A DNA stretch of 56,572 nt from Candidatus Saccharimonadota bacterium (lineage in GTDB: Bacteria; Patescibacteriota; Saccharimonadia; Saccharimonadales; Saccharimonadaceae). The notes beneath the pieces were generated by a model. That model was not told where the DNA came from, ran no database searches, and worked only from the letters and a program-made list of their open reading frames with translations. The stretch spans positions 1-56,572 of the forward strand of contig JAFVCN010000017.1 of NCBI GenBank assembly GCA_017479205.1, written 5' to 3'. Every line of letters begins with the position of its first letter. Position 1 is the first letter of the stretch. Position numbers and translations under genes: made by a program. Positions 1 to 56,572 of this stretch are shown here, piece by piece.

Positions 1-297
1 AACCGTATGGTTATCTTAAGGTTTGGGCTGTTCCAATTTCGCTCGCCACTACTTTCGGAATCATTGGTTATTCTCTTTTCCTCGACCTACTAAGATGATT
101 CAGTTCGGCCGGTTCCCGTCTATTTACCCTATGTGTTCAGGTAAATGCAATATGACATGACTCATATTAGGTTGCCCCATTCGGAGATTCCCGGATCAAA
201 GCTTGCTCTCAGCTCCCCGAGACTTATCGCAGAGTTCTACGTCCTTCATCGGTATTGATTGTCAAGGCATCCACTATCAGTGCCCTTATGTACCTTT
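1..297 (-). rRNA. rrl: 23S ribosomal RNA, 5' end (gene runs off the left edge)
   Basis: On the minus strand this reads as the first ~297 nt of bacterial 23S rRNA. It contains GTGGATGCC near the 5' end, then GATGAAGGACGT, a CTGCGATAAG-type segment and CGAATGGGG, in the normal order. Aligning GTGGATGCC (E. coli position ~24) puts the mature 5' end at about 297; the exact end is uncertain. The rest lies outside the window. The gene has its own promoter and follows an aminopeptidase gene, not a 16S gene, so the rRNA genes appear unlinked here. Confidence 0.93.
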
Positions 298-533
298 TTA
301 TGCATTAGACTTAATTAGCAATCGAAGCTCGATAAAATCTCACAAGATTACTAATCAAGATGCAAGTCTATTTCTAATCGTTGTCCAAATTGTTAAATGA
401 AACACTGATATAATATACGCTCTTTTTACATTTCTGTAAGCGAGCGTTCGCAAATTATCCTTTCGGATATTCCCTCGCAGTATTTCTCTTTTTCGCAGAG
501 GTTAGCATAGCTAACTTGCTTAACTTGAAATCT
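298..533 (-). other. Structured leader of the 23S rRNA transcript
   Basis: About 230 nt separate the promoter from the mature 23S 5' end, and I see no gene here. The transcript holds clear hairpins, including GTTAGC-TAT-GCTAAC and TATCC-GAAA-GGATA. This is probably the precursor leader removed by RNase processing. Its partner strand beyond the 3' end of 23S is outside the window. Confidence 0.5.
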
Positions 534-562
534 ATTGTATCACGCAATTTTTATTTTTGCAA
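534..562 (-). promoter_or_regulatory. Sigma70-type promoter for the 23S rRNA gene
   Basis: On the minus strand: TTGCAA (557-562), a 17-bp spacer, TACAAT (534-539). It lies between the aminopeptidase stop codon and the 23S leader, pointing at the rRNA. Confidence 0.75.
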
Positions 563-590
563 GACTTTTTTTCGACTTTTTTGGACTTTT

Positions 591-3032
591 TTAAGAATTT
601 TCTAATAAATGTCTATGGACCGACTTTTCATCCTCAGAAATCCAACGTAATCTCGCATTAATATCTACTCGCGCTACTTCGATTGACCTCTTAAGTGCCG
701 GCTCGTCCGCCTTCTGATCGAAGAACTCAAAGAATTTATCAGCCTGTTCTGTCGTTCGCACTCTTGCTGCCGCCACTCTAACATAATCATCCATTGATTT
801 ATCCGAAGTTAAGCCTTCTACATAATCCCAGTTATTATATAGCCAGTCAAACGCCGCTTCTTTTGTCCAAAAATTAGACAAAAGATACGACATTAAATAA
901 ATATGGTCTTGAGGACGCACAATCTTCGGCGACTCCAATAATTTTAATAGTTTCTTCGTATTTTCCGGTTTTTTTGCCTCCGTTATTGTTGAAAGTAAAC
1001 TATGCTTTATCGTAGGGTTAGCTTCATTTTTATATTTATCTAGAAACTCGTCAAAAATCTCCTCATCCGTTTCAATCAATTTTGCATCAAGCACTTCACT
1101 TCTAATTTCAGGTTCTATCTTCTCTAAATCCGAATTATATAGCTCCGCCATTTTCTTAATATCATTTTCTTTTTCTGTATATATAACAAATCCTAGAATA
1201 ATACTTCTTAATTTCGTGTCATTCGTATCTTCGCCTAGCTTCGGAGTAAACCCTAGTCTTTTTAAGTTCGGTTCAATCAGTCTATATATATACTCTTTCA
1301 AAAGCGGATAATATTTCGTATCTGGCGCCGCAAAAATCTTCAGATTATTCATGATTCCCGCCACGATACCATAAACCGGTTCGCTTGTTTCATCTTTAAA
1401 CTTCGGCAATAAGTCCATTAAAGAGCCAGTCGATACAATCGGAGTTCTCGAAAGTAGATGCCTATCAAGCAATAATCTTAATCTTTGCTCTAGACTTAAT
1501 TTCTCAAAATTATTAACTTTTTCCTCAAATTCTAGTCCAGACAAGTTAATAATATAATGTCCAGACATATCATCTGTTACTTTTGGCAAAGGCCATTTTG
1601 TATCATCCGTTGCACCATTTAGTAGGAATCTCTGTTGTGCTTCATCCGTAATCATCGGATAACCCGGTTGCATAATCCACGCATCCATAAACTCTTTAAC
1701 ATTAAATTTTGCGTGCGGCTGCAATGCTTCCCAAAGATCATCTCCAGTCGTATTAGAATATTTATGCTTCTTGAAATAAGTTTTTAGCCCCGCAAAGAAA
1801 GACCTCTCACCCATCAATCTCATTAGCATAAAGATTAATCTTGCGCCTTTAGCATAAACGATTGCCGAGTCAAACAAAGTTGCAATTTCCTCTGGATTTC
1901 GCACTTCTTGCTGAACCGACTGTACTCCAGGTAGAGCATCTCTCGAAAGAGCGGCCGCGCAGTCATCCGTAAAGAAATCCTGCCAAATTTTCCAATCTGG
2001 ATGTAGTTTATCTACGCAGTAATATTGCATCATATTCGCAAAACTCTCATTTAGCCATAAGTTATCCCACCATTTCATGGTTACAAGGTCCCCAAACCAT
2101 TGATGCGAAAGTTCATGCGTAATCACTGTCGCTACATATTCTTGATGCGATTTCGGAGTGCTTTTATCTGCCAGCAAACAGACTTCTCGATAAGTTACTA
2201 GCCCCCAGTTTTCCATCGCTCCTGCCTCAAAATCTGGAATCGCTACCTGATCTAGCTTCGGCAGAGGATAAGGCATATCAAAAAGATCATCATAAAAGTC
2301 TAACGCCTCTTTCGCAATCTCATTCGGGAATTTCAACATTTCCTTCGGCTGATTTAAGGCGCCATAAGTCGAAACTTCCACGCCATGTAGATTTTTCGAG
2401 GAAACTTTATTAAATCGCCCCATTACAAATGCTAATAGATAAGTCGACATTCTCGGAGTTGTTTCAAATTCAACAATTTTTCTCTTTACGGTTTTATTTA
2501 AGCTAACCCCTCCTTCTGGAGATTCGTCTGGATCAACTGAAGTATATTCTAAAACTCTTTCGGATTTTGCCGGCATATTCGATAATATAATATCTTCCGC
2601 ATCAGTATCAATAATTTTAAGATAAAAAGTCGCTTTTGTTTCTGGTTCATCTACGCATGGAAAACCCTCTCTCGCATAATGACTCTCAAATTGCGTTGAA
2701 ACTATCCTCTCCTCTTCCTCATTAAAATCATAAGTCGAGAGGTAAACCCCCTCCATATTATGCGTCAACTTAAAACCATATTTAATTTCAACTTCTACCG
2801 CCCCGTTCTCTACGTCCAAAATCGACAAAACATCATCTTCAGTTTCAATGTTTTTTCGGTCGCCATTAACAAACGCATTGATAATTTTTAAGTTTTTTGC
2901 ATGGAGCTTTAAAGTTTTACCGATTTTTTCTCCAGAAATTAAAACTTTTCCTTGAACTTCCTCTGTATATTTATTAATTCTCAACTCTATTTTGTAATTT
3001 TCTGGTTTAAAATAATCTAAAAGTCGCTCCAT
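591..3032 (-). CDS. M1 family zinc aminopeptidase
   Basis: An 813-residue gluzincin aminopeptidase that trims N-terminal residues from peptides. The N-terminal beta domain covers roughly residues 5-205. The substrate-binding GAMEN motif is at 271-275. The zinc site is HELSH (306-310) with the third ligand E329, 18 residues on, as in all M1 enzymes. A long helical ERAP1-like C-terminal domain follows. Length and layout match the puromycin-sensitive/tricorn-interacting-factor type. No signal peptide is visible, so it is probably cytosolic and helps recycle host-derived peptides. An AAAGGA ribosome site precedes the ATG. It is the last protein gene before the rRNA promoter and lies 17 bp after the RSH gene, probably in the same operon. 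Confidence 0.93.
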   Translation of the reverse strand: MERLLDYFKPENYKIELRINKYTEEVQGKVLISGEKIGKTLKLHAKNLKIINAFVNGDRKNIETEDDVLSILDVENGAVEVEIKYGFKLTHNMEGVYLSTYDFNEEEERIVSTQFESHYAREGFPCVDEPETKATFYLKIIDTDAEDIILSNMPAKSERVLEYTSVDPDESPEGGVSLNKTVKRKIVEFETTPRMSTYLLAFVMGRFNKVSSKNLHGVEVSTYGALNQPKEMLKFPNEIAKEALDFYDDLFDMPYPLPKLDQVAIPDFEAGAMENWGLVTYREVCLLADKSTPKSHQEYVATVITHELSHQWFGDLVTMKWWDNLWLNESFANMMQYYCVDKLHPDWKIWQDFFTDDCAAALSRDALPGVQSVQQEVRNPEEIATLFDSAIVYAKGARLIFMLMRLMGERSFFAGLKTYFKKHKYSNTTGDDLWEALQPHAKFNVKEFMDAWIMQPGYPMITDEAQQRFLLNGATDDTKWPLPKVTDDMSGHYIINLSGLEFEEKVNNFEKLSLEQRLRLLLDRHLLSRTPIVSTGSLMDLLPKFKDETSEPVYGIVAGIMNNLKIFAAPDTKYYPLLKEYIYRLIEPNLKRLGFTPKLGEDTNDTKLRSIILGFVIYTEKENDIKKMAELYNSDLEKIEPEIRSEVLDAKLIETDEEIFDEFLDKYKNEANPTIKHSLLSTITEAKKPENTKKLLKLLESPKIVRPQDHIYLMSYLLSNFWTKEAAFDWLYNNWDYVEGLTSDKSMDDYVRVAAARVRTTEQADKFFEFFDQKADEPALKRSIEVARVDINARLRWISEDEKSVHRHLLENS

Positions 3033-3049
3033 GTTTTTCCTTTCTTTGC

Positions 3050-4510
3050 TTATTTTTTCGGTTTTGGCGGGGTCATTTTCGGTATTACATCCGACTTTGA
3101 CCCTAACTGTTGTTTTAACTTATTCCGGGCGTGCGGCGTAAATATTTTTTCAAACCAGCTCGGTTTTGCAGTCTGCGTTTTTGAAGTTAAAATCTCAACA
3201 ATATCTCCATTCTTTAGTTTTGTATTTAGATTAGACATTTTTCCATTAATTTTTACGCCTGTAACATGTCCACCGATTTCACTGTGCAGCCTATAAGCAA
3301 AATCAAGCGGCAAAGCTCCGTTTGGCAAGTCCACAATATCGCCTTTCGGAGTATAAATAAAGATTTTATCCGCAAACAAGTTTAATTTCAGCTTATCTAA
3401 ATTGACTTTTTTGCCTTCTCGAAGCTGTGCTGCCGCTTGTTGTAGCTCTGTAATCCAGAGTAGATTCGTCGGAAGATGCTGAATCTTCCCAGTACGATAA
3501 CTTTCTGTTAATTTTTGCTCATTATAATAAAAACTCGCCGCAAGACCATGTTCTGCATATTCATGCATTTCCTTAGTTCGAATCTGAAATTCAATAATTT
3601 TCTTCTCTTTCGTAATTACTGTCGTATGAATCGACTGATAACCATTCTGTTTCGGAACCGCAATATAATCCTTAATTCTACCAGAAACTGGAGTATAAAG
3701 AGAATGAATCAGACCTAATACTAAATAACAAGTCGTAATATCATCAACAATTACCCTCATTGCTGTCAGATCATAAATCGCATCAATATTCTGGTTATAT
3801 TTTGCAAGTTTTCGATGTAAAGAATAGACCGACTTAATTCGTCCATTCATTTCAAACTTAATACCTTCTGAATCTAGAAGCTCTCTTACCTCCGCTTCAA
3901 TTTTCGCCAAGGTCTTTTCAGCACTTCGATTTCGTTCGTCAATTAAGTTTTTAAGCTCTTCATAGCGTTTTGGGTTTACATAAGAAAAGGCAATGTCGCT
4001 CATTTCTACCCTCAGTCGCCCCATATTTAACCGATCCGCAAGCGGAGCAAACACTTCTAGCGATTCTTTTGCAATTTTCTTTTGTTTGTCAGCGGTTAAA
4101 GCCGAAAGAGTCCTTAAATTATGTAGTCTATCCGCCAGTTTAATAATTAAAACTCGAATATCCGCACCTGTCGCTACTAAAAGTCTTAAAAGATTATCTT
4201 TTGTTTGAGGTAGATAAGTATCAATATCTTTCATTCCCTCGCGCACCTTGCCGAGTTTCGTTACGCCATCAACTAAAAACGCAACACTTTCTCCAAATTC
4301 GTTTTTAATTTCGTCTAAAGTTAGACTGGTATCTTCAACTGTATCGTGTAACACTCCCGCAATTACCGTATCCTCATCCATTTTCCAGTCTTCAAGAATT
4401 TTCATCACCGCAAGCGGATGAACGATATAGTCATCTCCGGATTTTCGCTTCTGCCCCTCATGCGCCTTCGTTGCAATTTTAATTGCCTTTTCGACTCTTC
4501 GCTTTCCCAT
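3050..4510 (-). CDS. rel: RSH-family (p)ppGpp synthetase/hydrolase, short form
   Basis: Makes and degrades the alarmone (p)ppGpp. The N-terminal HD hydrolase domain has H31, the H55-D56 pair and the LADRLHNLRTL segment (125-135). The synthetase domain includes GRIKDYIAVPKQNGYQSIH (277-295); RxKD here is the SpoT/Rel-type, bifunctional signature rather than the ExDD of RelA. A TGS domain follows at about 370-440. The protein stops soon after TGS (486 aa, against ~730 for classic Rel), so the helical, zinc-finger and ACT regulatory domains are absent and ribosome sensing may be weakened. Its ATG overlaps the recR stop codon (TAATG), implying translational coupling. Confidence 0.9.
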   Translation of the reverse strand: MGKRRVEKAIKIATKAHEGQKRKSGDDYIVHPLAVMKILEDWKMDEDTVIAGVLHDTVEDTSLTLDEIKNEFGESVAFLVDGVTKLGKVREGMKDIDTYLPQTKDNLLRLLVATGADIRVLIIKLADRLHNLRTLSALTADKQKKIAKESLEVFAPLADRLNMGRLRVEMSDIAFSYVNPKRYEELKNLIDERNRSAEKTLAKIEAEVRELLDSEGIKFEMNGRIKSVYSLHRKLAKYNQNIDAIYDLTAMRVIVDDITTCYLVLGLIHSLYTPVSGRIKDYIAVPKQNGYQSIHTTVITKEKKIIEFQIRTKEMHEYAEHGLAASFYYNEQKLTESYRTGKIQHLPTNLLWITELQQAAAQLREGKKVNLDKLKLNLFADKIFIYTPKGDIVDLPNGALPLDFAYRLHSEIGGHVTGVKINGKMSNLNTKLKNGDIVEILTSKTQTAKPSWFEKIFTPHARNKLKQQLGSKSDVIPKMTPPKPKK

Positions 4511-5115
4511 TATAAATCCGTCCTATTATTAAGCGCCGCCGACAAGGTAATTTGATCCGCATAGCCAAGATCTACGCCAAGCGGTAACCCGCGAGCCAAT
4601 CTCGTAATTTTCAAATCTGGATATTTTTCAGAAAGCATTTTTTGAAGCAAAAGCGCCGTCGACTCGCCTTCAACGCTAGGATTAGTCGCGATAATAATTT
4701 CCTCCACTGCGTCTTCTGCTACTCTTGCAACTAGCTCTTTAATATGTAGCTGTTCTGGGGTAATTCCGTCAATCGGAGAAACCGCTCCGCCAAGCACGTG
4801 ATAAGTTCCCGAGTATGCTCTAGTCGCTTCAATCGCATAAATATCCAACGGCTCCTCAACAACTAAAACTGTCTTTTTATCTCGTTTTGGATCGTCGTAA
4901 AGCGGCGAGATTTCTTCCGAGCTATCAATTAGCGCGAAAGTCTTTGGGCAATTTTTTACCCCAGTATGTAAATTATCTAGAGTTTCTGAAATGTTTTTCG
5001 AAAGGCTTTGGTCGGAACGAAAAAGAAAGTAAGCATATCGCTCCGCCGTTCTCGGACCTACTCCAGGTAACCGTCCAAGAGCATCAATCGCATTTTCTAA
5101 AGCCTTTGGTAGCAA
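4510..5115 (-). CDS. recR: Recombination mediator RecR, without its zinc-finger cysteines
   Basis: RecR works with RecO/RecF to load RecA on gapped DNA. Visible are the helix-hairpin-helix (GVGPRTAERYA, 18-28) and the TOPRIM domain (VLVVEEPLDIYAIE from 83, then TNPSVEGESTA). The four-cysteine zinc finger expected at about 54-75 is degenerate: only C56 remains. At 201 aa the length is normal. The start is TTG at 5113-5115, two bases after the ybaB stop codon; no ATG or GTG is available in frame after the preceding stop, and GGGGAT upstream can serve as ribosome site. The ybaB-recR order is the common bacterial arrangement. Confidence 0.92.
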   Translation of the reverse strand: MLPKALENAIDALGRLPGVGPRTAERYAYFLFRSDQSLSKNISETLDNLHTGVKNCPKTFALIDSSEEISPLYDDPKRDKKTVLVVEEPLDIYAIEATRAYSGTYHVLGGAVSPIDGITPEQLHIKELVARVAEDAVEEIIIATNPSVEGESTALLLQKMLSEKYPDLKITRLARGLPLGVDLGYADQITLSAALNNRTDL

Positions 5116-5117
5116 TT

Positions 5118-5426
5118 TTACATCCCCATATTACCGAGCGCCCCACCAAGTGAAGACATTAGAGGTTTCATTTTGTCGGTCGCAATTTCCTGCGCCTTTG
5201 CATAACCATCACGGAAACAGTTTTCAATCCAACGTTCAAGCTCCGAAATATCATCAAAATCGATTTTTTCAGGATCAAGCGTTACTTTTTTAACTTTTAA
5301 TTCACCGGTAATCTGCACAACCACTGCGCCATCGCCAGCTTCAACTTCAACGATCTCGTTTTTTAAATCTTTCTGCGCCTTGCGAAGCTGATTTAACATC
5401 TTCATTTGGTCCATAGTCTGTCCCAT
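5118..5426 (-). CDS. ybaB: YbaB/EbfC family nucleoid-associated protein
   Basis: A small (102 aa) DNA-binding protein that coats the nucleoid as a dimer. It shows the family pattern: an N-terminal amphipathic helix rich in M/Q/K (residues 4-25), then a compact beta sheet (VVVQITGELKVKKVTLDP), then a C-terminal helix and a G/M-rich tail. An AAGGAG ribosome site sits before the ATG, and a TACAAT -10 lies about 30 bp upstream. It is the first gene of the ybaB-recR-rel unit. Confidence 0.9.
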   Translation of the reverse strand: MGQTMDQMKMLNQLRKAQKDLKNEIVEVEAGDGAVVVQITGELKVKKVTLDPEKIDFDDISELERWIENCFRDGYAKAQEIATDKMKPLMSSLGGALGNMGM

Positions 5427-5492
5427 AAAAATAACTCCTTTTCTTTTCTCTATTGTACCATAATTTTTAGGGATTTTAGATTTATTACGGCT

Positions 5493-6305
5493 TTATTTAA
5501 TCGCCTTTTTAAACGCTTTTTTATAAATTTCTTTCGCAATTTTATATTTTTCTGGCGACTCACTACCAAAATAGCTTAAAGAAACAATCGAATTTACTTC
5601 TAGGATTTCAAGTCCAAATTCTTCCGTTTCAATAATATCAACACTCGCAAACTCAAGTCCTAATATTTTCGCAGTTCTTTTCGCAAGGTTTGAAAGTTTT
5701 TTATAGACTTTATCTTCTTGACTAACAATTTCAGTTTTCGCACCGAAACAAAGATTATGGCGAAATTCATCTTTATCATTTCTCTTTTTATCAAATATCA
5801 GCTCAACTTTACCGTTAAAAACTACTACTCTGTATTCATGTTCAATCACTCGAAATGGCGATAAAACTACCTCATCTTCTCTAATGAATAGCTCGTTCAT
5901 TGCATTTTTTAGATCGCGTTTTCTTGAAACTAGCTCAACCCCTTTTCCAGAACTACCCTCTGCTGGTTTTATAACTAACGGCCACTTTTCACGTTTCAAA
6001 ATTGCATCAATACGCCTTTTATTACGTTTCTTCTGATCGCCAAATTCAGCATAAGTTTCTGGATGGTAAAGCCCAAAATGCGGAACTGCAGGAATTTCAT
6101 TCTGCTTTAGAATCATATAAGTCTGCCCCTTGTTCGCAGCAAGTTTTCCTGCAACCGACGAATTTATCCCGAAGTTCTTTCCTCTAATATAAACTTTCTT
6201 ATTTCCTTTTTTGAGCTCAAAAACATTATCAATCACTCGGCGGACTTTAAATCCATTTTCTTTCGCAATTTCTAAAAGTATTTTATAAAAGACTGGCTGT
6301 TTCAT
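5493..6305 (-). CDS. ATP-grasp family ligase (RimK/GshAB-like), substrate unknown
   Basis: A 270-aa ATP-grasp protein, a fold that joins an acid to an amine or thiol through an acyl-phosphate. The nucleotide-binding lysine strand WPLVIKPAEGSSGKGVELV is at about 108-126, followed by the family's hinge strand and a metal-binding E-x-N near the end (EILEVNSIVSLSYF). It resembles RimK-type amino-acid ligases and the ATP-grasp half of cyanophycin or glutathione synthetases, but nothing fixes the substrate. It looks leaderless: TGGTATAAT (-10 at 6314-6319) lies 8 nt before the ATG and no ribosome site is present. Confidence 0.72.
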   Translation of the reverse strand: MKQPVFYKILLEIAKENGFKVRRVIDNVFELKKGNKKVYIRGKNFGINSSVAGKLAANKGQTYMILKQNEIPAVPHFGLYHPETYAEFGDQKKRNKRRIDAILKREKWPLVIKPAEGSSGKGVELVSRKRDLKNAMNELFIREDEVVLSPFRVIEHEYRVVVFNGKVELIFDKKRNDKDEFRHNLCFGAKTEIVSQEDKVYKKLSNLAKRTAKILGLEFASVDIIETEEFGLEILEVNSIVSLSYFGSESPEKYKIAKEIYKKAFKKAIK

Positions 6306-6323
6306 TTGTAGTAATTATACCAC

Positions 6324-6345
6324 AAAAAACTTGCCTAACGGCAAG
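6324..6345 (-). terminator. Intrinsic terminator after tRNA-Lys
   Basis: Minus-strand hairpin CTTGCC-GTTA-GGCAAG followed by six T, 8 bp beyond the tRNA 3' end. It lies in the short gap before the ATP-grasp promoter. Confidence 0.85.
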
Positions 6346-6353
6346 TATAAACA

Positions 6354-6430
6354 TGGTGAGTCGGGAGGGGCTCGAACCCTCGACACCGGGCTTAAAAGGC
6401 CCGTGCTCTAACCAGCTGAGCTACCGACCC
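6354..6430 (-). tRNA. tRNA-Lys (anticodon TTT)
   Basis: A 77-nt cloverleaf with CCA encoded. Acceptor GGGTCGG pairs with CCGACTC. The D-loop is AGCTGGTTA with the standard G18-G19. The anticodon arm is CGGGC-CTTTTAA-GCCCG, anticodon TTT. The T-arm is GAGGG-TTCGAGC-CCCTC and the discriminator base is A. A duplicated copy of its first ten bases lies in its leader. Confidence 0.97.
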
Positions 6431-6517
6431 AAGTGAGTACGATAAAACAAGCTTGCTTGTTTTAGATGTACGAACGCAGGGTTGGAAGGCGATAGCCTAC
6501 CGACCCGCAACGAGTAC
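6431..6517 (-). other. tRNA-Lys leader carrying a copy of the tRNA 5' end
   Basis: The predicted transcript starts near 6518 and opens with GTACTC, five bases, then GGGTCGGTAG (6497-6506). The same pattern (GTACTC, four bases, GGGTCGGTAG) recurs 76 nt later at the true tRNA. Between them, GCCTTCCAACCC can pair with the upstream copy GGGTCGGTAGGC, and a second hairpin AAAACAAG-CAAG-CTTGTTTT (6444-6463) follows. It may be a decayed tandem tRNA copy or a structured leader. Confidence 0.5.
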
Positions 6518-6524
6518 AAAAATA

Positions 6525-6553
6525 ATTATACTCTATTTTTTCCAAAAAATCAA
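6525..6553 (-). promoter_or_regulatory. Promoter of tRNA-Lys
   Basis: Minus strand: TTGATT (6548-6553), 17-bp spacer, TATAAT (6525-6530). The start site falls at about 6518, at the beginning of the duplicated leader segment. Confidence 0.8.
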
Positions 6554-6568
6554 CCCCCTCATTCTTGA

Positions 6569-7453
6569 TTAAATTTCGATTAGTTCGTATTCACAAGAAC
6601 CAAGCCCTAGCGATTCCGCATACGGCAAAATCTCTCGACCAAGTCGACTATCAATTCGCTCTTTTAGTTTTTCAGTGCCAGGATCGGTCGATTTCCAAAC
6701 CATATCGATAAAAGCCTGGTCGTTCGCAACTGGATCTAAGCTCGCGACAATACCTAAATCCGCCATTACTGGATCATCTTGATTTACATCACAGTCACAA
6801 GACGTAGAAATTGCGTTCATAACCGTTATAGAGATAATTTGCTTACCATACTCTTTTACATAATCCGCTACCGCCGTAGCCGCTTCTGCCATTGATTCAA
6901 TAAAATCGATTTGTTCATGCTGATCACGCCAACATTCATCTGGATCTTCAGTATGTCCAGCAGAGTGAATATAGGCCTTACCGTTTCTAGAAGCAATACC
7001 AATCGACTGATTCTTTAGATTTGCACCAAAGCCACCCATCATATGACCTTTAGCGTGTGCGAGGTTAATATAAGAATCATAATTATCCCAGTTTTTGCCA
7101 ATCAAATCATATTTTAAATGCTTACCATTTTTAACTGGAATCCTAATCTCTCCATCCGCGTCCATAATGTCAACATCCGCAAAGCTCGTAAAACCATGTT
7201 CTTTCGCAACTTCTAAATGCTCGTCCGCAAAATTTCTTGCACCAGCATAAACTGTGTTACACTCTAAAATCGTACCATTTAACTCTTTTACAAACGGACC
7301 GATTAAATCTGCTTTTAGATAGTTCTTAGCACCCTTTTCACCCGTTGACACTTTAACGCCAATTTTCCCAGTCAGTTTAACTCCTAGCGCGTCATAAATC
7401 TTCTTTAAACTTTCCGGTGTAATCTCTTTCGTAAAATAAACTTTCGAAGCCAT
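6569..7453 (-). CDS. DUF362 domain-containing protein
   Basis: A 294-aa protein resembling the DUF362 family: an N-terminal KVYFTKEITPESL segment, a central GGFGANLKNQSIGIASRNGKA stretch, and a C-terminal DPVANDQAFIDMVW segment. DUF362 proteins are often fused to 4Fe-4S ferredoxin domains; here there are only scattered cysteines and no CxxCxxC cluster, so it is the domain alone. The biochemical role is not known. It has an AAGGAG ribosome site and a TGTTATAAT extended -10 upstream. It stands alone between tRNA-Lys and the glycan locus. Confidence 0.75.
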   Translation of the reverse strand: MASKVYFTKEITPESLKKIYDALGVKLTGKIGVKVSTGEKGAKNYLKADLIGPFVKELNGTILECNTVYAGARNFADEHLEVAKEHGFTSFADVDIMDADGEIRIPVKNGKHLKYDLIGKNWDNYDSYINLAHAKGHMMGGFGANLKNQSIGIASRNGKAYIHSAGHTEDPDECWRDQHEQIDFIESMAEAATAVADYVKEYGKQIISITVMNAISTSCDCDVNQDDPVMADLGIVASLDPVANDQAFIDMVWKSTDPGTEKLKERIDSRLGREILPYAESLGLGSCEYELIEI

Positions 7454-7481
7454 AAAATCTCCTTTTTCTCATTATAACATG

Positions 7482-9020
7482 CTAAAAATTGTAGAGGAAC
7501 TTACAAGCCAGGATACAACTATTCGCAAAAACCCCAAACATAAATACATAATCTACGCTAATTGGATTGCGCTTCTCATACTTCTTTGGTTGTAAACATA
7601 ACGGTAGTAGTAGCGCTAAAGGAGTAAAATACCTTCCTTGTATTCCCCAAATAGTATAGTCTTCAATTTTAACTTCTCCCCATTGCGTAAATGAAGCTGT
7701 ATAAACTAAAGCTACAATCATAATCGGAATTAAAGCATAAAGTACTTTTTCAGCTCTTTTAATCATTACCCTTTCTATGTTTCGATAGAGTAGAGAAAAC
7801 GCAAGTACAATAAATATAACAGTATAAATCGACGGGGTATGTTTAATAAAATATGGACTAATTTCCTGACCAAAAAGTTGAGCAATTAGGCCGTAAAAAT
7901 CATTCATCAATGTTCCAATTAGCGTACTACCGTAATCAAACGGATGCGTTAAAATATATCCGAATCCGCCTTCTGTCGCTACGTCCACATCAGAAGACGC
8001 AGGAGTCTGAGTCAAAGTCCAAAGTAAAGATACTCCCGCCGCAACAATCATAGCACCAACAATTATCAGTTTTATTGACGGTTTTTTAAAACGCTCCTTC
8101 GGAATTAGTAGTAACAAGAAAGCAATCGGAAGATAAACAATACTTTTACAGTTTGCAATTAAAAATATCAAAATTACCATTAAGCTAATCTGAGAACCAG
8201 AAATTTTTACTTTTTTATCATAAATATATTTTAGAGATATAGCAATTAAAAGAAACGCCGCCCCAAACAACATTGCATCGCCAGAATACGCCATTCCTTG
8301 TTGAACCGTTGTAGGAAGAAGCATTATCAGCAGCATAAATTCCTTGTATTTTGGCATGTTTTTTAGCGCAAAATAGCACATTACAGCAAATACGATCATC
8401 GTACAGAAACGACCAAGATAGGTAGTTAAAACCGTCGGAAGATTAAGTGTTCTGCCGAGTGATACTCCTACGATGGCTGGAACATAAGCAATCGGATTAT
8501 ATGAAACTGTATTAGAAAAAGCTATTCCCTCCTTATCTTTGTTATCCTTCATTAATAAATTTTTCTTCACTTTTCGATAGTAAAGCTGATCTTGAAAGGC
8601 ATCCGTCATAACCTCCATAAAACTTGATGGAAATTCTCGTATATATTCGCCATTTTCATCTGCTTTAGCAATAAAATTGCCATCTGTTATGGAATAGACT
8701 CGAGCAATATGAGCATTCTCATCATACGTCTGATAAAACGGAGTTATAACAAGATGAGAAAGACCTAGCAAGATAAAAATAGGAATAAAAATTTTCCCTA
8801 TTTTCCATTTCTTATTTTTTAAGACAGCATACAAAGAAATAATAGCAACTTCAGAAAAAAGTTGTAATAATATCGTTGGCCATAAAAACTTCTGATGATA
8901 TACATGTTCTTTTAAAAAGGTATTATAGAACAAGAAAAAGTTTAATCCAGTAAAAGCCAAAATAAATTTCCAATACTTTTTTAAAAATTCTTTGATAATC
9001 ACTTTTAACTTCATAATCAT
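7482..9020 (-). CDS. DUF2142 family multi-pass membrane protein, copy A
   Basis: A membrane protein with about 11-12 hydrophobic segments and one periplasmic region (around 115-180). The family motif around YDENAHIARVYSITDG (D-E-x-x-H) resembles the acidic catalytic loop of GT-C enzymes, so a lipid-linked sugar transferase or cell-surface glycan role is likely but unproven. It is a paralogue of the next gene upstream, with the same core layout and the same ending (VFANSCILACKFLYNF). An upstream in-frame ATG exists at 9030-9032, but GGAG six bases before the ATG at 9018-9020 supports the later start. It is the last gene of the minus-strand glycan operon. Confidence 0.8.
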   Translation of the reverse strand: MIMKLKVIIKEFLKKYWKFILAFTGLNFFLFYNTFLKEHVYHQKFLWPTILLQLFSEVAIISLYAVLKNKKWKIGKIFIPIFILLGLSHLVITPFYQTYDENAHIARVYSITDGNFIAKADENGEYIREFPSSFMEVMTDAFQDQLYYRKVKKNLLMKDNKDKEGIAFSNTVSYNPIAYVPAIVGVSLGRTLNLPTVLTTYLGRFCTMIVFAVMCYFALKNMPKYKEFMLLIMLLPTTVQQGMAYSGDAMLFGAAFLLIAISLKYIYDKKVKISGSQISLMVILIFLIANCKSIVYLPIAFLLLLIPKERFKKPSIKLIIVGAMIVAAGVSLLWTLTQTPASSDVDVATEGGFGYILTHPFDYGSTLIGTLMNDFYGLIAQLFGQEISPYFIKHTPSIYTVIFIVLAFSLLYRNIERVMIKRAEKVLYALIPIMIVALVYTASFTQWGEVKIEDYTIWGIQGRYFTPLALLLPLCLQPKKYEKRNPISVDYVFMFGVFANSCILACKFLYNF

Positions 9021-9041
9021 TTTTTGCTCCATACTTTTAAT

Positions 9042-10559
9042 TTAGAAATTATGCAAGAATTTTGATGCTAAAATACAGCTATTAGCAAAAATCCCAAACA
9101 GAAAAACATAATCTATATTTAATGGCTTTCGCGTTTTTTCTGGTTTTGATGGATGTATCATAAACGGAATTAACGGCAAAAGTGGCGTAAAATAGCGTCC
9201 TTGAACTCCGTCTATAACATAATCTTCCGGTTTCGAAAATCCCCATTGAATAAATGCTACAGCATAGAGCAGCCCAGACACTACAATTGGAATACTCCAA
9301 TATAAAACTTTTTCATAACGTTTAACAGTAAAATATTCAACATTCTTTACTAAAAGCACTACCGCTAAAACAATGAAAATAATAAAGTATATTTCAGCCC
9401 CTCGATAGTTAAAGTAGCCTAACTGCAGTCCGTGTACTCTCTCCAGAAGTTGAACCGTATCCGCGCTAAACATCGTTCCTATAGCGGTTATCATAGTTAC
9501 AAATGGATTTTGCATCGCAAATTCCAAATTCGTATTAGTTCCACCGACCGTAACTCCTTGAGATAATGACCACGCCAAAGAAGATGTAAATGCAATAACC
9601 ATCGCGCTCATAATATGTATATATTTCCAAATCGGTTTATTAAATTTCTCTTTTGGTATTAGTAAGAACAAGAGCGCAATCGGAAAATAAACAACGCTCT
9701 TACAATTCGCTAAAATAATCGTCAAGACATAAATCAACAAAATTTGCATCTTCGTTATACTCTTCTGTTTACTATAAATACAATTAAATGCATGCGCGAT
9801 TAACAACATTGATGAAGCAAAAAGCATACCATCTCCAGAAAATATCGCACTCTGCTGAATTGTTGCAGGGAGCATAAAAATAAACACTATAAATTCTTTA
9901 TATCTCGGCATCATCTTTATTGCAAAATATCCAAAAACAGCTACCGCAAGCACTATAAAGATACGTCCAAGATACATTGTTAAAACAATTGGGAGCCTAA
10001 AGAATTTTCCTACTGCAAGACCAGCCGCTTGTGGAGCGTAAGCAATCGGATTATATGAAACCGTAGGACTATATTCCCATGTCCAATCATCATCATAAGT
10101 TTTTTCTAAAAGCCTATTTTTAACTTTCTTATAATATAGTCTGTCTGGCTGAGCATTATTCAAAATATCCCAGAATATCCTAGAAATCCCTTCTCTATAT
10201 TCACCTTCTTCGTCTTGCTGAGCGATAAGTTTTCCCTCAGAAATTGCATCAGCCCGAAAAATATGATTAATTTCATCAGGCGCTTGATTAAACGGCGTGA
10301 TAACAGCATGCGTTAGGCCTAACGGAATAAACACTATCAGAAAAAGCCGTTCTATTTTCCAGTTCTTTTTTCTAACAAATGCATAAATCGCAATCAAGCC
10401 AATTTCAACTATTATCTGCAAAATGGCCAGCGGCCAAAGGTATTGCCTATGAAGAATATCTTCTCTCAAAAAATTATAATAAAACAAGCAAAAATTAAGC
10501 ACTAAAAATACCAGAACAAACCCCCATCGCTCTTTTAGAAAATCTTTAATGTTCTTCAT
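9042..10559 (-). CDS. DUF2142 family multi-pass membrane protein, copy B
   Basis: A 505-aa paralogue of copy A, 9 bp away, clearly a tandem duplication: matching N-terminal TM segments, PDEINHIFRADAISEG in place of YDENAHIARVYSITDG, and a shared C-terminus. About 11 membrane segments are visible. The acidic D-E-x-x-H motif points to a GT-C-like transferase handling lipid-linked sugars at the outer face of the membrane (inference). Its start overlaps the upstream glycosyltransferase stop by 14 bp. Divergence between the copies suggests different donor or acceptor specificities. Confidence 0.8.
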   Translation of the reverse strand: MKNIKDFLKERWGFVLVFLVLNFCLFYYNFLREDILHRQYLWPLAILQIIVEIGLIAIYAFVRKKNWKIERLFLIVFIPLGLTHAVITPFNQAPDEINHIFRADAISEGKLIAQQDEEGEYREGISRIFWDILNNAQPDRLYYKKVKNRLLEKTYDDDWTWEYSPTVSYNPIAYAPQAAGLAVGKFFRLPIVLTMYLGRIFIVLAVAVFGYFAIKMMPRYKEFIVFIFMLPATIQQSAIFSGDGMLFASSMLLIAHAFNCIYSKQKSITKMQILLIYVLTIILANCKSVVYFPIALLFLLIPKEKFNKPIWKYIHIMSAMVIAFTSSLAWSLSQGVTVGGTNTNLEFAMQNPFVTMITAIGTMFSADTVQLLERVHGLQLGYFNYRGAEIYFIIFIVLAVVLLVKNVEYFTVKRYEKVLYWSIPIVVSGLLYAVAFIQWGFSKPEDYVIDGVQGRYFTPLLPLIPFMIHPSKPEKTRKPLNIDYVFLFGIFANSCILASKFLHNF

Positions 10560-11637
10560 ATCGCATCAGCTCCTTTTTTACTTTAGTAACCGTCCTACTC
10601 CAAGTAAATTTTTTATTTACTTGTTGAAAAATATTCTCCTGTAATTCTTTTCGTTTTTTCGAATTAGTAATTAGAAGCTCCAATGAGTCTTTTAAGGCTT
10701 TCGCTTCGCGATCAATGAGAATCCCATTTTCTTCCGTTTCTATCATTTCCCTAATCCCCGGCCAATCTGTTGCAATAATCGCACATTTATTTATTCCAGC
10801 CTCAAGTATGCTAGTCGGAAACCCCTCCGAAGCGAGCGATGGGCAAACAAAAATATCAGCTTTCTCAAACTCCGCAAGAGTATCATCATGGTTAAGCGCG
10901 CCCATAAAAGTAGCATCCTTGAACTGGACTTTGAGCGTTTTTAGAAGCGGTCCATCTCCAACTACTATCAGCTCAATTCGATAATGTTTTTTAAGCCTAT
11001 TACACACTTCAAGCAGTGGTATTATACCCTTAGTTTTTACGAGCCTTCCCGCAAAAAGGATTCTCAAGGTTTTATTTTTTGGTTTTCTAAAATCTTTCTT
11101 ACTATCAACCGAATTATAAAAAATTCCGCTCGACGAAATATTATACTGTTTTTCAAGCCATCTTTTACTAGCAGCAGACACCGAATAAAAAACTGGTTGA
11201 TAAGTTTTGATTTTTTTAATAGTTAAATCTTCATAAGCCTTCAGAGTATATCCGCCAGAATGATCTATAATTATAGGTTTAATACCCTTTTCCTTCGCAA
11301 TTCTTAATCCAAGAAAAGTCGTTTCATAAAACCTCGTATTACAAATAATATGTACAGGATTTAGATTTTTAATTTTTTTCAATAACTTTCGATATTCAGA
11401 ATCTTTCCTTAAAAAAGGTAAACGATTTTTCTGCGGGAGCTTCCTAACCGGCAAGCGAAATACGCCGATTCCGTCTTCTTCGCAGTAACCAGGCAGATTA
11501 TCCGTATTAGAAGTAACGATATAAACTTTATAATCCTTACTTAATCTTTTAGCTAGTTCATAAGTATAACGTTCAACCCCGCCAACGTGCGGCAAATAAA
11601 CCCCATTAAAGAAAATAATCGTTTTATTTTTTACCAT
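10546..11637 (-). CDS. GT4-type glycosyltransferase
   Basis: A 363-aa GT-B glycosyltransferase using nucleotide-sugar donors. The N-terminal Rossmann domain has the acceptor-side loop PHVGGVERYTYELAKRL (15-31). The C-terminal donor domain starts with RILFAGRLVKTKGIIPLLE, and has VCPSLASEGFPTSILEAG, the E-x7-E type donor-phosphate site. No membrane segments, so it acts on the cytoplasmic face. It overlaps DUF2304 upstream and DUF2142 downstream by 14 bp each, as in a tightly coupled operon. Confidence 0.88.
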   Translation of the reverse strand: MVKNKTIIFFNGVYLPHVGGVERYTYELAKRLSKDYKVYIVTSNTDNLPGYCEEDGIGVFRLPVRKLPQKNRLPFLRKDSEYRKLLKKIKNLNPVHIICNTRFYETTFLGLRIAKEKGIKPIIIDHSGGYTLKAYEDLTIKKIKTYQPVFYSVSAASKRWLEKQYNISSSGIFYNSVDSKKDFRKPKNKTLRILFAGRLVKTKGIIPLLEVCNRLKKHYRIELIVVGDGPLLKTLKVQFKDATFMGALNHDDTLAEFEKADIFVCPSLASEGFPTSILEAGINKCAIIATDWPGIREMIETEENGILIDREAKALKDSLELLITNSKKRKELQENIFQQVNKKFTWSRTVTKVKKELMRYEEH

Positions 11638-11959
11638 TTTTCTTTGCCTTTAAGATATTTAGCTCTTCCGTTGTATTTGTAATTTTCTGCTCTAATTCAT
11701 CTATCTTTTTATCTTGGACAAAACTCATAACAAACAAAATTGCCACGCAAATTATTAAAAGTAAGGCCGGCGGATAACTAATACCTAAAAGACCAGCAAA
11801 CCAGTCTAGAGAATATGGGAAAATAGCTAAAATTAGCATCGCGATACAAAATAGAACCCAAGCAAACGAAATCGATACGCTTAACTTTTCCCGACGGATT
11901 GAAGATATGATATAACAAATCACTATTAATGCTATAATGATAAATGGCAAATTATTCAT
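11624..11959 (-). CDS. DUF2304 family small membrane protein
   Basis: A 111-aa protein with three hydrophobic segments (about 4-20, 32-52, 60-80) and a charged coiled-coil tail (EQKITNTTEELNILKAK). DUF2304 genes commonly sit beside dolichol-phosphate-mannose-synthase-like GT2 enzymes, as here, and probably help with the lipid-linked sugar. The open frame extends 10 codons further, but GGGAGGA five bases before the ATG at 11957-11959 sets this start. It overlaps the GT2 gene by 8 bp. Confidence 0.8.
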   Translation of the reverse strand: MNNLPFIIIALIVICYIISSIRREKLSVSISFAWVLFCIAMLILAIFPYSLDWFAGLLGISYPPALLLIICVAILFVMSFVQDKKIDELEQKITNTTEELNILKAKKNGKK

Positions 11960-12677
11960 ACTTCCTCCCGACAAATTTAATAAAAACAATTACACAAGAA
12001 TAAAATTGTCTAATCATGTAACTAATCGGGCTTAAAATTCCGTCATGCATCGAAGTACCGGTTTTACGCTGTTTCATTTTTACCGGAACTTCAACAATTT
12101 TATATTTCTTCATTATCATCTCAATCAACAGTCCAGCATCTGGATATTCTGGATAAGCGCCTAGTTCGGAATAATAACTAACTACTTTCCTACCTAAAAC
12201 CTGCATCCCAGTTAGCGGATCTTTAATTGTTTTATTACAAAAAATCTTAATCAAAAATTCAAATAATTTCGTTCCAATACGCCTGAAAAATGGCGATTTA
12301 TAGCCGGTATCTACTTTAAATCGAGAGCCTAAAACGATATCCGCTTTCTTGCTAATCGCAGCGTCTAAAAGTTTTTTCGCCTCAGCAGCTAGATGCTGAC
12401 CATCCGCGTCCATCTGAATCACGTAGTCATAATCATTTTCTTTAGCATACTTAATACCTGTCTGAATCGACATGGCATAACCCATATTATGGATATTATT
12501 TATGTATATAACCGACCCCCCCCCGCAACGAATTTTTAGCTCCGTATCATCAGACGAACAATCGTTAACCACCAAAATATCCGCACCTCTAATTTCTTTC
12601 TTAATACTGGCAATAACATCGCCAATTGTCTCGGCTTCATTATAGGCCGGAATAACAACAATAGTCCTCGCTTTCAT
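11952..12677 (-). CDS. GT2 glycosyltransferase, DPM1-like, with an internal G9 tract
   Basis: A 241-aa GT-A enzyme resembling dolichyl/polyprenyl-phosphate sugar synthases. Seen: VVIPAYNEAETIGDV near the N-terminus, ILVVNDCSSDDT, then the metal-binding MDADGQH (DxD) and VLGSRF. It probably charges polyprenyl phosphate with a sugar for the membrane GT-C partners. The start at 12675-12677 is preferred because TGTTATAAT ends 7 nt upstream (leaderless); the slightly longer frame begins inside that -10. Nine consecutive G encode three Gly at about residue 55, between the nucleotide-binding strands. A one-base slip would truncate the protein. Confidence 0.87.
   Translation of the reverse strand: MKARTIVVIPAYNEAETIGDVIASIKKEIRGADILVVNDCSSDDTELKIRCGGGSVIYINNIHNMGYAMSIQTGIKYAKENDYDYVIQMDADGQHLAAEAKKLLDAAISKKADIVLGSRFKVDTGYKSPFFRRIGTKLFEFLIKIFCNKTIKDPLTGMQVLGRKVVSYYSELGAYPEYPDAGLLIEMIMKKYKIVEVPVKMKQRKTGTSMHDGILSPISYMIRQFYSCVIVFIKFVGRKYE
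12516..12524 (+). repeat. Nine-base C/G homopolymer within the GT2 gene
   Basis: C9 on the plus strand, read as GGG GGG GGG in the minus-strand gene. The current length keeps the frame open. It stands out in this AT-rich sequence and is the longest G/C run I noticed in the window. Confidence 0.9.
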
Positions 12678-12767
12678 TACATCCATTATAACACTTTTCC
12701 ATAAATAGAGAACCTTAAAATAAGTTTAAAATAAGTAGTTCATTTTTTATGATACAATTACTATAAG

Positions 12768-13940
12768 ATGACCAAAGTTTTAATTTATAAATCTAAAACC
12801 GATTTAAAACCAATTGGCGGGCCCAATGGCTATCTTTATAATTTATACGACGGAATAAAAGCTACCTCTCATAAAGATATTGATATTTCATTCCTACCCG
12901 GAAAAACTAGCTACCCTTTTCCGGCAAATATTTTAGTAGAAAAACTACAAAAACATAAAAAATTACTATTTTATATCTGTATTCAGCATCTAAAAAGAAA
13001 CAAGGGAAACTCCTCTAATACTGATTTTTCAAAATATGACATTATTCATTTTCATAGTCCAGTCGATTTCTATGTCTGCAGGAATAAATTAAAAGACTTT
13101 AAAGGAAAAATTGTTTTAACTTGCCACTCTCCGATGCCATCGCATATCGAACTCGTAGATTATCTCGGGCTAAAACAAGCAGATAAAATCAAAAAATATC
13201 GCAAAATGGTCGAAAAAGTCGACATCTATGCTTTCAACCATGCTGATTACATTTTATTCCCTTGTGAAGAAGCGGAGGAATGTTTTTATAATACCTGGGA
13301 TAAATACAAAAGTATAAAGGCTCAAAATAAACAAAAATATTTTTACATTCCGACTGGGCTTAAGCCGATTAACCTTAAAGATTCACAAACTGAACTTCGT
13401 AAAAAATATAATCTCTCATCAGAAAATATCATATTAAGTTATGTTGGTAGACATAATGAAGTTAAAGGCTTTAAGGACTTAAAGAAAAATGGAGAAGTTT
13501 GTCTTAAAGAAATCCCAACAGCGTCTTTTCTAATTGCTGGAGAAGAATCGCCCATCGCTGGACTTAAACATCCTCGTTGGCGAGAAATCGGCTGGACTAA
13601 TAAGCCTCATGAAATTATTAAAAGTTCAGATATCTTTGTGTTACCTAATAAAGAAACTTATTTTGATCTTATCTTACTTGAAGTGTTAGCCTTAGGAAAA
13701 CCCGTAGTTCTAACTAATACTGGAGGCAACAAGTTTTTTAAACAGTTTAAAGATTCCGGATTGTTTTTCTACGAGTATGGAGATAGTAACCGCTTCGTAA
13801 AGATTATCAAGCAACTTAGTCGGTCTGACCTAACTGAGCTCGGAAAGAAAAATCTAAAAATTTTCCAAGAAAATTTTTCATCAAAAATCTTCGCAAAAAA
13901 ATATCTAGATTTCTACAGGAGCATAGATGAAAACAAATAA
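12768..13940 (+). CDS. GT4-type glycosyltransferase
   Basis: A 390-aa GT-B enzyme. A glycine-rich acceptor loop follows the first strand (GGPNGYLYNLYDGIK, 17-31). IIHFHSPVDF, the donor-domain start ILSYVGRHNEVKGF, and the E-x7-E region LPNKETYFDLILLEVLALGKPVV mark the family. It starts a plus-strand operon with the flippase, divergent from the GT2 gene. A TGA-TACAAT -10 (12753-12758) lies 9 nt before the ATG, with no ribosome site, so the transcript is leaderless or nearly so. Confidence 0.86.
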   Translation: MTKVLIYKSKTDLKPIGGPNGYLYNLYDGIKATSHKDIDISFLPGKTSYPFPANILVEKLQKHKKLLFYICIQHLKRNKGNSSNTDFSKYDIIHFHSPVDFYVCRNKLKDFKGKIVLTCHSPMPSHIELVDYLGLKQADKIKKYRKMVEKVDIYAFNHADYILFPCEEAEECFYNTWDKYKSIKAQNKQKYFYIPTGLKPINLKDSQTELRKKYNLSSENIILSYVGRHNEVKGFKDLKKNGEVCLKEIPTASFLIAGEESPIAGLKHPRWREIGWTNKPHEIIKSSDIFVLPNKETYFDLILLEVLALGKPVVLTNTGGNKFFKQFKDSGLFFYEYGDSNRFVKIIKQLSRSDLTELGKKNLKIFQENFSSKIFAKKYLDFYRSIDENK

Positions 13941-15156
13941 TGACCGTAAAAATTTCATCTGGAATATGGTCGGACTTACTTTTAATGCGTTTAATTCTCT
14001 CTTCTTTCTAGTAGCAGTCAGACTTTTTAATGGCACGGATACTGCTGGAACTTTTTCATACGCTTTTTCACTTTGTGCTTTGTTATACGTAGTTGCAACT
14101 TTCTATACCAGAACTTATCAAATCGCCAATTATAATAATACAAAAAACATTCAAGATTTTTTCACTTTTAGATTATTATCGTCAATCTTTTGTTTCTTGA
14201 TTGCAGTCGGTTTTTGCCTAATAAACCAATTCGATTTTTCAAAAACTCTTATTATTCTGCTTATTTTAGGCTTTAGAATAGTTGAAGCAATTTCAGACTG
14301 TATTTATGGCTATATTCAAGAGCACGAACGTTTATATAACGTCGGCATTTCCCTCTTTCTAAAAGCCGTCTTCGGTCTAATCGCTTTTCTAATCACCGAC
14401 GCCATTACGCAAGATCTTTCGCTTGCTATTTTGTCAGTTATTTTTATTAATCTTCTTTTCTTGTTCTTCTACGACTGGAAAATCTTTAAAAAGATTTCAA
14501 AAAACCTTTCACTAAAATTACGCTTCTCAAATCTAAAGCTTATTTTCTTTGAATCAATCTCAATTTTTGCCTTTACTTTTCTTTTAATTTATATGGCTAA
14601 TCTTCAAAAATACGTTCTAACCTATTCTGCTTCTGGAGAAATACAAATGATTTTTGGAATTTTAATTATGCCATCAACAATGCTCAGCCTAGCTGGAAAT
14701 TATCTTATAATGCCTTTTCTTACCAAACTAAACCGTAGCATAAAAAATAAACATTTTGAAATTTTTCAGAAAGACGCCAGAAAAATTCTTCTCGCCATGT
14801 TAGCGATCGGCGTTTTCATTACGATTATAGCTTATTTCGCTGGTATTCCAGTCCTCAGTCTGATTTATCAATTCGACTTATCGAAATATCATCTAGAGCT
14901 AATTATCGTAATTATAGCCTCCATAATTTCGGCCATTACAATTATGCTATCAAACTTTTTAGTTTTACTCGGTAAAAATAAGATGCAACTATTATTCTAT
15001 TTTATAGCATCTGCTTTTGCTACCGGAATCAGCATCACCCTAATTTTCAGTCAAGGCATTTTTGGAGCAGTACTAGCCTATCTTATTAGTTATATTATAT
15101 TATTTATTATGTATATGTCCTATTACATCATTTCTTTAAAAAGGTTAAAACGATAA
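13927..15156 (+). CDS. Polysaccharide flippase (Wzx/MOP-type)
   Basis: A 409-aa membrane protein with about 12 hydrophobic helices (the first at ~12-32, the last at ~375-400) and short basic loops. It has the look of oligosaccharide flippases that move lipid-linked repeat units outward: an N-terminal RKNFIWNMVGLTFNAFNSLFF and FGILIMPSTMLSLAGNYLIMPFL in the middle. It overlaps the upstream glycosyltransferase by 14 bp and has AGGAG just before its ATG. With the GT2, GT4 and DUF2142 genes it completes a plausible surface-glycan export set; no clear polymerase is visible. Confidence 0.8.
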   Translation: MKTNNDRKNFIWNMVGLTFNAFNSLFFLVAVRLFNGTDTAGTFSYAFSLCALLYVVATFYTRTYQIANYNNTKNIQDFFTFRLLSSIFCFLIAVGFCLINQFDFSKTLIILLILGFRIVEAISDCIYGYIQEHERLYNVGISLFLKAVFGLIAFLITDAITQDLSLAILSVIFINLLFLFFYDWKIFKKISKNLSLKLRFSNLKLIFFESISIFAFTFLLIYMANLQKYVLTYSASGEIQMIFGILIMPSTMLSLAGNYLIMPFLTKLNRSIKNKHFEIFQKDARKILLAMLAIGVFITIIAYFAGIPVLSLIYQFDLSKYHLELIIVIIASIISAITIMLSNFLVLLGKNKMQLLFYFIASAFATGISITLIFSQGIFGAVLAYLISYIILFIMYMSYYIISLKRLKR

Positions 15157-15176
15157 TCATCCAATAAAAGTAAAAG

Positions 15177-15201
15177 CCCTCGGACGAAATTCGCCCGAGG
15201 G
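15177..15201 (-). terminator. Terminator of the 15.2-15.6 kb structured RNA
   Basis: Minus-strand stem CCCTCGG.../...CCGAGGG with a GCGAATTTCGT inner part, followed by TTTTACTTTTATT. It may also stop rightward transcription from the flippase gene, although the T-rich side favours leftward use. Confidence 0.75.
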
Positions 15202-15239
15202 TAAAATGGAAATAAACTGGGAGATTGTTCGAAAGTCTT

Positions 15240-15392
15240 TTATGTAGCGGGTCTACATAAGTTCAATTGCATCACACACATCAAAGCGAGGGTGATGCCT
15301 CCTTCAATTGGGTCACTTTCGATATAAACGGTCAGGGCAATAGCCCTTTTTCTAGGTGGTGGTTGTCTTTGCTTTGCACACTTATCGCACAT
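15240..15392 (-). CDS. Candidate small protein (50 aa) inside the structured RNA
   Basis: Open frame of 50 codons beginning MCDKCAKQRQPPPRKR and ending LNLCRPAT, with AGAGGGG nine bases before the ATG. It has a CxxC at the N-terminus, a basic proline-rich stretch, and two further cysteines. I recognise no homologue. The same bases form several stable hairpins, so the ORF could be incidental to the RNA structure. Confidence 0.35.
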   Translation of the reverse strand: MCDKCAKQRQPPPRKRAIALTVYIESDPIEGGITLALMCVMQLNLCRPAT

Positions 15393-15583
15393 TTCTTTTC
15401 CCCTCTAAGGGGAGGAGGTAGGCGAACAACCTTACCCAGTTAAATCGGTAAAATAAAGAACTATTGTTCCTTTAAAGAGGTGGGGGTTCTACTTGACTCA
15501 CACTCGAGATCTGATTGCCCCCACCCCAGGAACATATATAGACGCGAGCGCACAAATAAGCGCAAATGCTCGCGATTACTTAT

Positions 15584-15612
15584 ATTATACCAATTTTTAA
15601 GAAATATGTCAA
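15584..15612 (-). promoter_or_regulatory. Consensus promoter of the structured RNA
   Basis: Minus strand: TTGACA (15607-15612), 17-bp spacer, TATAAT (15584-15589). It is a perfect sigma70 match at ideal spacing, implying high expression. It sits just after the DUF308 gene stop. Confidence 0.88.
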
Positions 15613-15627
15613 GAACTTTTCAGAAAA

Positions 15628-16257
15628 TTACTTTGACTTTTTTGTTGTCTTTTTCTCTACAACTTCTGCTTCTTCTGCATCATTTAACAGAGATTTCACA
15701 TTTTTCTTGGCCGTCTTAAAACTATCCTTAACGTCATCAACACGAGATTTAATCGTTAATCCCTCAATTACGCCAGAAACTCCATAAATCATTAGGAGTA
15801 CACCCGCAATCTGCATAATCATCTCTGTCGAGGCGCCCGGATGAATAAAGAGAATAAGTCCACAGACTAAACCAATAATGCTTGAAATCATCGAATAAGT
15901 ATAGGCTTTTGTACTTTTAGCATTACTCATAAATAGCATCGAACTGATACTATTGATAATCATATAAAGCCCCAATATAATCATTACGATATTTAAAGTT
16001 TCTGGATGCATCGCAATTAAAAGCCCCAGCATAAAGAAGATAATTCCTACGATAATACCGAATGAACCACCTCTTGCAGCACTACGAAAAACTGCTCCTA
16101 GCCCAGAAGCTACTAAAATTACAACCATAATCCAGCGTAAAATATCTAAGATCGCCAACGGAAATATAAAGAAAACCAGCCCTAGCGCTATTAAAATCGC
16201 TGAAGCCCCAATCGTCATGCCGATAAAGTTATTAATTTTCCTTTCAATTTTCTCCAT
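15628..16257 (-). CDS. DUF308/HdeD-family membrane protein
   Basis: A 209-aa protein with six hydrophobic helices arranged as three repeated pairs, then a charged Lys/Glu-rich cytoplasmic tail (about 170-209). This matches the HdeD/DUF308 family. HdeD is linked to acid resistance in E. coli, but the function here is unknown. It starts 9 bp after the MMPL exporter stop with an AGGAG ribosome site, so the two are one operon under the TetR-type operator. Confidence 0.8.
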   Translation of the reverse strand: MEKIERKINNFIGMTIGASAILIALGLVFFIFPLAILDILRWIMVVILVASGLGAVFRSAARGGSFGIIVGIIFFMLGLLIAMHPETLNIVMIILGLYMIINSISSMLFMSNAKSTKAYTYSMISSIIGLVCGLILFIHPGASTEMIMQIAGVLLMIYGVSGVIEGLTIKSRVDDVKDSFKTAKKNVKSLLNDAEEAEVVEKKTTKKSK

Positions 16258-16266
16258 GAAAACTCC

Positions 16267-19200
16267 TTATTTATTTTTTCTTCTTAAGATTATTTTATCA
16301 CAGCTTGCAAGTAACGCTGGCAAAATCAGCAGAATCAGAATCGCCGAACAGAGCGTACCCTCCGAAACCGTAACACAAATTTTTGCCGCAATTGCCGACC
16401 CAGCTTTATCAAAATTACCAACAATCCAAGTTACAATTACAAGTACTGATGCCGAAGTAATAATCGTGTGAATCGACTTATTATACGAATCAATCACAGC
16501 AGATTTAATATTCTGATAATAAAGTTCTTTTGAAGTATCTTTCTGCTTCTTACGATGCTCAAGATAATAACTTGTATATAGAATCGCATAGTCAATCGTT
16601 GCGCCCATTAGAATCGCCTGAACGATAATCAGCGCGATAAAGTAAACGCTTGATCCAGTTAGACTTAAGATGCTCATCGTAATCCAAACCGCCGCCTGAA
16701 TAATCAAGACCAGAATTACCGGAATCAGAATCGACTTGAATGTAATTGCAACTACGATAAAGATCGAAACCATCGTCAAAATCGTAATTAAGTTCATTTC
16801 GTCATTAAAGGTTTTACTCATCTCTAATGCCATCGGCGAATTTCCGATTACATAAACTTCGGCTTTTTTATTATTAATCGCCGCTTTTAGCGCTTCAATA
16901 AATTCAAAAGTTTCCTCACCTTCAGCATCTAATGTCGTATTTAAAATTGCTCGCGAATAATTCTTTCCGACTAACATCTTCTTCGCTTCCGCAATCTTCT
17001 CTCTCGCATCAGAAATTTTAGTACGTTTTTCATCACTTAATTTCGAGCTAAAACGACTATCTTTTGCAATATTTCCATCAAGATAATTCACAAATTGTTC
17101 AAGTGTTATCGTCCAATTCTCATCATAATGATAAAGTGATCCATGATACATATAAAGCATATCGACTAAATCGCCATTTAAGTTATTCGAAAGCGGACTT
17201 AATAGATTATAAACTGCCTTACTTGTATATGGAGTTCCAGCAATCGAGACATTCATTAGGTCTGTTACAGTCGCCAGTTTACTCTTTTGTTCTCCAGATA
17301 GTGAACTACCGTATTTAGCATTATTAATAATATTGCCATTAATAAAATCTACTAGACTCTTCGGACTCATTCTTAAGCTATTATTACCGTCGACATATTT
17401 CAAAGAATAGAGCAGGCGCAATTGGTTTTCATCTAACCCAAAGGTTTTCGAAAGCTCTAAGTAGTTAAACTTTTTATCGCCATTTACCGCATCCATTACA
17501 GTCTTCGCTAAATTCAAACTAGTTAGCGTATTATTATCAAGACTTGAAGCCAGCATCTCATCATTTTTATGTTCTAGAATAAAGTTTACAAATTCGAGCG
17601 GCGAGTTAGTAATGTTCGCGGCGTTTTCGGCGATTTGATTTGTAATTGCCTCTTCCGCTTCGGTCATTTTCTGTTCAACGACAGCATTGATTTCAGTATC
17701 TTTCGAGGCAAGGAACGCAGTTTTTTCAGCATCAGTCATTTCCGGAAAACCGTGGCTTACGCGGGTGGCGTTCGCCTGCGCGACATAAGTCGCTTGGACT
17801 TGTAATTTAATGTAGACTTTCGTCTGTTCTTTTTGAGCCTGAATCTCTTGAATTGTGCGACCATTTTCGTCACGATAGTCTAGATAAGCTTCGTACTGAA
17901 AAACTTTTGCGACAGTTTCTTCTGAAACGCCTAAGACTTTCGCAATTCCCGCCGCATTAGTTTTTGTATTGATTGTTGCCTTATTCAAAAATGGCTCTAG
18001 CTGCTTTAGCTTCGCTCTCGCTTCACTACTAATTTCGCTTGCATATTCCGGATTAGTTAAAACCTTACTGTTAATAAATTTCACAAACTCTGAAAGTGTC
18101 ATTTTTGAGTTCGTAACAGCTTGTCCAATATTCGAGTTTCTCTCATTATTTCCATAAAGCACAAAGACTTTCGAAAGCGCATTTTCGTCCATCTCGAAAA
18201 TTGAAGCTAGCTCCGAAAGACTGCGTTCGCTATTCATTTTTCCTTTGACGACAAAATTCGAAAGTCGCTCAATTTGAGTTTTAGTCGAAGCGCTAATATC
18301 TCCCGCAAAATTCGGATTATTCTCAACTTCATTCTGGATAAACAATACTAGCTCCTCAAGCGTCATTGTATTATCTTCGTTTGGATTAAAATAGTGATAA
18401 TAAAGCGTCTTGATTAAATAATCCTCAACGTCAAGATTCGAGCCAAGCTCGGCCGCCTTATCCTTCATTTCATTATATTTTTCTGGCTCGCCAATTGTAT
18501 TGCCATAGCATAAGACTTGTTTTACGCTAGTTTTATCTTCGTAATCATGACAAATTTCTGCCATCTTCGATTCATCATCATTTTTATAAATTACTGCTAC
18601 CTGGTTAGTTTCATCGAAAATTTCGCCAATTTTATTATTCGAAGCGCCAGTATATTCAATCCCGACATTTCCCTTCAAAATCATCGAGCCGCCAAGAATA
18701 ATTGCAAAAACCGGCAACGCAACGTGTCTAAAGTTATTCGCAAATTTTCCTAGTAAAGTCATATTTAGTTTCGGCGCACGCTTCTTTGAACCGATTATTA
18801 ACTTATCGAAGAACAATAAGAACGCCGGCAAGGTTGTAAAAATTGAAACTAGGCTAAGTAGTACACCTTTACTTAAAACAAACCCCATATCGCGTCCAAT
18901 TGTAAAGCTCATAAAGACCAATACAATTAGCCCGACAATCGTCGTAACGCTCGAAGCGGAAATCGAAGAAAACGCATAGTTGAGCGCACGCTTCATCGCT
19001 TCAACTTTATTCTCCTCCTTAGCTCGCTCCTGGCGATAACGGTTTGCTAACATAATCGAATAATCCATTGAGAGCGCTAACTGAAGAATCGCCGAAATCG
19101 AATCAGTAATATGCGACACATTCGGAAAAATAATATTCGTTCCTTTATTAATCACTACCGCAATTAAAATTGCCGTTAAATAAAGCCAAGGCTCAATATA

Positions 19201-19770
19201 GCTCTTGCTCATAATCGTAATAATCAAAATCGCTACCCCGATCGCAATTACGATAACTAATACATTTAAAACCGAACCGTTATCGCTCGCAACATCTCCT
19301 TTTTCAAAGAAAGTGTATTTCTCAGCTCCGTCTTCAGTCTTAGCTTCTTTCAGGTGATTATGAATTTCGTTATAGACATTTTTCGCGTTATCAGCGTCAG
19401 CTTCGCCATCTACCGTAATACTATACAAAGTATATTTTACGCCATCTTTTTCACGGTTATATTCTTCTGTATCCTCAAAATCAACTGATTTTACACCGTT
19501 CACATTTTCAAAATATCCCTTCATCTCGCTACGTTCTTCTTCTGCCAGATTTTCAAACATAATCATATAGTTACTAGTTGTAACTTCCGCAAATTCATCT
19601 TCCATTACATCAAGACCTTGACGAGTTTCCGACGAATCTGGCATATATTGCATAATATCGTGGTTAACTTTTACATTTTGAGAAATAAAAGCCGATAGTC
19701 CAGCCAAAGCCACCATTACAGCTAAAACTACATAGCAGTGATTGACAATAAAATCAGTAAGTTTTTTCAT
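16267..19770 (-). CDS. MMPL/RND-family exporter with a repeat-rich extracytoplasmic domain
   Basis: An 1167-aa transporter of the MMPL (YdfJ-like) type, probably exporting lipids or amphiphiles using ion gradients. TM1 is at about 11-30; TM2-6 at about 168-322 include the ion-relay stretch LALSMDYSIMLANRYRQER (231-249); the second TM block starts near 993 and contains ILMGATIDYAILYTSYY. The second outer loop is very large (about 370-985). It holds five imperfect repeats starting near 468, 557, 722, 801 and 886, each opening with T-L-E-E-F-V-x-F-I-like residues. Between repeats 2 and 3 lies an Ala/Gln/Glu-rich, coiled-coil-like insert (630-720). Confidence 0.88.
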   Translation of the reverse strand: MKKLTDFIVNHCYVVLAVMVALAGLSAFISQNVKVNHDIMQYMPDSSETRQGLDVMEDEFAEVTTSNYMIMFENLAEEERSEMKGYFENVNGVKSVDFEDTEEYNREKDGVKYTLYSITVDGEADADNAKNVYNEIHNHLKEAKTEDGAEKYTFFEKGDVASDNGSVLNVLVIVIAIGVAILIITIMSKSYIEPWLYLTAILIAVVINKGTNIIFPNVSHITDSISAILQLALSMDYSIMLANRYRQERAKEENKVEAMKRALNYAFSSISASSVTTIVGLIVLVFMSFTIGRDMGFVLSKGVLLSLVSIFTTLPAFLLFFDKLIIGSKKRAPKLNMTLLGKFANNFRHVALPVFAIILGGSMILKGNVGIEYTGASNNKIGEIFDETNQVAVIYKNDDESKMAEICHDYEDKTSVKQVLCYGNTIGEPEKYNEMKDKAAELGSNLDVEDYLIKTLYYHYFNPNEDNTMTLEELVLFIQNEVENNPNFAGDISASTKTQIERLSNFVVKGKMNSERSLSELASIFEMDENALSKVFVLYGNNERNSNIGQAVTNSKMTLSEFVKFINSKVLTNPEYASEISSEARAKLKQLEPFLNKATINTKTNAAGIAKVLGVSEETVAKVFQYEAYLDYRDENGRTIQEIQAQKEQTKVYIKLQVQATYVAQANATRVSHGFPEMTDAEKTAFLASKDTEINAVVEQKMTEAEEAITNQIAENAANITNSPLEFVNFILEHKNDEMLASSLDNNTLTSLNLAKTVMDAVNGDKKFNYLELSKTFGLDENQLRLLYSLKYVDGNNSLRMSPKSLVDFINGNIINNAKYGSSLSGEQKSKLATVTDLMNVSIAGTPYTSKAVYNLLSPLSNNLNGDLVDMLYMYHGSLYHYDENWTITLEQFVNYLDGNIAKDSRFSSKLSDEKRTKISDAREKIAEAKKMLVGKNYSRAILNTTLDAEGEETFEFIEALKAAINNKKAEVYVIGNSPMALEMSKTFNDEMNLITILTMVSIFIVVAITFKSILIPVILVLIIQAAVWITMSILSLTGSSVYFIALIIVQAILMGATIDYAILYTSYYLEHRKKQKDTSKELYYQNIKSAVIDSYNKSIHTIITSASVLVIVTWIVGNFDKAGSAIAAKICVTVSEGTLCSAILILLILPALLASCDKIILRRKNK

Positions 19771-19796
19771 TATATATAACCTTTTTTCTTAGCTTC

Positions 19797-19884
19797 ATTA
19801 TAGGGGCAATACAGAGAAATAACAAGTACATTTTCTCGACATTTGTATAAAATTATACACTTGTATGTATTTTTGTGCTATAAT
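19797..19884. promoter_or_regulatory. Divergent promoters and palindromic operator between the MMPL and TetR genes
   Basis: Leftward promoter for the exporter: TTGTTA (19820-19825), 17 bp, TATAAT (19797-19802). Rightward promoter for the regulator: extended -10 TGC-TATAAT (TATAAT at 19879-19884). Between them lies the inverted repeat TGTATAA-AA-TTATACA (19844-19859), with TTGTATG immediately after. It covers the -35 region of the regulator promoter. It is the obvious binding site for the adjacent TetR-type protein, which would then control both units. Confidence 0.7.
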
Positions 19885-19916
19885 CAGGATAGAAGATAGT
19901 TAGCTTAGAGGTAAAA

Positions 19917-20504
19917 ATGAAAGAAAACAAGTACAATTCCAGTAAACGCACTCACGAACGCATCAAAAAGGTCTTCGCAGAGCTCTTATCCGAGAAGAAA
20001 TCTATCAACAAAATTACCGTTGCAGAATTAGCCAGTAAAGCCGAAATTACTCGTGGAACTTTTTACGCTCATTTTAACAATGTTTACGAAGTTGCCGAAG
20101 AAGTCGAGGACGAATTTATTTCAACCCTCGAATCTTCAAACAACAACATTAACGGAATTGAAGATTTTCCAATTTTTCTCCATCGTTTTTTCGATTTTCT
20201 AGCCGAACACGAAGAGCTCTATCGCCAAATTCTAGCTAGCGAAGCGCCAATGACTTTTATCAATCGTCTTAATCTTCAAATCGGCCAAGCGGCAAGAGAG
20301 GCGCTAAAAAACCGCTCCAGTATTCATCCTATGCAAGAGTTAGACATAACTTTCTATATTGATGGCGCAACTTATATGATTCTCAAATACTTCCGTGGCG
20401 AGATTTCGATGTCTCTCGACGAAATCGAGTGGTATCTAAAAGAGCGTGCCTTTGAAATGTTTTTCAAGGATTTTCCGACGGGAGCCGGTGATCATTCGGT
20501 TTAA
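19917..20504 (+). CDS. TetR/AcrR-family transcriptional regulator
   Basis: A 195-aa one-component repressor. The N-terminal helix-turn-helix fits the family: SINKITVAELASKAEITRGTFYAHFNNVYEV (about 29-59). The C-terminal two-thirds is the helical ligand and dimer domain, with aromatic and acidic residues. It is divergent from the MMPL-DUF308 operon across a shared palindrome, so it most likely represses that exporter and itself. The last ~40 bp overlap the convergent HNH gene. Confidence 0.88.
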   Translation: MKENKYNSSKRTHERIKKVFAELLSEKKSINKITVAELASKAEITRGTFYAHFNNVYEVAEEVEDEFISTLESSNNNINGIEDFPIFLHRFFDFLAEHEELYRQILASEAPMTFINRLNLQIGQAAREALKNRSSIHPMQELDITFYIDGATYMILKYFRGEISMSLDEIEWYLKERAFEMFFKDFPTGAGDHSV

Positions 20505-20790
20505 CTTTTCTTCGTCGAATTAACAAGATTTTCGACAAAAAACATTTTAAAGTCCTAAATCTTTTATATCTTTTAAGGTAAGCATATTCCTCCGGCATTA
20601 AGTTTCCCTTCTCGATATTACAAAATTCATGCGCCAGTTGATAATTCATGATTGTGTTTTTACCTCCTCGATTAAGCGGGATAATATGATCGACCGTCGC
20701 ATCTCGAAAACTCTTAATCTTTTTTCCGCAGATACCACATCTTTTACCATATTTAAAAACCAGCAAAAACTTTGCTTCCGAAGTCTTCAT
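20464..20790 (-). CDS. HNH endonuclease-like protein
   Basis: A 108-aa protein with a compact HNH motif: CGICGKKI (18-25), then the catalytic DHIIPLNRGGKNTIMN (34-49), LAHEFCNIEKGN (53-64), completing a zinc-knuckle HNH fold. A basic C-terminal tail follows. Small HNH proteins can be housekeeping nucleases or parts of restriction or mobile systems; no partner is visible here. AAAGGA precedes the ATG. The 3' end overlaps the convergent tetR gene by 41 bp. Confidence 0.8.
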   Translation of the reverse strand: MKTSEAKFLLVFKYGKRCGICGKKIKSFRDATVDHIIPLNRGGKNTIMNYQLAHEFCNIEKGNLMPEEYAYLKRYKRFRTLKCFLSKILLIRRRKVKPNDHRLPSENP

Positions 20791-20828
20791 TATTGTCCTT
20801 TCGATTAATTTATTTTCAAAAAGACTGT

Positions 20829-21596
20829 TTACTTACCAAACCGGCGAGAACGCGTATTATATTCAGCGACTACCGCGTCAAAATCTTTTTCAGTAAAATC
20901 TGGAAAATATTTTTTTAGAAATAGAAATTCCGAATAGCTAGCACGCCAGAGCTGAAAGCCTGAAATACGTTCTTCCCCGCTCGTCCTAACAATTAAGTCA
21001 CAAGGCGGAACCTCTGGATGATAAAGATTTGCCGCAATTGTTTCTGGAGAAATTTCTACTGCCTGACGCATGACATTTCTTACATCCTCCATACTAGCGC
21101 GACCTTCCAACTGGTCTTTTACGGCACTAGAAAACGCCATCATCCTATTTGCTACTATTTCTCGAACTGCATCCGCAATTTCCCACTGTCCACCATAATT
21201 AAAACAGACAGCAACTGTTCCACGTTTAAAATCCTTTGTAACTTCTTCTAAATCTTTTAGACTATCTAAAATATCTTCCGGGGCCGGCTCTTCTCGCCCA
21301 AAGACCACACAGCGAATTTCCTCTTTTATAAACCTCTTTTTTAGTCTCGCAATGTTATGACGAAGTAAATCCATGAGATAACTTACTTCCTCTTCAGAAC
21401 GGTTCCAGTTTTCAGTCGAAAAAAGATAAAAACTAACATATTTACAGCCACGATCAACCGCGTAGCTTGCAATCTTCTCAACTTGACTAAACCCTTTACG
21501 ATGACCTTCAAGAGTCGGTAAACCTTTTTCGCGCGCCCAACGACGATTTCCGTCGACGATAAAGCCGATATGGGTTGGCATTATTTCTTCATTCAT
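20829..21596 (-). CDS. uppS: Isoprenyl (undecaprenyl) diphosphate synthase
   Basis: Cis-prenyltransferase that builds the C55 lipid carrier for peptidoglycan and surface glycans. GFIVDGNRRWAREKG near the N-terminus holds the catalytic Asp of the DGNxRWA motif; FSTENWNR, the RTSGEERISGFQLW region and a terminal FPDFTEKDFD complete the family pattern. With the start at 21594-21596 it has 255 aa, the usual size; the open frame extends 38 codons further into the divergent ndk 5' region, which is not plausible. TGA-TATGAT (21604-21609) lies 7 nt before this ATG, so it looks leaderless. Confidence 0.93.
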   Translation of the reverse strand: MNEEIMPTHIGFIVDGNRRWAREKGLPTLEGHRKGFSQVEKIASYAVDRGCKYVSFYLFSTENWNRSEEEVSYLMDLLRHNIARLKKRFIKEEIRCVVFGREEPAPEDILDSLKDLEEVTKDFKRGTVAVCFNYGGQWEIADAVREIVANRMMAFSSAVKDQLEGRASMEDVRNVMRQAVEISPETIAANLYHPEVPPCDLIVRTSGEERISGFQLWRASYSEFLFLKKYFPDFTEKDFDAVVAEYNTRSRRFGK

Positions 21597-21660
21597 TATA
21601 TATATCATATCACATCTCTTAAAAATATGATATACTAGAAAAAAGTAAAAGGAGTTATAA

Positions 21661-22188
21661 ATGGCACAAAAAGCAAGCGATTTAGTCCAAAGAACTTTAG
21701 TTCTCTGCAAACCAGACGCAGTCCAGCGTGGAATTGTTGGTGAAATTTTACAGCGTTTTGAGCGTGTTGGGCTTAAAATCGTCGGAATTAAAATGGTCGC
21801 TCCGGATGCCGATCTTTATGAAAAGCATTACGAAGAAATCGGCAAATTAATTACTCGCCGTGGTGAGCAGACTTTCCGTTACAACTTAAATTATATGCTA
21901 ACTGGTCCAGTTATTGCCATCTGTCTTGAAGGCATCGAAGCTGTTGAGTTAGTCCGTAAAATTGTTGGCCCAACCGAACCAAAATCCGCCCCAATGGGAA
22001 CTATCCGTGGCGATTATTCACACATGAGCTTCGGCTATTCTGACGCTAAAGGTATTGGTGTTCCTAATCTTGTTCACGCTTCCGGCTCTGTCGAAGAAGC
22101 AAAAGAAGAGGTTAAACTTTGGTTTACTGAAGCTGAGACCTACGATTACGAAGATCTTTCCGAGAAATACACACGGGGGAATTTCTAA
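21661..22188 (+). CDS. ndk: Nucleoside diphosphate kinase, with an extended insertion
   Basis: Transfers the gamma phosphate among NTPs through a phosphohistidine. Seen: LVLCKPDAVQRG (14-24), the catalytic H139 in VPNLVHASGSVEEA, and the RGDYS segment. At 175 aa it is ~30 longer than classic NDKs; the extra residues lie around 55-82 (GKLITRRGEQTFRYNLNYML) and in the C-terminal tail. AAGGAG sits before the ATG. The stop codon touches the 85-bp palindromic repeat, which probably terminates the transcript. Confidence 0.93.
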   Translation: MAQKASDLVQRTLVLCKPDAVQRGIVGEILQRFERVGLKIVGIKMVAPDADLYEKHYEEIGKLITRRGEQTFRYNLNYMLTGPVIAICLEGIEAVELVRKIVGPTEPKSAPMGTIRGDYSHMSFGYSDAKGIGVPNLVHASGSVEEAKEEVKLWFTEAETYDYEDLSEKYTRGNF

Positions 22189-22271
22189 AATCGTATATCT
22201 TGGCATTTTTCGGGGCTCGCTCTATCAATAATAGCGCGTCGCCCCGAGAAAATACCAATCTACGCGATTTT
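22187..22271 (+). repeat. 85-bp palindromic element, copy 1 (3' end of ndk)
   Basis: Nested inverted repeat: outer AAAATCG/CGATTTT, middle ATTTTTCGGGGC/GCCCCGAGAAAAT, inner GCTCTATC/AATAATAGC-like arms. A second copy of the same length lies in reverse orientation at 25505-25589. Arms GGGGC/GCCCC here correspond to GGTT/AACC there, a compensated change. GAATTT/AAATTC extends the stem outward and CCTTTTTTG follows, so it also looks like a terminator. Confidence 0.8.
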
Positions 22272-22289
22272 ACAAAATTCCTTTTTTGT

Positions 22290-23255
22290 TTAGCTTATTC
22301 TTTGAATTGGCATAGGATGGAGATCGGTATCGCCATAAAGGATACCGTTTTTTGCGCCAAGTTTCGATACAACAGAAGTAGAATTTGCAGCACCGAAGAT
22401 AAGCGAATCCTTAAAGCTATTTCCTGCCGCAAGATGCGCTAAAAATCCCGAGCCAAAACTATCTCCTGCTCCAGTTGTATCCTTAACTGGTATATCTTCA
22501 TAGATTCCAAAACGATAAGTTTCTTTTCCGTCCGTTGCAATCGCCCCCATCGAACCAGTAGTAATAATTACGGTCTTAACATAAGCAGAAAGATGAGAGA
22601 GCAATTCTTCTAGAATCTTTCCCGGTACAATTTCTGCCGCTTCAGCTTTATTCAAAAGTAAGACATCTACATCTTCAAGTAGCCCTAAAAGTTTCTTTTT
22701 TTCTTGAAGCTCCATTTTTCCAGGATTAAACATAATTTTACAACCCAGCTCTTTCGCTTTTTCAAAGAATCTCAAATTCGTTTCCAGATCCCCACGCAGA
22801 GAAGTAACATATAGCCAGTCCGGCTTAATTAAATCTAAATCATTCTCGTCTAAATTATAAAAACGCGCCGAAGCTCCTCGACAAGTTAAAATCGTTCTTT
22901 CTCCCGACTTCGTATCGAGCAATACTACCGAAACTCCAGTTTTAGCATTTTTTGGATGAACGATATAACTCGTATCGACACCCTCATCATTTAGTAGCTC
23001 CTCAACCGCTTGTCCCGCCGGATCTACACCAACATTACCCAGAAAAATCGCTTCATGTCCATGTCGCGCAAAAGTAACCGCCGAATTTGTTCCGCCGCCA
23101 CCAACTTCAAAAGAAATTCTATCAATATCAACTTTCGAGCCAATATTAATTTGCTCTAATTTTTCAATATTACCAACTTTACTACCAGCAAAATCATCAT
23201 GATCGATTAGATAAATGTCTTGCAGAGCTGAGCCTAACGAAACAATCCGAGCCAT
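22290..23255 (-). CDS. PfkB-family carbohydrate/nucleoside kinase
   Basis: A 321-aa ribokinase-fold kinase. GGGGTNSAVTFARHG (52-66) is the N-terminal PfkB signature and DTTGAGDSFGSGFLAHL (259-275) the C-terminal one, with D265 as catalytic base and GAGD as anion hole. The substrate cannot be read from sequence; ribose, adenosine or fructose-6-phosphate are options. Its start overlaps the rpe stop (TAATG), placing it last in the gap-rpiB-rpe operon. That context favours ribose or sugar-phosphate entry into the non-oxidative pentose phosphate route. Confidence 0.85.
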   Translation of the reverse strand: MARIVSLGSALQDIYLIDHDDFAGSKVGNIEKLEQINIGSKVDIDRISFEVGGGGTNSAVTFARHGHEAIFLGNVGVDPAGQAVEELLNDEGVDTSYIVHPKNAKTGVSVVLLDTKSGERTILTCRGASARFYNLDENDLDLIKPDWLYVTSLRGDLETNLRFFEKAKELGCKIMFNPGKMELQEKKKLLGLLEDVDVLLLNKAEAAEIVPGKILEELLSHLSAYVKTVIITTGSMGAIATDGKETYRFGIYEDIPVKDTTGAGDSFGSGFLAHLAAGNSFKDSLIFGAANSTSVVSKLGAKNGILYGDTDLHPMPIQRIS

Positions 23256-23932
23256 TAGATTAAAACTCCTCGTTGAGTCGCTTCCTCGGTTAATTCATCA
23301 TAAGCCGCTTTTGGATCTTCGGCTTTAATAATCGCTGAACCAACATTTAAAATATTTATGTCAGAATGAGCCAGCGCTCGTACATTAGTCTTATTAACGC
23401 CGCCATCCCATCCAATTTCAATCTCCGGTTTTATAGCGCGTATCAGTTTAACCTTTTCAACCTGCATCATATCAGCTTCGCCACCATTTTTTCCAAGCGC
23501 ACCCGCAAAAATCATCGCGTGGTCTGCCGCTTGAATATATTGAGCCACATCCCCAGGATAAGTTCTCTGCAGTAACGCTACGCCAGTTTTAATTCCCGCC
23601 TGTTTTAACTGCTCAAAAAACGGCAAAAGATTTTCCGTCGCTTCAGCGTGAAAAATACAAAGATTTGGTTTTAGTCTAATAATATGTTGAATATGCTCAC
23701 TCGGTCGTGCTACCATCATATGCATATCGACTAATAATCCTTGCGGCAGTGCAGTAATCGCCGCCTCAGAAATCGTCGTCTGTGGCACAAAACTACCATC
23801 TATAATATCGATTTGCATTCGTTTCGCGAATGTCGGATAAAGTCCAACAAATTTAGTGAACTCCGTCGGATCAGCCGTCAAAAGCGTCGGCGCAATTACG
23901 ACATCACTCGGGTCAACAGCACTAGAATTCAT
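23255..23932 (-). CDS. rpe: Ribulose-phosphate 3-epimerase
   Basis: A 225-aa TIM barrel interconverting ribulose-5-P and xylulose-5-P. Seen: IAPTLLTADPTEF (13-25), MQIDIIDGSFVPQ with the catalytic Asp, LVDMHMMVARPSEHI with the metal-binding D-x-H, and IGWDGGVNKTN (the last catalytic Asp and phosphate loop). The middle segments are divergent from typical Rpe, but the motif order is intact. AAGGAG precedes the ATG. Second-last gene of the operon. Confidence 0.85.
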   Translation of the reverse strand: MNSSAVDPSDVVIAPTLLTADPTEFTKFVGLYPTFAKRMQIDIIDGSFVPQTTISEAAITALPQGLLVDMHMMVARPSEHIQHIIRLKPNLCIFHAEATENLLPFFEQLKQAGIKTGVALLQRTYPGDVAQYIQAADHAMIFAGALGKNGGEADMMQVEKVKLIRAIKPEIEIGWDGGVNKTNVRALAHSDINILNVGSAIIKAEDPKAAYDELTEEATQRGVLI

Positions 23933-23940
23933 TTCTCTCC

Positions 23941-24402
23941 TTAGTATATATTATCATCATCAAGACGAGCATTTCTTCTTATATAACGTTCCTCCGGTAA
24001 AAATTCCGAAGATAAAAACATCGAAACTGAACGGTCTATCGTCGCATCGTCCATAAAATCTGACGACAGACAAAGTACGTTCGCATCTTCGTGTAACCGC
24101 CCGATATGAACTAGCTCTGGAGTATAGCCACAAATCGCACGAATACCTTTAAAGCGGTTCGCTTGAATCGAGATTCCATGCGCCGAGCCACAAATCAAGA
24201 TGCCTCGACTCGCCGGATTCTCTCTTACATTTCTTGCCACATTTATCGCTGCATCATTAAAATCATCTTCTGGCTTTAAAGTTGTAGGACCAAGATCGAT
24301 AACTTCATAGACATTTTTTACATTCGAGTTACCAAGCTGCGCAAGGAGGCGTTGCTTATCGGCAAATCCACGATGGTCTGAAGCGATAAAAAGGCGAGGC
24401 AT
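23941..24402 (-). CDS. rpiB: Ribose-5-phosphate isomerase B (RpiB/LacAB family)
   Basis: A 153-aa isomerase of ribose-5-P and ribulose-5-P. The family signature IASDHRGF opens the protein, and ICGSAHGISIQANRFKGIRA carries the catalytic Cys of the CGxxxGxxxxANK-like loop. HEDANVLCLSSDFMD is the conserved C-terminal segment. It lies 3 bp after gap and 8 bp before rpe, so three successive enzymes of sugar-phosphate metabolism are co-expressed. Confidence 0.9.
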   Translation of the reverse strand: MPRLFIASDHRGFADKQRLLAQLGNSNVKNVYEVIDLGPTTLKPEDDFNDAAINVARNVRENPASRGILICGSAHGISIQANRFKGIRAICGYTPELVHIGRLHEDANVLCLSSDFMDDATIDRSVSMFLSSEFLPEERYIRRNARLDDDNIY

Positions 24403-24405
24403 TAA

Positions 24406-25410
24406 TTATTTCCTTTTTCCAAAATCAGCCGTTAGCTCAACTAAACGATTCGAGTATCCCCACTCGTTATCGTACCAAGCTACGACTTTAATTAAATTAC
24501 CACCTACGACATCAGTTAGCGGTAAGTCTACAATACAAGAATGTGAATTTCCTCGAAAATCGCAGGAAACTAATTCTTCGTTCGTTACGCCTAGAATACC
24601 TTCATAATATGGTTCTTTTGCTGCTTTTTCAAAGATTTTATTGATTTCCTCTTTCGTCGTATCCTTTTTAATTACCGCTGTAATATCAGAAAGCGAAACT
24701 ACTGGAGTCGGAACACGAACCGAAAGACCGTTAAACTTATTCTTTAGGCTCGGAATAGTTAGAGCTGCCGCTTTAGAAGCGCCAGTTGTTGTCGGAACGA
24801 TATTCTCCGCCGCCGCACGAGCTTCTCTTAAATCTTTCGCTGGAGCATCCTGAATACGCTGTGAAGCAGTATAAGAATGAACTGTCGTCATCATCGCTTT
24901 TTCAATTCCAAAATTATCTTCTAGAATCTGCATAACTGGAGCGATACAGTTTGTCGTACAAGAAGCATTACTTAAAATCTCGTCGTCATCTTCTATAATT
25001 TCTTCGTTTACGCCAAGCACAATTGTCTTTGCGCCTTCGCCTTTTGCTGGAGCAGAAATTACAACTTTCCTTGCACCAGCTTCGATGTGAGCGTGAGCCT
25101 TTTCTGGATCAGTGAATAACCCAGTCGACTCAATCACAACATCAATCCCCATATCTTTCCACGGTAAAGCCGCTGGATCTTTTTCCGAAAGCACACGAAT
25201 CTTTGTCCCGTCGACAATAATATTTTCATCATCAAAAGATACATCTCTATCATACGTTCCGTAGCTCGAATCATATTTTAAAAGATGCGCTAAAGTTTTT
25301 GTATCTGTTAAATCGTTAACAGCAACAATTTCGAGATCTCTACGCTCAAACGCGATTTTAAACGCGTTACGACCGATGCGACCAAACCCGTTGATTGCTA
25401 CTTTTATCAT
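24406..25410 (-). CDS. gap: Glyceraldehyde-3-phosphate dehydrogenase, type I
   Basis: A 334-aa NAD-binding dehydrogenase. INGFGRIGR (7-14) is the dinucleotide fold and SNASCTTNC contains the nucleophile C151, with the His partner in MMTTVHSYTASQ. Asp33 in VNDLTD favours NAD over NADP. The C-terminal DNEWGYSNRLVEL is typical. AGGAGG lies before the ATG and a TGC-TAAAAT -10 further upstream. It leads the gap-rpiB-rpe-pfkB operon, linking lower glycolysis and pentose phosphates. Confidence 0.95.
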   Translation of the reverse strand: MIKVAINGFGRIGRNAFKIAFERRDLEIVAVNDLTDTKTLAHLLKYDSSYGTYDRDVSFDDENIIVDGTKIRVLSEKDPAALPWKDMGIDVVIESTGLFTDPEKAHAHIEAGARKVVISAPAKGEGAKTIVLGVNEEIIEDDDEILSNASCTTNCIAPVMQILEDNFGIEKAMMTTVHSYTASQRIQDAPAKDLREARAAAENIVPTTTGASKAAALTIPSLKNKFNGLSVRVPTPVVSLSDITAVIKKDTTKEEINKIFEKAAKEPYYEGILGVTNEELVSCDFRGNSHSCIVDLPLTDVVGGNLIKVVAWYDNEWGYSNRLVELTADFGKRK

Positions 25411-25504
25411 TTTGCCTCCTAATTTCTTATGTTTATTTTAGCATAGGGGTTATAATTTCGCAAGCAAAAAAGTAACATAAGAAAATTCAACTAATTTTGC
25501 AGGA

Positions 25505-25589
25505 AAAATCGCCCAGATCGGTATTTTCTCGGTTTGAAGCGCTATTATCGATAGAGCGAGAACCGAAAAATGCCGAGATGGACGATTTT
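25505..25589 (-). repeat. 85-bp palindromic element, copy 2 (3' end of rplA)
   Basis: Reverse-orientation copy of the element at 22187-22271 and exactly the same length, with outer AAAATCG/CGATTTT arms. Flanking AACTAATTT/AAATTAGTT extends the stem further. It lies 9 bp beyond the rplA stop, so, like copy 1, it caps the 3' end of a gene. Substitutions relative to copy 1 keep the pairing. Confidence 0.8.
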
Positions 25590-25598
25590 AACGCGAAA

Positions 25599-26540
25599 TT
25601 AGTTATAGAGATTTTCTACTGGAATAGAAGGTCCCATCGTAGTTGTAATAAATACGGACTTAACGTATGCACCCTTGAGCGATGCCGGCTTCTGAGCTTT
25701 AAGAGAATCAAAGAAGACCTGAGCATTTTCAAGTAGGGCTTTCTCGTCAAAGTTAGTTTTACCAATTCCAAGATGGACAAGCGACTGTTTGTCGACACGA
25801 TATTCAACTTTACCAGCCTTAGCTTCTTTAACAGCTTTTTCAATATCGGTTGTAACAGTTCCAGCCTTTGGATTAGGCATTAAGCCTTTTGGACCTAAGA
25901 CACGTGCAAATTTACCAAGTTTTGGCATAAACTGTGGAGTCGAAATAAGAACGTCGAAATCAATCGAGCCTTTTTCAAGACGCTTTAAGAACTCGTCATC
26001 TTCCGCAATATCTGCGCCAGCTTCTTTTGCTTTTTTCGCTTCATCAAGCGGAGCAAAAACTGCAACACGAACGGTTTTACCGTTTCCGTTCGGAAGAACG
26101 ACAGTAGTACGAATATTCTGATCAGCCTGACGTGGATCAACACCTAAACGAACATGAACTTCAACAGTTGCATCAAATTTAGCTGGGTTAGTTTCAACCG
26201 CAAGTTTAAGCGCATCTTCAAGTTTATAAACTTTTGTACGGTCAATTTTCTTGTAGGCTTCCTGGTATTTTTTACCACGGCGCTCTAGAACTGGGCGAAC
26301 TTTTGGAGCTTCACCTTTTGGCTTATTTTCAGCTTCAGCAGCTTTAGTTTCAGCTTTACGAGCCTGGCGCTCCTCTTCAGCTTTAACTTCTTCAATGTGT
26401 TTTTTAGATTTTTTACCAGATTTAGCGAATTTCTCTTCCGCTTCTTCGGTTTTAACTTCAGTAGTTTCTTCTACTGGAGCTTCAACTGTCTCTTTAACTT
26501 CTTCGACAGCTTCAAGTTTGGCTTCTTCAGCTTTAGCCAT
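25599..26540 (-). CDS. rplA: Ribosomal protein uL1 with a long charged N-terminal extension
   Basis: Binds the 23S L1 stalk and helps release deacylated tRNA. The conserved L1 fold starts near residue 90 (KYQEAYKKIDRTKVYKLEDAL) and includes MPKLGKFARVLGPKGLMPNPKAGT, the family signature, and a C-terminal KSVFITTTMGPSIPV. The first ~85 residues are a low-complexity Ala/Glu/Lys extension, absent from most L1 proteins, giving 313 aa instead of ~230. The gene stands alone: rplK, its usual upstream partner, is not adjacent, and the upstream neighbour gtrA is divergent. The 3' end is capped by the palindromic repeat. Confidence 0.94.
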   Translation of the reverse strand: MAKAEEAKLEAVEEVKETVEAPVEETTEVKTEEAEEKFAKSGKKSKKHIEEVKAEEERQARKAETKAAEAENKPKGEAPKVRPVLERRGKKYQEAYKKIDRTKVYKLEDALKLAVETNPAKFDATVEVHVRLGVDPRQADQNIRTTVVLPNGNGKTVRVAVFAPLDEAKKAKEAGADIAEDDEFLKRLEKGSIDFDVLISTPQFMPKLGKFARVLGPKGLMPNPKAGTVTTDIEKAVKEAKAGKVEYRVDKQSLVHLGIGKTNFDEKALLENAQVFFDSLKAQKPASLKGAYVKSVFITTTMGPSIPVENLYN

Positions 26541-26551
26541 AAATTCCTTTC

Positions 26552-26635
26552 TGTGGTAATAACGGGGGTATTTCCCTCTCCCAACAAATTAATTATCTAT
26601 ACTTTCATTATATCATATTTTTCATTTTTTGTACA
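26552..26635 (-). promoter_or_regulatory. Promoter and possible autoregulatory leader of rplA
   Basis: Minus strand: TGTACA (26630-26635), 17 bp, TATAAT (26607-26612). The ~60-nt leader contains TTGGGAG followed closely by GGAAATACCCCC. In 23S rRNA the L1 site has GGGAG opposite GAAATACC, so the leader may mimic that site and allow L1 feedback. The inner stem of the rRNA site is missing here, which weakens the case. Confidence 0.4.
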
Positions 26636-26680
26636 GACCGCCTATCTACTCAAGAACCTATGTATGGTATAATAATGTAT

Positions 26681-27133
26681 ATGTTTAAGAAATTTTTAGC
26701 TTTATACAAAAAGTATGAAGAAATTATCAACTATCTTATTGTCGGAGTTCTCGGCACAGCCGTCAGTATCGCTACTTATTGGCTCTTCGAGCTAATCACT
26801 TTTTCGATTTTTAATGATAAAAATGTTTCGATTATTATTGGAAATACGCTCTCTTGGGTTATCGTTGTAATCTTTCTTTATTTTCTAAATCGAAAATATG
26901 TCTTTAAGTCAAAATCAAAAGAGATTTTTAAAGAGTTTATCTCCTTTACGCTTGGGCGAGTTTTTACATTATTTCTTGAAACGATTGTAATTTTTATTGT
27001 CGTTTCGGTCTTTTCTGGAAGCGATCTCATCGGAAAAGTTTTAGGACAAATTATCGTAATTATCACAAACTATATTCTCTCAAAATTTGTTATTTTCAAG
27101 AAAAAGCCCCGGAAAAATAGTTCCGAAGCTTAG
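26681..27133 (+). CDS. GtrA-family membrane protein
   Basis: A 150-aa protein with four hydrophobic helices (about 18-40, 45-70, 85-105, 115-135 of the open frame) and the family's NYLIVGVLGTAVSIATYWLFE opening and NRKYVFKS loop. GtrA proteins are thought to flip or assist polyprenyl-phosphate-linked glucose in O-antigen or wall-glycan modification. The start at 26681 is chosen because TGG-TATAAT (26668-26673) ends 7 nt before it, as in other leaderless genes here; the longer frame would begin inside the promoter. Confidence 0.84.
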   Translation: MFKKFLALYKKYEEIINYLIVGVLGTAVSIATYWLFELITFSIFNDKNVSIIIGNTLSWVIVVIFLYFLNRKYVFKSKSKEIFKEFISFTLGRVFTLFLETIVIFIVVSVFSGSDLIGKVLGQIIVIITNYILSKFVIFKKKPRKNSSEA

Positions 27134-27192
27134 TATTTTTACGAATATTCATTATAATGACATATTTTATAGAAAAAGTCAAGATTTACCTC

Positions 27193-27221
27193 TTGCAAGT
27201 TGGTAGAGTTTGTGATAGAAT
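27193..27221 (+). promoter_or_regulatory. Promoter of tRNA-Pro
   Basis: TTGCAA (27193-27198), 17-bp spacer, TAGAAT (27216-27221). The start site falls within a few bases of the mature tRNA 5' end, so there is almost no leader, unlike tRNA-Lys and tRNA-Gly. Confidence 0.75.
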
Positions 27222-27229
27222 AACTCTAT

Positions 27230-27305
27230 CGGGGCGTAGCGCAGTTGGTAGCGCACGCGGTTTGGGACCGTGAGGTCGCAAGTTCGAGTCTTGTCGCCCC
27301 GACCA
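27230..27305 (+). tRNA. tRNA-Pro (anticodon TGG)
   Basis: A 76-nt cloverleaf, CCA encoded. It begins with C as bacterial tRNA-Pro does. Acceptor CGGGGCG/CGCCCCG; anticodon stem CGCGG/CCGTG with loop TTTGGGA, anticodon TGG; T-loop TTCGAGT; discriminator A. Confidence 0.97.
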
Positions 27306-27320
27306 CGCGAGGAGATTACA

Positions 27321-27346
27321 AAAAAGAGAGCTTGCTCTCATTTTTT
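27321..27346 (+). terminator. Terminator after tRNA-Pro
   Basis: A-tract, hairpin GAGAG-CTTG-CTCTC, then six T (27341-27346), 20 bp beyond the tRNA. Confidence 0.85.
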
Positions 27347-27474
27347 GTGGTCGACGACGCGTGGAAAGACTTTTGCGAAGCAAAAGGCTTACCACATAGT
27401 CCGCCGATTTCGTGGAAAGCCCGCCGCCGAGGAAAAGTTTACTTTCTTACGAACGGAAAAATAGCTCCCCCATT
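27347..27474. other. Non-coding stretch with two hairpins
   Basis: Lies between two terminators. It folds into GTGGAAAG-CTTTTGC/GCAAAAG-CTT-CCAC and TTCGT-GAAAG/CTTTC-ACGAA type stems, with a GC-rich loop in the second. An open frame running through tRNA-Pro covers it but has no protein-like features. No promoter is apparent. It may be a decayed sequence or a short RNA. Confidence 0.3.
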
Positions 27475-27502
27475 AAAAAGCGCCCGTACTTGGGCGCTTT
27501 TT
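27475..27502 (-). terminator. Bidirectional terminator after the 27.5-28.5 kb gene pair
   Basis: Near-perfect palindrome AAAAAGCGCCC/GGGCGCTTTTT separated by six bases. It can terminate either strand; on the minus strand it follows the 97-aa gene by 6 bp. Confidence 0.85.
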
Positions 27503-27508
27503 GAAGCC

Positions 27509-27802
27509 TTATCTTCGGTATTTCTCTTCTAACTCCATTATGGCTTTTGAGATTAAACTCTCATCTACGCCGTCAACGGCTTCGATAAAAATTTCTCCCG
27601 TACGCTCATCCATATAGACCACATACGTACAGCCAGTAATCGGATAGATAAATTTCCCATGACTCTTTGCGGACGGTTTCATAAATGATATTGATGTAGT
27701 ATCAATCTTTCCATCCGTCTTAAATCTGGTATTATCCGAAATCTCGATTGAAGTCGAGAATCCGAAAATCCTGCTTCTTTTAACATTTTTTAATGTACTC
27801 AT
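27509..27802 (-). CDS. Hypothetical protein (97 aa)
   Basis: Not recognised. A soluble, mostly beta-looking protein with a basic N-terminus (MSTLKNVKRSRIFGFS) and an acidic helical C-terminus (VDESLISKAIMELEEKYRR). AGGAGGT with ideal spacing precedes the ATG, a much stronger ribosome site than most genes here. It lies 15 bp after the 215-aa gene and is surely co-transcribed with it. Confidence 0.6.
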   Translation of the reverse strand: MSTLKNVKRSRIFGFSTSIEISDNTRFKTDGKIDTTSISFMKPSAKSHGKFIYPITGCTYVVYMDERTGEIFIEAVDGVDESLISKAIMELEEKYRR

Positions 27803-27817
27803 TTTTTACCTCCTAAG

Positions 27818-28465
27818 TCACCAGCAGCACTGCCGTTGTCTTAAACGATCGTCATAACTACCATTACCATCATCTTCTTCCTTTTCTTCCATATCCATAA
27901 TACCAAATAAATCATCCACGACGAACTTTACTAACGACAATCCCGGAGAGTCTTCGACTTCCGTAAAATACGTATGGTCGTAAGCCCTCTGCAACTCCAG
28001 GTCGTCAGGTCGAAGGTTTGCAATCGCCGCAACCATAGCAAAATAGACAATCTTCTGAAAGCCAAATTCGCCATTATCAACGAAAAACGCGATTAAGAAC
28101 CTCTTTTCGTTATCGGCATTCAGCCGAACGATGTACGGCGCATTATTAAGATAAACAATCGCCGTCCCATTATCTCTGGAATAAGTCGCAGCCTCATTCA
28201 GTTCCCACTCCGCAAGCTTACGACTGTCGCAGTTTTGCCCGGCAAACCCCCGTTTCTTTCCTTTTGGGAATTCAAATTCTAAAATCTTAGACGGCTTTTC
28301 TTCTCCGTTTTGGATTTCAAGAATAAAAGTTCCCTTTTCAGGATAGTTTTCATGCTCAAAAATTCGCTCTAAAACCTGTAAAATCTGCCCGATTTCTACA
28401 GCTGAAAGCTCGTTTCCAGGATAACACCTGAAGTTTTTTAATTTCGATACAAATCCATTACTCAT
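27818..28465 (-). CDS. Hypothetical protein (215 aa)
   Basis: Not recognised. No signal peptide or membrane segment. It has a mixed alpha/beta core (TFILEIQNGEEKPSKILEFEF, then KRFLIAFFVDNGEFGFQKIVYFAMVAAIANL) and an acidic tail ending DDRLRQRQCCW. The open frame extends 20 codons upstream, but AGGAGGG five bases before the ATG at 28463-28465 fixes the start. It is the first gene of a two-gene unit beside tuf. Confidence 0.6.
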   Translation of the reverse strand: MSNGFVSKLKNFRCYPGNELSAVEIGQILQVLERIFEHENYPEKGTFILEIQNGEEKPSKILEFEFPKGKKRGFAGQNCDSRKLAEWELNEAATYSRDNGTAIVYLNNAPYIVRLNADNEKRFLIAFFVDNGEFGFQKIVYFAMVAAIANLRPDDLELQRAYDHTYFTEVEDSPGLSLVKFVVDDLFGIMDMEEKEEDDGNGSYDDRLRQRQCCW

Positions 28466-28532
28466 AATAGCCCTCCTATCTGTATCTAAGTGAAATGTGC
28501 GTAAAAAGACGCTAATCAGCGCCAATACCTAT

Positions 28533-28561
28533 ATTATATCATATTTTAAGCAAAAACGCAA
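28533..28561 (-). promoter_or_regulatory. Promoter of the 215-aa/97-aa gene pair
   Basis: Minus strand: TTGCGT (28556-28561), 17 bp, TATAAT (28533-28538), with an extended TGA before the -10. It gives a ~60-nt leader. Confidence 0.55.
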
Positions 28562-28581
28562 TAATACCAGCTCAGCGACAC

Positions 28582-28610
28582 AAAAAATCACCCCTAAGAT
28601 AAGGGGTGAT
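28582..28610 (-). terminator. Terminator after tuf
   Basis: Minus strand hairpin ATCACCCCT/AGGGGTGAT with a six-base loop, then six T; 32 bp after the tuf stop. Confidence 0.88.
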
Positions 28611-28641
28611 TCTCCAAATAAGCTAGCGCTTTCTGCTTCGC

Positions 28642-29826
28642 TTATTTGATGATGCTTGTAATAACACCAGAACCAACTGTTCTACCGCCTTCACGAATAG
28701 CGAAGCGGTCGTTGTTATTCATAGCGATTGGAGCAAGGAGTTTAACCTTGAAGGTTACTGTATCGCCAGGCATGACGATTTCCTTATCTGCAGGAAGCTC
28801 AACTTCGCCGGTAACATCAGTAGTACGGAAGTAGAACTGAGGCTTGTAACCCTTTGAGAACGGCGTGTGACGTCCACCTTCCTCTTTCTTAAGAACATAA
28901 ACCTGTCCCTCGAATTCGGTATGTGGGGTAATCGAACCAGGAGCAGCGATAACCTGACCACGTTCAATCTGATCACGCTCGATACCACGAAGGAGAAGAC
29001 CAGCGTTATCACCAGCCTGACCCTGATCAAGAGTTTTGTGGAAGGCTTCAATACCAGTAACAACAGATTTCTGTGTGTCACGAAGACCAACGATTTCAAC
29101 TTAGTCGTTAATCTTAACAACACCCTGCTCGATACGACCAGTAGCAACAGTACCACGGCCTTTAATTGAGAAGACATCCTCTATTGGCATTAGGAATGGC
29201 TTATCAAGATCGTGTTCAGGAATGTCAAAGTATTCATCCATAGCTTTAACGAGATCCATGATAGCCTGTTCATTTTCAGGATCGCCCTCAAGAGCTTTAG
29301 TAGCAGAACCCTTGATGATAGGAGCGTTGTCACCATCGAAGCCGTATTTGTTAAGAAGTTCACGGACATCCATCTCGACGAGCTCAACGAGTTCAGGATC
29401 AGCAAGATCCATCTTGTTTAAGAAGACGATAATCTTTGGAACGTTAACCTGGTGAGCAAGAAGGACGTGTTCACGAGTCTGTGGAAGCGGACCATCGTTC
29501 GCAGCAACGACAAGGATAGCACCATCAATCTGCGCAGCACCGGTAATCATGTTTTTAATGTAGTCAGCGTGCCCTGGCATATCAACGTGAGCATAGTGAC
29601 GTTTTTCAGATTCATACTCCTGGTGGGAAGTAGCGATAGTAATACCGCGAGCTTTCTCTTCTGGAGCGTTATCGATCTGGTCGTAAGCAACAGCTTTGTT
29701 AACTTCCGAAGGGAGTTTTTTAGCGAGAACGTTAGTAATCGCAGCGGTAAGGGTAGTCTTACCGTGGTCAACGTGGCCCATAGTACCAACGTTAATGTGT
29801 GGTTTGGAACGGTCAAAATCTGCCAT
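28642..29826 (-). CDS. tuf: Elongation factor Tu, reading frame interrupted by an in-frame TAA
   Basis: EF-Tu delivers aminoacyl-tRNA to the ribosome. The N-terminal G domain is intact ([11 protein letters not shown]-loop, [15 protein letters not shown]), then the start of domain 2 ([19 protein letters not shown]). At 29101-29103 the codon is TAA where EF-Tu normally has Glu (D-E-V-E-I-V-G). Beyond it the same frame continues without error through the rest of domain 2 and domain 3 to [11 protein letters not shown], total 394 codons plus stop, the normal size. GAA to TAA is one base change. AAGGAG precedes the ATG. A sequencing error or local mutation is likelier than a truly split EF-Tu. Confidence 0.9.
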
Positions 29827-29901
29827 TCTTATTATTTCTCCTTATTATTATTTATCTTGATAGCACTAATATTAAACCAGCTTCAAGACCTGATACCTAC
29901 T

Positions 29902-29930
29902 ATTTTATCTTAAAAATCTACGTTTGTAAA
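29902..29930 (-). promoter_or_regulatory. Promoter of tuf
   Basis: Minus strand: TTTACA (29925-29930), 17 bp, TAAAAT (29902-29907). A terminator separates it from fusA, so tuf has its own unit. Confidence 0.7.
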
Positions 29931-29942
29931 GAGTAAAAACAT

Positions 29943-29970
29943 AAAAAATCCCCCATTTTAGGGGGATTTT
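29943..29970 (-). terminator. Terminator after fusA
   Basis: Minus strand hairpin AAATCCCCC/GGGGGATTT followed by a T tract, 5 bp after the fusA stop. Confidence 0.88.
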
Positions 29971-29974
29971 AAGA

Positions 29975-32074
29975 TTATTCTTTCGAAGCACGCTTCTCTA
30001 TAATCTCTTGTGCTACGTTAGGTGGAACTTCCTCGTAAGCGAAGAGCTCCATTGTCGAAGCAGCACGACCTTGTGTCATACCACGAAGATCGCCAGTATA
30101 GCCAAAGAGGTTTGCGAGCGGGCAGAAAGCCTTAATTAGCTTTGCGCCGCCTTGAAGATCTTCCATCTCATCAATACGACCACGACGAGAGTTAATGTCG
30201 CCGATAACGTCGCCCATGAACTCTTCAGGAGTTGTAATCTCAAGTTTCATAACTGGCTCGAGTAGAACTGGGTTTGCTTTCTTAATACCTTCACGAGTTG
30301 CAAGGCTACCTGCAAGTTTGAAGGCTAGCTCGGATGAGTCAACATCGTGGTAAGAACCGTCATAGAGAGTTGCCTTAACGTCAACTACTGGATATCCAGC
30401 GATAACGCCGCCAGCGAGAGTTTCCTCAACACCTTGCTGAACTGGTTTGCGATATTCCTGAGGAACGACACCACCCTTAATCTGGTCGATAAACTCAAAG
30501 CCTTTACCAGCTTCGTTCGGCTCAAATTTAATCCAAACGTCACCATACTGACCACGACCACCAGACTGTTTAATATGTTTACCTTGCGCCTCAGCAGTAC
30601 CGCGGATAGTTTCACGATAAGCAACCTGTGGAGCACCAGTATTAGCCTCAACACCATGTTCCTTATTTAGACGGTCGATAATAATCTCAAGATGGAGCTC
30701 GCCCATACCAGAGATAATTGTCTGTCCAGTTTCCTCATCAGTATGAACACGGAAAGTCGGATCTTCTTCAGCAAGTTTCGAAAGACCAATACCCATTTTC
30801 TCCTGGTCAGCCTTAGTTTTTGGCTCAACCGCAATCGATACTGGAGGTTCTGGGAATTCAATCGACTCAAGATGAATCGGATGAGTTGGATCACAGAGAG
30901 TTGTACCGGTCGTAGTATCTTTAAGTCCAACTACCGCCGCAATATCGCCAGCTGAAACTTCTGAAATTTCTTCGCGTTTATCAGCAAACATACGGACGAT
31001 ACGACCAACACGCTCCTTATTTCCAGTTGTAGCGTTTAAGACGTAAGAACCAGTTTTAAGAACACCAGCATAGACGCGGATGAAGATTAATTTTCCGACG
31101 AACGGATCGGTTGCAATCTTAAATGCGAGCGCTGTAAGAGGTTCTTTGTCGTCAGCTTTACGAACAATCTGGTCGCCAGTTTTCGGATCAGTACCGACAG
31201 TCTGTCCCTGATCACGATCAAGCGGGGATGGAAGATAGTCGGCCATAAGGTCAAGCACCTTCTCAACAATCACGCCACGGCCATCGCCACCAGTAACTAG
31301 GAAGAAATCGCCATCAAGCACGCGTTTTCGAAGCGCAGCTTTAAGCTCAACTTCCGAAATCGCCTCTTCGCCCTGGTTAAAGTATTTCTCCATTAAAGCT
31401 TCATCAGCCTGAACCGCCTCTTCGACGAGCATTGAGCGATAGTTTTTAGCTTTCTCGAGCATATCGGCTGGGATTTCGCCAACAGTAAGCTCGTGATCGG
31501 CGTAATCTTTATAGGTATAAGCCTTCATGTCGATTAGGTCGACAACACCACAGATATCTTTCTCAAATCCAATTGGAAGATGAATTGCGAAAGCGTTTTT
31601 CGAAAGGCGCTTATGAATCGATTCAAGAGATTTATAGAAATCGCCACCGATCTGATTAATTTTATTAACAAAACAGATACGAGGAACGCCGTATTTAGTC
31701 GCCTGGCGCCAAACAGTTTCAGACTGTGCCTCGACACCCATCTTACCATCGAAGACTACTACCGCGCCATCAAGAACACGGAGCGAACGCTCAACTTCAG
31801 CAGTAAAGTCGATGTGGCCCGGGGTATCAATAATATTAATCTGATGACCTTTCCAGTAAGCAGTCACCGCCGCGGAAGTAATCGTAATACCGCGCTCTTT
31901 TTCCTGCTCCATCCAGTCGGTTGTTGCGCCACCAGTATCGCCTTTAACAAGGTCAATTTTATGTTTTAAACCGGTTCGGTAAAGAATCGCCTCAGAAGTC
32001 GTCGTTTTTCCAGCGTCAATATGAGCGATAATACCGATATTTCGGAACTTTGATAGATCCTTAATTTCAGCCAT
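29975..32074 (-). CDS. fusA: Elongation factor G
   Basis: GTPase that translocates tRNA and mRNA on the ribosome. 699 aa, normal length. The P-loop is AHIDAGKTT; switch and effector segments are [17 protein letters not shown] and DTPGHIDF; the [10 protein letters not shown] region carries the NKxD-equivalent. Domains II-V follow, with [11 protein letters not shown] in domain III and the conserved C-terminal [18 protein letters not shown] precedes the ATG. It is not linked to rpsL/rpsG; it is a single-gene unit with its own promoter and a ~100-nt leader containing a GTAGGC/GCCTA hairpin. Confidence 0.96.
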
Positions 32075-32182
32075 ATTTTTCCTTATATTAGTTATTATTT
32101 ATGTCTTCGTTCTTAGGCTTCGCGATTGCCTACGAACATACCTTTTTAGTGCTCCACACAAAAAGTTTAAGACCTTGAGATA

Positions 32183-32211
32183 ATCTTAACACATTTTTAT
32201 AAGTTTCACAA
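32183..32211 (-). promoter_or_regulatory. Promoter of fusA
   Basis: Minus strand: TTGTGA (32206-32211), 17 bp, TAAGAT (32183-32188). Confidence 0.65.
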
Positions 32212-32213
32212 GA

Positions 32214-32246
32214 TAAAAAATACCCCAGTTCCTACTGGAACTAGGG
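32214..32246 (-). terminator. Terminator after the 126-aa orphan gene
   Basis: Minus strand hairpin AGTTCC-AGTA-GGAACT, flanked by CCCT/GGGG pairing, followed by six T; 13 bp after the stop. Confidence 0.85.
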
Positions 32247-32258
32247 ATGCGCGACTCT

Positions 32259-32639
32259 TTAGTCAATAACCTGATGGACGATATTGTCCGGATCGAATTC
32301 TCTGTACAGGCTCTTACTAGCCGGAAAAACTCTTAACAACTCCCCGCTAGAGGTCCTGCGCGTTCGACTCTCAATAGTAACAATATCTTTTTCATTCCTA
32401 CCTTTTGAACGGTTCCGAATCCTCACAAAATTATTTAATCTCTGCTCAGCCGAAGTTAAGCTATCATAATAGCTGTCTTCAACTAAAATTGCTTTGATTG
32501 AAATATTTTTCGGATATTCCATAATTCGATCAATCGGAAAAAGTTCGATTAAACAGCCTTCACTGTTATAAGTAACGACTTTTTCCCTCGTCAGATTCAG
32601 AACTAAACAAGTTTCCTGATAACTATCTTTTTGTACCAT
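32259..32639 (-). CDS. Hypothetical protein (126 aa, or 151 aa from an upstream start)
   Basis: Not recognised. A soluble, basic, beta-rich N-terminal part (CLVLNLTREKVVTYNSEGCLIELFP) and an Arg-rich C-terminal half. AGGAGGAG eight bases before the ATG at 32637-32639 favours this start. An in-frame ATG at 32712-32714 lies 6 nt after TGG-TATAGT and would give a leaderless 151-aa form (extra MDRRTGGFSYSEEH...); both may be used. Like the pair at 27.5-28.5 kb it has an unusually strong ribosome site. Confidence 0.55.
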   Translation of the reverse strand: MVQKDSYQETCLVLNLTREKVVTYNSEGCLIELFPIDRIMEYPKNISIKAILVEDSYYDSLTSAEQRLNNFVRIRNRSKGRNEKDIVTIESRTRRTSSGELLRVFPASKSLYREFDPDNIVHQVID

Positions 32640-32720
32640 GCTTCTTCTCCTCCTGTTCTCTGTCGCGAAAATGTGCTCCTCTGAATAAGAAAAACCACCT
32701 GTCCTCCTATCCATCTCTCT

Positions 32721-32749
32721 ACTATACCATATTTTTAACTAAAACTCAA
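32721..32749 (-). promoter_or_regulatory. Promoter of the 126-aa orphan gene
   Basis: Minus strand: TTGAGT (32744-32749), 17 bp, TATAGT (32721-32726), with extended TGG. It overlaps the 3' end of the upstream cation exporter region. Confidence 0.6.
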
Positions 32750-32752
32750 TGG

Positions 32753-33856
32753 CTAGTCCGAGAAGTCTGTATCCGCTACGACATTAACTGTATATTTAGG
32801 ATGCTTCTTTTCGATAATCGTTTTAATCTCATCAATAATCTTCGAAACGTCTTTTTCTTTAAAATCAAAGACGAGATCGAAGCTAATTAGTTTTTTGTCA
32901 GAATCAACATAATAGCCGTGCATCTGTAAAACTCCTGGATATTTTTTGATCAATTTCTCGATTTCCTTTTTTATCTCGGCATATTCCGTCTTCTCCGTAT
33001 TCGCCGCATAAATCCCAATCGTTAAAATTACACCAAAATCATTAAAAATCTTCTCTGAAATCTTACGTGTTAAGAGATGAATTTCGCGAGCCGTCAGCCT
33101 ATCTTCAACCTCAATATGAATACTACCGATCATTCGCTCTGGTCCGTATTTATGAAGCGTTAAATCATAGGCTCCCAGGACTTCCTTATTTTTTGAAACA
33201 GCCTTTTTAATTTTAAACGCAAGGTCCGAGTCAATTCTTTCGCCGATAATATGTGAAATACTATCCGTAGCAATCTCAATCGCAGTTTTAATCACAAAAG
33301 CAGAAATAATTAGACCGAGCCAACCATCTATCGTAATATTAAAGATAAAGGTAATTAACGCCCCGGCGAGCGTCGCAGTCGAAATCGCCACATCAAACAA
33401 TGCATCCGAGCCGCTCGCAACAAGCGAATCCGAGTTTAGAGCTTCTCCTCGCTTCTTTACGAATCGACCAAGGAAGAATTTTACAAAGATACCTGCTGTA
33501 ATAATAATTAACATTGGAACATCGAAAGATGCCAGTTCCGGCTCAACGATTTTCTGCACTGATTCGATTAAAAGCGAAGCACCAGTTACAAAGATAATCA
33601 GCCCAACCACAAGAGCCGAAACATGTTCAATCTTCCCATAGCCGTAAGGATGTTTCTTATCTGGCTTCTTTCCCGCCAGCAGCATCCCAACAATTGTCAC
33701 AATACTTGAAATCGCATCAGAAAGGTTATTAAGGGCATCCGAGATAATCGAAATCGAGCCAGAAACTAGCCCAACAAAGGCTTTAAAAGCCACCAAAACG
33801 AGGTTTGTAACTACGCCGATTAAGCTTACCTTTATTACCTGTTTTACTCTATTCAT
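32753..33856 (-). CDS. Cation diffusion facilitator (CDF) exporter, possibly Mn/Fe type
   Basis: A 367-aa divalent-metal/proton antiporter with six TM helices (residues ~8-205) and a cytoplasmic ferredoxin-like domain, plus an extra ~75 residues at the end. The transport site has D40-x3-N44 in TM2 and D151-x3-D155 in TM5. Zinc CDFs carry His at the position of D151, while a DxxxD there is seen in Mn and some Fe exporters, so Mn or Fe is the better guess. HPYGYGKIEH (69-78) is the standard loop. It appears leaderless: TGT-TATAAT (33863-33868) lies 6 nt before the ATG. Confidence 0.87.
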   Translation of the reverse strand: MNRVKQVIKVSLIGVVTNLVLVAFKAFVGLVSGSISIISDALNNLSDAISSIVTIVGMLLAGKKPDKKHPYGYGKIEHVSALVVGLIIFVTGASLLIESVQKIVEPELASFDVPMLIIITAGIFVKFFLGRFVKKRGEALNSDSLVASGSDALFDVAISTATLAGALITFIFNITIDGWLGLIISAFVIKTAIEIATDSISHIIGERIDSDLAFKIKKAVSKNKEVLGAYDLTLHKYGPERMIGSIHIEVEDRLTAREIHLLTRKISEKIFNDFGVILTIGIYAANTEKTEYAEIKKEIEKLIKKYPGVLQMHGYYVDSDKKLISFDLVFDFKEKDVSKIIDEIKTIIEKKHPKYTVNVVADTDFSD

Positions 33857-33881
33857 TGTCTAATTATAACATAAAAAGTAT

Positions 33882-33913
33882 AAAAATAAGACCTCAAAGG
33901 AGGTCTTATTTTT
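33882..33913 (-). terminator. Terminator between the silent pilin-like gene and the CDF gene
   Basis: Palindrome AAATAAGACCTC/GAGGTCTTATTT with a four-base loop and a T-rich 3' side on the minus strand. Confidence 0.85.
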
Positions 33914-33924
33914 AGCCTACTTAA

Positions 33925-34654
33925 TTAATTAAGAGAAACGGTGTAGGTAAGAACGTTCTGATAAACACCAGCAGCCTGATCGACAGCAGTCGCAACATCG
34001 TAGGTCATGTTGATATCAGTTTCTTCTGCTTCGTGTCCAACATAGACCGTTTTAGCCGTTTGTCCATCTAAGACTTGGTTGCTGAAGCCAACAGCAGTGC
34101 CGGAACCAGGTGCAGTTTCACCGCCGATGTAGCCGGAGCCACCACCAGTAGTTGGGAGAGCAGCAGAGATATTCCAGCCCGGAACCCAAGTTCCGCTTTG
34201 GTCACCAATAGCTGCTACCATAGGAATCGAACGGTTCGTAGTAGATGAAGCAGCGCTATTGAAGAGATTTGTATCTCCCGCCTTGTCAGCAACAGTGAGG
34301 TTCATACCACCAGCAGCGTTTGTACCAATAGAGACCGCGTCACCAAAACTTTTGTGCTGTTTTGGAGCAAAGAGGTTGGCGTTTGCGACTACATCAGTAT
34401 CCGAGAAGACGTGAGAAGTCTGTTTGTCTGCATCGCTATCTGAAGATGTAGAGGCATCAGAGGTATCAACTGCAATTCCGACTCCTTCAGCAACTTCTAA
34501 CTGAACCGTAACATCAGCACTTTGGTCGCTAGTTTCATACGGAGTAGTCGTATAGGTTGTAGCGAAAGCGCCAAATGGGAGGGCGGCTACGCCGATTCCA
34601 GCAGCAACACCAAGAGCGGCAACGATTTTTGTAGATTTAGGTCTTTTTTATCAT
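33925..34654 (-). pseudogene. Promoter-less, start-shifted paralogue of the secreted pilin-like protein
   Basis: Paralogue of the gene at 36236-36847. The frame KIVAALGVAAGIGVAALPFGAFA (signal peptide) runs open for about 240 codons to DQAAGVYQNVLTYTVSLN, with a different middle (GGGSGYIGGETAPGSG region). It has no usable start: the ATG at 34652-34654 reads M-I-K-K-T-stop. Losing one A from the A6 run after it would give M-I-K-R-P-K-S-T-K-I-V, in frame. No promoter is present; the promoter/UTR segment of the active copy is deleted. Only an internal ATG at 34303-34305 could start translation, without a signal peptide. It is probably a silent copy, not expressed as it stands. Confidence 0.7.
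34561..34640 (-). repeat. 80-bp identical repeat (signal-peptide region), copy 1
   Basis: Identical base for base to 36765-36844. It encodes the shared signal peptide; the sequence on both sides of the block is much more diverged. Same orientation as the other copy, 2,204 bp apart. Confidence 0.95.
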
Positions 34655-34664
34655 TTTAGGCTCG

Positions 34665-34720
34665 TTTTCCACAAAGCCCGGGCGCCGCTCCGGGGTGGGA
34701 TGTCAGAAAAGGTAAAAAAA
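34665..34720 (-). repeat. 56-bp identical GC-rich repeat R, copy 1
   Basis: Identical to 36998-37053, in the same orientation. It folds as CCAC-CCCGG/CCGGG-GTGG around a GC-rich loop. On the minus strand it starts in the T tract of a terminator and ends GTGGAAAA, just upstream of the pilin-like gene in both places. Confidence 0.93.
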
Positions 34721-34765
34721 ATTCCTCTACCTGTTTAATAATTTTTATTAAACAAATAGAGGAAT
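34721..34765 (-). terminator. Terminator after tRNA-Leu(GAG)
   Basis: Long minus-strand hairpin, CCTCTA...TTGTTTAATAA pairing with TTATTAAACAGG...TAGAGG, followed by eight T that run into repeat R. Confidence 0.8.
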
Positions 34766-34828
34766 TACACATAATCGTGCGTTTGCTATGTAAGCGTAAC
34801 ATCCTGTTTTACAAGATAGTTACACATG

Positions 34829-34915
34829 TGGTGCACCTGACTAGACTCGAACTAGCACAGCCTTTCGGCCACTACCACCTCAAGGTAGCGTGTATACCAA
34901 TTTCACCACAGGTGC
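34829..34915 (-). tRNA. tRNA-Leu (anticodon GAG)
   Basis: An 87-nt class II tRNA with the long variable arm and CCA encoded. Acceptor GCACCTG/CAGGTGC; anticodon stem CTACC/GGTAG, loop TTGAGGT, anticodon GAG; T-loop TTCGAGT; discriminator A. Confidence 0.96.
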
Positions 34916-34938
34916 ATAAAACACCCGATTCACTCCCT

Positions 34939-34967
34939 ATCTTACCCTAAAATCTCCTAAAAGTCAA
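34939..34967 (-). promoter_or_regulatory. Promoter of tRNA-Leu(GAG)
   Basis: Minus strand: TTGACT (34962-34967), 17 bp, TAAGAT (34939-34944), directly after the terminator of the small RNA. Confidence 0.75.
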
Positions 34968-34968
34968 G

Positions 34969-35076
34969 AAAAAGAAGTTCTTGGTCTCGGCCCTCCCCCA
35001 TACGGTGGCGGGTCGACCAACAACTTCCGTTTAAAAGCCTCCAGGCTTAGCTCTGAGAGCCCTCCGGAGACTTGAT
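34969..35076 (-). ncRNA. Candidate small RNA (~108 nt), family not recognised
   Basis: A consensus promoter starts it near 35076. The first domain pairs AAGTCTCC with GGAGGCTT around GCTC-TCA-GAGC. The second is a long terminator-like hairpin, GAAGTTGTTGGTC (35015-35027) with GACCAAGAACTTC (34974-34986), followed by five T. The inner loop is G/C-rich. No SRP-type GGAAGCAGC or other known signature is present. It lies between the CdiA-CT-like nuclease gene and tRNA-Leu. Confidence 0.55.
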
Positions 35077-35082
35077 GATTAT

Positions 35083-35111
35083 ATTTTACCGCAATGGGTT
35101 CTTTATGTCAA
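35083..35111 (-). promoter_or_regulatory. Promoter of the ~108-nt small RNA
   Basis: Minus strand: TTGACA (35106-35111), 17 bp, TAAAAT (35083-35088). It overlaps the last codons of the nuclease gene. Confidence 0.7.
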
Positions 35112-35499
35112 TAACTTCGCCTTTCTTGGTTACCATATATAACCTCTTTATATCTAGTCGTTTCTTTATAACATTCAAAAGATAGTTTTTTATACTTCTA
35201 TCTAATACTTTCTTAATACGAATCGTATCTATCACCACACACTTCGACTGCTTTCTTAACGCTTTCTTGAGATTGTTGTCTACACAGCCTATATTATCCC
35301 CGTCAGGAGATTTGAATTCAAACAATGTATTATTTATGTACGCGTCCGCAGATGATATTTGATTATGTGCTGGAATAAATTTAACCGTGTATCCAGATTT
35401 TGCAAAAGCTTCAGCGGTATGATCTTCATGGGGCCACGTTTTTACTCCGCCTATCTTGATAATTTTTCCGATTTTCTGATTTTTACCTCGTTTTGCCAT
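35086..35499 (-). CDS. CdiA-CT-like (BECR-fold) tRNA nuclease domain, stand-alone
   Basis: A 137-aa protein resembling the C-terminal tRNase domain of CdiA contact-dependent toxins: SADAYINNTLFEFKSPDG, then NLKKALRKQSKCVVIDTIRIK, then LYMVTKKGEVIDIKN. In that family the Asp/Glu/Lys-rich EFKSP strand and the basic helix form the active region. It has no signal peptide and no delivery domain, and no obvious immunity gene is adjacent. The start at 35497-35499 is chosen because TATAAT (35507-35512) lies 7 nt upstream, with TTGAAC as -35; the longer frame begins within the promoter. Assignment is by pattern only. Confidence 0.6.
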   Translation of the reverse strand: MAKRGKNQKIGKIIKIGGVKTWPHEDHTAEAFAKSGYTVKFIPAHNQISSADAYINNTLFEFKSPDGDNIGCVDNNLKKALRKQSKCVVIDTIRIKKVLDRSIKNYLLNVIKKRLDIKRLYMVTKKGEVIDIKNPLR

Positions 35500-35546
35500 G
35501 TTGTGAATTATACTACATAATACCTGTACGTTCAAGAGTTTTCCAC

Positions 35547-35577
35547 AAAAAAGAGTAGCGGAAAGCTACTCTTTTTT
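35547..35577 (-). terminator. Terminator after the DUF3892 gene
   Basis: Palindrome AAAAAAGAGTAGC/GCTACTCTTTTTT with a five-base loop, 5 bp after the DUF3892 stop and upstream of the nuclease promoter. Confidence 0.88.
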
Positions 35578-35582
35578 GCAAT

Positions 35583-35879
35583 TTACATCTCTGGGAGAGA
35601 TGATAAATTATCGGTCGGGTCACCGTTCGGCAAAGTCTTCAAATAATCTATATTATAGATATAAGAATGTTTAACAATGCAAAGAGCACCAACTTTACCA
35701 TCTCTGTAAGTATGAGCAACCACAGAGCCGGATTTCACCTTCTCTACGACATTCTGGCGATAATCCCAGTAACATTTATCGTCTGTGCTGTCTATATAAT
35801 GATATTTATCAATAGCAGCGTCCGGATCACTAACGTTACCGTCATCTTTAGTAATGCCATAAATATAAAATGTAGCCAT
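35583..35879 (-). CDS. DUF3892-like protein (98 aa)
   Basis: Resembles DUF3892 proteins: IYGITKDDGN at the start, a lysine-rich middle (VVEKVKSGSVVAHTYRDGKVG) and the characteristic LKTLPNGDPTDNLSSLPEM ending. The family has no known function and is often near accessory genes. AGAAAGG precedes the ATG. A long structured leader (about 170 nt) lies upstream. Confidence 0.6.
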   Translation of the reverse strand: MATFYIYGITKDDGNVSDPDAAIDKYHYIDSTDDKCYWDYRQNVVEKVKSGSVVAHTYRDGKVGALCIVKHSYIYNIDYLKTLPNGDPTDNLSSLPEM

Positions 35880-36050
35880 TTCGACCGCACCTTTCTGCCA
35901 CCACCTCTTTTAGTGGCTTAGGTAATAAAGTACAGTAAGTAATATACTTACCTAGGATATATACTAAGAGGTTTCAACTTATGTACATACTCAGGAAGCA
36001 TACTCTCAACGTTATGCCTTAAGTAATTTTAAAATACCTCCTTTGTACAT
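35880..36050 (-). other. Long structured 5' leader of the DUF3892 gene
   Basis: The mRNA starts near 36048. It soon carries ATGTACAAAGGAGGT, a strong ribosome-site sequence with no start codon at usable distance. GATGTACA can pair with TGTACATA downstream and GGAGGT with AACCTCT. Near the gene, CCAC/GTGG forms another hairpin. It could be a regulatory leader; I do not recognise a riboswitch class. Confidence 0.4.
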
Positions 36051-36054
36051 CTTT

Positions 36055-36083
36055 ATATTAACAATACATGAACGTTTTGTCAA
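36055..36083 (-). promoter_or_regulatory. Promoter of the DUF3892 gene
   Basis: Minus strand: TTGACA (36078-36083), 17 bp, TAATAT (36055-36060). The interval from here to the next terminator (36084-36186) is AT-rich with nothing else recognised. Confidence 0.75.
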
Positions 36084-36186
36084 ATATTTATCACCCCTGT
36101 AAATTTGGAATCCTATTTTTCTTACGGTTATACGCATATATTGACTAAAATGCTTATGTCATTTCATAATATGTCTCTAATTTTAA

Positions 36187-36226
36187 GCTAAAAAAGTCCC
36201 CTCTTTCGAGGGGAACTTTTTTAGCT
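36187..36226 (-). terminator. Terminator after the active pilin-like gene
   Basis: Minus strand hairpin GCTAAAAAAGTTCCCCTC-GAAA-GAGGGGACTTTTTTAGC type, about 10 bp past the stop. Confidence 0.9.
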
Positions 36227-36235
36227 TAGACTTAA

Positions 36236-36847
36236 TTAGTCGTTTACGGATACTGTGTAAGTAATAACATCAGTGTAGACACCAGCAGCTTGGTCAGGAG
36301 CAGTCGAGAAGCTGTAAGTCATAGTCTGATCAATTTCTTCAGCTTGATTACCAGTATAAACCGTAAGCGGGGAAGCTGCATCAGAAGCAACCATAGCAGT
36401 CGTGCTAGATAGAGCACCACCAGAGATACCCCAAGCAGAAGTACCCGCAGCGACAGTTGCGCTAGTAGGGATATTTCCGATACTATTAGCACCGACTAAG
36501 TTTGTATCAGTATCTTTATCGTTAACAACGAGTTTCATACCAGAAGCAGAGTTCGTACCGATAGTAACAATACCAGTAGCAGTTCCAGCAGCATTAGGAT
36601 TTAAGCTGGCAGCAATAAGTGCATGATGTTTATCAGTATCTTCATCAGGATCAGTTGCCTGTCCGTTATCTACAGCAATACCAACACCTTCAGCAATCGT
36701 AAGTTGAAGTTGAACATCAGCACTCTGGTCAGTTACTTCATACGGCTGTGGGTTGTAAGTAGCAGCGAAAGCGCCAAATGGGAGGGCGGCTACGCCGATT
36801 CCAGCAGCAACACCAAGAGCGGCAACGATTTTTGTAGATTTAGTCAT
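36236..36847 (-). CDS. Secreted beta-rich, pilin-like surface protein (expressed copy)
   Basis: A 203-aa exported protein. A Sec signal peptide, MTKSTKIVAALGVAAGIGV followed by AALPFGAFA, has a predicted cleavage after A-F-A (about residue 28). The mature part is Thr/Ser/Ala/Asp-rich, has no cysteine, and ends with DQAAGVYTDVITYTVSVND, a pattern seen in beta-sandwich fimbrial or WxL-like surface proteins; exact family unknown. It has a consensus promoter, an AAGGA ribosome site and a terminator, so it should be highly expressed. It shares an identical 80-bp 5' block with the silent paralogue at 33925-34654. Confidence 0.75.
   Translation of the reverse strand: MTKSTKIVAALGVAAGIGVAALPFGAFAATYNPQPYEVTDQSADVQLQLTIAEGVGIAVDNGQATDPDEDTDKHHALIAASLNPNAAGTATGIVTIGTNSASGMKLVVNDKDTDTNLVGANSIGNIPTSATVAAGTSAWGISGGALSSTTAMVASDAASPLTVYTGNQAEEIDQTMTYSFSTAPDQAAGVYTDVITYTVSVND
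36765..36844 (-). repeat. 80-bp identical repeat (signal-peptide region), copy 2
   Basis: Identical to 34561-34640 and in the same orientation. It covers codons 3-28 of the expressed gene. Confidence 0.95.
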
Positions 36848-36931
36848 GATTTTTTCCTTTTTGTTATTATATTTATTATTGTTTTAGCTTTTGATTTAGC
36901 TTTTGATTTATATGACCTTAAGCTACTTTTA

Positions 36932-36960
36932 ATTATATAGAAGGATTCCGCTTATGTCAA
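36932..36960 (-). promoter_or_regulatory. Consensus promoter of the pilin-like gene
   Basis: Minus strand: TTGACA (36955-36960), 17 bp, TATAAT (36932-36937). The ~80-nt leader contains a tandem AAATCAAAAGCT repeat. This segment is missing from the silent copy. Confidence 0.88.
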
Positions 36961-36997
36961 TAAGTTTTTTAAAGAATTTTTAATAATTTTAGTGGCT

Positions 36998-37053
36998 TTT
37001 TCCACAAAGCCCGGGCGCCGCTCCGGGGTGGGATGTCAGAAAAGGTAAAAAAA
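36998..37053 (-). repeat. 56-bp identical GC-rich repeat R, copy 2
   Basis: Identical to 34665-34720. It begins in the T tract of the terminator after the solute-binding-protein gene and lies 37 bp upstream of the pilin-like -35. Confidence 0.93.
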
Positions 37054-37070
37054 CACCCCTTACGGGGTGC
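37047..37070 (-). terminator. Terminator at the end of the solute-binding-protein gene
   Basis: Minus strand hairpin CACCCC-GTAA-GGGGTG followed by seven T; the TAA stop codon lies in the loop, so terminator and gene end overlap. Confidence 0.85.
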
Positions 37071-38799
37071 GGTTTTTCGACGTCGGTTCGATTCCCCAGC
37101 GTTTCACATCAATAAATCGCTCAAGCGGAGTAACTAATTTATTCTCCGAGCTAAAGCTCCTAACATTTTTATTTACGAAGTAATTAAGATTCGTCTGATA
37201 GATTCCGATCGCCGGAACGTCGTCTACAAAATATTTGAGAAAATTCTCATATTTTCGCGCGCGCAACGTTTCATTCATTGTCGAACGCGCCGATAATACT
37301 AAATCGGAAACAATCGAATTTCGATAGCTCGATAGATTATGTCCGTTTCCGTTCGCCTCTGTCGAATGGAAGTAAGCGAACAAATCCGGATCAGCTCCAA
37401 GTCCGATTTCATAAACTAGAATATCATAAGCGCGTTGAGTCAGAACATTAAATAGAAAATCCTGGTTCGAGTCATAAGCCGTTACCGTCACCTGAACTCC
37501 GAGCGAACGGATTTCTTCAGCTAGTTTTTCAGAAACTTCCGGTAGATAACCCGAGCGAACAGTTACAATATTCAGTCCAGTTTTCTTTAACTCCGAATCA
37601 TTATCTAAATAATTTTTAATTGTTTTCTTTGCGGTATTCGTATCTAAAATCGGTAGTTCCGGCGCATTCTCAAGATCCATTTGCGTATTTGTAATCGGAA
37701 AATCTAGCGCGTGTTCTCCGTTTAAGACGCTACGCACTTTTTCCATATTAATCCCCTGCCTTAACGCCTGTCTAAAGGCTTTATCGCTTAACTGTTCAGT
37801 ATTAAGAAAAGCAAAAACTCCATAGTTTAAAGCACTCTGTTTTTCACTTAAATTCGCAGAATTAACCTGTGTAGTTTCATCTCCCGAAAGCGCTCCAGAA
37901 GCCGTAATCGTTCCATTATTTAAAGCCGCTACAATATCCGAAGATTTCGTAAAGGCATGTACGACAAAGCTATCAATTAACGGACGCCCTTCATAATAAT
38001 TTTTATTTGCCGTTAAATAAATCGCTTTTTCGCCCATATTCCCAATCGTCTGCGTTGCATTATAAGAAAACGCACCCGAGCCAACTGGCTTCGATGAAAA
38101 ATTATGTTCTAAAATTAGCTCTGGCGCAACCCCATCTAGAATATGTTTCGGTAAAATCGGAAAATCTAGCGCCGACTCAAAATAAGCGTTCGCAGTCGAG
38201 AGCGTAAAAATTATCTCTTTATTTTCATTTTCTTCAACTTTTACTCCAGAAAGATTACTTGAATAACTACTGTTTAAGAGCGGATTTTTAATCAGGTCTG
38301 CGGTAAATAAAACATCTCCATTAGTTAACTCTTCCCCGTCCGACCATTTAAGACCGTCGCGCAGTTTAACTGTCCAAACTTTACCGGAATTATCGGTCGT
38401 AATGCTTTTAGCCAATCCTAATCCAGAGTGTCCAGAATAATCCGGCATACTTAGTCCTAGAAACATTAATCGACTTAACGTCTTTTCTGAACCTGAATCC
38501 GAAAAAAGCGGATTTAGAGTATCAATTTCGCCAAGCGTCCCCTCGATATAAGTTCCACCTTCTTTATAAGTATCCGTTGCGTAAGATTCAGAATACCAGT
38601 ATGCCTGGGTCAAACTTAAAAATACAATCGCTAGCACTAGTAATGACCACTCTAAAATTAGTAGCCTTACCTGACGGATATGTGCAAAACGATCAATCAC
38701 GTTTTCCTGAACGTGACGGGTTGTGTCCTCGCCGGCTTTTCTCGAAAGAAAAGTCAGCTTCCTCGCTAGTTGTTTCCCACTCCCTATTTTTTTATTCAT
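37060..38799 (-). CDS. OppA/SBP_bac_5-type peptide-binding protein, membrane-anchored
   Basis: A 579-aa extracellular solute-binding protein of the oligopeptide ABC importer class. It has an N-terminal basic segment and one TM anchor (about 48-68) instead of a lipobox Cys. GTLGEIDTLNPLFSDSGSEKTLSRLMFLGL and WTVKLRDGLKWSDGEELTNGDVLF are the classic SBP5 segments. The C-terminal lobe includes LVYEIGLGADPDLFAYFHSTE. It would capture peptides from the host surface. The ABC permease and ATPase genes are not in this window. It lies 2 bp after secG, hence one leaderless-starting transcript. Confidence 0.88.
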   Translation of the reverse strand: MNKKIGSGKQLARKLTFLSRKAGEDTTRHVQENVIDRFAHIRQVRLLILEWSLLVLAIVFLSLTQAYWYSESYATDTYKEGGTYIEGTLGEIDTLNPLFSDSGSEKTLSRLMFLGLSMPDYSGHSGLGLAKSITTDNSGKVWTVKLRDGLKWSDGEELTNGDVLFTADLIKNPLLNSSYSSNLSGVKVEENENKEIIFTLSTANAYFESALDFPILPKHILDGVAPELILEHNFSSKPVGSGAFSYNATQTIGNMGEKAIYLTANKNYYEGRPLIDSFVVHAFTKSSDIVAALNNGTITASGALSGDETTQVNSANLSEKQSALNYGVFAFLNTEQLSDKAFRQALRQGINMEKVRSVLNGEHALDFPITNTQMDLENAPELPILDTNTAKKTIKNYLDNDSELKKTGLNIVTVRSGYLPEVSEKLAEEIRSLGVQVTVTAYDSNQDFLFNVLTQRAYDILVYEIGLGADPDLFAYFHSTEANGNGHNLSSYRNSIVSDLVLSARSTMNETLRARKYENFLKYFVDDVPAIGIYQTNLNYFVNKNVRSFSSENKLVTPLERFIDVKRWGIEPTSKNRTP

Positions 38800-38801
38800 T
38801 T

Positions 38802-39029
38802 CTACTCCGGAATTAAGAGAAGTCCTAAAATAGATAAGACAAAGATAAGCACAAAGATAATAGTTGCGTTAAAGAGGGATTTATCAAGACCGCGACGAGT
38901 CGTATAAAGCTCTCCACTCGAACCAAAACCAGCTCCAAGCGAAGCGCCACGCTGTTGTAATAAAATCAAAAGAATACTCAAAATTGCCGAAATTAAAGTC
39001 GCTGTTTCTAAAATATTTCCCAAATTCAT
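38802..39029 (-). CDS. secG: Preprotein translocase subunit SecG
   Basis: A 75-aa two-helix membrane protein of the SecYEG channel. TM1 is about 8-26, followed by the SecG signature QQRGASLGAGFGSSGELYTTRRGLDK, then TM2 at 54-73. The open frame extends 22 codons further, but TATAAT (39036-39041) with TAGACA as -35 lies 6 nt before the ATG at 39027-39029, so the mRNA is leaderless from this codon. Confidence 0.92.
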   Translation of the reverse strand: MNLGNILETATLISAILSILLILLQQRGASLGAGFGSSGELYTTRRGLDKSLFNATIIFVLIFVLSILGLLLIPE

Positions 39030-39035
39030 ATCTTT

Positions 39036-39064
39036 ATTATAGTCGATTTTATTTTTTCTGTCTA
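39036..39064 (-). promoter_or_regulatory. Promoter of secG (leaderless)
   Basis: Minus strand: TAGACA (39059-39064), 17 bp, TATAAT (39036-39041); only 6 nt to the ATG. Confidence 0.75.
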
Positions 39065-39069
39065 GAGTT

Positions 39070-39444
39070 TCATTTAGCTTCATTAACCGGCACAATTAAG
39101 TTCATTATGCCATTTATAACCGACATTAAAACTGTCCCAAATACTACGCCCGGAAAATCAATTTTTACTCCCGGCAAAATCAAAAATGTTAGCGCCATCA
39201 TCGCAATATTAATTAGAATCGTAAAAAATCCCATGCTAATAATAATTAGAGGCAGACTCAGTACGGTTGCAAGCGGACGCACAATCGAGTTTACGAGTGA
39301 AAAAACTAAACCAGCTACGACATAAAGCCAAAAACCACCAGTTACGCCAGAATCAATCTGCCCAAACCAGTTTATTACTAGCCACATTCCAGAAGTAGAA
39401 ATCAGCCAACGAAAGATAAAAATTAAGATTTGTTGTTTTATCAT
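39070..39444 (-). CDS. Phage-holin-4_2 (Mycobacterium/PF04020-like) membrane protein
   Basis: A 124-aa protein with four hydrophobic helices (about 6-24, 38-55, 60-90, 100-118). The pattern LVFSLVNSIVRPLATVLSLPLIIISMGFFTILINIAMM is typical of the family, a widespread bacterial membrane protein named after phage holins but usually chromosomal and of unknown role. It is not evidence for a prophage. TGA-TATAAT (39452-39457) lies 7 nt before the ATG, so it also looks leaderless. Confidence 0.8.
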   Translation of the reverse strand: MIKQQILIFIFRWLISTSGMWLVINWFGQIDSGVTGGFWLYVVAGLVFSLVNSIVRPLATVLSLPLIIISMGFFTILINIAMMALTFLILPGVKIDFPGVVFGTVLMSVINGIMNLIVPVNEAK

Positions 39445-39465
39445 AACCTTTATTATATCACAATT

Positions 39466-40734
39466 TTACTTAACTAAACGCTTCCTTTGAAGTAACCTAT
39501 GATAAGTAATCGCAAAACGATGAGACTCTTCATCAATCCGCGCAATTAACTTCGCCACATGAGAACCTGGATTAATTTTAATCTCCTCATACCCTTCACA
39601 TTCGCTCGGGACTACGATATTAACTTCAGCGTTTTTATTATGATCGCCAGATTTATTACGCCCAATTACCTTAATTTTATTTTCATTACATAAATCAAGC
39701 ACTGCATTTACCTGCCCAATTCCGCCATCTAAAATAATTAAATCTGGAAGCTCCCACTCTTTGTGTTTTAATCGACGAGTTAACACTTCTCTTAAACTTT
39801 CCGTATCATTATTCTGTTGTTTTCGAAGTTTAAATTTTCGATATTCTGCCCGGTCGCTCGCCCCATTAATAAAAACTACCATCGAACCAACAACATCTAG
39901 CCCAGATTGATGCGAAATATCATACCCCTCTATTCTTTTTGGCGGCTTCTCAAGATTTAATAGCTCCTTTAACTGTTTTAATGCTTGATCGGAAGATATA
40001 TCTAAAAATTCCTTATCTGAAAAAACAATTTTCTTTTTTAAGTCTTTCAGACCAAAAAGCTGATTCCGAAGTACTGCCGCTTCCTCATAATTTCCCGCTG
40101 CTGCTTCCTCTTTCATCTGTTTCTCGAGTTCAATCAGAAGCTCGCTTCGTTTACCATTCAAGTATTTTATTAATTTTCGTAAATTTTTCTTATATTCAGT
40201 CGGGGTACTCTTTTTAACTTCAATTCCCGGAGTTAAGCCAAGATCCGTATCGAGAGTTTTCTTCCCATCATAAGGTTTTATATAATATGGAAAAACTTTT
40301 CTAAGGATTCTTAACGCATCCGCAACTGTTCGCTTTGCATAAAATGGGCCGATATATTCCGCATCATCTCCCTCTGGAGTCCTCGTCATCGAAACATAAG
40401 GCACTTCCGACTTCATATCAATTCTGACATAGCTCACAGTTTTATCATCTCGAAGCAGTATATTCCATTTCGGTTTATAACGCTTAATCATCTCCGATTC
40501 TAAAAAGAGTGCATCCATCTCCGTATCAACCACAATCCAATCCGTCATGGCAATTTCTCGAACTAATGCTTCAGTCTTTGGATCTTTTTCTGACTTCTGA
40601 AAATACTGACGTACTCGATTTTTTAGAACCGCCGCCTTCCCAACATAAATAATCTCTCCCTCGCTATTTTTATGAAAATATACGCCTGGAGCGCTCGGTA
40701 AAGTTTTTAGCTTTTCTTTTAGCTTTTCGTTCAT
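39466..40734 (-). CDS. uvrC: UvrC excinuclease subunit, short form without Fe-S cysteines
   Basis: Makes the two incisions of nucleotide excision repair. The GIY-YIG domain (PGVYFHKNSEGEIIYVGKA, 16-34) makes the 3' cut. A UVR helix pair is at about 195-225, and the RNase H-like nuclease domain includes GYDISHQSGLDVVGSMVVF and LIILDGGIGQVNAV. The usual four-cysteine Fe-S site (expected near 155-178) has no Cys at all. The protein ends right after the nuclease domain (RFAITYHRLLQRKRL), lacking the C-terminal HhH pair: 422 aa against ~600. The start at 40732-40734 follows TGA-TATAAT by 7 nt (leaderless); the extra 35 upstream codons are spurious. Confidence 0.9.
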   Translation of the reverse strand: MNEKLKEKLKTLPSAPGVYFHKNSEGEIIYVGKAAVLKNRVRQYFQKSEKDPKTEALVREIAMTDWIVVDTEMDALFLESEMIKRYKPKWNILLRDDKTVSYVRIDMKSEVPYVSMTRTPEGDDAEYIGPFYAKRTVADALRILRKVFPYYIKPYDGKKTLDTDLGLTPGIEVKKSTPTEYKKNLRKLIKYLNGKRSELLIELEKQMKEEAAAGNYEEAAVLRNQLFGLKDLKKKIVFSDKEFLDISSDQALKQLKELLNLEKPPKRIEGYDISHQSGLDVVGSMVVFINGASDRAEYRKFKLRKQQNNDTESLREVLTRRLKHKEWELPDLIILDGGIGQVNAVLDLCNENKIKVIGRNKSGDHNKNAEVNIVVPSECEGYEEIKINPGSHVAKLIARIDEESHRFAITYHRLLQRKRLVK

Positions 40735-40766
40735 CTTATTTATTATATCAAAAATAGTTTCGCAAG

Positions 40767-40801
40767 AAAAATCCTCTAGACTAGTTCTTAGCCTAGAGGA
40801 T
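40767..40801 (-). terminator. Terminator after the 468-aa anchored protein
   Basis: Minus strand hairpin ATCCTCTAG/CTAGAGGAT followed by a T tract, 10 bp after the stop and upstream of uvrC. Confidence 0.85.
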
Positions 40802-40810
40802 TTAACTGAA

Positions 40811-42217
40811 TTATATATTGACGTTTGGCTGAACTTCAAAGTTTGTCTTTGCGTGATAGTCCTCGTCGCAATAGTATTTATAATAAGTTGGATAATTTTG
40901 CTTAATATATTTACATTCTGCAGTTTCCTGCCACTCTGTAACTTTATCCATTACATCTTCGTAGAGAGTTATCGCTGATTTTGCATCATCTGGAACTTTT
41001 ACTTCTCCAGTCGACTTACTAAAGGTAAGGTCTATTTTACCACTATAACCAGTATCATCTTTTTCAACGTAAATACCAGTTAACTCATGGCTGAAGAAGC
41101 CGTTGTCAATCGTCACAACAATATCCGGCAGATTTTCAATTACCGTTTCTACATCAGATTTTTTCACTTTTGTTACTTCATAGCTAGTCGTAACACCAGG
41201 CACATCCTCAAGTTCTTCAAGACATTTATTTAGTTCTAGTTTATCGAGTTCATCAGTCATCTCGTTCGCAAAGCTAACATATTTGTCGGCATCAAGCGAA
41301 ATATTATATGCAGTTCCTTTACCCGAAAAAGTTTTATTGCCGTTATACTTTTCAATATTAACAAAGGCATTCTTCTTATAAATTTCAGCGTAGTCATTAC
41401 CTTTAGATTGAATCTTATCTAATACATTTGTTACACAGCCATAAACCTCTTTGACTTTAGTCTTTTCTGAAGAGCTAAGCTCCTCTACTGTATCAACTAA
41501 ATCTGGGACGGATATCTTCCACCATTTTCCGTCGACTTCGCCAGCAACTTGAGAAACAAGTTCCTCATAAATATCCGCATAGGCCGTATTTCCATTAGTC
41601 AACACTGGCAATAACTTTTTCGCCGCATCTTTTACGCCGTCAACCGAAACATAAATCGTATAATCCTTAATTACGACCACTCCTAGAGAAACTTCATAAG
41701 TTTCTCCATTATAGCCAATAATCAATTTAGCCGTCGTAAAACTTTGTCCATTATTATCAGCATTTGAGCTAAGTTCAATTTTAGCGCTCTCAATCATAAA
41801 GCTTGGAGCTGTCGATATACAATTTATACTGCTAGAACAATTCGTAACGATGCTGCTAGAAGTTTTCTTCATAGCTAATTCAATTGTACCGTTAATATTA
41901 CGCGCATTACTAGATAGGAAATTCGAAACTGCAGAAAGTGCAATATTTTCCGGAGTATTTGTCATTGCATAAGCAACGCCAATGCCTCCGCCAGCTAGCG
42001 CCAATACACCTACCGTTAGACCAATTGCTAATCCTTTTTTCGATTTTTTCGGAGCTGAAGCAGCTTCAACTGGCGCCGTTTCAGTCGGGGCTGAAGCTGT
42101 AGCTGATTTCTCTGCAGCGGTTTCCTTTTCCGCCTCTTCCTCAAGCGCTTTTACCGCTTCATCTAAAGCCGCTTCCGTATCTTTAGTTTCTGGCACTTTA
42201 TTTTCTTTTTCGTCCAT
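40811..42217 (-). CDS. Membrane-anchored extracytoplasmic protein, function unknown
   Basis: A 468-aa protein. A disordered Glu/Ala/Lys-rich cytoplasmic N-terminus (1-60) is followed by one TM helix (about 63-85, GLAIGLTVGVLALAGGGIGVAYAM) and a ~380-aa outer domain. The outer part shows alternating beta-like strands and four or more cysteines (NCSSSINCIS, CVTN, ECKYIKQNYPTYYKYYCDED) that may form disulfides, which fits with the DsbA-type operon at 50.5 kb. Family not recognised. AAAGGT precedes the ATG; 12 bp after eno. Confidence 0.7.
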   Translation of the reverse strand: MDEKENKVPETKDTEAALDEAVKALEEEAEKETAAEKSATASAPTETAPVEAASAPKKSKKGLAIGLTVGVLALAGGGIGVAYAMTNTPENIALSAVSNFLSSNARNINGTIELAMKKTSSSIVTNCSSSINCISTAPSFMIESAKIELSSNADNNGQSFTTAKLIIGYNGETYEVSLGVVVIKDYTIYVSVDGVKDAAKKLLPVLTNGNTAYADIYEELVSQVAGEVDGKWWKISVPDLVDTVEELSSSEKTKVKEVYGCVTNVLDKIQSKGNDYAEIYKKNAFVNIEKYNGNKTFSGKGTAYNISLDADKYVSFANEMTDELDKLELNKCLEELEDVPGVTTSYEVTKVKKSDVETVIENLPDIVVTIDNGFFSHELTGIYVEKDDTGYSGKIDLTFSKSTGEVKVPDDAKSAITLYEDVMDKVTEWQETAECKYIKQNYPTYYKYYCDEDYHAKTNFEVQPNVNI

Positions 42218-42229
42218 TTGTTACCTTTC

Positions 42230-43519
42230 TTATTTTTTAAATGGATTATATAGGCCAAGTGTCGAATTCCCCTCGGCAATACGCATTAATTCGTTATACT
42301 TCGCAATTCGTTCACTACGAGAGAGCGAACCAGTTTTAATCTGACCTGTACCAAGTCCGACTGCAAGGTGAGCGATCGAGTTATCTTCAGATTCTCCAGA
42401 ACGATGAGACATTACAGTCTTAAATCCAGCTTTTTTCGCCATCATTACCGCATCAATTGTTTCGCTAAGCGTTCCAATTTGATTTGGCTTAATTAAAATA
42501 CTGTTTCCAGCTTTTTCAGATATTCCTTTTTTAAGCAATTTAGTATTCGTTACAAAAAGATCGTCTCCGACTAGCTGAATTCGTCCACCTAATCTCATCG
42601 TTAAGTTCTTCCAGCCATCCCAATCACTTTCCGAAAGACCGTCTTCAATCGAAACTACTGGATAATTTTCCAGAATCCAAGTATACCAGTTGATTAAATC
42701 TTCGCTCGATTTCCAATCGCCATTAGTCTTTAAAACGTAGTGATCATTGTCGTAAAATTCGGAGCTAGCAATATCCATCGCAATCGAAATATCATCACCT
42801 GGACGAAAACCAGCCTCCAAAATCGCCTGACGGATACATTCAAGCGGTTCGTTATTCCCTTCTCGAACTTTCGGAGCATAGCCGCCTTCATCGCCAACAG
42901 TGGTCGGATAACCTTTTTCCTGCAACACTTTCTTTAAAGCGTGAAAAACTTCTGCACCCATTCGGATTGCATCATTAATATTTTCTGCTCCGTTCGGAAT
43001 AATCATATATTCCTGAAAATCAGTCGACCAATCTGCATGTGCGCCGCCGTTCATTACGTTCATCATCGGCATCGGTAAGGACATCTCATCTTCAGTTCCA
43101 GCAAGTCTTGCAACATACTCGTAAAAATGCAAGTTATTAGCTTTCGCCATCGCTTTCGCTGTTGCCATCGAAACCGCTAAAATCGCATTTGCGCCCAAGT
43201 TAGACTTATTCTCGGTTCCATCGAGTTCGCACATCAGTTTATCAACATTTTTCTGTTCTGCAGAATTGCCGACTAAAACGTCGCGAATTTTTGAATTTAC
43301 ATTCCAGACAGCTTTTAATACGCCCTTACCATTATAAAATGCAGGGTCGCCGTCACGAAGTTCAAGCGCCTCTCCAGCGCCAGTCGAAGCGCCAGATGGA
43401 ACGATTGCCCTCCCAACGTGTCCGCTCGATAGAAAGACATCGGCTTCCACGGTCGGATTACCTCGACTATCCAAAATCTGTCGAGCTCTAATCCCGTTAA
43501 TCGTTAACTCTTTTTCCAT
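42230..43519 (-). CDS. eno: Enolase
   Basis: Converts 2-phosphoglycerate to phosphoenolpyruvate. 429 aa, normal size. Motifs: [17 protein letters not shown] (11-27), [17 protein letters not shown], the metal ligands in [25 protein letters not shown] and [10 protein letters not shown], the catalytic Lys in [13 protein letters not shown], and [18 protein letters not shown] (43528-43533) lies 8 nt before the ATG, with no ribosome site. Co-transcribed with the anchored protein downstream. Confidence 0.96.
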
Positions 43520-43564
43520 ATAGTTTTATTTTAGCATAAAATGCTTATGTTTTATCAAAAAATC

Positions 43565-46612
<3,048 letters not shown>

Positions 46613-46632
<20 letters not shown>

Positions 46633-47497
46633 TTTCAAGCCTTTCAATACGGTCTTCAATCGGAGGGTGAGTACTAAATAATTTCGTCAATGTTCCTTTT
46701 TTCATTGGGTTATTAATATACATGGAAGCAGTAGCCGAATTTTGTCGCTTCATCGGCTGGCCATGTTCATCAAGCTTCTTCAATGCAGAAATCATCCCCT
46801 CTGGATATCTAGTTAATTTTACAGCCGAAATATCTGCTAAATATTCACGCTCACGCGAAACTGCTAATTGCGCTAAACTTGCCGCAATCGGAGCAAGAAT
46901 ACTCGTTATTATGATAATAATAAAACCAATCGGAGAACGATCTTCATCGCTTTTACCACGACGATCGCCATACCAAAGCATTCTTATTCCTAAATCAGAA
47001 ATAAACCCAATCAGACAAACTAATCCGAACACAATCATCGAAACTCGAATATCGTAATTCTTAACATGCGACATTTCGTGCGCCATTACGGCTGTCAGTT
47101 CATTGTCATCCATAATGTCAATTAGACCAGTTGTCGCCGCCACTACCGCATGTTCCGGATCGCGACCAGTCGCAAAAGCATTCGGCGCCGGATCATCAAT
47201 TACATAAACTTTAGGCATCGGTAATCCCGCTGTAATCGAAAGGTTTTCAACTGTTCTATAAAGTCTAGGAGCGGTTTTCTTGTCTACTTCCTTTGCTCCT
47301 GTCATAGCTACCGCAAGACTAGATGATAAAAAATACTGAACAATAGCATATATGCTTGCGATGACTAACACATAAACACTTATGTACCAGTCATCGAAAG
47401 CATAAGCAAAAGCGCAGCCAATAAGCGCAATCAGAATTATAAACCCAATTATAATAAAGACCGTATTACGTTTATTAGCTGCGATTTGTTTATACAT
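46613..47497 (-). CDS. htpX: M48 family membrane metalloprotease HtpX
   Basis: A membrane-bound zinc protease that degrades misfolded membrane proteins. HEMSH at 140-144 with the third ligand Glu in REREYLADISAVKLT; two N-terminal TM helices (about 12-34, 40-60) and two more around 155-210; PNAFATGRDPEHAVVA is the family's substrate-side motif. 294 aa, normal. It lies 4 bp after lemA, the common lemA-htpX pairing. Confidence 0.94.
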
Positions 47498-47501
47498 TTA
47501 A

Positions 47502-48113
47502 TTATTTCTCGTCCTCTTTTTCTTCTTTCTTATCAGAAAAGTTGACTTCTGGAGCTTTATCAATTCTTTTAGCTTCCTCGTCATCGACTTCATAATAATC
47601 ACGTTTTTCAAAGTGTAAGAATGAAGAATTAATTACATTTGTCGGGAAGATTTTAATTTTTGTATTAAAATCTTTAACACCAGCGTTATAGAAACGACGT
47701 GCAGCCTGTACCTTATCTTCCGTATCTGTTAACTCGCTAATTAACTGTCCGTAGCGAGCATCAGCCTTAAGTTCAGGATAAGACTCTGAAACGGCCATAA
47801 TGCGAGAAAGCGCACCCATAAAACTTTTATCAGCTTCAGCAGTTTCTTTTACTGAACGCGCCCCCATCATTTTTGCACGAGCGTCCGACACTTGCTTAAT
47901 CGCATCAGATTCGTGTTTTGCATAACCCTTAACCGTTTCAACAAGGTTTGGAATCAAATCCGCACGACGCTTTAGCTGAACCGTAATATCAGACCAAGCC
48001 TCTTCAACGCGCTCGTTTAACTTTACTAATCCATTATAAGAGCCCCAAATCGCTAGCAGAACAATCAAGAAAATCGCTGCTACAACCAGGACAATAATTA
48101 ACCATACCGGCAT
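47502..48113 (-). CDS. lemA: LemA family protein
   Basis: A 203-aa protein with one N-terminal TM helix (about 4-24) and a helical cytoplasmic domain: GLVKLNERVEEAWSDITVQLKRRADLIPNLVETVKGYAKHE is the LemA signature. It ends in an acidic Lys/Glu tail. Its role is unclear; it is frequently paired with HtpX-type proteases. AAGGAG precedes the ATG and a TGA-TAAAAT -10 lies upstream. Confidence 0.93.
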   Translation of the reverse strand: MPVWLIIVLVVAAIFLIVLLAIWGSYNGLVKLNERVEEAWSDITVQLKRRADLIPNLVETVKGYAKHESDAIKQVSDARAKMMGARSVKETAEADKSFMGALSRIMAVSESYPELKADARYGQLISELTDTEDKVQAARRFYNAGVKDFNTKIKIFPTNVINSSFLHFEKRDYYEVDDEEAKRIDKAPEVNFSDKKEEKEDEK

Positions 48114-48177
48114 TTTTTCTCCTTTTTTATACTTCTATTTTATCATACTTATGTATTTTTAGGAAAAGATTTTAGAC

Positions 48178-48206
48178 TTGAAATACATTTTATTATTTGT
48201 TATAAT
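48178..48206 (+). promoter_or_regulatory. Promoter of tRNA-Gly
   Basis: TTGAAA (48178-48183), 17 bp, TATAAT (48201-48206). The start falls near 48213, exactly where the duplicated leader segment begins. Confidence 0.82.
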
Positions 48207-48212
48207 ATAGAA

Positions 48213-48306
48213 AGTATACGAGCGTAGCTCAGTTCCTGTCCGAGGGCGTATGCCCGAGTAGATAGAAGACAGAGCGCCTTCTAGGCAACTGAGCAGCGAG
48301 CAGTAT
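48213..48306 (+). other. tRNA-Gly leader carrying a copy of the tRNA 5' half
   Basis: Positions 48213-48234 match 48302-48323 at 21 of 22 bases; that block includes the first 17 bases of the tRNA plus the five before it. The ~68 nt between hold GGGC-GTAT-GCCC, CTGTC/GACAG, GCCT-TCT-AGGC and AACTGAGC, which can pair with GCTCAGTT of either the leader copy or the real tRNA. Confidence 0.6.
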
Positions 48307-48383
48307 GCGAGCGTAGCTCAGTTGTTTAGAGCGCTTCCTTGCCAAGGAAGAGGTCGAGAGTTAGAGTCTCTTCGCTCGCACCA
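48307..48383 (+). tRNA. tRNA-Gly (anticodon GCC) with U19/A56
   Basis: A 77-nt cloverleaf, CCA encoded. Acceptor GCGAGCG/CGCTCGC; anticodon arm CTTCC-TTGCCAA-GGAAG, anticodon GCC; T-stem GAGAG/CTCTT; discriminator A. The D-loop reads AGTTGTTTA, so position 19 is T instead of the near-universal G, and the T-loop reads TTAGAGT, so position 56 is A instead of C. The tertiary pair G19-C56 is thus replaced by U19-A56. All stems are intact, so it looks functional. Confidence 0.93.
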
Positions 48384-48398
48384 TATTAGAGTCACAAT

Positions 48399-48430
48399 AA
48401 GCCCTGTTAAACCCCCCTTTAACAGGGCTT
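48399..48430. terminator. Bidirectional terminator between tRNA-Gly and the GT39-like gene
   Basis: Perfect palindrome AAGCCCTGTTAAA/TTTAACAGGGCTT with a six-C loop. It serves both convergent units. Confidence 0.85.
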
Positions 48431-48439
48431 TAGTGATAT

Positions 48440-49858
48440 CTAGGGGGCTTTAGTATATTTAGCTGCATTAAAGTTTAACTCAAAATCAACATAATCAGTC
48501 GTTTCAAATCCCTTAATTGTCGGAATATCCCCCTCTACAAGTAGCCAGAATTCATCATTTTCAGCTTTAAACTGTTCAAAATCCTCAAGATAATTTAGAT
48601 TATAACTTTTAATCGGCATAATTGAACCCCAGTAGAATTCCTTCTGATAGACTAATACATGATGTCTTTCAGTATCGTTTAAAACAGCATCATAATAATT
48701 TGGCGAAACATTATTAACTATAATCGGCGTAACTTCACGGTCTTTTTTGTTAATTCCCTCAATAATATTAACTACCTGGTTATCGTTGTAGCTCGCAGTA
48801 TAATATATATTATAAATACCAAATCCAGCGCAAACTACTAAAGCTACAATTAACATTTTTGAAAAAATATTCTTAATATTCATTTTTGCTATTAAAGCTA
48901 AGAAAACCGGCAGTAGCGCAAGCGCATAGATAATATAACGCGGGACATAAACCGGAACATAAAACACCGAAATAATCACTAGAATTAGCGGCGGAAATAA
49001 GATAAACATACCGAGGTTCCCCACCTCTCTATCTTTTGGCTTTTTCATCGAAAAGATCGCCGTAGCTATCGCTAGAATGATAACAGATATAATAAGTACT
49101 AAATAAAATGGCGATTCGAACGGATATTCAAAATATATTAACGACCACGAGAAAAACTGCAAAACCGTTTCAAAATTTACCGGTTCAATCCAAAAACCAT
49201 GACCAACTTCAGTCACTTGCGAAATCAATGCTGGAACCCACGGTAGATAAGCTACTGCTAAAGCTGGATAAACTAAAAGATTTTTCCAACTAAAATTATG
49301 CTTTAGAAGATAGATAAATTGTATCGCTATTACCACTCCGAAAAAATAGTGGCTATAAAGACCGAGCGTAATCAGAACAAAATAGAAAAACCAATATTTA
49401 AAGGTTTTCTTTTCTAACGCTATATCAAGTATAAGCGTCGAGAAGGCCATCAACGCAAAAATTAGCGTATACATTCTAGTTTCGGTCGCATAAAATAAGA
49501 AGAATGGATTAATTGCTAGGAAAAAGATTAGAAAATTCGCGTTCTTCTCACTAAACCAGCGTTTTAGAAGTAAGTATATTCCGATAATCGCAAACACTCC
49601 AGCTAAAACAGAAAAACTCCTGAAAGAAGTTACCGAGTCACCGAATATAAAAGCCCAAATTTTCAGCAGCCAATAATATAGCGGCGGATGCACATCTAGT
49701 GCCGTCATCTCCGTGATTTGACTAAAATTTCCCTTTGTAAGATACATCGAGTACGATTCATCAAACCAAATACTGCGCGAAATTCCCACTGTCGACAAAG
49801 CAACAAAGATAATAGTTGCAAGGATCAGAAACTTGTATTGTTTCAATAGGTTTAACAT
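48440..49858 (-). CDS. GT39/PMT_2-like membrane glycosyltransferase (GT-C)
   Basis: A 472-aa membrane protein with about ten to eleven TM helices and a C-terminal outer domain (about 365-472). The first outer loop has SIWFDESYSMYLTKGNF, with the acidic D-E pair of GT-C enzymes, and MTALDVHPPLYYWLLKIWAFIFGD, whose DVHPPLYY segment is characteristic of the ArnT/PMT_2 group. It would transfer a sugar from polyprenyl phosphate to a surface acceptor, perhaps using the lipid donor made by the GT2 at 12 kb (inference). TGA-TATAAT (49866-49871) lies 7 nt before the ATG: leaderless. Confidence 0.83.
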   Translation of the reverse strand: MLNLLKQYKFLILATIIFVALSTVGISRSIWFDESYSMYLTKGNFSQITEMTALDVHPPLYYWLLKIWAFIFGDSVTSFRSFSVLAGVFAIIGIYLLLKRWFSEKNANFLIFFLAINPFFLFYATETRMYTLIFALMAFSTLILDIALEKKTFKYWFFYFVLITLGLYSHYFFGVVIAIQFIYLLKHNFSWKNLLVYPALAVAYLPWVPALISQVTEVGHGFWIEPVNFETVLQFFSWSLIYFEYPFESPFYLVLIISVIILAIATAIFSMKKPKDREVGNLGMFILFPPLILVIISVFYVPVYVPRYIIYALALLPVFLALIAKMNIKNIFSKMLIVALVVCAGFGIYNIYYTASYNDNQVVNIIEGINKKDREVTPIIVNNVSPNYYDAVLNDTERHHVLVYQKEFYWGSIMPIKSYNLNYLEDFEQFKAENDEFWLLVEGDIPTIKGFETTDYVDFELNFNAAKYTKAP

Positions 49859-49884
49859 AAGTATTATTATATCATACTTTCAGA

Positions 49885-49915
49885 AAACAAAATAAGACCA
49901 TATTTAGGTCTTATT
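49885..49915 (-). terminator. Terminator after tRNA-Leu(TAA)
   Basis: Minus strand hairpin AATAAGACC/GGTCTTATT with a seven-base loop and a T-rich tail, 6 bp after the tRNA. Confidence 0.82.
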
Positions 49916-49921
49916 GTCAAG

Positions 49922-50006
49922 TGGTGCCCGAGATGGGACTTGAACCCATATGGTTTTCACCATTCGATTTTAAGTCGAACGCGTATACCAATTCCGCCAC
50001 TCGGGC
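49922..50006 (-). tRNA. tRNA-Leu (anticodon TAA)
   Basis: An 85-nt class II tRNA with CCA encoded. Acceptor GCCCGAG/CTCGGGC; anticodon arm TTCGA-CTTAAAA-TCGAA; long variable arm TGGTGAAAACCA; T-loop TTCAAGT. Eight bases after tRNA-Cys and probably co-transcribed. Confidence 0.96.
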
Positions 50007-50014
50007 TTACAAAT

Positions 50015-50088
50015 TGGAGGCGCCAGCCGGAATTGAACCGGCGTACAAGGTTTTGCAGACCTCTGCGTAACCACTCCGCCATAGCGCC
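50015..50088 (-). tRNA. tRNA-Cys (anticodon GCA)
   Basis: A 74-nt tRNA with CCA encoded and the U73 discriminator expected for Cys. Acceptor GGCGCTA pairs with TGGCGCC with one G-T pair; anticodon loop CTGCAAA, anticodon GCA; T-arm GCCGG-TTCAATT-CCGGC. Confidence 0.96.
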
Positions 50089-50120
50089 AAATTACTTAGC
50101 GCTGGTCGCGCCATACATAT

Positions 50121-50129
50121 ATCTTACCA
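50121..50129 (-). promoter_or_regulatory. Extended -10 promoter of the tRNA-Cys/tRNA-Leu unit
   Basis: Minus strand TGG-TAAGAT (TAAGAT at 50121-50126), directly after the terminator of the small RNA. No good -35 is seen. Confidence 0.5.
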
Positions 50130-50130
50130 C

Positions 50131-50222
50131 AAAAAACAAAAATGCGCCACACTTTCTTGAGCCGGCACATTTTCATTTACCCTTTTATGCGATTTGGGCA
50201 TCTCTCAACTCTGTCCAAATCT
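50131..50222 (-). ncRNA. Candidate small RNA (~90 nt) upstream of tRNA-Cys
   Basis: It has a promoter (50230-50259) and a terminator: AAAATGTGCC (50164-50173) pairs with GGCGCATTTT (50139-50148), followed by TTTGTTTTTT. An upstream stem pairs GATTTGG with CCAAATC. A 25-codon frame starting M-P-K-S-H-K-R lies inside but has no convincing ribosome site. An alternative reading is an attenuated leader of the tRNA operon. Confidence 0.45.
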
Positions 50223-50229
50223 TACTTCA

Positions 50230-50259
50230 ATTTTAAATCATTAGCATTATAGTTGTCAA
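50230..50259 (-). promoter_or_regulatory. Promoter of the ~90-nt small RNA
   Basis: Minus strand: TTGACA (50254-50259), 18 bp, TAAAAT (50230-50235). Confidence 0.6.
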
Positions 50260-50453
50260 TATTGTTTTTACAAAATTTTATGTTAAAATTTTTCAAGTTT
50301 TCCACATTTTATCGGCTTGACTTTATTCGCAAAATATTTTATTCACTTTTAATCTAACGTTCGGTTTTTCAAAAATCTGTTCGGTTTTTCCCTGTTATTC
50401 AAATTATTTTCGGTTTTAAAATTTTTGCTTAAAATCCATGTTATAATTAAATT
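50260..50453 (+). promoter_or_regulatory. AT-rich control region of the thiol-redox operon, with phased repeats
   Basis: No gene. GTTCGGTTTTTC occurs at 50359-50370 and again at 50379-50390, exactly 20 bp apart, and a third TCGGTTTT starts at 50410. TGT-TATAAT (TATAAT at 50442-50447) ends 6 nt before the ATG at 50454. The spacing of about two and three helical turns suggests binding sites for an activator. Confidence 0.5.
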
Positions 50454-51071
50454 ATGGTTAGAGGTAAAACTTTTTATTCAAAGCTGCAGAGATGGTTTGA
50501 TGAATTTAAGATGGGGTTTTTGGGCGCAATTCTCGCGACAAGAAAAAAGCGTTTTCTAATCGCCTTCTTTATCGCTTTTATTATCTTCGGAACTCTTTTA
50601 AATCTCCTAGCTGGCGGTTCAGCTGGCTTTTCACTATTCATACATACCAGTTTTATTGGCAAATTAGAGATCATAAGAGATGCTTTTCTAGGCATCTTCG
50701 GAGTTAATCGAACTTTTATTGACTGGCTTTTTATCTTTCTCATGACAATCCTACAATCTACTTTAATTGGTCTTATAGTCTTCGTCTATAAATACCGTAA
50801 AGATAGTGCTAACTTACAAAATGCTGGTATTATTACTGGTCTAATCGTTCTCGGTTCCGGCTGTCCGACTTGCGGAACCAGTATTTTAGCGCCTATTATC
50901 ATCTCTATTGCCGGCTCTAGCGGGATGGCAATCGTCGGGACAATCAGTTGGGTTTTGACTTTACTTTCAATTATTATTGCCCTATTCGCCCTTAAAAAAG
51001 TTGGCTTCGAAACTTATGCAATTTTAATGGAAGAGCGATATAATATTAAAAAGAGAGGAAAACATGAATAA
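50454..51071 (+). CDS. Membrane protein with a CPTC motif, partner of a DsbA-like protein
   Basis: A 205-aa protein with four to five TM helices (about 33-55, 88-112, 122-136, 143-185). At the start of the fourth hydrophobic segment lies GLIVLGSGCPTCGTSILAP, with C137 and C140 in a thioredoxin-like CxxC at the membrane. Not recognised as DsbB, VKOR or DsbD/CcdA. Its stop overlaps the next gene, a DsbA-like oxidoreductase, by 8 bp, so it may be the membrane partner that re-oxidises or reduces it (inference). Leaderless start. Confidence 0.7.
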   Translation: MVRGKTFYSKLQRWFDEFKMGFLGAILATRKKRFLIAFFIAFIIFGTLLNLLAGGSAGFSLFIHTSFIGKLEIIRDAFLGIFGVNRTFIDWLFIFLMTILQSTLIGLIVFVYKYRKDSANLQNAGIITGLIVLGSGCPTCGTSILAPIIISIAGSSGMAIVGTISWVLTLLSIIIALFALKKVGFETYAILMEERYNIKKRGKHE

Positions 51072-51801
51072 TACTGAAATCGAGAAAAAAAGTGGTATCG
51101 GCGCCCTAGTCCGTTTTAGCGTATTAGCTTTAATTTTTATTGCAATTATCGCAGTCATCGTTATAAGCGCACCGAAGAACGAAGACTTATCTGGAATCTG
51201 GGACGAAAGAACTATCCTCGGAAATAAAGATGCTAAAAACCATTACGTCATGACAACCGACATTATGTGTCCATACTGTGATTATTTTTCACGCGCAATC
51301 ATGAGTAATCAAGAAGAATTTGAAAAATATCTCGCCGAACATGACATTGTTTACGAGATGAGAATTACAGATTTTCTCAATGAATATGGCGAAGCAGGAG
51401 TTTATTCAGAGAACGCGGCGGAAGCCACACTCTGCGCAACCGAAGAAAATCGATTCTGGGATTATTATCATACAACTATGACAACTCTTGATAATGATTA
51501 TCACTCTAAAGGTATCGGAAATTCAAAAACCGCGCCACATATTACAGATATTACCGACGAATACTGGTTAAATATTGGTCATTCTATCGGACTAGGCGAA
51601 AGTTTTGATAACTGCTATAAAAACCACGAACAATTAGATAAAGTCCGTGAGAATACCTCTAAAACCGCTAAAATTATGCAAAAATCCGGAACCTCCGGTA
51701 TGCCATATTTCAAATTCAATAAGTTTGAAACTACCGGCTTCGATACTAGTTGGGGCTGGGAATATGTTAAGAAATATCTTGATGCTGGATTAGAAAGCTA
51801 A
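51064..51801 (+). CDS. Membrane-anchored DsbA-like thiol oxidoreductase
   Basis: A 245-aa protein with one N-terminal TM anchor (about 16-36) and an outer thioredoxin fold. The active site is C69-P-Y-C72 in TTDIMCPYCDYFSRAI. The helical insert carries two further cysteines (TLCATEENRFW, FDNCYKNHE). The cis-Pro loop is GTSGMPYFKF (P near 212). CPYC and CPHC centres are typical of disulfide-forming enzymes. It would oxidise exported proteins such as the cysteine-containing anchored protein at 40.8 kb. Second gene of a coupled pair. Confidence 0.88.
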   Translation: MNNTEIEKKSGIGALVRFSVLALIFIAIIAVIVISAPKNEDLSGIWDERTILGNKDAKNHYVMTTDIMCPYCDYFSRAIMSNQEEFEKYLAEHDIVYEMRITDFLNEYGEAGVYSENAAEATLCATEENRFWDYYHTTMTTLDNDYHSKGIGNSKTAPHITDITDEYWLNIGHSIGLGESFDNCYKNHEQLDKVRENTSKTAKIMQKSGTSGMPYFKFNKFETTGFDTSWGWEYVKKYLDAGLES

Positions 51802-52403
51802 TCATCTTGTTTTAGACGGCACTCTAGTAATACCGTGTCCACCGCTGGCGGTGGCGTAAAATCGGCTTTCTTTAGTGGATAGCGAATCTTTATGTTATAA
51901 TATTTTTGCAAAATTTTCCCAAGTTGATTAGTATAGTGTCGTTCCGTCGGAATTAGCTTCAAAGCAAAATTCTTTTGAACGATTAGATAAATCGACTTCG
52001 GAAGATTTTTCGGAACATCTTTTTCAATAATTTCTCCGTTTATATTCTCTAAATTTAAGATTTTATAAAAAATTTCAGAACTAATCCTAAAAGGCGGGTT
52101 TGCAAAAATCTTATATACCTCATCTGGCAATTCAAAAGTTTCAAATTTCTCTCTTTTTAGCTCAACATTATCTAATTGATACTTCTTTAAATTATTTAAT
52201 AGCTTTTCTGCCGTTTCTGAATCCGGCTCCAGAGCGATTACCCTTTTACATCTCTTCGCTAGCCCAAACGTAATTACGCCCGTTCCCGCACCAATCTCTA
52301 AAACCGTATCATTTTTTCGGACATTTGAATGTCCAATCAACATTAGAGCTAGTCGTGGAGATTTCAAAAAATGCTGATCAAGCTCAAACTTACGACTAGA
52401 CAT
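51798..52403 (-). CDS. Erm/KsgA-type rRNA adenine N6-methyltransferase, short
   Basis: A 201-aa SAM-dependent methylase. ELDQHFLKSPRLALMLI is the Erm/KsgA N-terminal segment; VLEIGAGTGVITFGLAKR is the SAM loop; VIALEPD holds the acidic ribose ligand; FANPPFRIS is the catalytic N-P-P-F. Typical KsgA is ~270 aa with NLPY; this one lacks most of the C-terminal helical domain. It could dimethylate 16S A1518/A1519 or act Erm-like on 23S; sequence alone cannot decide. Its stop overlaps the dsbA-like gene by 4 bp, convergently. Confidence 0.82.
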   Translation of the reverse strand: MSSRKFELDQHFLKSPRLALMLIGHSNVRKNDTVLEIGAGTGVITFGLAKRCKRVIALEPDSETAEKLLNNLKKYQLDNVELKREKFETFELPDEVYKIFANPPFRISSEIFYKILNLENINGEIIEKDVPKNLPKSIYLIVQKNFALKLIPTERHYTNQLGKILQKYYNIKIRYPLKKADFTPPPAVDTVLLECRLKQDD

Positions 52404-53475
52404 CTTTTCCTTTTTTTGCTTTTAAAAATGCCACTCCGAGCTTCTTCCATACTTTAATGATAACTTTACGATTCTCTTTTGGCATATTCATATAGGCTTT
52501 CGCTAGAATCGGAGCATATTTTAACCATCTCGCCTTTAAGTCGAGTGGGCCTTTTACATTTGCTTCATCAAAGATTTTAAACATGCCATCAATAAAAATC
52601 TTCTTTTCCTCCATACTTGCCGATTCCAGCCAATTTGTAATTGTCTTATCAACTAGATCAGAAGCTCTTGTCGATTCAGATTTTACTAGTTTAGTTCCTG
52701 AAACCTGCCATGAATAAATATCATGCTGATAAAAACTTTTTGACACACTCTCTACGACCGTAAACCCTTCAGTATGCTCAAATAGCCTTCCAATAATTGA
52801 ATCCTGCGGAATAAAACTGTGAATCTTCTTCAATACTTTTTCAGTTCCAATATCTAGTGCAGCCGTCCCCTTCCTTAATCCTGGTCCATCAAAATTATAA
52901 ATCTTAATCATTTTTCTCTGACAATAGTCAGGAGCCGTCAGGGCAGCATACATCGCGACATTTCCACCTTTAGAATGTCCGCCCATATAAATCTTTTTCC
53001 AAAAATAATGTCTATGCAATTTTTTAAGATATTCTGCGCCTTCTTCTTGAGCAGGAATAACATCCATAATCGCAAGATTAAAATCTTCCTTCCAGCCAGT
53101 TACCGAATCGTCTGTTCCAAAAAAGCTCAAATACATCGTCGAGAAATTCATTTGAATCGTCACAGCAGAAAACTGCCTCTCGGAAGCTCGGCTATTATTC
53201 TTAACATATTTTACAAGTCGCATCCTACAAAAGCGTTCAGAATTAAGTAGATTTTTCGTTAAAATCACGTCATCCGGCCAACGAAAATCTTTCGGCTTCA
53301 ATTTATTTAATTTAAGACAAACCGACTTTATCGTTTCTCTATTTCTTAACACAATCTTATCTAACGGCAAATAAGAAATTCGCGCTAAAACCATTGCGTC
53401 AATATCATTAAAGGGATGTTTCTGATTTATCCGAAAGCTTCCCCGTTCCTCAAGATAAGTATTTAAATTAGACAT
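52396..53475 (-). CDS. DUF2974/Mbeg1-like alpha/beta hydrolase
   Basis: A 359-aa lipase-fold protein. The nucleophile elbow is YMGGHSKGGNVAMYAA (G-x-S-x-G). Upstream FNDIDAMVLARISYLP is the family's opening motif, and VTIQMNFSTMYLSFFGTDDSVTGWKEDFNLA is the oxyanion-side strand. A late FYQHDIYSWQV may carry the catalytic His. No signal peptide. Substrate unknown, possibly host lipids or acyl groups. It overlaps hisS and the methylase gene by 8 bp on either side. Confidence 0.83.
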   Translation of the reverse strand: MSNLNTYLEERGSFRINQKHPFNDIDAMVLARISYLPLDKIVLRNRETIKSVCLKLNKLKPKDFRWPDDVILTKNLLNSERFCRMRLVKYVKNNSRASERQFSAVTIQMNFSTMYLSFFGTDDSVTGWKEDFNLAIMDVIPAQEEGAEYLKKLHRHYFWKKIYMGGHSKGGNVAMYAALTAPDYCQRKMIKIYNFDGPGLRKGTAALDIGTEKVLKKIHSFIPQDSIIGRLFEHTEGFTVVESVSKSFYQHDIYSWQVSGTKLVKSESTRASDLVDKTITNWLESASMEEKKIFIDGMFKIFDEANVKGPLDLKARWLKYAPILAKAYMNMPKENRKVIIKVWKKLGVAFLKAKKGKDV

Positions 53476-54778
53476 TCCTAATATAATCTTCGAGTTTAAT
53501 CTTCTCGCCAGTTTCCAAGTTCTTTATTTCAATATTTCCTGTCTCAACTTCTCTCTCGCCAATTACACTTGCAAATTTCGCAATCTTCCCGCTATAAGCG
53601 AATTTATCGCCTACTTTTTTATCAGTTAGATTTATATCAACTTTCTTTCCGCTTCCGCGCAAATTATCCGCTAATCTAAATGTATACTCATACTCGTTTT
53701 CCGAGAACGGAATTAAAACAATATCAATCGGTTTTTCAGATTCTTCTTCTAATAAGTTATTAGCATTTAAAACGTAGAATAGACGAGTTAGGCCAATTGA
53801 AATCCCCACTCCTGGCAAGCTCTGATCTGTGTAATTTCCGGCCAAGTTCTCATATCTACCGCCCGAACAAATCGAACCAATTTCTCTATATTCCGGCAAG
53901 AATGTTTCAAAAACTGAACCAGTATAATAATCGAGTCCTCTTACAATAAGCATATCTCCGATTGCAATATCTTTCATGCCCTGTTTTTCAAGCAGTCCTA
54001 AAACTTGAACCAGCTCCTCGACGCCAAGTTTGAACGTTTCGTTCTTAATATTAAGTTTATTTAGTTCAGTCTTAACTTTTTCTAAATCTCCATTAATCTC
54101 GCTAAACTGGACTAGCGTTTCAATTTCATTTTTAGATAGGCCAATCTCCTCATAAGCCTCCAGAGTCTTCTCTTTTGGAACCTTTTCAGCATGATCAATA
54201 ATACTAAAGATATCAGCAGATTTTGTCTGAAGACCTAGCTCTTGCAACAAGCCTGTTAAGATTTTACGATTAGAAATTCGGATTTTCATTTCTGGCTTAA
54301 TAAAAGTTTTTAGAGCATCATAAGCCGTCTTCACAACTTCCGCATCGTAAGCTATCCCTAAATTATTTCTACCAATCACATCAACATCAAGCTGATAAAA
54401 TTCGCGAAAACGTCCTTTTTGAGCGCGTTCACCACGAAAATTCCGCCCAATTTGAGTTACCTTAAACGGAAAAGTTAAGTCATTTTCATGTTCAACAACA
54501 TAGCGCGCTAGCGGTACAGTATGATCAAATCTTAAGGCCTGATCTGCATCATCCGCCGTTTCGGCCGTCTTAAAAACCTTATAAATCTGTTTTTCAGTAT
54601 CGCCACCAGCTTTCGCTAAAAGAATCTCAGCCCGCTCAATCGTCGGCGTTTCAATACTAAGAAAACCGTGAGCATGATACACCCGTGCAATTTCATTTTT
54701 AAGTTTATCAAAAAGGGCCTGTTTTTCTGGAAGTAATTCCTGCATGCCCGAAATTGGGGATGTATTTAATTTTTTCAT
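53468..54778 (-). CDS. hisS: Histidyl-tRNA synthetase
   Basis: Class II synthetase, 436 aa. GMQELLPEKQALF opens the protein; motif 2 is FRGERAQKGRFREFYQLDVDVIG; the histidine-specific loops are RGLDYYTGSVFE and GGRYENL; motif 3 is GVGISIGLTRLFYVL; a C-terminal anticodon-binding domain starts near 345 (DIVLIPF). TGG-TATAAT (54788-54793) lies 9 nt before the ATG with no ribosome site. It leads a hisS-hydrolase-methylase unit with overlapping genes. Confidence 0.95.
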   Translation of the reverse strand: MKKLNTSPISGMQELLPEKQALFDKLKNEIARVYHAHGFLSIETPTIERAEILLAKAGGDTEKQIYKVFKTAETADDADQALRFDHTVPLARYVVEHENDLTFPFKVTQIGRNFRGERAQKGRFREFYQLDVDVIGRNNLGIAYDAEVVKTAYDALKTFIKPEMKIRISNRKILTGLLQELGLQTKSADIFSIIDHAEKVPKEKTLEAYEEIGLSKNEIETLVQFSEINGDLEKVKTELNKLNIKNETFKLGVEELVQVLGLLEKQGMKDIAIGDMLIVRGLDYYTGSVFETFLPEYREIGSICSGGRYENLAGNYTDQSLPGVGISIGLTRLFYVLNANNLLEEESEKPIDIVLIPFSENEYEYTFRLADNLRGSGKKVDINLTDKKVGDKFAYSGKIAKFASVIGEREVETGNIEIKNLETGEKIKLEDYIRNV

Positions 54779-54825
54779 AATACTTATATTATACCATAAA
54801 ACAGGCAGCTAAGCTAAAGCCTGAA

Positions 54826-56082
54826 TTATGACGTAGACTTATCTAATACTTTTTTATAGATCTTCAAAAGATTTTTAATCTGAGTAGACTGGAGGACGAT
54901 ATTACGATTCTTGAAACAAGCCTTACTCATTTCCTCTATAATTGCCGGATGTTCAATAATATCCAAAATCAGTTCTGCCATTTTTTCTGGAGTTTCATCT
55001 TCAGCACGCAACCCTCCGTTCTCCAATACGACCTGATCCATATCCTTATCACAATATATTACCGGCAACCCTACCGCCGCTGCCTCTAAAATAGTTAGGC
55101 CTTGTGTATCAAATCCATACGAGTTAATAATCGATAAATGTTGCGTTTCAAGATATTTTAAGACCTCTTCATGCGGAATCGCCCCCTTAAAGTCGCAATT
55201 ATCCTGCATCTTATTATCTTCCGCAAATTTCATTGCAAATCCTAGCTCGTTACCATCCCCCAACGCCGTAAAGAAAAACTTATCCGTCTTTTCTTTTACA
55301 ATCTTTAGCGCTTCGAGAAATTCTAGAATTCGCTTTTCTTTACTTAGTCGGCTAGTCCAAATAATTTTTAACGGCTCATCAGAGTCTTTTGATAATTTTC
55401 GCACTTTCCAATTAGTTTTAGAAACTATTTCATCAGAAACTCCATTAGATACCGCCGTAATCGGTTTTGTCACACCATAATGTCGCAATTTATCCGCAAA
55501 ATGTTCACTCGGAGTAATTACCTCGTCCGCACAGTTCGCTTCTCGAACCATCAGTTCCCACATCTTCGTTTGAGCGATTGTCGGCGCTAGATAATCGTCT
55601 TTTTTAATCTTAACCTCTTCAGTAAAACCGGCTAAATAATGTTTATGAATTTTATTTAGAACAAAGCCAGCTAGCGTCTTAAACGGATGCGGAACATTTA
55701 CCGCAATAGCCATATCTTCGCGTCCATGCATCGTCTGAACTAGTGGCATTTTATACTTCTTTGCCAGCATAATCGCAGCAATACTTGCGCCAGCCTCATA
55801 GTGCACATGAATCAAATCAAAATCAGTTTGAAAATTTGGGAATTTTTCTTCAACATACTTTACGACTATTTTAGGCCAACGCGCAAGCGGCGCACCGTTA
55901 ATCTTCAAAAATTTTGCAGTCGGAAGTAGTATTACATTTTTCTCGCTCGGCATTTTTTTACCAGGACAAAAAACCGTTACCTCGTGGCCTATTTTTTCAA
56001 GTTCTTGTTTTTGCGCCGAAATCGAAGACGGAATTCCGCCTGCAACTTCTAGATATAAATCAGTAAAGATGGCGATGCGCAT
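54826..56082 (-). CDS. GT4-type glycosyltransferase, possible glycolipid synthase
   Basis: A 418-aa GT-B enzyme. Start MRIAIFTDLYLEVAGGIPSSI with the glycine-rich acceptor loop; FDLIHVHYEAGASIAAIMLAKKYKMPLVQTMHG; donor-domain start LKIIWTSRLSKEKRILEFLEAL; E-x7-E type site STQHLSIINSYGFDTQGLTILEAA. The layout resembles 1,2-diacylglycerol glucosyltransferases and related lipid glycosyltransferases, so a membrane glycolipid product is possible. The frame opens 29 codons earlier in the Gly-codon-rich end of the next gene, but the ATG at 56080-56082 overlaps that gene's stop (TAATG) and starts the fold properly. Confidence 0.87.
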   Translation of the reverse strand: MRIAIFTDLYLEVAGGIPSSISAQKQELEKIGHEVTVFCPGKKMPSEKNVILLPTAKFLKINGAPLARWPKIVVKYVEEKFPNFQTDFDLIHVHYEAGASIAAIMLAKKYKMPLVQTMHGREDMAIAVNVPHPFKTLAGFVLNKIHKHYLAGFTEEVKIKKDDYLAPTIAQTKMWELMVREANCADEVITPSEHFADKLRHYGVTKPITAVSNGVSDEIVSKTNWKVRKLSKDSDEPLKIIWTSRLSKEKRILEFLEALKIVKEKTDKFFFTALGDGNELGFAMKFAEDNKMQDNCDFKGAIPHEEVLKYLETQHLSIINSYGFDTQGLTILEAAAVGLPVIYCDKDMDQVVLENGGLRAEDETPEKMAELILDIIEHPAIIEEMSKACFKNRNIVLQSTQIKNLLKIYKKVLDKSTS

Positions 56083-56572
56083 TACCAGCCTCCCCCTCCT
56101 CCGCCGCCGCCACCGCCGCCGGAGAATCCACCTCCCCCTCCACCAGAGGAGCTGGAGCTCGAAGACCAACTACCACCAGATGAACCGCCAGAGCTGCTTG
56201 TATCAATCGGGCGCGAAACCGCGCTACGCATCGCGGAATTAATAATCGAGTAGTTAAATCCAGACGCATACCAGTTTGGAGAAACCTCCTCATGTAGTTC
56301 ATAGCATTTCGAAAGTTCGTTCATCCAGCTTTTTTCAAGACCAAATAAGGCCGCATACGGTAATAATTTCTCATTTAGTTTTACAATTCCAGTTTCAGAA
56401 GTGTCTACTCCCTCAACACTTTGCAGGAACTTCAAACGATCCGCTTCTGCCATTTTGATATAAAGTTTTAAGCCATCCATATAATTACTAATATCTAGCC
56501 CCTTATCAGTATGGATTTTATACTTCGCAAGGTATCCAGAAAGAATCGGTAAAGCCGTAAACACTACTAGTA
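56082..56572 (-). CDS. DUF2207-type membrane protein, C-terminal part (runs off the right edge)
   Basis: The frame is open to the window edge, so the 5' part is missing; the GTG near 56562 is not a real start. Visible: one hydrophobic stretch remnant (FTALPILSGYLA), then ...YMDGLKLYIKMAEADRLKFLQ, LLPYAALFGLEKSWMNELSKCYE, and a Ser-rich then Gly-rich tail. This end is typical of DUF2207 proteins, whose last ~30 residues are commonly poly-Ser/Gly. Function unknown. Confidence 0.78.
   Translation of the reverse strand, partial: LVVFTALPILSGYLAKYKIHTDKGLDISNYMDGLKLYIKMAEADRLKFLQSVEGVDTSETGIVKLNEKLLPYAALFGLEKSWMNELSKCYELHEEVSPNWYASGFNYSIINSAMRSAVSRPIDTSSSGGSSGGSWSSSSSSSGGGGGGFSGGGGGGGGGGGW

Follow-up and report, generated by a model that had tools for sequence, protein, structure and literature searches.

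The window, by which we mean the whole analysed stretch of 56,572 nucleotides, is contig C27 of a Candidatus Saccharimonadota genome (G000; 738 kb, 90% complete). The features of this locus lie on the forward strand. The gene for tRNA-Gly(GCC), predicted by ARAGORN, occupies positions 48307-48383 and is the sole such gene found in the genome. A 13-bp inverted repeat, probably a terminator, was detected 3′ of it at 48399-48430 by inverted-repeat analysis. Upstream, at 48178-48206, there is a sigma-70-like promoter, TTGAAA-17-TATAAT (11/12 matches), whose -10 box ends 6 nt before a 22-nt repeat block. The transcript start is expected about 7 nt downstream of such a promoter and is therefore predicted at about 48213, which is the first base of the block, as the original prediction proposed. 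The D loop AGTTGTTTAG and the T loop GTTAGAGTC of this tRNA are those of all tRNA-Gly(GCC) examined in the genus. The 19-56 tertiary contact of these tRNAs appears to have changed as a pair from G-C to U-A.

The leader was said to open with a copy of the 5′ part of the tRNA, and this is confirmed: block 48213-48234 is a direct repeat of 48302-48323, identical at 21 of 22 positions with one mismatch, and includes the tRNA 5′ end with its flank. Within it, upstream of the tRNA itself, lies a copy of tRNA-Gly positions 1-17 (48218-48234; 16/17 identical to 48307-48323, with the mismatch at position 1). The place of the D loop is occupied by a separate domain, B, at 48235-48272. According to alignment A1 and its pair counts it includes stem P2 (48236-48240/48268-48272) and a tandem G-A (48242-48243 with 48256-48257) flanking stem P3 (48244-48247/48252-48255). 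Repeat analysis identified AGAGCGC at 48271-48277 as a copy of tRNA 48328-48334, and it provides the first strand of hairpin P4, GCC-TTCTA-GGC (48276-48286), which takes the place of the anticodon arm and has counterparts in other leaders.

The last part is the anti-D strand at 48279-48294, complementary to positions 10-25 of the tRNA (48316-48331) over 16 nt, with 13 Watson-Crick and 3 G-U pairs. Its last 8 nt, AACTGAGC (48287-48294), are complementary to GCTCAGTT, which is present both in the leader copy (48227-48234, forming P1) and in the tRNA. The stretch between the repeats thus carries AACTGAGC and hairpins and can pair with either the leader copy or the tRNA D arm, as had been suggested. 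The antisense score of this leader is 14.5 against its own D arm and at most 9.0 against other tRNA kinds. Folding stability is also unusual: z = -2.98 for the leader and z = -4.17 for leader plus tRNA, with 0 of 200 shuffles equally stable.

How did this arrangement arise? G027, the closest relative sampled (LigA 90% identical), has the same promoter region joined directly to tRNA-Gly, and the tRNA-Gly of G034 is likewise leaderless. Therefore 48218-48306, between promoter and tRNA, is an 89-nt insertion in the window, an echo leader missing at the orthologous site of both genomes. Wherever one contig carries both genes, tRNA-Gly lies no more than about 10 kb from ligA, which suggests that the locus is orthologous across genomes. 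The acceptor stems differ, being GCGAGCG/CGCTCGC in the window and GCGAATG/CATTCGC in G027 and G034, and the leader copy agrees with the tRNA that it precedes.

The original prediction offered three explanations: a switch deciding whether the tRNA folds, a decoy for RNase P, and a target duplication left by insertion of a hairpin element. They were borne out in part. Insertion with duplication is correct as history, given the 89 nt missing in the closest sampled relative and the direct repeats flanking the unit, while the folding switch has gathered the most support. The leader might also act as a decoy for RNase P.

The insertion could also be the whole story. The unit would then be a product of a mobile element or of recombination targeting tRNA genes, with domain B as cargo and with the tRNA pieces and antisense strands as duplications made at each event, and no function in tRNA making would be needed. 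Candidate processes are integrase-like insertion, reverse transcription and template switching at hairpins. A clean 89-nt insertion flanked by near-perfect direct repeats of a tRNA part fits this and resembles the scar of an integrative element in a tRNA gene, and partial tRNA copies from integrated elements are common in prokaryotes (PMC9897764). Against it, such units are only 80-150 nt long and carry no genes; here the insert has 89 nt in total and 67 nt between the repeats, with no integrase gene and no phage or ICE content in that interval. None of the 20 matches in viral contigs lies beside a tRNA. We regard this explanation, taken alone, as rather unlikely, and further evidence on both sides is given below.

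Among 174 genomes of the genus, with 142 tRNA-Gly loci examined, the 5′ arrangement occurs at tRNA-Gly in five (G000, G094, G119, G115 and G190), where the copies lie 84-89 nt upstream. Four of these five leaders hold an exact 12-14-nt complement of tRNA positions 10-23, and the complement in the window requires G-U pairs. On the LigA tree the five genomes are scattered and adjoin leaderless relatives, a distribution that would mean that the leader was gained repeatedly, that the block was imported whole, or that it was lost many times. Such sporadic, scattered occurrence at one syntenic locus is a further point in favour of insertion without function.

The arrangement exceeds chance, for the same design precedes tRNA-Gly in four further genomes of the genus and is found ahead of nine additional tRNA kinds; the search for it in related genomes, proposed at the outset, was thus rewarded. 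The pattern TAGCTCAGTTN{0,4}TGTNYGAGS, scanned over 84,980 species genomes, returned 55 loci, and 26 of them are at tRNA genes (23 upstream, three in downstream tRNA-like copies). These 26 belong to Saccharibacteria, two Nomurabacteria, one Patescibacteria record and one further bacterium. Pattern matches in other (non-CPR) groups amounted to 27 loci, none with a tRNA downstream. A covariance model, R1, was built from 19 leaders. It matches 31 of the 174 genus genomes at E ≤ 0.01, with strong matches in about half of these; the tRNAs concerned differ among genomes. Beyond the genus, strong matches were confined to other members of the family and a single genome elsewhere in the order. The E value of 5.5e-16 for the leader of the window comes from a sequence that is itself in the training set. 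The contexts of R1 matches contribute leaders of tRNA-Ile and further ones of tRNA-Lys.

In total we compared 33 distinct leaders, nearly all from Saccharibacteria with a few from other Patescibacteria, standing before ten tRNA kinds: Gly, Ala, Val (TAC, GAC), Lys (CTT, TTT), Met, His, Thr (TGT, GGT) and Ile. Tandem double units are present at L230 and in G118 and G101, which is also as expected of inserted elements. Some leader matches, a number of them tandem pairs, lie at contig ends (G118:C3:21-205, G101:C5:36-219, G027:C1:65, G008:C41:238, G074:C50:82); repeats may therefore break assemblies, and our counts may be too low.

The leaders have a common order: positions 1-17 of their own tRNA, domain B, positions of about 23-28 of the same tRNA, P4, a linker, and the tRNA, where the 3′ strand of P4 usually extends as the anti-D strand. 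Each is thus a partial tRNA copy in which domain B replaces the D loop and P4 the anticodon arm. In 27 of the 33 leaders the acceptor copy agrees with the own tRNA at every base. Domain B, composed of P2, an internal loop with the invariant tandem G-A, and P3, is common to leaders of different tRNAs. Conservation of the letters of TAGCTCAGTT and TGTNYGAGS is partly by construction, because the search pattern fixed them; the tRNA context, acceptor copy, 3′ CGAG, P3 covariation and antisense strand all lie outside it. The 3′ CGAG is invariant in alignment A1 even so.

Covariation in the leader, another check proposed originally, was found in P3. One of its pairs is G-C in 11 of 19 leaders and C-G in 8, and the covariation score is 0.148 versus 0.072 for shuffled alignments (0/500 as high). 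P2 is less regular, with 54% of cells paired in the alignment, and P1 is almost invariant. Two-sided changes in P3 separate the Ala leaders L238 and L265, and likewise the Lys leaders L286 and L287; the Lys pair comes from sister genomes, and both pairs are apparently inherited. Retention of structure through paired changes in apparently inherited leaders does not suit an element that merely inserts. Two known motifs were compared with these units: the kink-turn gave no clean fit to domain B, and the integron attC sites (RYYYAAC/GTTRRRY) did not fit.

The common anatomy bears also on the simplest alternative, namely that the leader is a decaying tandem duplicate of tRNA-Gly and its complementarity arose by chance. 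The copied pieces do stand in tRNA order, 1-17 and then 23-28. However, leaders of different tRNAs have domain B in common, and its sequence is not that of a tRNA; the same design occurs in 33 leaders; and decay would not be expected to produce an anti-D strand. The original prediction named, as a finding that would speak against it, that a second tRNA-Gly copy had simply decayed; this is contradicted by the shared domain B and by recurrence across tRNA kinds. A decayed tandem tRNA is largely refuted by the comparative data, and we consider it very improbable.

How closely does the antisense strand fit its own tRNA? In 26 of the 33 leaders its match to the own tRNA spans 11-20 nt and takes in D-loop bases that the leader copy lacks. 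The mean antisense score over all 33 is 13.2 for the own tRNA; for other tRNA kinds it is 9.4, and for shuffles 5.9 (shuffle maximum 11.5). The own score reaches at least 10 in 26 leaders, among which 14 exceed every other tRNA kind and 17 at least equal it; some strands fit other kinds equally well or better. In the remaining seven, which belong to Ile and some of the Lys tRNAs, an anti-D strand is barely present or absent.

Because D arms are alike between tRNAs, the clearest signs of specificity are the D-loop bases and locus L248. The strand covers tRNA positions 18-23, absent from the leader copy, and varies there with the tRNA kind (strand/tRNA: CTAGCC/GGCTAG, CTAACC/GGTTAG, CTAAAC/GTTTAG, CTACC/GGTAG). 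In L248 the tRNA has CAGCTGG and the leader copy CAGTTGA, and the anti-D strand matches the tRNA, not the copy. A crossover between tRNA kinds would not yield an acceptor copy and an antisense strand both fitting the new host tRNA, which is a difficulty for a purely recombinational origin.

Folding was evaluated for leader and tRNA together. In nearly all leaders with an anti-D strand the predicted minimum lies 8-22 kcal/mol below a forced cloverleaf plus leader (2.0 in L306, 6.9 in L325), a gap which is overstated because RNAfold takes no account of tertiary contacts, modification or proteins and fails to give a cloverleaf for the tRNA of the window even when that is folded alone. In the predicted minimum of most of these leaders the 3′ acceptor strand of the tRNA is paired with the leader copy, and its D region with the leader. 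Equilibrium folds of the growing transcript gave a stepwise exchange in all six leaders tested: first pairing within the leader, next a shift onto tRNA nt 16-28, and last the exchange of acceptor strands at around tRNA nt 72-77.

The conservation of domain B, the strands matched to each tRNA and the folding predictions together favour a cis-acting folding switch, a brake on maturation of the tRNA. It is our best explanation, with a probability of roughly 0.42. The guess of such a switch is supported by two of these observations in particular: the complementary strand follows the D arm of each tRNA, and folding of the precursor predicts strand exchange.

The switch might work as follows. Early in transcription the anti-D strand would be paired within the leader. 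Once tRNA nt 16-28 are being transcribed, it would shift onto the D arm of the tRNA, and with the appearance of the 3′ end the acceptor copy of the leader, by then free, would pair with the 3′ acceptor strand. The strand-swapped form is predicted to have no normal D arm and to direct RNase P to the 5′ end of the leader. A protein, a metabolite or a state of transcription that stabilises the internal fold of the leader through domain B could leave the tRNA free to fold, and the leader would then serve as a brake or as a conditional gate on tRNA maturation. Speaking against the switch, sporadic presence and the scattered tRNA-Gly cases are unusual for conserved regulation; the seven leaders with hardly any anti-D strand, and the strands that suit other tRNA kinds as well or better, also count against it. 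Sporadic presence, the clean insertion and the tandem units would equally suit a selfish or recombinational origin; origin of this kind and function as a switch need not be mutually exclusive.

Units of another type were seen on the other side of tRNA genes. At 25 sampled loci (L087-L105 and others) they lie 3′ of tRNA-Gly(GCC), usually past a terminator-like hairpin, and consist of a T-arm complement (AACTCTCG), a short inner stem-loop and a T-arm copy, mostly followed by the acceptor 3′ strand and CCA. Tandem arrays contain as many as three (G072), with a period of about 80-85 nt. Their inner stems pair at 3.04 versus 2.27 for shuffled loops (0/500 as high). The genome of the window has repeats at tRNA-Tyr (L380), tRNA-Asp (L382) and tRNA-Ser(TGA) (L398), where a stretch of 11-18 nt from the 3′ end, CCA included, recurs 56-69 nt downstream, beside strong hairpins. 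Downstream matches of at least 11 nt to the own tRNA were found for 4 of its 38 tRNAs, versus 0.4% for other tRNAs. The loop GGAGCGTCCCAAGGGGCAAACG is common to the units of L104 (G159, Gly) and L382 (G000, Asp). As related partial copies with complementary strands, the units at the 25 tRNA-Gly loci count in favour of an insertion process.

Full-length copies resembling tRNAs also occur on the 3′ side of tRNA-Gly or tRNA-Thr (G022:C9 at L014, G110:C5 at L105, G027:C1 at L008, and L251). They retain the 3′ acceptor strand, T arm and CCA, but their D loop contains domain B and a hairpin replaces their anticodon arm, which suggests a wider group of tRNA mimics. Copies with domain B in G022, G110, G027 and L251 are not explained by a cis switch. 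Leaders and downstream copies might instead be released as trans-acting mimics, that is tRNA-specific decoys or regulators of RNase P, of modifying or cleaving enzymes, or of toxins. Full-length copies 3′ of tRNA-Gly (G022, and G110 twice) and tRNA-Thr (G027, L251) agree with this, and the targeted tRNA varies among species as expected under changing attack. But the complementary strand of the 5′ type pairs with the tRNA of its own transcript, and the 5′ leaders stop at about position 28 and have no T arm; we find release in trans improbable.

The leader in the window is one case of a wider, seemingly undescribed element. Single tRNA genes are not generally known to carry a structured leader imitating the tRNA itself, and our search of the open literature for such leaders found nothing equivalent. 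In the window region the Rfam matches at E ≤ 5 were limited to the tRNA and a weak one to RsaJ that lies outside the leader; neither the T-box nor the rtT RNA/tyrT repeat model matched there. Rfam matched no leader-type RNA at L302 and L304, the latter leader being on the minus strand and perhaps only partly covered. It is possible, and we propose it tentatively, that Patescibacteria possess a class of self-mimicking tRNA leaders in which a shared sensing domain and strand exchange with the nascent tRNA decide the maturation of a single tRNA. If confirmed, this would be an undescribed route to control of tRNA making, and a working switch could allow organisms whose genomes are very small to adjust individual tRNAs through their folding. 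Should an unknown process insert the units instead, they would represent a tRNA-targeting element of very small size, with flanks that adapt to the tRNA in question.

Several known systems resemble these leaders in part. The E. coli tyrT operon carries partial copies of the tRNA 3′ end downstream, in the transcribed flank (tyrT repeats, rtT RNA). These are copies of the own tRNA end beside a tRNA gene and resemble the downstream 3′-type units of the genus; they copy the 3′ end downstream, not the 5′ half upstream, and have neither domain B nor an anti-D strand. Riboswitches, T-box leaders and attenuators work in a similar way, by a 5′ leader strand with two alternative partners and by a shared domain combined with a gene-specific strand. 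Here, however, the regulated product is a tRNA and not an mRNA, there is no antiterminator/terminator pair, and Rfam gives no match in the window region. Partial tRNAs of integrative elements (attL/attR, PMC9897764) share with our leaders the direct repeat of a tRNA part around the insertion. Those elements measure about 9-23 kb, whereas the leader unit is shorter than 150 nt and combines a structured RNA motif with a strand that fits the host tRNA. Finally, pairing of a pre-tRNA 5′ leader with the tRNA 3′ end can slow RNase P: pairing of the leader with RCCA is reported to inhibit binding of the bacterial enzyme (PMC9433436), which agrees with the proposed switch. The pairing reported there involves RCCA, whereas our leaders bear a copy of the whole acceptor strand and D-arm region.
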